Of a stretch of 64,000 nt of DNA, positions 1 through 64,000 are shown one piece after another (the first letter of the stretch is position 1; each line of letters begins with the position of its first letter). A model generated the notes under the pieces. That model worked only from the letters and a program-made list of their open reading frames with translations, was not told the origin of the DNA and did not search any database. Source of the stretch: Pegea sp. RAD2-039. Taxonomy: Eukaryota; Chordata; Thaliacea; Salpida; Salpidae. The position numbers and the translations under genes were made by a program. The stretch is taken from positions 620,001-684,000 of the forward strand of contig JAQGEQ010000177.1 of the NCBI GenBank assembly GCA_034620365.1, read 5' to 3'.

Positions 1-1
1 T

Positions 2-569
<568 letters not shown>

Positions 570-3334
570 AAAGTGAGATGAAGATTTTATAAAATTGCTG
601 CTTAATAAGAATTAAATTATTGTTTTTTAGAATAGGACTTTATAGAAAAACTATAAAAACAATACTAAATTTTAGCACTCAAAAAATTTAATGACTATTT
701 TTTATGTTATTTAAAAAATAATTTATAGCTACAGATAGAACACAAAATTATCTAAAAGTCATTTAGCAGTAAAATAAACTTGTAAAATTATGAACTTTAA
801 CTCTAAATGTTAAATCAAGTTATTCATTTCGACTAATCAATAAAATTAACTAAATGATTAAAAACTAAACTAAATTATGCAAAATTTATTTAATAAAAGT
901 TTTATGAATAATTTTTAAATCTATATAAATAACTTAAGTAATAACACATAGATATAACAAGTTAGTAAGAAATTTTTGTCTTAATCGTGAAAGTAGTTGA
1001 TAATATTATTTTTTTTGTAATTTATGATTCTAAATGATTAAAATATTTTGAAAACATTCATTTATCTTATTATAGAAATGAAAAAAATATATCTCAAAAT
1101 GACCAATTTATTATATAAATATAATTTTATTATTCAATACTAAAAATTGAAATAAAGGACATTATATTAACATGACTACAATTAAATAGCAATATTATAA
1201 ATCTTATATAAGAAATTGAAAATAAAATTTTCTAAGAATAAAAGATTAAGCTTAAAATACTTTCAATAAATACAAATTGCACTCAGACCACATAGCTTCA
1301 GTTATACTTCATAAAACTACTTTTAACTGCTATTTAAACGCACTTATGAATTGATTTCCCTATATATACTAACTAAACAACTTCAAAATTGATTTTTACA
1401 CGCTCACAACATAATTTAGAGCTAAAATACAAGCTATGGTTCTAATAACAATTGATTGATTCAAGTCACAAGGATTTTGATTAAATTCATTAATGAGTTG
1501 CAAAATGAACATAATAAATAGAAATAAAAAGTACGTACAATAATCAAAAACATAAATTGTCAAGTTAAAAATATTTTCTTCAAAATTTCAGTGAACGTAA
1601 TGAAGACAAGCAAAATATTAGTAATTATTGATCAAGTCGATAACATAGAATTTCAAATGTAACAGATAGTAACATATAAAAAAAAAGTCCCTAAAAAGCA
1701 ACTACAGATTTTATTTTTGTGGATGTGATATGAATGGTCACTTTGATGCTTTAATAACATTATTATATTTTATTATAAAAAATACTTGGAGCTATACAGA
1801 ACAAAGTGGAATCAATCTGGCTAATTCTATTATAATACTCCACATATATGCTGGATTTGAGCCAGTGTCGCTGGTTCTACAAATCAAATCTTTTAGTGCG
1901 CTATCAAGAAAAAAATTTAAAAGCTATTTAAACCTTTAATTGTCTAGTTATTTTATCAAAATTTTGATAAGGCATGCAGCTGATAATTCAGTAACGTTAT
2001 TTCAACTTTTACTTATGACTCAAAATTTAAAATAAACTCAGTCTGTATTGACAATTTAAGTTGCAAAACTTGATTATTCTATAAAACGAAATTTTTCGTA
2101 ATGAAAAATGATATATACTGCAGAAAAATTTTGGTATATCCAGTTTAAAGAGTAAATTGTTCTTGTGTTCAGGCGTAGTAGTCTTTATGTAAAAATGTTT
2201 GCTACTATCAGTAAATGTGTAAGCTAATTAACCACAGAAAGAAGTAAGGGGAGAAGTTCCAATAATAATTTTCTTTTATAACTCTTTCTTTCTATAATTT
2301 TTTTCTTGTAAAACTAACAGAAACCGGTGGGTTGAGTCAGCACTTTGAACTCTAAATATTTATCTGTTATAAACAGTTTTTATTTATTTATTTATTTATG
2401 ATCTTACTTCTCTTTCAAATTAAATTGTATGCTTAAGGGTTACTTCCTGTTAGTAGGTGAAAACTAAGAGCTCGTTTTGATTACAGTGTATATGATACTT
2501 TTCCTCAAAATAATAGCAATAAGTAAAAGGGAACAAAAAAACAAAATTGAAAATGTAAAGCATTGAGTTTTTTTCATTTTCTGATATAACAGTAAGTTTT
2601 GTTCATGACCATTTCAAATATAGCTTTAAAAAATTTTTTGATTGTAAGTCAAATTTTAAAACTGTTAAATTTTCAACTAGACTCTTTTCTATTTTCAATC
2701 TTTGCCAGAAATCTTTTGTTAATAAAATCACGTTTTAAATTTAAAATAGTAATAAAAATAAGTTTTAAAAAAATAATTAAAGTATTTTTTACCGCATTGG
2801 TAACTATTAATTACATATTATTTCTGATTAATCGACAAACTAATTCCTTTGATACTGTTTCAACGACTTTTAAGTTGTTCTTTTAGAATAATTTATTTTT
2901 AAAATTAGGACTAAATAAATAATTTTATATAGTTATTTTTATATAATTTTATAATATAGCTAGATTTATATTTTCTTTAAATCGTTTTATTTGACTTTTT
3001 ATTATATGTTTTTCTACTTTGAGCTTTTATTTTATGAATTTAAACAATAAATTGCACACTTTGCATAAATATTGCTTAGCAGCTATCATTATCCAAGTTT
3101 TCGATCTGATATGACGTCTTAATCTTGAATTATTTACCATAGGAACATAATTTTCCTTTTAAAATACTTATTTATTTTTCCTATAACCCATCAAGTTTTA
3201 GTTCGGTAATTCTTTCTCTTACCAATTTAAATATAAATCTCTCTTAAACCTGGCGATTTAAGAAAAACTTTTTCTAGTGTTTTTATACTTTAAATTTTTT
3301 AGTAAAAACTTCTTTAAACTTTTAAAGGATTTCA
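570..3334. other. Intergenic, between PACRGL and nanos
   Basis: This stretch separates the divergent PACRGL and nanos starts. It is AT-rich with frequent stops. Short open frames near 1730 and 2599 are low-complexity Phe/Ile/Lys/Leu strings without recognisable domains, and I do not call them. Promoters of both genes should lie here. An imperfect TTTA tandem run sits at about 2377-2399. Confidence 0.6.
2377..2399. repeat. (TTTA)n microsatellite
   Basis: About five tandem TTTA units are visible in the intergenic DNA upstream of nanos. Confidence 0.8.
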
Positions 3335-4674
3335 ATGAACAATAAAATGTCACAAGGTCACTGGAATACAAATGACCCCAGATATTTACCAAATGCCTTT
3401 TTACCTGCTGTACCTATATTAGGATATCGACAACCTTGTAACTATCAGGAGCTGATGAGTAGACAATTATTTTTAAGTGGCAACAATAGTCTGCCTGACA
3501 AACAGCATTCAGTAAATTTCAATAAGGTACCTGGTTTTGCTACCGACTGCTCAGTCGATTGGTTTAAACAAGAATATTCTCAGTAAGCAAGATTCTTGTT
3601 CCTAATTTGTTTCATTTTATTAACTATTGATGGTTTAGTTTATTGCTTTTTACCGTTTTTAATTAAAAGTTTATTTAAGATTTATTTTTGTAAAGTTTAA
3701 AAAAATGTGCTTAAATCTAATTAATGATTTGCATATATACATTGATATTTTTGAAATTAACATTAAAATATCGAGTAACTTGAAGTTTAAACCAGAAGCA
3801 TACAAGTAATTTTTTGACTGAGCTTTGTAGGCCGAAGTAGTAGATGAAGAGAAAATGAAGCCATACATGCATGTTAACTAAATAAATTGCTTTTAAATAC
3901 CAATTAGTCAAAGGTTCAAAACCAGAAATTTTATTTTATAATCATAGCTTTGATAGCTTTTCTGTTTATAGGTTTTTTGTTATAACTTATTATATGATAT
4001 GTTTTTTAGGTTAATTAATTCTTTAGCTATTGATTTAAATTTAAAGTTATTGACCATATGCTGACTAAGTTAAAAAACTTTTTTTATTTAAAGCTCATTA
4101 AGTATTTCACAAATATTTTTTCCACATAATTTTTCTTAATTGATGAAAATATTATTTTTGTTTTAGTGATCCTGAATGTCATTTTGAATTTCAATTCAGT
4201 GCAAATATTTCCAGTAAAGCTGCTAAGGTTATAAAAGCATAAAATATGGTTTAACTTCATCAATTAACTTTTAAGATTTTCAGCAGATTTTCCAAACAGG
4301 TTCTACTGTAAACCAAAAGATGAAATTTTGCGTTTTTTGTAAAAAAAATGGGGAACCTAAGAGCTTTTTTTCCTCACATTCTCTTCATGATCAACAAGGT
4401 CATGTGGAATGTCCAGTTTTGTATAAGTAAGTCATGCTTAGCTGTTTAATTTGCTAACTGATTGCAATTTATTTAAAGATATAAATGCTCTTTTTGTAAG
4501 GCCACCGGTATTTTGGCTCATACTGATAGTCATTGCCCATATTTCCCACGAAAAGCTGTTATTTCACGAGATGTCACCCAACAGTTGTTTTATTCTGCCA
4601 CCAAGAGTTCTGGTGAGCACCGAAGAATCCCTGCAGGTTTCAAGCAAACTAATTTGATGAAGACGAGCAAATAA
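3335..4674 (+). CDS. nanos: Nanos homologue, CCHC zinc-finger translational repressor
   Basis: Four exons (3335-3582, 4167-4227, 4284-4426, 4479-4674) encode 215 aa. The double zinc finger at residues about 119-170 has the exact Nanos spacing C-x2-C-x12-H-x10-C-x7-C-x2-C-x7-H-x4-C, with CSFCKATG and AHTDSHCP in the second finger. It is split by a 52-base intron between the two fingers. Nanos proteins bind Pumilio and recruit CCR4-NOT to repress maternal or germline mRNAs in the cytoplasm. The 118-residue N-terminus is unlike any I recognise and shows no clear CNOT1-binding motif. The C-tail is about 45 residues and basic. The intron 2 donor (AAG before GTTATA at 4228) is weak; a GTAAAG donor at 4210 paired with an acceptor ending at 4299 would also keep the frame. 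AATAAA occurs at 4915-4920. The family call is very secure. Confidence 0.93.
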
Positions 4675-6211
4675 TTGAACACCTGAGAGTTGGATTTATC
4701 CACAAGTTTTCGTTTTGACTGTTTTCGTTGTGTTTGTACTCTTGTGTTAGTATAGCATCATGAAGCTTACTCGTATATATTTTTTTATTAGGTTTCAGTT
4801 ATTGTTTTTTCAGTTAAGTCAGTTCTTGTCTTTTTTAATTGCTACATTTTTTAAGGCACTGATAAATATTTGCATAGATTTTTTAATTGAAAGCTTGTAT
4901 TGAATAGCTAAAAAAATAAATGGAATCATTTTTATTGTGACAACACTATAGCAGGAGCTATCAACTTTGTAGAGCTCAACAACTATACATATTGTTTACA
5001 GTTAAAAAAGTTCTCGTAACCGAATAATCACAAATTATGTCTCAAAAACTTGAAGCAAAATAGTTTTAATGCAAAATTTGATGTTTATTTTTATTACTGA
5101 CAAGATTAATTGTCAAAGATGTCCCTTACTCATTCAGCTGTGATATTTTAATCATTTCACTAAATACTTATATATCGGAATACCAAAGCAATCTGCGGAT
5201 TTGCTTGAAAGTTGGGATATTTTCCCTCTAAACTTTCAAAACCCAACCAGATCCATACCTTTTAACTCTTTCAGCGTAAATATGATCTAACAATTCAAAC
5301 TCAAGATCAAAGACTTTAGTTGAATCTACTACTCAGTTAAAGACAAAAATGAATCTATCCCATCTTTACGACGATTAGGCTTTAAACTCGTTACAAAGAT
5401 GAAATAATAGGTCAAGTTAGCAGTATCTGCTTCGATTAAAAGACCGTCTTTTAAAAACAGCTTGCCTCAAATCTGATTCAATTTTATTACTTTAAAATTT
5501 GTTATTCTTGGATAGGTTTAGAAGGGATGTAAGATGATAAATGAAAGTTAAGAGTAGATTGAAGTTGTACTTCTCATTCAGAAGCCTAACAATGGAATAG
5601 TAGAGAGGTTTTTATACAAGTTTTATCACAACTGTTATTACAAATAGCTTTCGACATGAAATATATTTTTAAACTATTTTTTCATAAAAAATGTCAAAAC
5701 AATTCAAGCTCCGAGCTGGCAGAGTCATCTAAATTTGAATATGATTAGAACTACCATAAAACATTCTTTACATGCATTCAGGTTTATTTATGCATAAAGC
5801 ATCTCCAAATTACTGCTAGTGATGTCGTTTAAAATCAGGAAAAATTTAAGAATGAAAACGATATTTAATTATTTACATAAAAACTTAAATATGTCATTAA
5901 AAAATAAACTGTAATTAGTAAAAGCATTTAAGTTAAAGTTATTTAAAATTTATTATAATCAGTAAGGTGTTTCCGAAACACGAAATAAATTTCAGGGAAA
6001 AAAAGTTGAAAATGAAATTTGCGAAAAAATATATTTAATATTCTACTCGTAAATAAAGTATATATTTAAAAAGTAAAAATATTATAAAAAACTGCAACAA
6101 AAATTTGAAACAATATTTTGTAATATGAAGAAGAGTATATATTTTCACTGATTTTTTTTGGATTGAAAAGGCAGTTTTGAAAGACAGACACAATTTAGAG
6201 GACTGTAAAAA
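4675..6211. other. Intergenic, nanos to transferrin-like gene (convergent 3' ends)
   Basis: The plus-strand nanos and the minus-strand transferrin-like gene converge here. The stretch holds the nanos 3' UTR and otherwise AT-rich DNA. I see no ORF or RNA gene. Confidence 0.6.
4915..4920 (+). terminator. Likely nanos polyadenylation signal
   Basis: A canonical AATAAA lies about 240 bases after the nanos stop codon. AT-rich DNA yields this hexamer often, so only its position supports it. Confidence 0.45.
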
Positions 6212-8961
6212 TTAATTGATTGTTCTTTGAGAATTTTCCAAATTAAATTCATTAAAAAAGCATCCACCAGTTTCATTAGATTTAATTCCATTGAATTCAA
6301 GAAAAGATGTACCAAGAAAAGCCTAAAGAAATTGTTAAATGTTTACTAATATTTCTGTTCTATGAAACAACTTCAAATTACCTCAGCTGTACAGTTAGGC
6401 TGCAGAGGAATCAATTTCAAAGTTCTATCATCAAATATCACATTCTGACCTTCAGTACTTTTAAAGAGACTGAAAGCTTCATGAGAATATTGACCAAAGT
6501 ATAACTGAAAAACGAGAATGGAAAATTAAAGCAATTAAAGAGAAGTGACACTCACATAAGCTATATGTAAAAGTTCAAGTATTTCAAAAGGAACTTGAAC
6601 ATCAGAACCCATTCTTTCTTTATTAGAAACAACTACTGAACGTGATGGTACATATATTCTCGTACAATCTCTATATTGAGACAAGGATATAAAAGTTCCA
6701 TTCTTACAGACTATATGAACCTCCTAAAAGAAGATAAGAACTTAAAACTTATGTTGAAAATATTTGATTCTATTTTACTGCAACTTACAGATTCGTTCAG
6801 TTTTTCAGTTTTGATTGATTCTTCAATTGAAGTAATTGTTGTGAATGCAGCTCCGTGGCAATCATTGAATGCACTGTAGAATCACATGACTAAAACTTAG
6901 CTAACATTTGTAATTGTCTGAGTACCTGTGTAGGTCGGGGCGAACGTTAATAACCAAAGGGCAGCGACCATATTGCGTCAAAGAATGGTTTACTGTTTGT
7001 TCACCATAAGAGAAATAGGTTAGAAAACGTTTATATTTAGATAATATGAATAATTTAAAAGAAAGATAAAAAAAGTTTCGTTTCGAAATGCCAGTACTTT
7101 TATAGATAATGGAGTGAACTGTTAATATCCAACAAATGTAGTTGTATTTGTACTCAATTATTTTCAAAGTAATTTATCAAATCAAACTGTCAGCATTTTG
7201 TAGACTTTCTAAAAACGCAATTCGATCTAACTACGTAAGTCACAAAATAGAAAGTTGTTGGAAATATGGAAAGCACTTTCAAACATCAATTATTCATTGC
7301 ATACGTTACAGCTAAATAAAAACTTAGAAACTTACTCGAATTTTTAATAATATTTGGAGAAGACTTGTTTGTTTTCATATCTGTACAATACGAAACTTTA
7401 CATGTGCCCTTAATCGTCGTTGATTTATAAGAAGCAACCACATAGGATTCACCCATCATAACTAGAAATAAAAACTGAAGAATAAAAAGATGCGACAACG
7501 AGTGCTTGATTATCTGAAGAAGTACGATTACATTAGAGAAAAACAATGTTTTTGAGGTTTTCTTGAGATCAGTACCAAAGTTCATCCCATACATCCTTGT
7601 ATTTTTAATTATAAAATTCTGATTTAAATTAGTTTGAAGTATTACAAAAAAAGTATTTTTAAGAAACAGCAGAAAGTGATTTCAGAAAAACGACTATTTT
7701 ATACCAAAATAAATCAAGATTAAGTAAATAAAATACAACTTAGTTTATCAGAATCTTAGTAAAAGGATTAATAAAAGTTTGAAACAATTTACACAACTCA
7801 AAATAAATCATCTGGTGATATAGGTTTATGAAAAATATAATAAAGATTAAAAATTACTTCTTATCATTTATCAAAAGATTCATAAATACCTTTTGTAGTG
7901 ATATTATTTATAAAAAGCTCCTCTGTCATGATTGGCTGAAGTTTATGTCTATAATCGAAGAGAAGTTGAGATGTTAAAGTCATGGTGTCAACTTGATCGG
8001 TATCAATTTTTGATACACATTTATCAACACTGTCTTCAAGTTGACATTCTATTTTTGGTCGAAGTGATTGAAGGTCAAAGTAACTTGCCATCATCATACA
8101 TTTATTAAATTCATTTAATGATGTACAACACCATCTAATATCTACAACATGAAAACAAGACAATATATTAAAATGAGTAAAATTTAACAAAGTAATAATT
8201 ACTCCAATTATTTACAAATAAAAGTATAAAATCCGAAAAGGTATCTGACTTCGGATTCTTCCATGAGCAACCACTGCAACAATAATAAGAGCAAGAAGTA
8301 CTATTGTTGTAAAAATACTCCAAGTAAGGTAACAACACTTGATTCTACATCTCTTTCGTGCTTTTTGACGGGTTGACTCTTCTACTTGAGGTACTCCATT
8401 GCTTGGTAATTCAAGATCTGTACCATTACTTGGTGACTAAAAGATATAAATAAATCAAAATATGTCTTATAAATGTGATCTCTTACAAGATAGATATCAA
8501 CAAATATTACAAACAAATTCTCTAATTTAATTTATGTAATCAATTTATTGTAAGTATACTGGTTTATAATAGAAGAGATGAAATGAACAGATTTACAGTA
8601 ATAAAAAATATCAATTAATTTTACTGACATAAATAGCTTAATAAAATATAAATATATTTCCTCATGTTTAATAAACTAACTTTCAACAAAGTTAATTATT
8701 GGATTTAAATCTAATTATTATAAAAAATCTTAAACAAAAGAACATTTATCAAATAATAAAGATTAGATCAGTCAAAAAGAATGACAAAAATAAAACATAA
8801 GATTATTTTAGAGGACTTTACCTATTAATTGCTAAGCAACAAAAACAGCATAAATTATAATAAATAAAACTTACAAAGTCATCGAGTTCAATTCCTTGCT
8901 CATTTAGTGTAAGTGGGTTTTCATCATCTTCAAATGCCTTACTATATTTAAAGCTTGCCAT
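6212..8961 (-). CDS. Type II membrane-anchored, single-lobe transferrin-like protein
   Basis: Nine exons (8961-8875, 8436-8250, 8141-7890, 7461-7336, 6992-6926, 6873-6789, 6723-6556, 6504-6382, 6322-6212) give 401 aa. Every phase agrees and a stop ends exon 9. Residues 1-64 are an acidic then basic cytosolic tail (QKARKRCRIKCC). A hydrophobic segment at about 65-86 suggests type II topology. Residues 93-401 follow one transferrin lobe: IRWCCTS, KC, IEC, a CVSKI...MTL strand, HGAAF, VCKNGT, YRDC, VVVSN, FSLFKS, IFDDRTLKL and a closing NCTAEAFLG. Against human transferrin from memory, the Asp ligand is Thr148, the second Tyr is about Leu238 and the His is about Ile253. The first Tyr (Tyr182) may remain. 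The stretch normally holding the anion-binding Arg/Thr is about 80 residues shorter. Iron binding is therefore unlikely. Exon 2 uses a poor donor (GTCAGA), the weakest junction. Confidence 0.85.
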
Positions 8962-11900
8962 AATAAAAGTCTTTAAAAATATGTTAATTATTTGAACATT
9001 TATCATTTGATAAATGATATACTAATATATTTTCAGTTTATAAGATAAAACAATTTAACAAAACAATCTTAATTGGTAAAAAATATGACTTTAGAAATAA
9101 ACTAATAAATGTTAAGCCTAAGATTTAATACTTTAAACATAAATATCTTTAAACTACATTTTCTTTAATGTTAATATTGTTAATTAAGAAAAAAGACCCA
9201 TTCATTTCTTTTTAATGTATAATTTCTGTAGTAAAAAGCTTTGTGACAAAAAAAACAAAATTTTTATTTTATTACCAAATCATCACCTGATGAAACTTTA
9301 AACAGTTATATTAAAAAAAATATCTTTTTAAATAGTAATTAATACTTATTATAAAAATGCTATTGGCAACCAGTCTAACTAGTTGTAACTAACTAAAATG
9401 CATACCCCTATTCATAACACAAACTTTAAGATATGATATATCACTTTATCTACAATGAGCTACAATAATAATTTATTTCAAATTGTTTATAAGCAGAAAA
9501 TAAACATGAATAAAAAATAAACAAAACATTGATATGAGAAGTAAACAAATGAAAATCATCTAAATTATGGACTTAAGCTAAAAAAAATAAAACAATTTAA
9601 ATAAATGGCTATAAAAGTTAAAAAAATCTTTAATATAGAAAACTATAAAAAATTATTAGCTATTTTTCATAATAATAAAACTGATAAATTAGTTAAAATA
9701 CTTTATAAATAATTAGTAAATATTATCAGAATAATTGGATACATAAGACAGATCAAAAGCTAAAAAATGTTATTAAAGCAGTTCAAAAGATTATTTAGCT
9801 TAAAAACAAAATATAGGAAGCTAAATAAATCAATGAAACTAGTTTAGTTAGATATACAATGATAAATTTTCTTATAAAATCTAAGTATAAAATTTACAAA
9901 AGTTTTTCGTCATGTAATTATGTTGAAATGAATAGATTGAAAACTTTTAGAGATACAAACTTTAAGAGAGCTACGGTTCAATGAGTAATTAGTAGAGCGT
10001 AATGAAAAATTAAAATGGTTTTTTACAAATTTGTTTCTTTTATGTTTTTTTACAATACCAAAAAAAGAAGTAGCATAACAAAAACTAAATCTAATACATT
10101 GAATAAATATCTATATAATAGATTTATACAGCATCAAAATGAAGATTTAGTTTAAATGTAATAAAGTACTTATATGCTGTAGTATTACTATCAATTAATT
10201 TGTAATTATTCTAGCTATAAATAATTTTTTGAGTGGCTCATAATATTTTATTAAGCAAATGATAGCTTAATTGGCTGTGGTAGTGTCCTCCCTTCAAGCG
10301 TAAAAATGATGTTGATAGCAAAGGCTAAGTTACACAGCAGAAATTAGGGGTTTTACTAATTATGCTTTATAAAAATTATGACTTAAAAAAATGGTTTAAA
10401 ATAATTATATTTTACTTATATAGTTTTAAATCGACATTAAATTATTATATCACTCATAAGATTTATGTGATTTATTAAATTTAAGAACAAAAGTTAGTAA
10501 TTAAAGCTTTTGCAAAAAAACCTTTCTAATATAAATATGTATAAATTCAATTATCATTCAACATTTTTGGCATAATATTACACAACATTTTGAGTTGCTA
10601 GTTACTTGCTTAGTTTATTGAGTCGCTCAAAGTAAAAAGACATCGGAAAAGTAAAAATAACGACTAATTTAAAAAAAACAGTTTGAGCTCGAAGTTCAAC
10701 TCAAAGTTGTTTGTTTGAAAATCGAATAACAAATAAACTCAATAACTTAGATCTTCATAAAGCCCTGGAGTCATCAGATAAGTTAAATTTATCACTAAAA
10801 TCTAATTCTAGTAGTAAGAATTGAGTTTTTGTAAAAAAACTTTGAAATAATTGTTGAATTGAGATATGAGATATATATGGTCACCTGAAGCCTCCTCGTA
10901 TCAAAATTGAAATCCATTTTCAAATAAGTGAAAGAAGTTGTTAAAAAATAACTTTGATTGAAATATAGATGAATGGATGATTAATCTCACCAGCCTCTTT
11001 ATATTCTTAGAAGACTTTTACAATCAATTAGGGTGCTTTTTCGATGAACAGGGTTTCTAAGATTTCTTTATAACTAACTTTATAATATTTGCTTGAAACA
11101 ATATCTTGTAGTCTTAATGTTGTTGAATATGAATGTGATTTTACAATTGAAGGCGATAAAAAAACATAAATAGCTTTTCATTAAGTTTTGGTGCTCTATA
11201 TTGGGTCAAAACCAACTTCACTTGTAATACAAATCATAGTTTTCATTCACTTGAAGTACTTTAAGAAACTTTTGATAAGGAAATTTCTAACCTGATAGCT
11301 TTTGCTAAGATATAAAAATAAAATTATCATTTTTCGAAAATAAAGTTATTCATGTAATGACAGTTAATTCATAAAATACGAAAATTCCATTAAAAATTTG
11401 TATACATAACTATAGACACTAACATCTGACAAACGATACCAGAATAGCTTTTAGTTTTGATTAATTATATCGGAAAAAAGGTTGATAAATTATTCTTTTA
11501 TCAAGAATTAACTTCATCAACTAGCTAGTTTTATTTTTCTGAAAATTTAAAGAATTTCTTGTTTTGTTTTATGAAACGATGTATAAAAATGCAAAATATA
11601 TATTTCTAATAAAAATCCTGTTCAACATTTTTAGGATAGAAATTAAAAAAAGTACTTTTAGTGATTATTTTTTCTAAACTTTAGTGCAAATTGATAAAAA
11701 TCATTTTTGTCATTGTTCATTTCAGAGAAGATGAATTAATATTAGGCAAACATGCAGAAAACCGATGGATTTCTTCAGGAAATCTGTTTCTTTATTTAGT
11801 CATCTATTGAACTATTAGGAAGTGATTAATCAGAGGTTTTTAGAAGGTTAGTTTAGAGATACCCACTAGGTGTCACTAACAAGCTTATAGACTTTCATTA

Positions 11901-12736
11901 TTGCAAAATAATAGTCATGCAAAAAAAGAGATTTTTCCTTTTTAAGCACAGTCGACAAGTCATTTGTTATCTCTAGACTATCGCGTCAGGAATGGTTAAA
12001 AGTTATTTTAATTCCTTCAAAAAGCTAATAGATAAGTTATTAAATTCTTAAAAATATAAAACAACATTTTTTTTTCATTTTGATGTTTAGTTTACAACAC
12101 AAGGTAACTTTTAAGTGTATTAGTAATAACAGTTTAACGTTGTTGGTCATTAATTATTTATAAAGTTGTATGTTAAATGTAATTTGTCGCATTTATTAGT
12201 ATATTTTCTCATGTTAGAATCAAATAGATTATTTTTTCTGACTTAGCTATCAGCATACCACTGCATGTGTTTTTACATCAGTTTCTAAAAGTGTATTTCT
12301 TCATTTTTTGAAATAAATTTTCAGGTAAATGGTTTTAGAATTATCTTTAAGTCTTTAATATTGCAGTTTGCAGCTGAAATATAAATATGTAATTGAATAT
12401 TTTCTAAAACTATAGCTCATTTCTGAAAGTTGAAACTTAAATATCAATGATCTATCAATATTGAATTGTATTTAGTAATCTAATATTATTTTCTTTAAGC
12501 TAAAATCTTTATTCTTTGCTTAAATTTAATTTTATCAATGAAACATTTCCAGCTTGAGTAGATTTACAAATTCCAGGAAATACTTTTGTTGGATTTTCCA
12601 GTGATATTTAGAAGTTTGTTTTGCTAATCTCCAATCTATCTTCGAATACCGGTCACCTATCTTTGATTTTTGAGTAACTCTGAAACAATTGAAAAATTCA
12701 ACGGCTCACCTACGTCAACGTTTTTGCAATGGTATT
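8962..12736. other. Intergenic between divergent transferrin-like and FoxA genes
   Basis: The stretch holds the transferrin-like promoter (start 8961) and the FoxA 5' region. A TTTTTAAAG acceptor-like tract lies about ten bases before the transferrin-like ATG. The DNA is AT-rich with no convincing ORF. A small patch at 10264-10320 has a tRNA A-box-like word but no B box. Confidence 0.6.
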
Positions 12737-14482
12737 ATGTTACAGTCGACCCATTCTTCCAAATATCACTCTACTACGTTCCACCAAAGCTTTGGGTCAG
12801 CACCTGCTGGCGTCCAAAACGTTGCACCAATGCAATCATCTTACATGGGACCTATCAACCCAATGCCAATTGGTTCAACTGGAAGTGGTAACCCAGTTAG
12901 CTTTAATAACGTTATTAATCAAAGTTATAACCCAGTATCTTTAGACCATCAAAATGCTGCAGTTATGAGTAACCACGCTAGACAACTGACCAGAGTAGCA
13001 CCACCAAATATGTCTGCTCCCCCTTACGGAGCACCTATGCCTGGCTCAGCTATTTCGCAGAATATGGCGCTAATGTTGGGTCAACGTGGTATGGACAACA
13101 AACCTTACAGGCGAACTCTCCCCCACGCCAAGCCTCCATACAGTTATATTTCTCTAATCACGATGGCTCTACAGTCATGTGATAAGCAGATGATGACTTT
13201 AAGCGACATATACAACTGGATTATGAACTTTTTTCCATTTTATCGTCAAAACCAACAACGATGGCAAAATTCAATACGTCATAGTCTTTCGTTTAACGAT
13301 TGTTTTGTTAAAGTACCTCGATCGGCGGATAAGCCTGGAAAAGGCTCTTACTGGACTTTACATCCAGAGGCTGGTAACATGTTTGAAAATGGATGCTTCT
13401 TGCGTCGACAAAAACGTTTCAAATCTACGAACAAGGCAAAACTAAAAGTAGGGCAAAGTGGAGAAGGAAAAAACCAGTCAAATATTTTCGCTAGCCAAAG
13501 TCCATCAACTCCAGCAGCTGTTAATGAAGAGACGAGATCGAATTCAGCTGTAATGGTTGGAGCATCATCTGTAGCTGAAACTATTCCGAAAATAGAGCAG
13601 CACGTCGAAAGTTCAAAGTTGAGAAATTCTCCAGCCTTGAATGGCTCCAACGATAAATCTGAATATCCTTCCTGTCGTTTAGAAGTGGCTCGGAATACTA
13701 CCAACTACCCACAAAGTCCAAGCTCAGAAAGTTCTTCTCGAAACAATCTGAGATCTGAAAACATCAACGATTCATCTTTGACCCCAACTTCAATGATTAA
13801 TAATTCTGTTGGCTCCCAACTATACCACAGAATGGCATCAGTTGGTTGTGGGGTGAAAACTGAGAAATCATCTGTTTGTGATCAATCTTCTCGTTGTAAC
13901 AATGAACATGCGAATGTTTCTCAATTTGAACAACACCAGCAAACACCTGGCTGGTATAGTAATGCTGCTTATTCATTCCAACAGAATAACGTCATCGTAT
14001 CAGCAGTAGCAGCTGCTTCTAACTCCTTTGCAGCAGCAACTCATCCCTTCTCAATCACAAATCTAATGCACGGAAACGCAAGTAATGGCTTGATATCTGG
14101 GGCGAGCTCATCTCACACGGGCACAACTGATCATAGCCACCAGCAGCGTCCATCCGCCCATGAAAACAATTATAATTCAAGCCATCAGCATAATAGCAAA
14201 GAGTTTTACGTATCTTCAGTTGCACCCTCTTACCAGCAGCATTTTGTACCAACTAGTAATGAACGCATATCACCAATAAACAATCAGCAACAATCTCTCA
14301 CAGTGGGATCTCCTGCTGAAGTGGCAACTGCTTCTTCACCACCATTTGTTGGCAGCTATATTTCTATGAATGACTCTAATCAATATGGACAGTTAGTTCA
14401 CATGACTACAGCGTTGGGAAGTGATCGTCAAGCAAGACTTGGAATTGGACAATACAGTAGCACACCTGTATCTTACTACTAA
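12737..14482 (+). CDS. FoxA: FoxA (HNF3/forkhead) transcription factor, intronless
   Basis: A single open frame encodes 581 aa from the first in-frame ATG (MLQSTHSS). The frame is open upstream to a stop at 12671, but without another ATG. The forkhead winged-helix domain (residues about 132-229, bases 13130-13423) begins [13 protein letters not shown] and includes [38 protein letters not shown] and [12 protein letters not shown], diagnostic of class A. The preceding YRRTLPHA and the downstream HPFSITNLM (residues about 436-444, FoxA conserved region II) confirm it. Flanks are rich in Ser, Asn, Gln and His. FoxA proteins are pioneer factors for endoderm and pharynx, binding TGTTTAC-type sites. 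IYNWIMNFF replaces the common IYQFIMDLF. The gene stands alone, with about 3.8 kb upstream and 23 kb downstream lacking provable genes, fitting a large regulatory domain. Confidence 0.97.
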
Positions 14483-16689
14483 ATGGAGTTGTGAATCATG
14501 TTTTGATTAAATTTAATTCCTTTCAGTAATATTAGGTAATGAACTTCTTTCTGCATCTTTTTATTTTAATTTACAAATTTCTATTTAACTTTTTTTAACT
14601 GGTTTTATTTGTAATTAGTTTAAACTTTTATCTACAATCCTTTTTATTAAGCAGATTATTAATCTGAAAAGTATCAGCTAACAACTAACGAAGTAATTTA
14701 CTGTTTGATACTTTTCGTCCCTTGAAAATATCTCACGACGTTTTCTTCTTTTTTGATTCGTCCAATTTAGTTTGACCCTCTTTGTATCATCATTACGTTT
14801 TATTTCGTTTTGCTTGGCTGGTTTCTTTCATCACTTATTATTATTTAACAACTTTATTTAAATCAAAGATTTTAACTAAGGATTCTCATGTGCAGATTTG
14901 TATGCAGATATATAGATGAAAATTGTAAAAAATAAGTTAACCTAGTTTAAATGCTGCTTCAGATCTTGTTATCGTGCTGACTTCAACGAATCTCTTAAAT
15001 ACTAGTGACTGACTTTACAAGGAAGTTATTTGCACAAATCTTGGTAACGTCATAATTTTGCAAATCATTTATTTAGCTTCTGTTTGATTCCTTTTTAGCA
15101 ACGATGACAAGGGCTTATGATTTTATTTTTAGATAGTTTTTGTTTCATTTGAAAATCATAGATTTTTTCTTTATTTTTTATTATGACGAATTTTTAATTC
15201 AACTTTTATGATAAAATCTGAATCAGAAATATTTTAGGCTTTTTTTGCAAATAAAAAAGTACTTAATTGTTAAGCATTAAATTACGACAAATTTCATTTT
15301 TTGCAAAGAAGACTAAACAAGTTTAATGAAAAATCTTTTGAATAATTAAATCATTTTTAATTAGGATCAGTTTTCTGTTATGTTTTTACTTTGATTTTTT
15401 ATATTTTTATTCAATATAATTGAGTTAGTATTAATGAAATACTTTTTGCAAAAGAACTTTTCATATATTTCAAAAATTAGAGTTGGACAATTTTCAAGCA
15501 CAAAGGTGGTACTAAAAACTGTTTTCCCAAAACCATATAAACAAAAGAATGAGAAAAAGGTCAAAAATATTTGATTACAGTCAGCTTATAAGCTGTCATT
15601 TAGATGATTTGAAAGTGATTAAAACAAACTACACGTTGCATCATTAACTTAAAACAACTGATTTTGTAGTCATATTTCCTAAAACACTTACCACCCGTGA
15701 TAAGATACCATACAACTAAAAAAAGTTAAAAAAACGCTTTTGTTCGATTTTCTAAAAGAATCTAAATCAAATGCTGATTTTACGTTGCTTTCACCTAATA
15801 CTGATATCCAGTAAAAACTACAATTTTGGACATTTTGCGTGAAATTGCTGCCTACAAAAACAAATAACTTTTTTTATATTCTTCTTTGTGATATTTTGTT
15901 AGTTTTAATTCTTAATTCGAAGTTTGTTTATCATCTTTTGGTTTTCTACTTTTAAAGATTGTAATCTGTAAATACTAACCTTTTTCGTTTCTGTTTTTTA
16001 TTATCTTTTTAATTGTGGTTCGCGTCCGAAACCGTTTTAATGATGGTGATATTGCAATAAAATGACATTTAAACAGAGTTTCATATTTTTTAGAGATCAA
16101 TTTAAAACTCGAGAGCAGCAAGTCTTAATTACCACCTATTAAGTGAAGTCACAAACAAATATTTTTTTCAGATAGATCAATTTCTATTATATCGGAAGAC
16201 ATTTTTTTCTAAGCTGCAAACAGCCTAAAGTTTGATTGTTTTTTAAATCGAAAGAGGAAGAAAAATCGGTGCAGCATCTTTGTCATACAGACTTTTATCT
16301 GTTATCTGATACCAGCAATATCAAATGGCTGAGATAATGGCTGAAAGAGTTCCATTTAAAAATTAAGGTAAATTCTCTTTATAAAAGTAATCACAAAAAA
16401 GAACTGTCATTCATTCGTACCCAGACCATAAGGAAACTGATTAATTAGCCAATAAGTTACGGATGAGAAATTGGTTGGAACTTTTTCGCGTGTATTCATG
16501 TATTTTATTTAGTCATCAAGCGGTTACCATGACAATATGGCGATACATAGTTGCCAGATATACGTCAAAATAAAATCACCTTCGGGTTCTTGGCAAACAA
16601 ACTACTACGATTTAATTTGTCGCACGTGTTTCTGTACTAAAACACAATAGGATTATAGTAGTTTACATATAAACCTCTATCAGTCGACT

Positions 16690-16800
16690 TACTATCGCGC
16701 AAAACAAGCTTCGATGCGCTTGATTGGGCCGAGCTGGAAGGCGGCCATTTTGTTTATTGGCCGAGATTGTGAATTGATTTGAGCGGCTGCTCGGTCTATA
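16690..16800. promoter_or_regulatory. GC-rich, promoter-like island with paired ATTGG/GGCCGAG words
   Basis: This island downstream of FoxA contains GGCCGAG twice (16727-16733 and 16759-16765), each preceded by ATTGG (an inverted CCAAT box). Between them is GGCGGCCATTTTG, which resembles a YY1-type element. There is no attached open frame. A promoter or enhancer role is inferred from motif content alone. Confidence 0.3.
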
Positions 16801-19800
16801 TTTGAACCTTTTAGATAATTTTTCATTAAAATTGTTTTAATTTCATGCCAATTTTAAGAGAAAATATTCAACCTCTGCATTGCTAGTCAATATATACTTT
16901 TTTTTCCTTCCAGCAAATAGTATATTTGAAAATATTAAAGCTTTTTCAAGATGCTTAGTTTGTTTAGTCGTTGAACCCTAAGTTTGAAATTTTATGTTTT
17001 ATTTACATAACCTGCTATGAACTTATCTGTAAAAAATCAATTTTTGGAGTGCACAGATAGAGATAGTAAAAATATAATTTCACTTAACAAGCTTTTTTGA
17101 TGTGGTTTACTCAGTTTTCGTTACCGTGTAACTACTTTTAATTATACATAAGCTTTTTCCTTTATTTTGTTTACATATCTCTTAAATGCAGTAACTTATT
17201 GCATTTTTTAGAGACAAAATATAAAAACCAACTTTTAAAGGCTTCTTTGGAGTTCTTTCATTCCGACCCAACAACACTTACAATATTGGCTTTTTCTTTT
17301 CTTTCAATACTGCAAGTTACAATGACACTCGAAAAAGTTTGTTTCAAGATTTCTTTCTTACTTCACAATTAAAATTCGACAAAAATTTTTCTACTTCATA
17401 GCTTTAAAAGGTTATTTACTTTGAGTTTGCTAGTGTAGATTGATTTCCACAATTGTAAGACATAATTAGAAAAATATTTATAAATAAACGATTTTTTAAA
17501 GCCTAAAGTCTAATGTTTAACCAATGCGAGCTTCAATCAACCTAACGGTACTTGCGGCTACCAACGTCATCTTTATTTTTTCTCAAAGTTCAAAGTATTT
17601 GAAATGTTCTTTATATAGATTCAACTACAATCTTCATGTTTTTTGAGTACTCTTCGAATTTCTAAAACCATCAGATTGCTAGATAAGAGCACAACATTTA
17701 GATTTGAATTTTATGCTTAGCAAATATTTAAAATAGCTCCATTAAATTAATTGAAAGCTTACTGAAATTCGCTTATTCAGATATTGTTGTAGTAATACCA
17801 AAAAAATTAGCATTTAGAAGGCATAAAAAATGAATTAATAAAGTATTTAGTAATTTTTGGAAATCCATTTTGTCCTAAGGTTGATTACGCAACTGTAAAA
17901 ACAGTTCAACTAAAAAGTAAATATTTTGTCTAAGCCTGTCAATACCTATATTTCACCACTTCAATACAACAACAGTAAAACGTTTAGATATTTTAAAAGT
18001 GGTCTTATAACTTTTAGAACTTTTTGGCACAACAGTTTTTAAAACCTTATAAACTTTCAATTTAATTTTTAATGTTTTAAAATTTTAATTGAGCATAACG
18101 TTGAATAGAATACAATAGATTTCCAAATATCGATTTTAATTTGAACTAGTATAAACTATTTTATAGCAACCTTAAAATATAATCAATCTATACCTTTACA
18201 ATTTTTTTTATATACTTTGTTTTCTTCTATTGGCATGTAAACTATATTTCAAGAAGTGTAAACATTATTATCGTATTACATTAAATCGTCACTAGATTGA
18301 AAATTTCATAAAATATATTTGAGTTATCTAAGAGACTTGACTTATTGTAAGAGGTAGTGTTTCGAACATTTTTCCAGATTCATTGAAATGCAGCGTGATT
18401 ACAAAATTAATTTTGTAGTATTTTTGATGAGATGCCAAAAACATTGATTAGTTTCATCTCAGGTCTTTTCTGAATGGATGCTTTGAGGACCCAATTGATA
18501 ACAGTGAGCATATCTTTGATGTGGATCACTCATGCATAAATTTCTTTCTCTTTACTAACTTTTAGATCAAATACTTATATTAGACTTCTCTTTTGAAGGT
18601 TAAAGTATTGCCAATCATTGAGTAAGATTTTAGGTATCTTACTCAATACTGTTTAAATCGTTTGTTTTTTTAAATGTAAATATAAATAATTGTTCATTTT
18701 TATTTTTATATCTTAAATGGTTCAATTTGATTTCAAAAACTTGAACTGTTTGTAGTTGACCGAAACTGAAAGTCTTTCATTTAACTTAGCTTTATCTAGT
18801 TTTATAGGAAAGTGCTTTCAGTTATTGTTTGACTAAAAATTTTTCCATTTTGAATAATGTGCAATTTTTTTATTTTCTATTTTGGCATTTTTGATTAAAC
18901 AAAGCTGAAGTTATTGTAAATACAGTAATTGACAATAAACTTATAGAATTAGCTGTTATCTAATATTTGAGCTATAATTAGTAAAAGGTCAAAAAAACAA
19001 AAGAAAATATACATAATTTTATTACGTAATTGCAACATTATAATAAGTAAATAGTACACGCAAGAAGTTTAGTATTTGAAAACCACTCAAATGTGAAATA
19101 ATTTTCAAATTAAGGTAATATTAATGCGTATAGAAGAGAAGTAGAAAGTGTGGATCGTCATCTCAAATATTAAATTACAACAAAGTGAATTGAGTTTACA
19201 AATAGAGGCCTTTAAAGTACAAGTGGAGATAGAAAAATATGATGTTTCACAAAACATTTCTGTTAGTTGTAGACAACAAAAGTGATTCTTTAAAAAAAGG
19301 ACTAATTTTCACCTTTCTGGGCTATTAGTAAATTGGTGTTAGGATGCTTAGTGCCCTTAGTTTTGAGTGAATACCGCCGTCAACATCTAATGCTAAATGA
19401 TTGATTGCCGCTTAAAGTTTCAGAAATAAGTTCAAGCCCTGTATGAAGCATGCTAACGCAAGAGCTTAAAAAACTAAAAAAACAGCTGAAATTATATGAA
19501 ATTAGACATTTTAGAGGAGTAAAAACAAGTTTTTTATTCCATACTAGAGTTTTAAGACGGTAATGTTATAATTTTGGCCTTTAGCTCTAAACTAAAGAGG
19601 CCATAAAAACCTTCTCAACTTAAGTGCTGATGAGAAAAGTAAAAGTTTAAACGTTATGTAAGCATCTATCAGATTTGTTTAAAGAATAATTAGTCAAAAC
19701 AGACACTAATTATTATGACTTGAACAATCCTTTTAATATCTGAAAAGGAAAAAGATGTTTTAACCACTATCAATTTCAATACTGTTTAACAATTAAGTTA

Positions 19801-22800
19801 ATTGATTCATTTGTTAATTTGAAGTTTTATTAATATTAACATTTTAGCGTTGTGTTGAAGTCAAACTTTAACTAACTTCAGTCACTTTTCATGAAATAGA
19901 AAACTTGAAATACCTATTAACTATTCAAAAATATTGTTTTTTAATATTTATAAATTATTTTTAAAATCTTAGAATATTTCAGCTTATTGAATTTTTTTAT
20001 TTAAGTTTTATCTTCAAATTATCATTAGATGTTTAGTAACTTGGATTCAGTTTTTAACCAAGTTATTAAAGGCCACAAAGTTAGCTTAGACGTGAATAAC
20101 ATTTCAATTTCAGTTCAATTGAGAAAGTCGAAGAGTAGTGAGAACAATTCAATGATTTAACAAAGAAAGTAAACGCCACAATCGATTCACTAGCAGTGAC
20201 GATCAGTTAGTGGCATGAGCACCATCGAGTTTGAAGCGTTGATGTGATCGGGAAACTGAATAGTACAAGCAGCAGGCACTTTCACAACCTCACAAGTATT
20301 ACTTTGGAGAGATTGAAGGCTCTTCACCTTAGTATCATACAATCAATTGTATGTGGTGCTTTCAAGAATGGCCAACTTATAACGACCGTCACCTGGCTTG
20401 TGAAAGTTGCTTGAATATCTAGGCATGGAAGCAGATCAACGTTTTACTCCACACTCATGTAAACCTACTATCCGTTCGAGTCGAGTCTGATTCTGCTTGT
20501 GATATTATATTAAAATTCTATCCGAGCTTAGTTCCCACGAATAAAACTGCTGCAAAAGGTTGCAACTGATCGGGTACTCATGATATTTTGGATTTTAATT
20601 TGATTTGAGGTCTTATCATTAATTCAATTATTTTCTTATAACTCACTGATGTTTACTTGAATGTACAAATTAGTTATTCGATTACAGAAGCTTGTTGCTT
20701 TATATGCACTGCAGATATTTGAAAGCATTGTAGTAAAATCAACAGTTAATTTTATTAAAGAAATACTTAAATAGTTATGAATTATATAATTCGAAAAGTT
20801 TTTTAAGCTACCTTCATTGATGTGGCTTCTATCCAAAAACTCGTAGGTTACTTTTAATCCATCTGTTGAAAGTTAATAAACTAATTTTGTCCGTTTACTT
20901 GCCTAATGCAAAGTAAAATGCTGAGGTATTTCAAAGAATATCTTTTCTATTTAATTATATTTTAATAAAAATTGTTCAAACTAGTAAATATGTTTACATG
21001 ATATTATGATTAATGACTTTTTCAAAATTTTATGGGCACCGTTGCCTCATTTTGAACTTGCGTTTTTAGTTTTTTTTTAATTGAAAATCTTTAAATTGTT
21101 ACACAGCTCTGGTATTAGTAATTCAAAGTTTATTGAATCAAAACTCTCCGACTAATTGAAAAATATTTATTTATAACCATCATTAGAAAACTGAGATTTT
21201 AGTTTTGAAAATATTTCATATTTTGAACATTAGAAGCTTGCTATATGCACTTGAAAGAAAATCGCCCGAAAAATGAGCTTTCAGTATTTAATTATAATCA
21301 TGAGTTTAATAATTATATCTGAAATTAAACATAATATTATTTTTAAGCAATATTTTTATAAGCTTAAACTTATCATTCTGTTACAAGTAAAATATTTTGC
21401 TTCCTTAGCTTTATTTCCACAAATTAAAAAATAAAACTAACGATAAAGACATTCTTTATAGTTTAAAAAGGCAAGTTTTGGTAGAACAAATCCTTTTTAA
21501 TATTTATTCGTATGATGACAAATGTGGAAAGAACTGAAAAACCATCGAAGCATGCCAGATAAAGTCTGACCGCTTGATACTCAAGTTACAAACCCATCTT
21601 TCATTCAGTTAAAAATCTCTTCAAGCATAATCGGTGCAAAAATATCAATTGATGGATTAAATTTTTAGTAATCTTAATGAGGTGACCTATAAATCTTTTT
21701 CAAGAACTATTTAATTTGAAATTTTGTCCGAAAAACTGATATCGTTGGCAATCGGAGAAGTTAGAGAACAGTTATTTAAACAAACAAAGCAAGCAACTGA
21801 TTTATAAAATTTAAAAGCCTTAGGTACTTAATTATTCGAAAGAATGAATTTGTTTATTCATTTTCTGATAAATTTCTAAAATATCAATCATCTATTAGTG
21901 TTTTTTACACGTTTTACAATTTCGAACTAATTGAAAACTTTTTGAATTTAAATAAGAAATTAGGCATTTAAAGGTTTTTATTAGAAGCAACTACCTATAA
22001 CCGTTTTGCTCATTTAAACAGATGAACATATTGAAATAGAAGAAAGACTTTCTCAATAGTTGATTTAACACAAGGTTAAAGTAAGATACTGTGTTGATAA
22101 TAAAATTAAGAGTTTATATATTGCTTCATTTTCTCTATTATTTTGTTAACATAATGAACTTATTAACATTTTTACTCATTTTTCTTTTGCTTCGTGAAGA
22201 ATATTTCTTATTGTTGACTATTAGCTTACATTAGTGTAATTTTCATGTTGCTAATATTGCTAATTACTTGAAGATTCTGATATTTCAATAATTCCAGCAT
22301 ATTTGTGGTTATAATGACGTTGTTATTTATGAGTGGTGTTACTGTGTAGCATTAAATTTTATAACACTATTGATATAATAAATATAAAAAGGAGAAGTAT
22401 TTTGAACATATTTCAGTTTAGTATATGATCTAATTTTTAAATGCCTTTCTGTAAGGCTAAGGTTTCATTCTTTAAATTGCTTTAATTCAAAAGTTATTTA
22501 AACAAACTAAACAAACCTAATAATCATGTATACCAACAAAATGATAAACAAATACTTTACATTAAAATGATAATTGTAAAATCTAGCTTAAATAACTTAA
22601 GTGTAAGATTATATTGTTTGAAAGTTGTTTAATGACGAAACCATGACCACCATAGTACACAAACACTTTAAACACTTCAATGCTTATACAGTTTTCCAAA
22701 CCGATAAATAACTGAACCTCTTGCTTATCATGAGTTTGTCATTGATTAATGAGTTTGAAATCAATGAATGAAAATTGAAAGCTATATTGTATTCAGATGA

Positions 22801-24439
22801 TGATAAGATTGATTTTTTTATTGATAATATCACATATTCATAACTGGCTTGAATGGATTTTATAAATGGAGTTGAGAAATAGAAACCCTCACCAAAAGGT
22901 TTTAGGTCTTTGTTGTGGCCAACAATTCACGCAGTTTGACCTCTGTAGATTCCTGAGTAACTCTAAGACATGCTATAAGACTTCTCCTCTGTAAAATGAT
23001 CAATTGACATACAAATAGCAATTTGATCTTGTTTCTTAAGTCAGTAATCAACTTTAGATCGCCATTAGAATGCAGTCTTAACTCATCGCCATTTATACCC
23101 TTTGCAATATCCAACAGAATTACTTAAAAGTTATCCGACAATAGGAATAGGTTCAATTGTTAACGTGGTTTCGATCTTTACTTGGTTTGTTTGTTCAAAA
23201 CACGATAATATTTGAAGCTGGCCAAGAGGTAGCTTTTCTTTTTCTACTTTTATTTCTTTTGTATTCAGTAAATCATTCATTCTGCATTTATGCTAGATTC
23301 TATATTAAAATAGAAAAACTTTGAGAAGAAGAGTAAAAGTACTTTATTGTTCTTTAGCAATTTTTTTGCGAATAATGTTGTTTTAAAAATTCTTTTTTTT
23401 TTCTTTAAGTATACTGTCTTTGTACTATAAGGACATTTTGCTGACTTAAAAACACTGTTATAAGTATTAACTGTAATCTTATGCTTTTTATGTTTATAAA
23501 AGAATTCTGGTAGAAGAAGTAGAAATATTTGTGATAACTTTTTTCAATTTTTACTCAAAAAACTTTAAACAAATTCAAAAACCAAACAATAAATATATGT
23601 TACAATAAAATAGCAAGTAAACACTTTTATATCTACTTTAAAATCATAAGTATTGTTCACATGTTATTTATACTCTTTTATTTGTACTTAATGCCATTTC
23701 AATATATTTACTTAAACTTGTTTTACACTTAAGGTATCCTTCGAAATTGACTTATCTGACTAATGAGTAAATAAATCTTATAAGTGTGAAATTACTTTTG
23801 TCAAAGTGAAAAGTCTTTAGTTTAAATTATCGAGAATATCGACAGTGACTTTAATGAGCTTTTACTAGACTTCAAAACAATTATCAATAGTAGCCAAATC
23901 TCTTTTAAGATTTTTCAAAGTCTGATACCACAGATATGAAACAAGTATTAAATTAGTACAGCAAAACTCACTTAAAATTTATAAATATTTTTTATAAACG
24001 TTGGCAATTGGATACTATCAAAAAGTATTCTAAAAAGAAGTTAAAAGGATTGTGAGGACATTATGCTGAACTATTTAAAAAGTCGAAAATAAAGTCAGGT
24101 GTTAAAAATAAAGAAAGGGTTATTTCCTATGTTCATATATCAAATTCTGACTACTGAATATCAAACAAAGGATAGATGCGACATCTCGAAGGAAGTAATG
24201 AACAAATAATTTCGTGTTGCAGCTAATACAATCAATCAAATAGCTAAAAATAGTCGCTAAGAACTCATAAGAAACATTGAAAGAAAACCAACATAGTCGA
24301 TGGAAGTTGAACAAACATCAGCACCAGTGTTGAACATCTAATTGTATAGTGACTAAACTACAGTGATAAGCATATACTCTCGTTTTTATACGACCCATGA
24401 ATCAATGTGTCCCTACTGATTTGTGTTTCCTTCGTTTAT

Positions 24440-24640
24440 TAAATATTTCATTTGCATTTATATATTACCACTTCTTGTGCTTTTCTATCATGCTATGGCG
24501 AAAAGAGTTCAAAAGGACAATGACAAAGAGTTAGGGTTCGATCACAGCCATTAGCTTTTGGTACGGCGCGGTGAGTAAACAAGATAACCACCCACGTAGG
24601 AACAGCTATTGATTTATGATCAGCAATCAGAAAATCGGGC
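24440..24640. promoter_or_regulatory. Candidate enhancer: POU octamer and adjoining Fox and GATA words
   Basis: A perfect ATTTGCAT octamer is at 24450-24457. GTAAACA (24575-24581) is followed directly by AGATAA (24582-24587), so a forkhead-type and a GATA-type site abut. FoxA/GATA pairs of this kind are known in endodermal enhancers. The island is less AT-rich than its surroundings and has no coding potential I can support. Function is inference. Confidence 0.3.
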
Positions 24641-25813
24641 ACGCGCCCCTTATGTTTAATCGTCAATGAAAAAGTTCGATTTCAATCTTATCAAACACTA
24701 CGTCTCTCGTGTAAATACAAAGTTTTCTCCTATTCGTGCTGTGCTGTGGCTTTGCACAAGTAATGACAACTAGTGTTCTTTCCGCGGAGAGCTTTTAATG
24801 TATCGTTCAGTTTGTAATCATATTTGAGCGATTACAAAGAAACTGCTTTTTTATCTTTATTTTCTGTTTACCAATGACAATGTGAGATTATTTTAATTCG
24901 TAGTTCCTGTTCAAATCATTTTCATTTCTTCAACAAACGTAAACTAACTTGGCTAAATTAACCAGTTAAGCAAATCTTAGCCTCATAAAAGCATGTGTAT
25001 AACTGATAACAAAATATCTTGCAAAAATTTAGTAGTAAGAAAACTTAATTTTTGTCAAAGCTATAACTTCGCAAATAAAATTTTAGAATTGTTGCTATTA
25101 TCAGGCCTTCTCTCAAGCGTTTATTGTAATAGATAAATATATAAATATTTCTCATTCGTTTTAATTGAAAAGTTAAAGTTGAAATTGTATAAAGTTTTAA
25201 AAGATATAATTGCCAACTCAACCAATAAATTTATTAAATTCATTAAAAGCTTTTTAATCCAAGTTATTATGACTTAAAATAGATCAAGCTCTTATAAAGG
25301 ATACCCTCTCGTAAACGCAGCATAACATTTGTTGAAAGCTCAAACTTTTCAAGCTATTCAGCTCTTTAATTTTAAACTTTTGACTTAAATCAGTCATTTG
25401 TGTAAATTGTCGGATCATTTTTTGTAAGTCTGATATTATTTAATATTAAAGATGGCAAAGTTTTTCCTATTTTTTTTCTTAAAAAATTGGCGGCTTATAC
25501 TTTCAACTTTTTATTTTTCCTGTTTGAATAATTTCACTTCCATGAATGCCTTTTAGTTCATTTTATTACTCAAATTCAAATGTTATCCTTTCAAATACAA
25601 ATTACCAAAAAAGGTTTTCATCTTGATTTCGGATTATAAATAAAATGTTTTGGAAGTAATTTGACAAGATATTACTCAAAGTGCCACAACTTAAAACAAA
25701 ATTAAGCGAAATGTTTTTCTGGAGTGTTCGGAAACAAAGTAGGATTTAAAAAGATTGAATAAGTTGTAATCAGTTTAAAGGATTGACTCAAAAGAGGGCG
25801 ATACGTGATATGA

Positions 25814-25835
25814 AGAGGAGAAGAAGAAGAAGAAT
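25814..25835. repeat. (GAA)n-like purine run
   Basis: A short run of GAG/GAA trinucleotides is visible within the 25.8-26.1 kb GC-richer island. Confidence 0.6.
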
Positions 25836-25940
25836 ACAGAGAAACATCTGGTCTCAATCCTGTTATGGTGGTCTTTTCTGAAAACTCTAAAAATTTTCAC
25901 GCAAAGGCGAACGTGAAACGAAGTAGTCGCAATCTGATAC

Positions 25941-26036
25941 CTGAGTAGAAGAAAAGGGAGAGGGAGAATCTGATGAGTAGTTACTGATGAAAAAAGAATC
26001 GTGATTGGAACTGATAGAAGCGAGAGATTTCAACAT
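25941..26036 (-). CDS. Orphan first-exon-like open frame (32 codons), unassigned
   Basis: An ATG at 26036 opens 32 Ser-rich codons (with SSDSPSPFSSTQ) ending at CAG before GTATCA, a plausible donor at 25940. If unspliced, the frame continues 17 more codons to a stop at 25887. A second frame just downstream on the same strand (about 25860-25700) is also open for about 55 codons, but the phases do not join cleanly. I recognise no family. It may be the 5' exon of a small gene or chance in a GC-richer island. Confidence 0.2.
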
Positions 26037-29000
26037 TGTCTTGCAAACACTTAAGTGGACTATGTTTGCACGTATTTGTTGATTTCTTTTGATCACATGA
26101 CTTGTTGATGACCTTTGAAAGATGTTTAAGCTATCTGTAGTTGTAGAAGATAAAAATCTGAAATGTTAGTGAACATTTTAAAAATATTTTTCCTTTTCTA
26201 TCTTCGCTTGTCAAGTGAAAGAATCCAGAAAAGAATTTCTCACTTAGCAATATAAAATTATTTTCCTGAACCTTTCGTTGGCCTTGAAGCAAATGAACTG
26301 GTAAAGAGAAATGTTTATCAAACCTTCTATTTGTGTTTGTGGTACAACTCTTGATTACAATTACAATTATTATACAAAAAAATAATTCATTTTACACCTC
26401 AAAGCCAACCACATATATGTGTTATTACAGAGTGAAAAATGCAACGTAATACAATAGAAGCAAAATTAACATGACATAATTGAACATTAAAATCAGTTAA
26501 TCAGTTTTTAAAAGAAACACAGCAGAATTTTTGCTACCAGTAAAGTTAATTGCAAGACTACTTGTCAGTTTGAAGGCAAATGTTACTACATTATATCTAA
26601 TTGTTCTGGTAAAAGAATAGAAATATAATTTTTCATTATTTGCAACGGTTTAAACATTTGAAAAAATCAAAGCATACCAGAGTTATTTCGTAATAATTTA
26701 TAATAAAAGATCTAAAGAAACATTTTATAAAGAATTGTTCAAATATATTGCACTGTGTTATCAAAGGCACAAATGATAGAAGAAAAAAATTGCTATTTTT
26801 GTTAAAAAAGTTTATTATCTGTAGTTGCTACTTTTAAGAAAACATTGTAGGTCAAAATGGAGCTTGACAATATTCTGTTCTTCTTTTCACTTTAAAATTT
26901 TCTAACGCCTTATTTAGAAACTAATAACTGAAAATTGTGTTTGTTTGCAATTAAATGTAAAGAAAATACATGTGGTTTAAAACATGTTTCAGTCAGTTGG
27001 TAAAGCTAAATTAAGTAATTGTAAGATAAAGCTGTACCAATTTTAAAATGTATCTTTTTAGATTCTTCGCTAAAACAGTTGTTTAAAGTGAACAAACAAA
27101 TAACAAAACATATCCTCAAATAAAACCACATTTATTTATCAAATATTCAAGTTAGATCAACATTTCTCCTAAACTATTTTGTAACCTTACTTCAAGCTTT
27201 TCTATTCTTGATAAATCTAAAAAAGAAACAAAATTACTAAATGAAAAACGTACATGAAAAACTTCAAGTTAAAGCTAAAAAAATAAATTGAAGTCAAGAT
27301 TTTTTGAGCATTTTTTTATGATTTGAATTTGCTTATAACTTCATCAAAGTTTAATTTGAAGATTTTAGTAATGTTGAATTTGATACAAATGCAATTTAAA
27401 ACAGGTTATTAGTTAAAAGACCAAGAAACTATTCAAAGTAGCTTTTAGTGAAACAGATTTGAAGTTGAAATTATTTAAACAAATTTTTGTTATTTGTTAA
27501 AAAAAGTTTACTTTTAGTTAAATGGATAAAAAATAACAAAATTTTACCAATTAAATTGTTATCCTACAAAATGGTAAAACCAAATTAAAAATAATTGTTT
27601 AGATAAGAAATGAAAACTGTAAATACAATGCAACAATCTCAAAGAAATTTCTTCTACAACAATAAAACAAGTATAAACAAAGCTTAGTAGTAATTAACAA
27701 AAATAATTCAAAAATCAACAGAGTTTGAAAAACACATAATATTACTCAGAAGGTTTTCTGTATTTCTATTGTTTCACACAGAAAATTTTCCATTTGAATT
27801 AGCACCGGTGCTGAAAAATATGTCTTGTGTCTGTCGTGTAGTCTTTGACAATCAGGCAATGAACCAGGTTTTGACGTGGGGATGAAGACTAATGAAGTTA
27901 AATCCATGTTTTCAATACTTGTCGGAATAGTGGGCCAGAAGACCAGGGACCACAGGTTGGATTGTCGATCCAAGTACGATTGGTTTAGCTTGTTGAGTCT
28001 TGGATGTCTTTAGAATGGTGTCCTATGGCTTGGTCACGCCTGTCCAAGCAATGAGCTTGAACGTTCGGTATTCGTATAACAGGCGAAAATCCTTTGATAC
28101 GTAGAAGATGCCTTCAAGAAGATCACTTAAGAACGTACAGGGATTAGAGCTAGAAGCAAGCTCGGAATTTGCCTTACACTAATATGGCGATAAATATGTG
28201 TTATGGCTATACCTGAGAACCGGTAGCTTACCTAGTATGAACAAAGCTTACATTTATGTTATGAAAGCTAACCACTGCCAATTTAAAGCGCTACCCTACT
28301 GCAAATTAGTGAAAGCTACTTGACTTTTTTATCTACTTAATGTGCACGCTACTGGGCTAGTAAACATAGTCTGATTCGATAATGAATAAGATTATTTAAA
28401 TACTGTTTTTTACCCATCTTGACCCCCTTGTAGTTGAAAGAAACTTATTAGTAGCTTGCTTTCCATCTAAAATCTGAATTTAAGAACTAAATTTGATTTT
28501 GAAGTCCATATACTAGCTTGTATTCAACAGTTATATACTGTAGAGTATCTAGACGTTATAATCCCAACTTTTAGCTTAATTTTTTGACAGGTGTTTGTCT
28601 ACACAACAACTTGCTGCACTAATACAAATCTGATACCCTAAGACCTTTCATGGTTTTTTACAATATTTTGCTTCTGTTTTGGCAAGTCTGTATTTTACGA
28701 TGGTAGTATTCGACTTTTAGCACGTGATCATTATATTTAATTCTCATCAACTTTTAACAGTTCCGGACAACTATGTCTAGCTGTAAGCTTTGTATACATA
28801 AATAGAATTATTAATAAAATACTTTGATTAATGACTTCAATTCAGTCGGCAGCAATGATGACATCTTTAAAGAAAGTTTGTTTACAGAAGTGGTTAGTTA
28901 GTGATATAGTTCTTGAAGATTTTTCTCTTTAACCAAGATCAGAGTCAGCAGAGTAGATATGACTAGTAGACAAACTCTTATGTCTATATATACAAGTGAT

Positions 29001-30899
29001 CTCGATACAAACAAATATCTTCGCTCCAAATGACCCACTTAACATCACTTGATGTAACCATAGCGACAACATAGCGAGCAAAGGTTGGAAAAGGGGGGAA
29101 AAAAAGCATTTTAAAGGGTTATGCATGGTGGAAGAAAGAACCCCTGATTATGAAGACAAATAAGTTTAAAGATCTGTTTTTGAGTTTTTTTATTTAAACT
29201 TGTTTTTAAGTGATTATCAGCAAACATATGTTTGAGTAAAACACGTCTAAGGAGCTTTGTTAATAAATCGTTTTATTTATTATTTATTTACGATTCGATG
29301 CTTGTTTGTATTGTTTTAAAGATTATTAAATCGACTTAAAAATTGAAGTAGTTGTCTAAGACTTCCAATGTTTTTAATAAAGGGATACGTTTATGAAATT
29401 TAGTAAATTCATAAAAGAATCACTGATTGCTTCTGATAAATTTTATAATAAAAAAAAATTGAAAGCATCTAGCAAAGTCATAACTTGTATTCTAGGGCTT
29501 AGGAGGCTCATAAAGGCTAAAGGAATTTTGTTGATACTTTTTATGACAGGTGGTGAAAGTGAAAAAAAATTCATTACTAGCATCTCAAAGACTGAACCTT
29601 TCACTTCTTGATCTCATTTATCAGCTTTCATTCAAGGAGTTTGTTCTTGAACTTTCTGACCTAGGAATCATTAAGCCCAGGTTAATATTGAAACTTATGT
29701 CTAGCTTCAAATAACTATGCAGACTTTAAAGATCGACATATAAAGGTTTGAAATAGTTAATATGCTTCACATATAATGCATGAGTTGATGTAAGGCAGAA
29801 TGCGCTGATGAAATGAAAATATTGTATCTTTCTGGTGGCGAGTGATAAATACTAAATGACATTTGAAGTATTCAAGTATCAACTAAAGTGTATTGTTCTT
29901 TACATTCTTTCTAAGGTTCTGTTTCCTTAAAGATAATTTTCAAAGCTGTTAGAATTAATTCCAGATCAAAAACGAAAAGCAAATAAATGTTAAGAAACAG
30001 TAAATGATCATCAAACCGAATTAACAACATTATTTTGAAATCTGTATAATTTAATTGTATAAAAAACTTGACTGAACAAACTTGTACATTTTGCTGAAGT
30101 GCTTTTTATTTGGTTGGAATTAAACGTGTAGATAATTAATTTAAGTTTCTGTAAGGTGAAGAATTAATTGCTTTTAACGAGAAGAAACTGAAGCATAAAC
30201 GCTCAACTAAACACAATTATCCCTTACTTAACAATGACTCATACCTGTTAGAAAGGTATATTCAAGATGATGACATTATCACTATTGGCTTAAAGATCTA
30301 GAAGACTTTAATATCAACAGATAATAATTAAAAGCTTTTAATATTATTTCTATGAAGTCTTTTTGTTCCAAAATTACTAAAACTTTATCTTTTTAATCCT
30401 CACAATTTTCAAAGCAAGGCATTATTCGTTTTATTTTAATAAAGTTCGTAAACTTAAAACGTTTGAAATAAATGAAAATTTTCGATTTTCAAATATTTTA
30501 TTTTGTAAATTAATGTTAGTAAACACTTAAATTGTTTAATTAGATTGTTTCAAATTTTATTTTGTTTTTTATTTACATTACTGTGAAGTTATTGAAACAA
30601 GTATACTGTTGCATTTATTTCCAACTATCTAAATTATATTTAGTAAAAATATTAAAAATCTTACAACAATCAGTGTTTACATAACTTAATTTCGAAATGT
30701 TTGCCATCGAGTGTCTGAATTAACTACTTTGAACCACAAGTTTTCATAATAAAATCAGCTCCACGTTGAGAAGTTATTTCAATTTCAATTTCTACCTTTG
30801 CTCACATTCAAATATCAGTCGATAAACTTGTTGATAAACTTTTAATTCAGAATGAGTCGAACAACGGGGATAAAAGTTCTCAAATAAGACATCGGATTA

Positions 30900-31800
30900 G
30901 CAGGAAGCTTCATTAGTAAGTCCGAAGCCTTTCACAATCCTCTAAATCTGCCTCCATCACCTGCTCGCTGCTACCTTGACTATGACGTAAGTACTTGATG
31001 ACGTCATTGACTCGCGATTGAAGCGACCCAGAGTCGTGAGAAATGAAGAGGTTATATCCGCTTACATCGCCAGCATTTTCACACATCTTCGTTCGATCCT
31101 CCAAAGCGCGAGTGATGACGTGCTGATCCTGTCCTCTCAGAATCGGATTGGCAATCTGGAGATGCCGTAATCATCTCCTCTTCTTTTTCTTCCCGAAACT
31201 GATCGTGCTCACTTTGGTTATGGTCTGATGCACACCACCTGTCTCGGATAAGGATTAGTGTTTGGGGTAGTGAGCATCAGAAGATGCAAAATAAAAGAAG
31301 AGTTCATCATCATCTTGCGCACTTCTTTTGTTCCAAACAGCAAATTCCTTGGTACTAGAGTTAGAACCACTCACTGGAGATCGACAAGTCATCTGGTGGT
31401 CATTCACCAATCCACTTGTGACATCATCATCGATTCGGTTTCTAAGACAACTTAAATTTCGACGAAGAGTTTTCGAGGCTAGCTTCATTGAGTCTTGCTT
31501 CTACACTCAGCCTTTTGTGATGTTTCATTATTTGGCAGTTGTTATAGCAACCAGTTGATTGATCAAGCCATATTTGCTTAATGGTATTTTTCACTTACCA
31601 CCCGCATACCTGTTTGGTTGGACAACTTCCAGAAGATGTAAAAATGAAATCAATCAGAAGAATAGAGGAAGAGTGCTGCTGCACGTGCAAAGTTTCGAGG
31701 ACACAAAGTAGAAAGGTGCTGACCGTACAAAAGGATTTGAAGCCGGCAGACGTGAGAAATGCACTCGATAAGAGATAATCGAATTGTAGCTTCACTACAA
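30900..31800. other. GC-rich island with several unassigned open frames
   Basis: Base composition changes sharply from the surroundings. On the minus strand, 31488-31255 is open from an ATG for 77 codons and contains a CCA-GTGAGT donor-like site. Frames at 31104-30913 are also open and less low-complexity than chance frames elsewhere (for example HDSGSLQSRVND). On the plus strand, 31581-31778 is open too. I cannot link these into one gene with consistent phases, nor recognise a domain. It may be a fast-evolving multi-exon gene, a decayed element, or regulatory DNA. A TGACGTCA palindrome lies at 30999-31006. Confidence 0.35.
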
Positions 31801-32879
31801 CCTTTGTTGGTTCTGATTTAGCTCTGCTAAAATTTTCTAATTTATTTTATGAGATTTCATTCGAATCTATGGATTTCAATGAAATAATTTGTAAAGATGG
31901 ACAGAAAAATTGAAACAATATTAGAAATGACATAAACCCTGACACTTAACGAGGCTCTAAATAATTAATTGTGCAAATTAAAGGCGTACAACATTATAAG
32001 GCTTGAATGTTTTCAAAACTACGATGGTTGTAGATGAAAAAAGACGATTACCAAATCCTCTAAATCACAAACCAATCACAGCGGATAGTTATACTTACAC
32101 TTCTTTAACAAAAATCAGTTAAGTATTGGGCCATTTGTGAAACGACACCATTTTTGTTCAACTAAATCTTACCTATATCGGTCATTTCAAAGTCTTCTTC
32201 GTTATTTCCTTCACGTTACTTTTTACGCCTCGATAATTAGATTGTTTCGTCAGCAAATGTTAAAACGAAAGTCAGCTCCGTCACTACAAGCCGTAGCTGC
32301 TCATCTAACTGGCAACGACAAACAGAGAAGATGAAACAAAACTCTCTACGACGCTTCACTCATGGATCACTGCTTCCATTTGAAGTACTTTCACTCTGAA
32401 GTAAATCTTTTGTTTACGTCTAAGGCGGTCAGAACACATTTTGTATGATGTTGTTTTCACCTATTGCTGTGGATTCAACTTTTTGTTGGAGACTCGCTCG
32501 TAAAAGAATCATTTAATAAAAATTGCTTCGAATGTTTGTAAGAGATTTGAAAAAAGAAACTTTTTGTTCGCTGTTTTCAAGCTTTACATTTATTTGATAG
32601 GAGCAACATAAAACCTCGATAAAATCTCACTTTAACAAAGATAGCTTTCAAATCAATCTTCTCCAGAATCATCACTATTCATAATTCAGGCAGAAAGCAA
32701 TTAAAACCGCTAGAATTAATGCAGATAATATATTTATGGTCTTTTATTGTACATAAAAACTTTTAAATTCTTTCAATGCAACATACAGGGGTAATTTATA
32801 CGCGCAGGTGCCTTTCAAGAACCAGTTTAAGACTGATGTAATCGAAGCATCTAACCAAAATCATCATTAACGTGAAATT

Positions 32880-33200
32880 TCAACTAAGAAGTTGACCCTT
32901 ACGAGCCTACTCTCGTGTGTGAGCTTTTAGATCGATCTAAAGTCAATTTGCTGTAAGAAGTGCAAAGAAGTTGCGACCCAGGTGCACGGAGGAGCCTTCA
33001 TCCGTCATTTGATACATCTTCCCTCGCCTCCTTTAACGATCAATTTTTTAACTTTCCTCCTCTCACTGGCGACCGCTTGCAAAGATTCACGTGACCTAAA
33101 CGCTTTTCATTTAAACTAGATGAGGCGGCAAGTTTGATGACGTCATCGTGGCCTAGGCAACTATTGAAGTGTTTTTTCGGCGCGTAAACTAAAAAGTTGA
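32880..33200. promoter_or_regulatory. Promoter-like GC-rich segment without an assigned gene
   Basis: CACGTG (33088-33093), a perfect TGACGTCA palindrome (33138-33145) and a CGGCGCG word near 33179 cluster within 100 bases, in a segment much richer in GC than its flanks. Such clusters are typical of housekeeping promoters. No plus-strand gene follows. On the minus side the only candidates are the short frames at 30.9-32.4 kb, including an ATG only four codons before a GTAAGA donor near 32.17 kb. Gene identity is unknown. Confidence 0.35.
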
Positions 33201-36200
33201 AGATTTGTTGCAGTTAGCTGACGATTAATTTCAATTCAAGTTGAAACATAAGACTTCTTTTAAAAATAGAAAAATATTCACTTATTATGATCCATGACTG
33301 TAAGACAATTGATGAAGAAAATCTTATTTTGTTATCATCAAAAATAGTTGAAATTAGATCTTATTGAGAAGGCCTCAAAGGTTTATATAACAAACGATCT
33401 TAGATCAGTTGGTTCGATTTCTCAAAAACTTTAATCCTTAATAGTTTATTTTAAAGTTTAGTATTAATTGAAAGTATGAATTAGAGCTGCTTGGAATGTT
33501 GAATAAAACTGCTTGAAATAAAATTTTTGAAAAATGAAATATGATTTAATCTAAGTGATCACCTAAATAATGGAACCAAAATTGGGTAGACTTCATGCTT
33601 AGAAAAATCTGAATGTGTCATCAATTATTAGCGTTTCTTACTTGGCTTGAAAAAACGTTTTTATTAATATTAGAAATACAATTTTAAATATAAAATATAC
33701 CTAAATGTTTCATGATTAAATTAAAACTTTCAATTTATAGATAACTTTTGTTTCTTATTTCATCTTTCTGGTAAACAAGTTTTGTTAGTAAAATCCAAGG
33801 CAATTTTGAAACGTTTATTTTGATTTATGGCTTCATACCAAGCTAATCGCAAACAAATGAATCATTTATAGTTAATGATAACTTTGTATTTACAGTGGAA
33901 GGTAACTCTTGCAACTAAAGCTCATCAACTGTCAGAGTTGTTAGAAAATATTTTAAATTGTACTTAAACTTTGAGTTTGTAAATAACCTAGTTTTTTCAT
34001 GACTACTTATTAAATTACAAATAGTGTTGAAAATTACAGTTTATGGTAGTGCATTTAATAAAACATTTGAAAACTATTTAAAAGGGGAATTATTAAAAGC
34101 TTCAATATATAAATAGGAAAGATCTTTCGAAGTAATGACGCATTTTATCATTTGCCATGTAAACATCGATTAGGAAAAATTTTCCTATTAGATCATATGG
34201 TCGTAATATTTACCTTAAGTTGTAACATTGATATCAAAGAGTGATGAGAAGAAGCTAGTTTAAAATGTGATGGATTTTCATAGTTTTTCTTTTGAAAGAA
34301 AAAGTTTAAAGAGAAAGATGAAGAGTTCAAGCTTTAAATATTCAATTGTAATTTCAATTTGTTTTTGAAGAAGTATGTCCAATAAAATGTAAATCGCAAC
34401 TACCCCTGTTTTGCTGTTACCTTAAAACCTATCAAAACTCCTTAACCTGATCAAACCAGTTTTCATTAAAACACTTTTCTGTCTGGAAAACTAAACGTTA
34501 GTGATGATTGATTGCACAAATATAGATTCAAAATTTTTATTCAAAAATCTTTGATTTAGAAATTCAGTTTGGTTAAGTGCGCCTTTTAAAATTTAACTTA
34601 CCTTGAAGAGTCTTATAGCGCCACCATGTGACAAGCTAAAGTGTAATTGAATTTTAGCATCTCTTTAGAATTCAAGTTGACTATTACAAAAATTCATAAT
34701 ATTTTTAATTACAGTGTATGACGTTTTGTTGTCTATATTGTATCGAAGTTTAGATAATCAATAAACTCAGTTTTATTTGATTGATTGCGATTTATTTAGC
34801 GAGAAATTTGGGGAGAAAATATATTTGTCAATTTTTATCTCATAACATTGGGCTGCTTTATTTAAAAAGCTTACATGACAAAGCTAAACAATTTAACTGA
34901 TAATTTTTTTTAAATATAGATTTTTCACAACAGGTATAAAATTAATTAATCAGGCAATAGACGATTCTAATAAATTTTTGTTGATTACTTCTCTTTTACC
35001 GGTAAAATTTCTATCTTTAAATCAGTACAGCTTCACATACTAAGCAAAAACTTTGAAAAAATTCACGAACTGCAAGATTACTTATAGCAAAACAAGATAT
35101 TTTTCAAACAACGGTTTCGTTGAGATCATTTTCGACGCATTGATACAGTATTCTTCCACTTTAAAAGAAATAAAGCGAGCAAGTTACGTTCGGCTTTGCT
35201 CACTTACTTGATAAAGTTGCTCAAGTCTATCGTAAGGCAACGATCAAACGGTAATACCTGATGATAACATGGTATTAAAAAGCTTAGTATGAATTGCCGG
35301 TAGTAGAGTTTAAAATAAAATAAATGCAACAACGATAAATATGGCAAAAATATCTAGCTTGCTTATCATCAAATAATTTGATGAACGTAACAATAATAAT
35401 TCTTGTTAAGTAGATAACGTGTGCTTAAAAATCCACTATTTGTTTGAGATATCCAAGTTTTAAATAAGATTAAGTTCGCCAACCATGCTAATATAATCGG
35501 ATTAGTAAGGATTATTTGTATTGATTAGCTGCAGTCTTCAATATCCTAGCTGCTGAAGAAGCTGTGAAGATACCGACAACATCAGCTCTACATTTGGATT
35601 TGGATTTGCTATTTCAGAATAGTGATAGAAACGTCTAAATTGTAAATTTGGTTTAGCTGATAGTTTGTTAATTAGTTCAAATAAGTGGAAGTCTGGAGTA
35701 GCATTCAATAAGCGTCTGAATATTTGTCCTTATTGTTTTTTTTATTGTAGTTTTGACTCGACAACTTCTTATAAAGGTATATATCAGCAGATTGATAATA
35801 ATAAGAATCTTACTCACTAAATCATTTTAATTCATTTTTTGAAGTAGCTTAAGTCATCTTAGAGGTTATCGAGAAATAGCAGAAGCTTATCAGTTTAAGC
35901 AAGATAAGTAGAAGCAATCCAAACTGGCTAAGTTTTTGAAAGTGTTTTTAATCAAAGTAAAATTGTTACCAATATTTTTACAAACTTTAAAGATTTGAAA
36001 TTAGCAAAAAGTACTATCAAACAAAACAATCTTGTTACACATACTTCCTAAAGTTTGTACTAGTTGTGCATGTGTATATGGTAATCATTTTATACATTTT
36101 AAAGTTTTCAATCTATTTTATTTGCTCTTAAAAATTGTTAAACTATTTTAAGAAATATTTTTAAAGAAATAAAGTTTACTTCAACAGAAAAAAACATATT

Positions 36201-36403
36201 TGAAATTACTCTCTTACAACTTTATATCGAAACCTCTATTGTCATCCCTATACGACACCATTATTTTTCAATTAAACAATTTTGATGAAAATTTTCTTGT
36301 ACTCATTCACATATCCTGTATAGAACTTACTAAAACAGTTTTATTTCTTAATTTAATCTTACTTTCTACAGTTTAATTAATTATGATTATTTATAATATT
36401 AAT

Positions 36404-36447
36404 GGTCAGCTTCCGCCGATAGCAGTCATGCTGATTGTGCTCAAGAG
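36404..36447. repeat. Short duplicated element, copy A
   Basis: This 44-base segment matches copy B (41773-41816) at 35 of 44 positions without gaps. The last 21 bases (36427-36447) differ at only one. On the minus strand both copies can be read as LEHNQH near the end of short open frames (copy A: 36520-36377, 47 aa with a hydrophobic N-terminus). It may be a repeat family or two diverged small genes. It lies about 1 kb beyond the 3' end of the GPCR gene. Confidence 0.5.
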
Positions 36448-37472
36448 ATATAATTGAATACAAATCAAAGCACAGTAAGATTGAAAAGAACTTACAAAGC
36501 AAAACTTTACTACTTATCATTATTATATATGAATTTAATTTGGGTAAATTCAGACCACAAAAATGTTGGATTGAAATACAGAAAGTACTTGATACCAATA
36601 AAAAATGTTGACAATAAATTTTGAATGAAAATTGTTCAATGTTGCCATCAATCAGGCATTGTCGACTCGGTAAACTGTGTGATAACGAAGCTGAATTGTT
36701 CAAAATATTTACTTGAAAATACCTTATATAAATAAAAATCGAGAAGAAATAATAAAATTTGATAAAGTTTTTCTAGTAAGTTTATTCAAGCTTTATTAAA
36801 TTGGAAAACTTTAACTGTATTTTAATAGTTTTTCAAAACATCAAAAAGATAAACTTGAAACTAATCTATCATAATTTTAATTATTTGAAGATTGATTCAA
36901 ACTTTGTATAATATCATTTATTAACTAAATTAGTTATACTCTTCTTACGTGAATATTTAACATTTATTCATGTAGGTCAATTTTTCTTTAAAAGGTTTGT
37001 TGAGATTTTTATGATAATTACAAAATAAAAAAGGCCAAAAAATTGATCAGACATAATGATAAATCCTATGTCAGTAAAAACTGTTGGCAAATATTTCTGT
37101 ATTTGTGAATTTAAGAAAAAATAAATTTAAAAACAGATCAATTTATCAAAGATGTTTCCGGCATTCAACAGTAAATTTTTTTTCCTGCTTTCTAATTTTA
37201 TCACCTTTACAGTTATTTTTTACAGAATTTAAATTTAAAACATAACTTTACAGTATGCCATGTATTTTTGTACTCCAATTTATGTTCAGCTTACAGAAGT
37301 ATCAGTCGTACAAACGACCATCATATTTATTTTTTTACAAATTGAATCATAGCACTTTAGCTCTACAAACTTACACAATTTACTTACAATTCAATAAACA
37401 TCTAAAACATGATTCAGATAAACTTATCAGGCAAATGTACACCTAAAATATTTTATAAACATCTCAGACTAT

Positions 37473-39868
37473 TTATCGAACACTTCTAGAAAGACCACGT
37501 GACCCGTTTCTTGTTGTTTCTTGTAACGAATGAACGTTTTTCCCAATTGCTTGAAAAATGATCCGCTTATAAGCTTTTCGAAAACTTGGATTTAGAATCG
37601 CATATACAATTGGATTAATGGTGCAGTTGAACCAAGACAGGTTTGAGCAAATCATGTGCCATCTCACGTCAACACATCTAATTAGAATAAATATAAAAAC
37701 TCGATATTCAAAATGATCTCTATTTTCATTTCAATTAATATTGAACTTTTCACGTAAATTACATAAATGTTTCCATTATATGCTATTAGACAAAGTTATT
37801 TATCATTTCTTGTACAAAATACAAAGATGTTAATTACTATATCAGAAATGCAGCCTAGATTGAAAAATCAACGAACTTTATCATGAAATTAAAAACGAAA
37901 ATTCCAGTCACGTGCAAGCAATCATATGAACAAGTAGCAATGAAATATTGAATTATTTTTAATATTGAAGAAATAAAGTTATCTTGATCTGAAATTGGTG
38001 TTAAGTTTACAATAATAGTAAATTATTTAAGACACATTAAGTTAGAACTACTTCGACTAAATTTTATTGTTTTATTCAACTTTTTCAGTTCAATTTAAGG
38101 TTAAAATACTAAATAAAAAAAAGATTTCAGTTTGTACTGACTTGCTATTTGGAGCAAAGTTGAGAAAAACACTTGGAAGAAAAACGAAACCAAACGCTGC
38201 ACAAATAGTCATACTGGTTTGAATTAGTCTCTTGTTTGATTTCTGCCTTCTGCAAAAAGATCATAGAAAACTGAATATTTTCAACAATATTTACAAATTT
38301 GCTTATCATATATAACTTAAACTCTAACAACAACAATTAATTATTTCATTTTTAACATTAACTTCTGCTAAATTACTAATGTTGTCTTATTTATTTATGT
38401 TTTATAGCTTCACAAAATCATATGAGTTGAATCAACTTCATTTGTTTTTTATCGATAATAAAAATAAGAAAAAAAATAGTTATGTAACTTTTCAAATATA
38501 GTTAGTCAAGTATTACCTTACTGAAACAGCATTAGTTTCAGACTTTTTTCGTTTCAATGAAAAACTCTGTGATGATTAAAACCACTTTAATTACTTTAAA
38601 TCAAAACAAATTGAATACAAGCTTTAAACGGTAAATTCAAACTATAGAAAGTAGATTTGGTTTTAAAGATTTTCGTTAATATCATTAAATGTTTTTTTGC
38701 GTAAACAATATAAACCTGCGTGGTGGTTTTTTCAACTGAAACTTTCTTATTCTCAGCTGGTTTATGCGCAAACTTATTGATCTTCTTGAAAGACTTTAAT
38801 CGTCGTAAAAATATTACAGAATAAACAATAATCATGAGAATGAAAGGAATTAGTTGAAACAAAGCTCGAGTAAACTGAAAAGTAGAAAAATGTTGATGAT
38901 TATCTAACTTAGTGAGCTGTACAATGAGTTCTCACTTCCATATAAGGTTTCCATTCATTGAGGCAGATAAAAGTACAAAGAAACTGACTGGTGCTAAAAC
39001 CTGTCATTGCCATCTCTTTTCCTCCACATGTATCACTTGCAACCAAAAAAGGTAGAAGAGCTGCCGGAGCAATCAGCCAGCAAGTTAATAAGATGACTTT
39101 TAATCTGAGTTTTTATATTATTGATAAACAAACTGATCGATTCATAAATTAATCTTACGTCAATCCTCTAAATATTGAATCGTATTTATGAGGAAAAATC
39201 ACTCCAATCAAACGGTTGATGGTAATGGCAACCAAGAACGATACTGACGTGTAACCGCAAGAGAAGTAACTAAAGGCTTGCAATCTTGAAGTAAAATCGT
39301 TATTTCCAAATGGCCTACAAAAACAGTGTTAGTAAAATATATAAAAATGTTAGTAAAAGGAATTGTTAAAAGTTTCTAACCATTTCATTTGAACATATCC
39401 TGCTACATTAAATGGTAGCATGAGTACCGCTGTTATTAAATCAACGAGACTCAAATTCAAGATAAACAGATGAAAACCAGTTTGCAACTTCCTTGTGGTG
39501 TAGTAGGCAACTATTGTCAAAAAATTGCCAACGAACCCAATAATAACTGCAAATACTCCTATAGTTATACCCACATAGCTGAAATTGTAAATTGTTTTTA
39601 TAAAATTTATATGTATACAAATACAATATAAACAAAACTTTAAACATAATTTACAAAACAAGCAGCTTATTGCTAGTCTATGAAGATAGCATCGCACTTT
39701 TTACAATAGACAAGAAATAAAATTTTGTGAATAGTTTGATTATTTACCAATATATACAACAATTTACCGAAAACTTTCAGCTCTGGTGATCTGAATTTCA
39801 GGACTCACAATACATCTTGAAGGAATTGTTGCCAAAGTTGAATTTAAAGTATCAGTTAGATTATACAT
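37473..39868 (-). CDS. Rhodopsin-family GPCR, Tre1/moody/GPR84-like
   Basis: Seven exons (39868-39768, 39578-39381, 39314-39159, 39104-38936, 38874-38716, 38242-38142, 37677-37473) encode 362 aa with seven membrane segments. Class A marks are GN in TM1 (51-52), NLSLVDL in TM2 (Asp80), FLPSVF in TM6 (Pro284) and NPIVY in TM7 (316-320). The TM3 end reads AITINRLIGVIFPHKY, giving NRL (133-135) in place of DRY. NRY with a following HP or FP is characteristic of Tre1/moody-type receptors, so NRL is unusual. The residue where class A receptors carry the TM3 disulfide Cys looks like Ser. The N-terminus has NLT and NST sequons and no signal peptide, as is normal. The C-tail is short and Ser/Arg-rich. 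The ligand is unknown. The exon 6 acceptor is chosen for phase, at the second AG (38243). The family call is secure and the subfamily moderately so. Confidence 0.92.
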
Positions 39869-42800
39869 TGCTTAACATTTGATTAGAGATTACCAATAAA
39901 TCAAATAAAAAATTTTAGCTGTTTTTGTCAATCAAAAATGTAAGAACTTGTAATTTGAGCAACCTTTTTGTATTTAGAAATTATTATAATTAACTTTTGA
40001 TATAAATTAAAAATCGTTTAAGCTATTAGAATAAACAAATTTAATATTTAGTTTTTTTTAGATTCACTTGATAAAGATTAGGATTTGAGATTTGTTTTTC
40101 AATTTCCAACAAATTACAAACAACTAAGTGAAAGTTTAAGATCACAAAATAACATTCAAATTTCAGTTTCGAATCATTTGACCAATTGAAACTAATCTAA
40201 AGTTTAAATAAAATTCTTTAAATACAAAAACTACCTTATTTTTTGCAATCATATCTGAATTAACCTCAACAAAAACATATTACTTATATTAACCAATTGT
40301 TAAGTTAGAGATACCCTCACTAGACATTTTATACTGAGTCTTTTGATACTTGATTTAAACTATAAACGAAGCTAGTTAAATTGATATCATGGGTAAAGCA
40401 AAGCGAATGAAAGATTAAGCAAAACTGTTAATGTATAGGACAATCACAAGATTAGTTAGGAGAAAACTCCTCAAAACGAGCAATGAATGTAATCAAGAAT
40501 TCTAAATGATGAAACTGTAAATGACGAACTTAACGTTTTTCAGTTTTAAATAAACTTTTAATAAATCTTTTGCAAGTTAAATAAAGAATATTTGTAATAT
40601 GGGTACTTATCATCAGTTATAAATTACTCATAATGTTTTGTACATCTTTTTGACAGAAACTGAAACAATTTGCAGCGGGAATTTTAAAATATCAATATTT
40701 TTTAAGTTAAGTACGATTGAAAGTTAAGTACGATAGTTTTATAAGAAATATTACAAACTAGCATATCTTATATCTGTTTTCTATAAAACTTTAATCAAAA
40801 ATAATATTCAAAAAATGTTAAACAGTAATTTTACTTATCACAAATTTAACTAAGTTAAGAATAATTTAAGTTGTGAAAGAATATTGCTAAGAAAAACTTT
40901 TTAAACTTTTTGTAGAAAAAGTTAAAATTGTTTTAAAACTAAAAAAATAAAGTCGTTCAGTTCTAAATCGATCGTCATATGAGCTTCTTTTTTCGTAAAC
41001 TTTGACAAAAAATATCAATAGTAAATGATAATTTGACACTGTAAGATTATTAAAGTAAATCTGATGAATAATTAGGCTACTGAAAGCTTCACATGAAACA
41101 TTTTATTTAATTTACATTATTCTTTTAAACATCTTTTATTTAGAAATAGGTTTTTTTCAATTATATATTTTTTCTGCAAACAACAAACATACTAACTGAT
41201 CATTAGTATTAATTTTAATACCAATTTTTTTGTTAGATTTAATTAAGCTAATACGCCATGCTGTCATTAGATTGTCTAAAATTGAATTTTCGAAATAATG
41301 AAGAGTAATTGACGTCTTGTTTTTACAAATCATTTTCCTGAAAATGACAATTTTATTTCAAAACTAAAATTTTGACACATTGAAAATTAATTTTATGAAA
41401 TTTTGAGCAATTTCTAATTTCTTCAAACTTACTCATTATAAGCTTCTTTCATTTCTTTTTTCACCGAAAGACTAAATAATTTGTGTAAAACTGTAACTAG
41501 CAAAATAACTCATTAAGCCAAATCTTATCCAAAAATTTTATGACTACAAGTGTTTAAAACAATTTGTTGCAAATATATTTTTATAAATAAAACTTCTGCT
41601 TTTTAAAAAATGATTACGCTTTTAAGAAATAAAGGTAAAGTTACAAAACATACATAATTATATCAACTCATTTCATATTCATCGATGTTATTGAAAACTC
41701 TGTCACATTTGATTACTGAAAACACGCTCTGTGTATTTATAGATGAACTGTTATAATACTAATAATAATAGCGATCTGCTTCGGCCAAGAACGGCCATGC
41801 TGGTTGTGCTCAAGAGGTGCTGCTAAAAGCAGAGCAAAACAGTTGAATGCAAAAGAGCTAAAAGTGTTCTTCCTTTTTAATTTCCTTTTTCTGTTTTCTG
41901 TTAAACATTTCTTTAAATCATAAATACAATTTCTAAGAATGCATTTAATTTTTAGCATCAGTTGACATTAACTTTTTCCAATAAGTAATTAAGCTTTAAA
42001 ACTTAATTTTAATAGACTATCCAAAAAAAGAGTTCCTAAAAGTAATTCAGTCTTAGTTTATGATAGAATGTAAACCACAACAAGCTGGAACTGCAAAACT
42101 GTTTCAGCAAAACATAATTTCAAAATTTTTAAATCAAAGCAAGTTTTTCGGCAAATTATATTTTGAAAAACCTCTATATGCCAATTCTATTTGTGACTCA
42201 ACGAAAACTGTTTGCAATGAAGCAGAACTGATTGCCGGAGCACTTTTGAATCTAATAATTGTGTACAAGCAGACACTGTTCTTAAATACTATTTGCTTAT
42301 TATTTCTACATTGAGCTATTTGTAATAAAGATGAACAAATTCAACAAAATCTTCAAAAAGCTATAAACTGTTATACGAAATAAAAATAACTTTATTAGAA
42401 TAAATAAGCATTTAAAATTGTTTTAATGTTGTTCTGAATTTAAAAATGTAGCTCTGAATCTTTTTAAGTCAACAAAAATCAATTTAAGAAGAACTATTGA
42501 TGTTCTATCAGTTTTAAACCAATTAGGTTTATGGTTACCTTCCAATTCGTGGAAGAATTAGTAATGATTTAAGTAACCTATTAAACACTGCAAATAAATT
42601 GTCAATTTTTTAATTTAGTTTAAAGCTCGCGACTTCTACATCCACATATAAGGTATTTACATGATAATAATAAATTGCTTAGATTTTGTTAAATTGGTAA
42701 TTTATCGAGCCAGACATTGATTGTGTATTTTAAAATACAAATATGATTTTAGGTTATTTAGATTTGTATCACAAAATCTACAGCAAAATTCAAGCTATCA

Positions 42801-45800
42801 TTGATGAGTTAATTGAACTTACATTTCTTTGAGTCTAAATAAAACAAGTTGTCAGTTTAAATTACTCTAGCAACATGAAAAGATGAATGCTGTGCGAGGT
42901 CAAAACTATTCGAAGTATCTTTCACCATCAACCGCAGGGTTTGTCTGTATCACTTCTTTTGATTAGCTTTTTTAACTAGAGGTTCCTACCGAACAAGGTG
43001 CTAAATCTACTTAAACAGCTTTTTCAAAGAAGTAAAACAATTATTTACAATGATACAAAGTAACACAGAACCAGCAAGTCCAAGAACATTTAAAAAGGAG
43101 TATATCATATTTTTAAATACATCATGAGCAAAGGCTCAAAATATACACCATGAACCTTATTTTGGCTTAACTTTAATATAGGATTTTTTAGTTGACAAAT
43201 CGTTGCTAAATTCAAAAAAGTACAAATTGAATTTGCGTCATTGCATCGAAAAACTTTATTTAGCAAAGAAATAAACTGATATGTTAACTTAAAGTAAAAA
43301 CTACTACTACGGTACGAAAGCTCTACAAATAATTAACAAGTACTCCAGAGTTAATTTCTGCATAATTGTAGAGAGTCATTCATAATTGATAAGATTTCTT
43401 TATAAATAATTCATTCTGTTAGAAAATATTATGCTTTCACAGATACACTGAAACCTGCAATAAGCTGAAGTATCAAGTTTTCGAAACTAAGCCAGAAATT
43501 CTAGATTATTTTGCTTTTTTCAATGAAATCAAGGAAATTATAAAGTATGGTGAAAATACTAGCCAGGAAGCAAATACTTGTATAGAATTTATTATGCTAC
43601 ATTGTAAATGTACAAGCGTACTGAGCTAATAAGTTTAATTTTAGGAACATGATTTTTTAGTTTGAGAGCATTGACTTTCCATTAGAATAAGTCGATTGCA
43701 GCAAACAGCAGTGAGTTCAAAGATTATAACAAAAATGTTTTACAGGCCAAGATACCAAACCAACCCAATTAAGTTTTTTATCGCACCATCCATAATTGAT
43801 TTCGTGATTGCGTTTTTAGAACGGTAAGCGACTCAAAAAACTGTACTAGTATATTACGTGGTGCAGAAGCATTATGACATCAAGCTCTTTTAGTCACTGA
43901 ACGTTCATAATCATGACTTCATCCGTTGTAATGTCAGCTTATACAACTGGATTGTTTTTAAGACAAGTTTAATTTGATTGTTTTATCCATTCTTTAAAGT
44001 CTATTTCATTGGTTTCAAAAATTCTCTATAAATTGAATCATTTGATTTTTAAATGTAACTAATTTATTTCTGAAGCTGATGTAAGAATCATGAAATAATT
44101 TGAAAATAGTGTCCTAAATCTTAAAAGCTTAACCTGAATACCGAAGAAGCTTATGTTACAGCACGCCAAGTCGTTCATAACTTTGTTGTTTACTTTTTAT
44201 GTTTTTGCTTTTGTGGTTGGTCCATTATCAATTTTGATGCAAGCCTTGAAATGAGAAAGACCTAAATTTGAAAACTCTAAATTTATTTTAAGTTAATTAA
44301 CATGAAGTTAAAGTAAGGTTTAGTAGATATTATCGGATAATAATGGAAATATTCAGATAAATTTATGTTTATATAACTTAAGTAAGCATATTATAAAGTC
44401 AAGTAACCTAATTACTTTAATCATTCAGGCTTGTTGTTAAAAATAAGAAGCTAAAAAAGCTTCACTTGGAAAGTTAGTTAAGACGAACTTAGCCCAGATT
44501 AAAGTTTCTGATTGGAAATAAATACAACAACAAAAGTTATTTCAAAGCACATTTACTAATTAATTTAAGATATCAACTAATTTAAATAATAATGTCTGAT
44601 TAGAGTATAGTAAAAAATAATCTTGGTTCTAATTGAAAGCTTTTAAAGTATTAACTAATTGCTATTGTTTTCACAAAATGAAATAAGATACTTTCGTAAC
44701 TATTAAAGGTTCCTTTTTCAAAAAAATTTCAATCCTGAGCCTAATAATTCTTTTCGCTTTTATTTTCTACGACACATAAAAAGTAAATAAAACAAAGAAC
44801 TTTTTGCTTTTTCATTTATCTGATACTAAAACGTAAGTTTTTCAAATGGAAAATATAAAACAAATAATTTTGAATTAATGGTTTATTGTAATAATTGAAA
44901 ATACAATATAAATCACTGTTGAAATTATTCAACTATATCCAGCTAAAATTTAACTACAAATTACAAAGCTTAAAAATCTATGGTGTTCTAAAATTAATTT
45001 AGTTAAGACTGAAAAGGCATGAGACTCAAGCTAAAAAACTACAATCTAAGCGCATTGGATGAGCATATAACTGTTTATTACCAAAATAAACTGAATTAAA
45101 ATCGTTACTAAGTTAATTTTCAATTACCATTTAATACAATTTTTCTTCTAAGAAACGCGTGGGTTATAATTTACAATAAAAATTTTTAATTTTTGGTAAA
45201 CCATTTGATAAAAAGTGATAAAAATTTCCTGCTTTCAAAATATTTTTGTCAAATTTTCAAAGGTATTTAGGATAAAGAATATTTGCTCATGTAAAAGCTG
45301 ATTATGAAGATTAATCCATAAAAGTATCTATTGAAATCTTCTGTAGAAATTCCTGTGATGTTTGGAAATGACGACTTAATTGAATAAACGGTTCTATAAA
45401 AAGTTTCATAGTTAATATGAACGAAGTAAACAACTTCAGGATATTTATAATTTGTATAATTTATAAAATGCTAAAATTGTTTGAATGAAATTGATACAAC
45501 ACAAGGTACATTTAGTCTAGTTTTTTACATAAAACCCAAACTTCATCTTTCTATTCTGTATTTAATTGACTCAATCTTACTTCAATTTAAACAACAAACT
45601 GTTCTGACATTGTTCGAAAGCATTTTGTTCTAGTGCAACTTATTGTAACACAATTTTTTCCTTTAAAATAGTTATGGAATAATTTTAAAACAATCTTTTT
45701 ACTTGATGTTGTAGGACAATTTAAAGGCAATTTATTCATTTTAACTTACCCAATTTTATTTGAATAAGATTTAAAATAGTTAAACTTAAAGATTTTAACC

Positions 45801-46586
45801 TGAGCCAATGTCGAACTTTATGAACACTTTATGTACAACAGACAACATATTTTAAGATAGTGAAATATTTTATATGAATAGCTTCATTTTAAATCTCTCT
45901 AATCTTGTTTCTAATAGTTGAATATTAGTAAGTGCTTTAGATCAAAATAGAACTTATAAACTCAATTTGTATTTGTTTTTTTTCTAAATTTAAATGTGTC
46001 AAAGTTAGGGTTTACCACCGGAATTTTGTTTACGATTTAAATTTTAGCACTATGCCAGAAATTTGCTTTTAGTTTTATGTTTGTGTGATTATAACTTATC
46101 GGAGTTTTGCTTATGGTCAACTTCTTATCTTTATTACATAACAGATATCAACAATTTTTAAATTGAAAGAAAACTGCTGAAGTTTTTACAAGATTTTCTC
46201 TATAGTACAATATCTTAACGATTTTTTAACAGTATGAATTGAAACTATGCAAAAAATATTATAAATGAAGTTTTTTTTAATATATAAAAAGTTGTTTTGA
46301 TTTATGATGAAAATTTATTTCATATTCTGGATTTGAACATTAAACATAAACAAGATAAGATCGTTTAAATTGCACTTAATTCAAGTTTTTAGTGAGAGAT
46401 ATGTCAGAAAATATTTGATGAAAAAATTTCAGAAATTTAAACTACTTAAATTAATAAATATGAAAATTTAAACCAAAAAGTGATTAGGCCGAAGAAAAAT
46501 ATAAGGAATAAGTTGATAAAAAGCAAAAAATATTTGGTTATAAACAAGAAAAAAGTCACGATGCAGTTCCCGCCAAAAACAACAAA
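39869..46586. other. Intergenic, GPCR to DCAF17
   Basis: About 6.7 kb of AT-rich DNA. It contains copy B of the short duplicated element (41773-41816) and a lone 84-codon ATG frame at 42060-42314 with no recognisable domain and no neighbours in phase, which I do not call as a gene. The GPCR promoter should lie at the left end and the DCAF17 3' UTR at the right. I see no RNA gene. Confidence 0.55.
41773..41816. repeat. Short duplicated element, copy B
   Basis: This pairs with copy A at 36404-36447 (35 of 44 identical). It contains a GGCC-6-GGCC hairpin. In copy A the same place reads CTGC-5-GCGG on the minus strand, which can also pair, so a structured RNA or DNA role is conceivable. On the minus strand it lies in a 73-codon frame (41958-41737) that ends shortly after LEHNQH, as in copy A. 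It is about 1.9 kb upstream of the GPCR start. Confidence 0.5.
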
Positions 46587-49500
46587 TCACGAGCTTGATT
46601 TGATTTTCAGACTAATTGGTTCACCAAAATGCCTGAAAAGGCGGAGAACTGTGTACTGACAGCGGTTGTCACTACAACGCAAACGAGTATAAACCATTGT
46701 GTCTTTATCCACAGCAAGGGACAGATAGTCACGATTTGAGGGTGAAACATCGTTTTCAAGGATAAAACTGGCCAATTTGCAACCAGTATAATTGTCATGG
46801 ACAGAAACCACCAACTCAGCGCCCTCATCTTGAATTTCTACAAATTAAGATTCAAAGTTTAAATCACGACAATAAAAAAGTGATAAACCAACCCCAACCA
46901 GGAGTAGGATCCCCTTTAGGTCGGTAGTATAAAAGAAAAAGAAGGTTTAGATCGTAATCAAATTGGACAGTGACCAGTAAATAGTCCTCGTCATCATTAA
47001 AATCATCTGATCCGTACTGTGATGACGTCAACAGGCGACCAGAGTGCCTTAAAGGACGTCCCCTCGACGACAAGGATTCAGAACCTTTGAAATCACAAGT
47101 TCTAGTGATTAGTGAAAACATGACATGCGCACTTGAGTGTCCGGAAAGTAGAGTCTTCGAGTTCTTTTTGATCGATCCTCGAGCTTTTGGAGTTACATCG
47201 ATAAGAAAATCACTTCTGAGGTCACAACAAACTTGTGAAGTCGAATCATCTACTAATGATGATGACGTCATGATCGCGATAGAAAAGAATACTTACGTGT
47301 TAAGAGACAGGTCCCGTCATGTACAATTGATAACAACTCAACTGAGTTGGAATCCTGTTTAATAACTCGACCTGTGTCATCATTATGAAATCGAATTCCA
47401 TTCCAATGAGTTCCATCCCATTTTTCATCGATCTGTGGAACATCAAGTAATTATTTACAACTAAGTTTCTTCAGATCAACTTACATTTAAGCGAACCGGA
47501 GAGCTGTTTGCTGAATCAGTTCCTAGCAAATGTCGTAATGACCAAATGGTTCCATTTCGATTTAAAGCTATGATGTAATGATAAGGTGAACACCCAATTT
47601 GAAGCGAATGTTTCATGGCGGCTGTTTTGAAGAGGACTGGAACCGGAGGAGAGACTACAAAGCTGTCTAGAGAAATATTTCTCATTGTAAAAGGGATTCC
47701 AAGACTTGAATCTCCAACTGTTCTTTCAGTATAATAAGGCCACTCATTAGAGTATCGTAAACTAACCTGGAAGCAATTTACAGATTGAAACTAGAAAGAT
47801 CAATCTTGAAGTCACCTTTTTCTTAAGTGTAACTTTGTTTGGAAGCAGATAATGATTAATTACATCTTCCAAACAGTAAAAGGTGATTTTTGATTGTCTC
47901 ACAGCTGTAACTATGAAAAAATCGTTGACAACAGCTACTGAATAGGAAGGGTTTGTGGAATAGGTTGAAACTTCAGTTACAAAATGACAATAGAGAGAAA
48001 GTGGATATAGCTTCAAAATACAGAAAGCAGTTGATATCATAAATCTATTTTCGTTTCCAGAATTGCTTATGGTCCTAGATGTTTTGATAATAACATTTTC
48101 AAAAACTCTTCAAAAAAGAAACAAATATGTTATTTGGTCACGTTTGATAACATATGTAAAAGTTCCACACTTGACTTATTTCAAACAACAAATACCATTA
48201 AATTAACCTGTTAACTGTTAGGTGACGATATACAAACTTCTTATTAGAATGAGTTGTAGCATCTGAAAACAAACAAATTGTTTCTTAGTTTAAACATTCA
48301 GATGCAACATTTGAAAAAAGTGAATAATTCAAAACAAAAGTTAAAATTTGATCAAACTAAAAGTTTATTTGTCATATTAGGAAAATCTTACTGTTGTTTT
48401 CATCACTTATGTCTGCAGGATGATGATTGGGATCAAACAAAGAGTTAGCGTATGATTTAGTAGGGATGAAGATACTATTAAGAATCTGGCCGCTTTCAAC
48501 ATCAGCTTGATATAACCAACCGCTTTTAGAAAGTAGTAGTAGCTGCGGACCTATTCTTTTTTTATTCATAATAGAAGCACAACCGAAAGGATGAATAACA
48601 CAAACAGAATCAATAATTTTTGATTCGCTAGATGGTGCTGATGAGCTTCCTGATCCTTTAATGATAAAATGTATTTTAAATCTCTTCGATATTAAAAGGA
48701 AATCATTAAATCAAAAATTGTTGGCAAAAAATTTATTAGACTTCAAGTCAAATTAAAAGTTTTTTAAATATTAATAAGATACTGATTAAAAAATATCATG
48801 ATTCATTTTTCAATTTTAGAAGAATTTAACTTTTTACAATTATAACAATCATAAAATTATTAAAACAGTTTAGTAGCAATTTTAAAACTTTTGAGTTCAA
48901 TGAGTGGCTGTGAATTACAAACTTAACAGATCTTTCAGTGAATAGTATTAGATATATAACTACACCAACTTGTATTAATTTCAGCAAAAATATTTTTTGT
49001 CATCAGTTGGGGTTCTGTTGATGGTGCAGTACAAAGATTATACCAAGATTGATAATTATTTGTAAAAAGTCTTCCTCTACAAAATGCTGGATTTTCAGTT
49101 CTTGGAACTTTTTTACAGACTACAGTCTAATAAATTTTTAAAAGTTTTACATAAGATTATAAAGATAATTTAAACACATATGAGGTAGAATAAATTTATT
49201 AAGTTTGTTATTATTAAATGACACAGAATTAAAATAATTTATAAACATGTTTTTTAACATAATATAGAGGTTTATTTTAAAGAAAATTGAAATTATTGCT
49301 AATAACAAATAATAATAATTTTAACTACTTTATTAACAACTTTACTCAAAAGATTTACATAAAATTATTGAATTAAAATTAATATTTAAAAACAAAATAA
49401 AAATACTTTAAAAAAAAACTAAGTTCCTTATAGCTAGGTAAATTTTAATTATACCTCTATATGAATAATTCAGATTATTATAATATTAAGAACAATTTAC

Positions 49501-49782
49501 TAAAATTGTTTGATATTTTCATAATATATTTGTGATTATAGTTTCTAACATATTTCTTATATAAACGAGAAAAAGTTATTTACTAACCTCAAGATAAGCA
49601 TATTTATCACAATATAGAGATCTAACCACTTCCTCAGAACAATATGTGTTTTCAGAATGATCAACAAAATTTCTTGTAAATCTACATCTAGACCTTCCAA
49701 TTTCTCTATCTCGTAGTAGCTTTGAAATGGATACAACTTCATATTTAGGACAAGATAAATTATCATTATAATCATGAGCCAT
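46587..49782 (-). CDS. DCAF17: DCAF17 homologue (DDB1-CUL4-associated factor 17)
   Basis: Nine exons (49782-49588, 49126-48970, 48655-48392, 48262-48208, 48107-47816, 47766-47485, 47432-47297, 47252-46899, 46837-46587) encode about 661 aa, against about 520 in human. Matches to DCAF17 include NPAFCRGRLFTNNYQ near the N-terminus, QLLLLSKSGWLYQADVESGQI, LGIP and QIGCSPYHYI (about 343-386), WNGIRFHNDDTGRVIK, and the C-terminal DYLSLAVDKD. The family is a putative beta-propeller substrate receptor of CUL4-DDB1 ubiquitin ligases, found in nucleus and nucleolus. Much of the extra length is a Ser-rich insert in exon 8 (about 462-545). Three joints are uncertain: exon 2 donor (GTTGGT chosen; GTGTAG possible with a shifted acceptor), exon 8 donor (two nearby GTTGG words), and exon 4 donor (GTTAAT). 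The call rests on several spaced motifs. Confidence 0.85.
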
Positions 49783-52700
49783 TTTTTTAATGTAATCAAA
49801 AATAACTTTTGATTTTGGTAAATTAATAATTTTTAAATTCTGCGAATATTGATATACATAGAAATTTATAATGTTGTTTTACTTAAAGCAAAATAAGAAA
49901 ATTCATTTAAAAGTTTTAAAATTATACCAAAAAGTTTTTTTATAAGATTACTATCTCACTAATTGACATGGTGTGCTCATAAAAATTGAAGTTTAGATTT
50001 AGAAACTAAATTTTTAATCAAATAACAATCTTTCTTTGACAAAAAAAGTTTATTAATATAAGTCAAGTCTTATAATAAAAAATGTACATTGAATGAAAAA
50101 ATAAATTTACAAATAACCAGAGCAAAACTGAAGAAATATGGATGTTACAAGAGTTTTATGCAGCTAGTCTCTGCCAATTCAACTCATTTTTGTGGGTAAA
50201 TAAGCTAAGCAAGCTGTATTATTTAAAACATATGTAAAGTATAGCAGCATATAAAAATAGATTAACAAACAACAAAAACTAAAAGAGCTTATCGAGAAAT
50301 AAAATAAAGTTTAGTTGGACTTTTAAATCAAAAACATGGAAACTTGATTTTAATGTGATGTATTTATTTACACAAATTCAAATCTCGGAGTAGGGTATTA
50401 ACCTTATTACAGTACCTTATATACTTTTAGCTTGTTATAGTTTAATCGAAAATAACAATGTTTTAGATGAAAAGACAATATATTTATCACCATCAAGGTG
50501 AAAATAGTAAAACTTTATCATCTACAAATTTTTGTAAATAAAATAAAAACGATAACAAAACAGTATAACACTTTGTTTATTCATCAATTAAGCTGAAATA
50601 TTTTGAGTAAATTGTAACAAAATAATGACTGCAATGTAAATTAAGTGTTTGTCCGCTATTATACTTTGAGATATATAACTCAAAAATGAATAACTAACGC
50701 AACTACTAACTGAGAACTAAACTTTGGTATAGTAGCTTAATATAGTAGAGGTAAGTTTATGTAGCTTTTCTCAATTTTTTTAATAGTAGTCTTTGGTTGG
50801 GAATAAATCTTCTAAACATAACAAGTTAGATACACATTATCTATTTATTCAATATTTTCAAGCTCAGCTGCTATGAACCATCAGGCAAGTAAAATAAGTT
50901 ATTTGAAATTTCTTGATTATACTGCTTAAAAATAAATGGTGTAAATGAACAAACCGAATTCTATAATAAAAAAAATTAAAAACATAGAAGTTTGATTGCA
51001 TATGTTATAATAAAGGTTATATAAAAGGTATTTTTACAACATGAAAGTAAGTAGTAGCGTGAGTTAACTAGTTAAAAAAAACTTAAATAAACTAAGGAAT
51101 AAATAATTGTGAATAAATTGATTGATGAAAAACTTTCATTCATTGTTAATAATGATTTCCACACAAGTAGTACTTTGGTGAAATGAAAAAAAATTTGATT
51201 ACATCCAATCAATTTTAAGATTAACGAAAAGTGTGACCTCGATTAGGAAGCAAGTTGATTAATTTGCGTACCTGCTACTACTTCGAAACTTTAAGTTTTA
51301 TTTTACTTCGATATTTAAAATATCTTTGATAAATTAGTTCAAATTTATAAAGGATGAAGATATACCAAAAGGATATGACATTTACTTAAGTGATGTTTAA
51401 ATAGAATATTACTTATATTCTAAACACTGAGAAACTTCAATTATTTAGATGGCCTAAAAACGTGCTCATAAGGCAACACAATTTTTAAGCTGTAACAAAA
51501 GGCAATAGTATAACTAACTAATTCAAAAGTATATATCAAATCATTGTTTGCGTCAAACATTTTTCAAATTGATTTATTTTTTGAGGTATAAGCAACGTAT
51601 TGTGCTAAAAGTAGAAATTAACACGGAAAAAATGATTAGTAGATTCTTTGGTACTTCGGTAGCTTCTTTAAAATCATCTGTCTTATTTGTTACTTATTTT
51701 GTTTGCTCAATTTAGTCTTTTCGAAGCTTTTATATTTAGATGTTTATTAGCGTAAGGCACACAAAACAAAACAAAACTAAAAGAATGTACCGAGTCCCTT
51801 TCATTTCATGTTTTCATATTTTGTAACGTTCAGTTTATTTAACAGTTTATCCGTTTACTTCATTAGTTAATAACACAAAACCAACAAAAAATTTAATCTA
51901 GATACAGTTCTTGTGCTTAGTGGTTATACAAGTTTGATTATATAATCGATAATTCATTAAAGGTGGTTCAGAAAATATTTTTTCGAAATAATTATATCAC
52001 AATTATGAATGTGAAAGTAATTTCCGATTAGAAACTAAGAAATACTCGCAAGAGTGTCAGGCCAGAAAAAAATACTAATATTATTGTAATAGTTGGATGA
52101 AATCAATAAGCACCCAAGAAACTTGTTGTTTTCGTTTAGTTATCTAATTTATAACATTTTAAACTTGAGTTTTGATGATGTTTTGTTTTTGTAAACAATA
52201 ATAGTCCATCCTATATTTAAAATTTATAATAAAATAAATTTTTGCTACTTTCATACTTATTTGTAAAACATTTAATCATGAATAATTGTTTAAGATTGAA
52301 AGATTTTATTTATTGATTTTATTTGTATCAATTAAATTATTTGTTACAATGAATTATTTTTAAATATAACAAATTGTAAGCATATAAGTTTGTCAACCTA
52401 CCTTTGCTAACCTAAAACTAATTTATGAATGAAGTTTTTCTTATTTTTATAACTTTTGAAATTGTTTTAAGCTTATATGAACATATATTTTTGATTTATA
52501 TTAGGTTTTATAAATAGTTTGTTAAAATTATTTTTACAATTTAATTTCAAGCAAATTATATTTAACGATTAATGTTTTTTGACCTATTACTATAATCAAA
52601 TATAAATTAACTTACTTATATATGATTTTGAAAAATTAAAAGTATTAATTAGCTAAGTTTAGAACGATAAAAGATTTATTATAAATATAATATTAAGCCT

Positions 52701-53234
52701 AAATCTTAAAATTATTTATAACAAAGGTAGTTAATATTTTAAACTAACATTTTTTAAATTTCCTACTATATAGTAGTTTACTTAACAACTTATTTTAGTA
52801 GATAAATTTTATGTATTATTGTTTATTATTATATAGAATAAATATGACTTTTACTTTAATATAGGTAATGTATTACTAAATTACTTCTTTTTATTTTGAC
52901 TAGCTTATCTAAACAGAGTATAGAATATTGTATGAATGAAAAAGTCTACTTATATTATTATAGCACAACTTTTTGTTAGATCAGTAAAATTTTTAGTTTA
53001 GTTAAATGATTAGTTTTTTCATTTAAACTTTTTATTGTTTAGCAGTTTGATTTGTATCAACAAAATATTAAAATTATTATAAAGATGTTTCATCAGCAAC
53101 TAAACTTATATTTAATATTATTCATGAATCACAAAACTTTATTTTTTATTTATCTTTTATTTTTTGGATATCAAAGTTTTAATATTCTTAAAATTTTGAT
53201 TATAGTTTAAATGGTTTAATAAGAGTTTATTAAA
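49783..53234. other. Intergenic between divergent DCAF17 and CNPPD1
   Basis: About 3.4 kb of AT-rich DNA separates the two divergent starts and must hold both promoters. I found no ORF, RNA gene or repeat array that I can support. Confidence 0.6.
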
Positions 53235-55518
53235 ATGGAATGGAACACTATTGAAAAGTTTATAAATCTGCAAGATTTTGAACATATTGATAAAGATGTA
53301 AGTTTTAGTTCAAATTTTATGAAATTGATATAAAATTTGATTAGTATATAGCTTTAAAAGTTTTAAACTTTGTTTGAGTATACGATTTTAAATAGGGATT
53401 TGGTTAATCTAATTCTTTGCTTTCTTTTATTTTGTTTTTGCTATTTATTTAAAATAATATTTTAATTTCATAGGTTAATTTTATTTAAAGTATTTATAAA
53501 CTTTTTTTATATAAAATTTTAAAAAGGGTTGATAATAAATAGTGCTTAAAAAATCAATGGTTTTATAAATTAAATCATTTGATATTTTGAATTTTATAAT
53601 TTAAATTAGGAAATTTTGTACAAAATAATATATGATTAGTATTTTAAAAGTGTTTTAATTATTTCAAATAATTCTATTAACTCTTTTTATTCTTTTTTAT
53701 AGACTGTGAATGCTTTTTCAACTTATAAAATTGGAAAACGGACTCAAAAAACATTCTATTATGCTCCAGGAAAAAATCCTCTGAAAGACACTCTCTCTCA
53801 GCCATTATTGCGTAAAACTATACTTTTTATTGATTTATATCTAAGAAATATATAATAATTATATATATATAATAATTATATATAAAATATATAATCTTCA
53901 GTTGACTTTATAAATTGATAGAAGAGATCCAAATGGTTTTGATTTGTTTCTAGTTTTAGTATACTAATAAAGTCAACCTTCAGGTGAGTCAGTTGAGATA
54001 ATTCGAAAAGCTGTACCATCTTCTGTTGGTAAACTTGGTCCTTATCATGGAGCACGAGTTGTTAGGTGAGGAAAGAAGTTTTTTGTTGATAAATAAATAG
54101 AATTTGATGACACAATTTATTGATTTATTTAAATACAATTGAAGCAAATTGAGTTGCTTATAGAATTGTTTTCTAGAGATGCTTGTGTTTCTCCCTGTTC
54201 CATGCTTCTAGCTCTTATTTACATTGAACGCCTCTCAAAGTACAACTCTGCCTATCTTGCTTCAGCATCATCTTCTGAAATATTTCTTGTTTCAATGGTA
54301 CATTCCAATAAGTTGTTGCAATTGTTGTTATTTATCACTAGCAAATTTTCATATTTTATATATTATATCATTTTTACAAACCAAATTTCAAGTTACGTAT
54401 TTCAATCACATAAATGATCATTAACCTTCGTTTGAAATTATTTTTCTTCTTTTAGTTGATTGCTTCAAAATTTATGTACGACGAAGGAACCGATGAAGAA
54501 GTATATAATGATGAATGGTCTGCTTCAAGTCATATGGATGTAAAAAGTTTGAAAAAACTAGAAGCCGGATTTTTATCTGCAATCGACTGGAAAGTTTTTG
54601 TAACTAAAGATGAATTTCATCAAATGCTTTTACTTATAGAAGCAAAGTAAGAAGATTTCTGATATTACCAAATACAAACAGATTTCTCACCGAATCATCA
54701 ACTGAAAGTATTCTGATCTCATTTAATTGATTCAGACTCGCTCTGAGGAATGGTTTGGAAAGAGGCTGGTTTTCGTACACAGATCTCAGTTGCTTATTAA
54801 TGTCTTCTCGAATTTCACAAAATTTCAAAGATATCGCAATTTCATTTGTACAGGTGAACATCAATCTCAGTCTACTTCTGGATCAACAAGATCAAATTTC
54901 TTATTTGCTGTTTTCATTCAGACCTTTGGAGTACTGATGGTTGGTTTCTGTGGACTTGCAGTGGCTTGTATTGGGGTTTCTCTCACAACTTTATTATCTA
55001 CTAATACTTCAACTGAAGTAGCTTTCAGTCATGATCATGAGCTTGTGTTCTCTCTTCCTATATTGGAGAATAAGTCACTTACTCAAAAAGATTATTTTGG
55101 TAAGATAACTCCCGAAGATATACTTTAAAAGTTTTAGAAAGTTGAATCAAGTTATTTTTGTTGAAGTACCAGTTACAATCGAAACAATTGAAGTTCAGTC
55201 GAAACCTAACATCAATCTTGAAGTTGACGTTGAAGCCAATTATTTTGGAGCTTGTAATCAGTGCAGAAATCACTTTTACTCGTTCTCATCTCACTACAAT
55301 CACTCTGCTAATATTTTGGATAATTTTATTTGTCACTACCCAGCAATAGTCAAGTAAGTTTTCTTTAAATGTTCAAAGGTTTTTTAAGTATTAAAATTCT
55401 TGTTGTTTTTAGTTCTGAAGAAGAGCAGATAGAAAAAAAGACTCGAAATTATCAGATTATGTATGATGTAATTCACCAATCTCATGATTCTCATTTGCAG
55501 TTCAATCAGTTATTCTGA
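53235..55518 (+). CDS. CNPPD1: CNPPD1 homologue (cyclin Pas1/PHO80 domain protein)
   Basis: Nine exons (53235-53297, 53703-53811, 53984-54065, 54177-54297, 54456-54646, 54736-54853, 54922-55099, 55173-55353, 55413-55518) encode 382 aa, near the usual 410. All phases agree. The cyclin-like box (about 85-230) carries RDACVSPCSMLLALIYIERL, SSSEIFLVSM, ASKFMYDEGTDEEVYNDEW and GFLSAIDWKVF, then GWFSYTDLSCLL, matching vertebrate CNPPD1 nearly word for word. A hydrophobic segment (about 229-255) follows, as in the family, suggesting a membrane anchor. The tail has a C-x2-C pair (GACNQC). Its function is poorly defined; it is cyclin-related but no partner kinase is established. Introns 5 to 8 are only 59-89 bases, and intron 6 (54854-54921) is needed to reach the hydrophobic segment. 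AATAAA lies at 55992-55997. Confidence 0.94.
53846..53893. repeat. AT-only near-palindromic repeat in CNPPD1 intron 2
   Basis: Two near-identical blocks of TATATAATAATTATA type stand in tandem, made almost purely of A and T and able to fold on themselves. Confidence 0.75.
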
Positions 55519-56677
55519 TGAAAGTTGTGTCAGCTCAACATCAAACACTATTCTGAAACACTTTCACATGCTTCTTCTAATGAATTTTCACTTCAATTTG
55601 CAGTAAAATGTCAATTTGAAGACTTTTCTGCTTGTAGCGTTAAAAAGCAACTAATATAATTTCACAATTTCCTTGCTGCCATTATACTTCAATCGAGTAT
55701 TCAAGCTTTTGTACACATTTCTTTATTGTCTAAATTTCTTTAACCTTTCACTTTAACAGTAAATTTTTTGTAAATTATCTTCAATAAGAATATTTTCAAT
55801 TATTTAGCTGACTTTTTCATTTATAAAAATTTATGTAAAATATGTCTTCAAATATCAAGTTGTCATTCTTTGTGAGATTTAGATTATATTTGTCAAGTAT
55901 AAATCTTAGTAACACCTTAGAAGCAGAAGTTAAGCTCATTTAACATACTTCATATTGTGTTTGACTTTCATATGTTTGTTTTGATGAATTTAATAAAAAT
56001 TCTAAGCAAAAATACTGTCACAAAAACTGTTACTTAAACAACAAAAGTTCATCACTTGTTACTAATTTAGGATAATTTCTGGAAATTATTGAATAAAAGA
56101 GAAACAACTTTTAAAATAAAATCAATCAAGCCTTTCACAAGTAGGTTAAGGTAGAAGATAACATTTTAATCAACGACTTAATGTATAAAAGTGATTCAAA
56201 TTGAATAACATTATACTTCAAAAGGTGGTCCACTACAAACCGATTGATAAATTATCACTTTTGATATTTATAAAGAACAACTTTAATAGGAACTTATGAT
56301 AGCCAAGGGTCAAAATATTGATAACATTTTGCTATTTAAAGATTATAACAGACAAGTTTAATAATCTTAAAATAAGTAGTTAATTCATGAAACAGATGAA
56401 ATTATTTTCTAAAAATCTAAAATGAATAATCAAACTTGAAGAATATCTTCCAACTTGTGTAACTTGTTAGCAATCGCCTTAGGCTATCTACTATGTAAGT
56501 ACAACTTCTTAAAATTCAATTTTTAGCCATTTTGAGATCAAAACTTCATTAATAATTACATTTTTATTTTCAATCATATTCAGTTGTTGTTATATGAATG
56601 TTTTAATCGTTTCAGTAAAAATGTTTTAGTAATGTGAGTAAACTAATTTCTTTATTTCTTAGTTCTTGAGTAACAAG
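55519..56677. other. Intergenic, CNPPD1 to EGF-ZP gene (same strand)
   Basis: It contains the CNPPD1 3' UTR with AATAAA at 55992-55997 and, at its right end, a strong pyrimidine tract ending in TTAG at 56662, 15 bases before the next ATG. I see no gene in it. Confidence 0.6.
56645..56662 (+). promoter_or_regulatory. Splice acceptor in the 5' leader of the EGF-ZP gene
   Basis: A TTTCTTTATTTCTTAG tract immediately precedes the 15-base leader before the ATG. No upstream donor or exon is identified. It is either a 5' UTR intron acceptor or a trans-splice site. Confidence 0.5.
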
Positions 56678-58844
56678 ATGAGAGTTTTTTTGCTCAGTGC
56701 TTTTATTTTTGGTTTAATTGCCATAACTCAAGGTGAGATTTGAATTATCCAAAACAATATTTGGTTCGAAATAAAAGTTAAAATTCATTATTTTGCTAAT
56801 TAATAAACTCGATATTAAAAACAGCAATCTTCTTTCAATTACCTTAAAAGTAAATCATTGAATATTAATCGAGTAAAAGTTCTAGAAATATTTTGTTGTT
56901 ATTTCAAAATGTTAAATTAATTTAAAACTCTACCTTTATATGGTAACCTTTAAATTTATACTCTTATAAATTTTCTGTTTGGTCAACTTGTTTATAACAT
57001 CACATAAAAAATGTACTTGAAATGTGCTGATGAAACATAACTGAATAAATTATCAACATCTCAATTTCATCAATAAATAAAAGAAAGTTAAAGAAAATAT
57101 TTTAAGAATCTCCCATTTTCGTGCAGCAACAGTTTGTGAACCAAATCCCTGTCAGAATGGAGGAGTCTGTCTTGAAACTTCAAATTCCTACAAATGTGAT
57201 TGTCCATTCAACTTTGTTGGTATCCATTGCACACTGCGTAAGTCATTTATTATCTTATTTTAAGCCAGCTGATACTTTTTCATTATGTAAAAGCACCACC
57301 GGAGGTCGTATGTGGTAAGCGAGCAATCGAAGTTAAGATTGATGAAAGGATCGTAACTGAGATGGATTTACCAACTAATGAAGAGTTTGTTTACTTTGAA
57401 AAGTCTCCAGGCTGTCGAGCTGTAAAAACTCAAGATCAGTATCATCTTAGAATTGATGCCCCTTTTCTAGATTGTGGACTTTCACTAGAAGTACGTTTTA
57501 CTGTAAATGGATGCTGAATTTTCGTCATAAATTTGTTGTTGAAGGCTGAAGAAGAAAACTTTGTATTTAGTCAAAAAGTAGTTTGGAACAAACCTAATGG
57601 TGAAGTGGAAAGACCTGTTGTTCTTCTAAACTTCAGATGCAACTATTCTGGCAGATACAATGTGTCCTTTGAGTCTATAAAACCAACTGTAACGTAAGTC
57701 GGTTGAATCCCAGAACAAGTTTCTATTTTGTGTCGATTTCAGCACAATCGATTTTGAAACTACATACGGAGAGTTCACTCTACAGATGGATTTATACAAA
57801 TCGTCAGATTTTGCTGAAAATGAAAAATTCCGACTTCGACCAGTGGTCACTATCAATGAAGAAGTTTGTGTTAGTGAGTATTCCAAGTTTGAGAACTTTT
57901 TCATTTGATCGTCATATTTATCTCAAACTCATTTAAAGTTATTTGGAAAGCATTGCTAGAACTATTGCTTTATTAAGATATTAGTAATATTTTAATTTTG
58001 AATGCTGAACTTGGAACTTTTCAGAAAATAAAATCGATGGAGGGCTACCTGACATGTTGGTTCTGACTTCTCTTCAGTGCTGGGCATCATCTGAAGAAGA
58101 TGGAGATGGAAGTTATTATGGATTTATAGATAACAAGTTCGACTCTCATCTTAAAAAATATAAAATAACAAATATTAAGCTTGTTCCTTTGAAATTGACT
58201 CTTCCTAAAATCTTTCGATATTTTTTATTGCTTCGTTTTAGATGTTTAGAGGATCAGTCGACTGCTGTTATCGTTAATAATGGAGATTCTGCTGAGTCAA
58301 AGTTTTGTTTCAATGTTTTTAAATGGAAAAACTCTGAAAACTCAGTTTATGTCAACTGCAAAGTTCGAGTTTGTAACACAACCTGGGGACCCGATAACTG
58401 TGTCTGTTCTAAATCAACTCGACAAATAAGGTTTATTTAAAAACTCTTAAAAATATTTAGAGCTTATTATTATCTTATAATATTTATTTATCTCAAAAAT
58501 GAATAGATCTTTGGATGATGATGACAGTGCTTATATTGTGTCTCCTAAGATTTTGGTTTTTGAGAACAACCATCTTAATAGTTGGATGGATTTTCTTGAA
58601 AGTGAGTCTGAAAATTACGACGCTTATGAGAAAGAAGATGAGCGGACACAAGAGATGGAACAAAATAATAGTTAGTTTAAGCAGAGTTTTTCCCTTTCAC
58701 ATTTTTATTGTCAATCTGATTACAGAATCCAATAAGACAACAACTCTGTTAGTTGTTGGAATTATCTTAGTTTTGATTATTGTTGGACTCGGTGTCTTGA
58801 TTGGTGTTGTTTTAAGCTACAGGAAAAGAGCAAGAAAAGTATAA
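56678..58844 (+). CDS. EGF and zona pellucida (ZP) domain transmembrane protein
   Basis: Nine exons (56678-56732, 57127-57237, 57294-57490, 57545-57693, 57743-57873, 58025-58136, 58242-58430, 58507-58670, 58726-58844) encode 408 aa. Residues 1-18 are a signal peptide. One EGF module has all six cysteines (22, 27, 33, 42, 44, 53; CQNGGVC). A complete ZP module follows: ZP-N begins VVCGKRAIEVKI at about 60; ZP-C includes SLQCWA, NNGDSAESKFCF and VNCKVRVC. RQIR (312-315) is a furin-type site at the end of ZP-C, followed by an acidic linker, one membrane span (about 376-400) and a short basic tail (YRKRARKV). ZP proteins polymerise into extracellular matrices after furin release. Skipping 58137-58241 as an intron restores the ZP-C core, although that stretch is open in frame. 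The sequence does not say which matrix. Confidence 0.93.
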
Positions 58845-61800
58845 GTACGACTCATCACATCATAAACTATTTCATTAACTTTTTTTAATGAATCAAACAA
58901 ATTCGCACTTTCCTTACAGTTGTAAATATAAATTCCTAAATTGATGTACTCATTAACCAAGTAAAATTTCCAGCTTTTAATCATCTCTTTGGCGCTTGCA
59001 GTTTTGTTTATACAAACAAATTAAACGAGCAAAGCCTAACCAAATTATTAGTGTTGGCTGATCATAAAGGTTTAGTTAACAGCGGAAACTTTGCCATGAA
59101 TCTTTAATCTAATTAAATTCTTAATGAAATGGAACATGGTGGTTAAGCTACTTAAAATTCGTTTAATATAAAAAAAGGTACAAAATGTATCAATTAAAAT
59201 TATAAGTTTAATAAAAGGATTTTTTGTACTTTAGTTAGTTTTATCATATCAATTTTGTCAAACTAAAGGGTTGATTTTTTTTTCAAAGTCTATAAAAAAC
59301 TAACAAATTTCAAGTTGATTGTCAAGAAGTTTACTGATCTGACAGCATATCAGTAAGTTTGTATTGAACTACCAGCAAATCTAATTTGAGTTCTATATGG
59401 GTTGAAAATTAATCAACCTAATCTTTTCAACTTTACGGCCAGATCTTTAAAAGTCTTATGTACATCTTTATTGTTTTCAGTTGCCAATGATGCTTAGGAC
59501 TATCTGCTTTTATATATACATAATAAAAGACAACATTGTTGGTAGTTGGCAAGTTTGTCACAACAATTTGAAATACGCATACATCAGCTGATTTGCAAAA
59601 CGTATAAAACTTTAAAATACTTTAAAACTCCCTTCTTATTAAAAAAGAAGCTTTTTCTATATATTTAATGAAACAAAAAACTCGTTTTAGTACTCAGTAC
59701 AGTCACAAGACTTTTTTGCCCAAAGCAGTGTCCTTCAAAACACTCATGTTAAAAGTAATGTTCAAAAATATTACTTAAAATAAATTTATTTATTTGTTAC
59801 AATAAATGCGAAGGAGGGTGCCTAAAGGATGAAGAAAACCAATAAATATTTCAATACTAAATTTCAAAGTTAGATTCGAGTATAATTAAAAGCAATCACG
59901 TCATATTTATCCAAAAAATAAATAAAAAATTGCTTCAAATTAGAAATATAATATATAATGTATTTTCATAACAAAATTTTCAAAGAGTTTATTAAGTAAA
60001 TTACAAACAGTATCTTTCATTGTTAACAATTTCTTTATGTTCAATCTGCGTTCAATTAAAAATGTTCAATGTGTATAAGTTTAATCTTGTTAAATATAAA
60101 GTTATAAAAATATATTTAGTACATATAGCTGCTGGCATAAAAGACAGAATAAAGCTATGCTTATTATTGCTAAGTTTTCAGATAAATCTTAATTATTCAG
60201 TGAATATTTTTGATAAATCTACAAAATTTAAAGTTATTCTAAACTTAAAAACTTGATAACTGGCAACCGTTATTTAAAGATAGTTTGTAATTGACTGCAT
60301 GAATAGAAATTGTTTTAACTAAGTCATTGTGCAAAAATTGGAATAGAAAAGTTTTTTCAACATGAAGTCAAAAATAATTATTGTGTTGCAAATAAATGGA
60401 TAAAAATCTTTAAATTGCAGATAATTTCAAGTTCAATTTCTGCAATCTGATTTTATGATTGGTTTTAAAATAAACGTGAAGAGCTTTTTAATACCGGTAT
60501 ATTCTATTCAAATAAGGTCTTTAAGCTGAGAAAAAACTTTGATGAACATCATAATTTCAATTTTAAAGATATTTTATAGAGTTTAACATAGATTAAAATT
60601 TATAAGCTGATAAATGAACGATATCTACAACCTACGTATAAGCCTCACTTCATTTTAAAACAAAACAAAATAAACATAAATTATTATTTACATCGCTATC
60701 CCAAACATCATTTTTAATAGGACACTTTTTAACGTCGCCTGATCTCAATTTTGCTTTTGTCCTATAAAAATCGTGTTTATTATGAGTTGAAGAAAATTTA
60801 AAATAGTTATTTTGCTAAATAGATTGTTGAAGATAATGTTTACCGATAAGATAGCCTTATATACCCCTTGTTTGCGGTAAATATTTGCTTAAGAAATGTT
60901 GACTTACTCATAGATAAATTGACAAAACCTCTGATTATAGAAATTCTAAGAATTGTATTTAAAATTACATTTTGATTCAGTATTATATTTGGCTAATATA
61001 TTAGTAATCTTATCTTGACCAAAACATTATTTTATTAAATATTTTCAAAATAAATCTTTAATATACGAAAGGCCTTTTATTGCTGTAAAGCTTCATGAAA
61101 TGTTATAGTGTTTTTATAAATAAATAACTTTGTTGTATTATAAAGTCTTTTGAAGATAATAAAATAAATAAATAAAAATATCAAATCCATAAGTTTTATA
61201 GAACGATCAAAATCAAGGAAACAACTTTTTAATATTTCAGAGAAATAACCTTAAAACCGTTTTTTTTTTGTAAATATTTTTCTTACAAATTTAAGTTCTG
61301 CTGTTTATTACCATTTCTACATGTGATCTACAACCTATGCGTTTTATAATTTTTTTTAGACATTACAACTTTGTTAATCACCTTTAATTTTCTTTACAAG
61401 TTTTCATTGTCATAATTTGTTTGAATAAATTATTAGACTATAATTGTCATTCAAATTAAGCTATATATTTCAGAAACTCATAATATAAAAGACTTTACTG
61501 TATCTGAAAATAAAGCTAAACTAGTTTGGATTAAAAACAAAATTTATTTTAAATCAAAAAAAGATTGAAAATTATCTTTGCGCTAATCTGCAGCAATTTT
61601 TTTCATTTGTAGAAAAATGAAAGTTTTAGGTGTTCGATGATTTTGATTTTATTTTCAACGTAAAAAAGATGATTTAAGCGAATCAAAAGAAAGAAATTTG
61701 ATGTTGAAATTATCATTATTTTATATTTGTATTCATTCTGCGAACATTACTGTCAACTAAACAGAACAAATTTTTATAAATTTCATGATAAGTTTCTTTT

Positions 61801-62001
61801 GCACAGTTTTATCAGCCAACATAAAATATAGATTTTGTGTTTAAAATAATATCTTACAGCAAAATACTAGATTACAAGCTTCAACTTTATGTTTACAATC
61901 AGATCCTACAAATTGAATGTGAGTCACTATTAAAAATCACAAAAAATATAGGTTAAAAGAATTGAATCAGGTTATTCAAAGAAAAACTTCCTTTTTGGTC
62001 A
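58845..62001. other. Intergenic, EGF-ZP gene to SLC43-like gene (convergent)
   Basis: About 3.2 kb of AT-rich DNA holds both 3' UTRs. A 78-codon frame at 60020-60256 is Ile/Lys/Leu-rich with no domain, and I treat it as chance. No RNA genes seen. Confidence 0.6.
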
Positions 62002-63384
62002 TTATTTTTCAGTCTGAGATTTAACAATTGACATCAGGTAAACAGGATGCATCATAGCAAAGCTAATCATAATGAGAAAACATATATAAAATAAAGTAAA
62101 GTCGTTTTTCATGACACCAGAAATTAGTAGACTCAATGGAAATTGTAGCAGTAAAAACAAGCCGCTGATTACAAATGTAATTGAATACAAGCTTCCGAAG
62201 TGCTTAGTTGGTAAGCACATACTTAAAAAAGAAGCTTGTGTACCAAAAAATAGAGAACGAGTCAAAACAATAAAGAGAAGTGTGAGCCACTGAACTTCAA
62301 TATTTGGTATAAGACTAAATACTAATGCAAGAAATAAACACAAACAACATAATAATTGCGTAAATGCAACAGCTTTCATTTCAGCTGACTTTAGATCCAA
62401 TGTTTTCTTGTACATCTTTATTAAAACATCAATAATAGTACCACTTACTGATGAAAAGAAAAAACCAGAACACAGCAGCATACCAAAGATTGTATTGTAA
62501 GAGCTGGCAATGTTTTCATCATCTACTTTTGTTTTAATCCAATTGTTGAAATTACCAATGAAAAAAATAAAACAAAGCAATATGATGCATGAAAAATAAA
62601 CGTTTGACCAAAACATTGGTTTCTTAAGTGAACTTTTTAAAGATACCTTAGATGCTACGTTTAGTATCTGAGTTACCTCTTCTGGTTCATTAATAAGTTT
62701 GCTAATTCTTTTTCCAGTAAAGCAAGAGAGATCTTTGTATCCATACTTAAAATCTACTGGAAGCTCTGAAGGAAGAGTTTTTTTTGGCATGAGTAAAAAT
62801 GTACGAATATAAAATAGAATAGTAAGTGATGAACAAAAGTAGAACATATGATCCAGCCTTACACCAAGTCTATAAAGAGATCTAAAAACTAGAAAAACAA
62901 CTGAAGAGGAATCCACTGATCCACTAATAAGATTAATTATTGTTCCTTTGTATTTTTCAGAAAATCCAGATATTCCATAGTTTGTTACCAACAGCCCATT
63001 ACCTCCAACGCTTATCAAAGGAAATGCAGCATAAAGTAGAGCCGAAATGTGTAAAGTTGCTGAAATTCCTGCAAGTAGAAATCCAAGTCCAATCATTCCA
63101 AGTACCACTACTCTTGTGGACCATAATCCAAACTGATCCATAAGAAATCCAGGCAAAAAGCACAACAATGCTGCAGAAGAAGATGAAACTGTGAAAATTA
63201 AGTTTAGTGCATTTTTTTGATCATCGCATGTTTCGTTTATTATAGAATTGTTTTGACAATTTTCAGCAAAAAAATCTTCACTTATTAAAATAGGGACAAG
63301 GGAAGACCAGCCAAAAACTACTCCAGCGTATAATAAAGTTTCTAATATTGTTGAAATAATAGTCAGTACAACTTGAATTTTCAT
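62002..63384 (-). CDS. slc43a3: SLC43-family major facilitator transporter (SLC43A3-like), intronless
   Basis: One open frame of 460 aa with about twelve hydrophobic segments. Family landmarks in order: GVVFGWSSLVPIL in TM1, EDFF and a Cys-rich sequon-bearing first loop (NNS, NETC), LIFTVSSS, DQFGLW, the VDSSSVVFLVF segment (about 157-167), RTFLLMP (194-200), TRSLFFG, and the late FGSLYSITFVISGLFLLLQF region. These match SLC43A3 (equilibrative nucleobase transporter 1) best. Its relatives SLC43A1 and SLC43A2 carry large neutral amino acids, so the substrate is not settled by sequence. It is a plasma-membrane facilitator. The length is slightly under the vertebrate 490, mainly from a shorter central loop. 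It has no introns although most neighbours have seven to nine, which may mean retroposition or intron loss. A CACTTTTCAG acceptor-like tract lies about 20 bases before the ATG. Confidence 0.9.
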   Translation of the reverse strand: MKIQVVLTIISTILETLLYAGVVFGWSSLVPILISEDFFAENCQNNSIINETCDDQKNALNLIFTVSSSSAALLCFLPGFLMDQFGLWSTRVVVLGMIGLGFLLAGISATLHISALLYAAFPLISVGGNGLLVTNYGISGFSEKYKGTIINLISGSVDSSSVVFLVFRSLYRLGVRLDHMFYFCSSLTILFYIRTFLLMPKKTLPSELPVDFKYGYKDLSCFTGKRISKLINEPEEVTQILNVASKVSLKSSLKKPMFWSNVYFSCIILLCFIFFIGNFNNWIKTKVDDENIASSYNTIFGMLLCSGFFFSSVSGTIIDVLIKMYKKTLDLKSAEMKAVAFTQLLCCLCLFLALVFSLIPNIEVQWLTLLFIVLTRSLFFGTQASFLSMCLPTKHFGSLYSITFVISGLFLLLQFPLSLLISGVMKNDFTLFYICFLIMISFAMMHPVYLMSIVKSQTEK

Positions 63385-64000
63385 AATTGACTGTTTGATA
63401 ATTCTGAAAAGTGATCGATATTTTAATCGTTAAAATATATACAAATTTAACTAAAGAATAAAAGATCTGCTTGATTTCTGTTTAAAAAGTTAGATACTAA
63501 AAATCATACCAATAAATAAGTAAATGAGTTAATAATTAACTACTATTTAGCCAGATAACATTTCTAACATAACCAACAACTCTAACTTTTATACTTCAAT
63601 TAAAACTACATTTTAAATGTAAACATGGGTACTCATCTGACAACAGCTACCTGTTCAAACTCAACATAAAATAAAAACTTAGTTGAAAAGCAGTTAAGTC
63701 AATTTAGTAGTTGACTTGAACACTTTCTATTCCAAAAAGCTAAATCAAGAAAAGTTGTGTTATATACCAAACTTTCAATATAAGCTAAAAGTAGTTTAAA
63801 AGACATATAAAGGGAATTCAAATAAATCTAGTTTGAACAAGTTTTTGTATTATAGACAAAATAATTTTATGTAACAAATGAATCTGAAAATTGGAATTTG
63901 TAAACAAGTATTGGTATAGCTTGAAAGTAGAGGTTGGTAACAAAAGTTTTTATTATTTTCAATCTTATAATATCATCAGGTTTTTATTGTATATAAATAT
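63385..64000. other. Upstream region of the SLC43-like gene
   Basis: AT-rich DNA that should hold the transporter promoter. I see no open frame or RNA gene up to the right edge. Confidence 0.55.

Follow-up and report, generated by a model that had tools for sequence, protein, structure and literature searches.

Tunicates and vertebrates are sister groups, and vertebrate transferrins are secreted or GPI-anchored. An ordinary transferrin lobe has two subdomains, N1 and N2, which clamp the iron between them in the manner of a jaw. Transferrin lobes can also take new small or protein ligands, as saxiphilin and the carbonic-anhydrase inhibitor illustrate. Melanotransferrin is a membrane-bound member of the family with two lobes and a C-terminal GPI anchor. 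In the N-lobe of cod melanotransferrin, Asp and His are replaced, the latter by Arg (PMC3125230). Further, an otolith protein, fish OMP, exemplifies a monolobal transferrin that does not use iron and has taken on a new role; the passages that describe it mention no type II anchor (PMC3125230), and we liken it to the protein presented here by description only. Two kinds of tunicate transferrin come closest to our locus: monolobal proteins such as nicaTf of Ciona, and bilobed proteins with a type II anchor. The ascidian entries P0002 (Phallusia), P0003 (Clavelina) and P0004 (Ciona) have, in place of the usual signal peptide, what is predicted to be a type II anchor at their N-terminus, and their entry names ('serotransferrin-1' or 'melanotransferrin-like', the former in Ciona and the latter in Clavelina) conceal this topology. 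Within the titles and abstract openings of open-licence papers on tunicate, monolobal, anchored and non-iron transferrins, we found no type II tunicate transferrin.

The window, by which we mean the whole analysed stretch of 64,000 nucleotides, harbors a transferrin-like gene on its minus strand, running from 8961 to 6212. Its nine phase-consistent exons, as already recognized in the initial annotation, encode 401 aa followed by TAA, and all eight introns have GT..AG borders (16 splice dinucleotides all in place). The weakest borders are the donor of exon 2 (GTCAGA) and the acceptor of exon 5, which has a purine-rich lead. The check proposed with the initial annotation, a search of the 401-aa protein with Pfam Transferrin (PF00405), gave a significant match in two stretches (80 bits at a cut-off of 20.3, E 2.5e-22). 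Even exon 3 alone, unspliced, was detected by a genome-wide search with this profile (E 1.8e-7). The best solved relative in PDB is melanotransferrin 6xr0 (E 1.3e-30), and the names saxiphilin and carbonic-anhydrase inhibitor occur in the same search results. With a codon-usage model built from the genome's remaining three transferrin genes, the assigned frame is the best of six in 8/9 exons; the exception is exon 5, where one antisense frame scores higher (0.018 vs 0.009). The nine-exon transferrin-family gene is real. We suggest that it is probably a fast-evolving paralogue of type II transferrins, which has kept N1 and a predicted anchor, has no iron-holding residues and likely serves as a surface binding module and not as an iron carrier.

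In the assembly searched (105.7 Mb, 387 contigs), PF00405 and the N-half of one paralogue, C265, agree on four transferrin loci, a count that degenerate copies below the reach of the searches would escape. These are C35, C20, C265 and the window gene. A search with the window protein recovered three of the four and missed C20; neither this search nor the one with the C265 N-half revealed a second copy of the window gene in the genome. C35 and C20 are monolobal, have intact iron ligands and a start that by eye resembles a signal peptide, and are apparently secreted. C265 (L010, 3206-7186, minus strand) is a bilobed type II transferrin of 742 aa in 17 exons, with an intact iron site in its N-lobe and a 19-residue tail that ends in SRC and is followed by a hydrophobic segment. 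Its N-terminus is supported by P0001, a protein from a JGI data set. P0001 and C265 share 83% identity over 73% of the query, and the source of P0001 is presumably a close relative; the best named database relatives of C265 are those of Clavelina (45%), Phallusia (44%) and Ciona (42%). The models of C265, C35 and C20 were drawn by eye from GT..AG borders and family likeness, the window exon model having been set before that of C265. P0001 guided the placement of the end of C265 exon 2, where the phase is 1 at either candidate donor.

Several minor observations concern the same loci and the host. In the C-lobe of C265, a GDVAFVK motif is followed by D where H is usual. Upstream of the monolobal C20 gene lies a direct duplication of ~1.2 kb, seen as repeated open frames (L011, about 1400-3800). 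In a search for iron-responsive elements, neither the window nor any of the three paralogue loci had a match to an Rfam family at the gathering threshold. The pairing of cellulose synthase with GH6 is a tunicate hallmark. As expected in a tunicate, contig C14 (L021, about 2309-6140) carries cellulose-synthase-like glycosyltransferase frames and then GH6 frames, the GH6 piece being one of two over Pfam's cut-off. Together with the ascidian best relatives of C265, this makes the host very likely a tunicate. A rotifer (Brachionus) origin was considered and abandoned in view of these two findings; a rotifer spliced-leader pattern had no match with up to 2 mismatches.

The N-terminal part of the window protein is encoded by two exons. 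Exon 1 (8875..8961) provides the ATG, judged by eye to have A at -3 and G at +4, and the predicted cytosolic tail up to residue 29; judging from sequence, an in-frame ATG 45 bases upstream could also serve as the start, in a weaker context. The rest of the tail, a C-x3-W signature and a predicted transmembrane segment at about residues 65-87 come from exon 2 (8250..8436). Hydropathy, on which the topology call rests, displays one strong segment (KD19 2.70 at residue 68, runner-up 1.14). Because this single segment comes after a run of basic residues and ahead of the lobe, type II topology is predicted, with a cytosolic tail of ~65 residues and the lobe outside. As a prediction, this agrees with the type II membrane protein of the initial annotation. 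It differs from melanotransferrin both in the position of the only strong hydrophobic segment and in having one lobe instead of two.

The anchor has close counterparts. Like the window protein, C265 and the Ciona, Phallusia and Clavelina proteins combine a predicted N-terminal cytosolic tail, a C-x3-W signature and a membrane segment ahead of a lobe. The signature is present in 5/5 rows of alignment A1, window protein included, and the proteins of P0001, Phallusia, Clavelina and Ciona all have a short N-terminal tail, a Cys, a Trp four residues later and a hydrophobic segment. When the window segment was compared with these anchors, its own shuffles scored as good or better in 0/2000 cases for C265 and Ciona alike, in 3/2000 for Phallusia and in 35/2000 for Clavelina. 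Since both this genome and the Ciona, Phallusia and Clavelina entries have bilobed transferrins with a like type II anchor, the anchor of the window gene appears to be inherited, not new. The initial annotation, which knew of no described family with this layout, overlooked that type II-anchored transferrins, bilobed and with intact N-lobe iron sites, are present here and among the ascidian entries. What is new would be that the C-lobe, the iron cleft and most of N2 have been lost. The bilobed proteins have two lobes, intact N-lobe ligands and 21-27 residues before the hydrophobic peak, whereas the window protein has one damaged lobe and 67 such residues.

Where the gene belongs in the family can be approached through its introns. 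Their phases (0,1,1,1,2,0,0,0) are identical to those of introns 1-8 in C265, the one bilobed type II gene whose structure was drawn. Intron borders of the two genes fall in identical alignment columns at the last three positions (365, 422 and 475), the exon 4/5 border is one column off, and the other four window borders differ from the C265 ones by 6 to 12 columns, in parts of the alignment that contain gaps. The string of phases, known in this single comparison gene, is in our opinion the strongest argument for the proposed type II placement. Profile scores point the same way. The window ectodomain reached 119.6 bits with an HMM of five type II N-lobes, compared with 88.8 for six other-animal lobes, 76.0 for four type II C-lobes and 51.4 for two monolobal lobes, these sets differing in size and the monolobal model having just two rows. 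Identity to the type II N-lobes is 25-29%. In the tree, the window branch is very long (4.64) and its grouping with type II N-lobes has support of 75/70; the AU test retains placements among type II C-lobes (p-AU 0.205) or monolobal proteins (0.193) and a grouping with just the N-lobes of C265 and P0001 (0.271).

One could therefore ask whether a monolobal transferrin of the nicaTf kind, represented by C35 and C20, through which we liken nicaTf to our gene, gave rise to the window gene by gaining an anchor exon. Such an origin would readily account for the single lobe, in a protein of the same subphylum, and it fits with the AU test, which does not reject the grouping. The window gene also has in common with C35 and C20 the WCC at the lobe start, missing from C265, and the intron at column 422. 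Speaking likewise against the type II placement, some intron places are common to the monolobal genes and C265: column 422 exactly, 328 and about 186, but none of 243, 365 and 475. On the other side, the phases of C35 and C20 are different (1,0,1,1,2,2,0), the window gene has no counterpart of the introns that they carry at columns 150, 270 and 377, and it has neither their signal-peptide-like start nor their iron ligands. Given further the low monolobal HMM score, from that two-row model, and the C-x3-W anchor common to the window gene and the bilobed genes, we regard a monolobal origin as improbable and retain the type II placement.

What is left of the lobe is mostly N1. An HMM of 17 lobes, 350 positions long, matches the window ectodomain solely at 1-80 and 209-333, which we take to be the two halves of subdomain N1. 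The first half is encoded by exon 3 (7890..8141), which starts the lobe with RWC and supplies the match to 1-80; exons 7 (6556..6723) and 8 (6382..6504) jointly supply the second. The cysteine pairs 9-48, 19-39 and 227-241, all of N1, are retained. Between these halves the gene has shrunk, and N2 is not recognizable by the lobe HMM. Exon 4 (7336..7461) has no match to the HMM; its counterpart elsewhere holds the first Tyr and the anion site, neither of which can be recognized here. Exon 5 (6926..6992, phases 1 to 2) corresponds to the C265 exon that holds the second iron Tyr and lacks its motif, and exon 6 (6789..6873) is the last part of the shrunken N2 stretch. The three exons measure 126, 67 and 85 nt as against 153, 160 and 106 nt in C265, i.e. 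278 nt vs 419 nt or 47 codons fewer, 31 of them from exon 5. Shortening around the anion site had been noticed in the initial annotation and is real, while the size given there, about 80 residues, is too large by this comparison of exon lengths. From the N2 cysteine cluster 1/6 letters is left; some ectodomain cysteines have no counterpart in the human N-lobe, and the ectodomain carries seven sequons.

The lobe ends in exon 9 (6212..6322), which contains the stop codon; the corresponding exon of C265 continues towards the C-lobe. We found no second lobe: when 17 lobes were searched by tblastn against window positions 1-16000, repeated matches fell on this gene alone, and five isolated weak matches elsewhere (E 0.021 to 1.0) included none common to two lobes. 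The single lobe claimed from the outset is thus confirmed, unlike the two of tunicate type II transferrins. No N2-like missing exons appeared in the introns of the gene at E 1 or better in a tblastn search with the 17 lobes; several matches run on from exon 3 through intron 2.

The positions of the iron site itself are lost or unrecognizable. Of the comparison lobes, with no row dropped, 17/17 have Asp, both Tyr, Thr and Lys/Arg, and 16/17 have His. In the window protein 0/6 iron and anion positions are aligned with the right residue, the first Tyr being unsure by one residue. Human D63 corresponds to T148 and H249 to R296, the latter within VPSR in place of VPSH of exon 7, according to three alignments and the HMM; the same replacement of His by Arg is described for cod melanotransferrin (PMC3125230). 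Human Y95 corresponds to S181, adjoined by Y182, and T120 to V198, all in exon 4, in two alignments. The loss of the first Tyr is nevertheless uncertain, because Tyr182 is one residue off the Y95 position and the third alignment (A1) puts this stretch elsewhere. Human R124 and Y188 face gaps in one alignment and T202 and C245 in another, in a stretch outside the HMM match. The initial annotation was right about Asp and Thr148; its other two assignments have to be corrected, since the His position is Arg296 and not about Ile253, and the second Tyr, placed at about Leu238, is without firm counterpart. Its claim that the iron site is lost holds, and the loss goes further than supposed, as N2 is no longer recognizable. 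We consider transferrin-type iron binding by this protein unlikely, and the idea, likewise proposed at the beginning, that the scaffold was reused for something other than iron is probable.

A metal or small anion might still be bound through an altered site, for example by Tyr182 together with ligands newly arisen in what is left of N2. Besides the position of Tyr182 next to that of the first Tyr, the ectodomain cysteines without human counterpart could contribute to such a site, and saxiphilin and the carbonic-anhydrase inhibitor are precedents for new ligands. We find this very unlikely. N2 is beyond recognition, Asp, His, Thr and the basic residue of the anion site have been replaced or lost, and nothing in the sequence points to metal.

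A protein so far from its relatives could also be the product of a dying duplicate, either a recently released pseudogene or a gene in near-neutral decay, with no function. The very long branch and the loss of the iron site together with most of N2 would be expected in that case, as would the lack of relatives: none scored in the protein database, neither for the whole protein (1764 candidates) nor for residues 262-380 (31 candidates). These searches need shared 5-letter words and a length window of 0.55 to 1.75, and relatives from Ciona savignyi (644 and 661 aa) escaped them, although the database search with C265 brought these up. Against decay, 401 codons are open over nine exons with 16/16 splice dinucleotides, and the cysteines of N1 are retained. 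We simulated neutral evolution by random drift of the C265 N-half at the base composition of the window, with 200 runs per level. Open frames after drift numbered 0/200 at each of 80, 60, 45 and 30% identity. The mean number of stops was 6.7 at 80% identity and 22.9 at 30%, and already at 80% identity at least two stops were present in 200/200 runs. As the window frame is open while none of the neutral copies is, this implies that selection kept it for most of the gene's history. A dying duplicate is for these reasons an unlikely explanation, although a very recent loss of function is compatible with these results.

The paralogue that we favor, a selected type II protein with N1 and anchor, may have arisen in the following way. 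A bilobed type II gene would have been duplicated and truncated after its N-lobe. The N1 core would still be held by disulphides, while N2 would be down to about 79 unalignable residues, leaving no iron jaw. Because N2 is so reduced, the likeliest working mode may be that N1, open and glycosylated, serves as a platform for binding a protein partner at the cell surface. The lack of iron-holding residues likewise suggests a switch from iron carrying to binding something else. The protein could act as a decoy or adaptor for whatever its bilobed sister binds; alternatively, its ectodomain could work in adhesion or signalling, in combination with the enlarged cytosolic tail. A more specific version, which we offer tentatively and think doubtful, is a pseudo-transferrin receptor or decoy in which N1 would serve as platform, N2 would be discarded and the tail enlarged for signalling, and which would compete with or report on the type II sister. 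Microbial or cellular transferrin binders would be examples of its targets, although this is a guess.

Two aspects make the locus important. Firstly, the existence of type II membrane transferrins as a branch in tunicates is relevant to the question of how transferrin iron came to be taken up by cells. Secondly, the window gene illustrates how far a lobe can be dismantled, down to one subdomain and no iron site, with the frame still open, and so permits a direct test of non-iron transferrin function.

The window contains other recognizable genes as well. Adjoining the transferrin-like gene, a Nanos RNA-binding zinc finger (PF05741, E 1.9e-21) is encoded at about 4320-4674 on the plus strand. 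The Nanos-like frames were joined by eye over one intron and span about 3335-4674 in whole; a small frame without Pfam match at about 3335-3586 may be the 5' exon. An uninterrupted frame of 602 aa at 12674-14479 on the plus strand contains a Forkhead domain (5e-37) and looks FoxA-like by eye. Finally, a 475-aa frame at 62005-63429 on the minus strand belongs to a transporter of the major facilitator superfamily (PF07690, E 4.4e-11).
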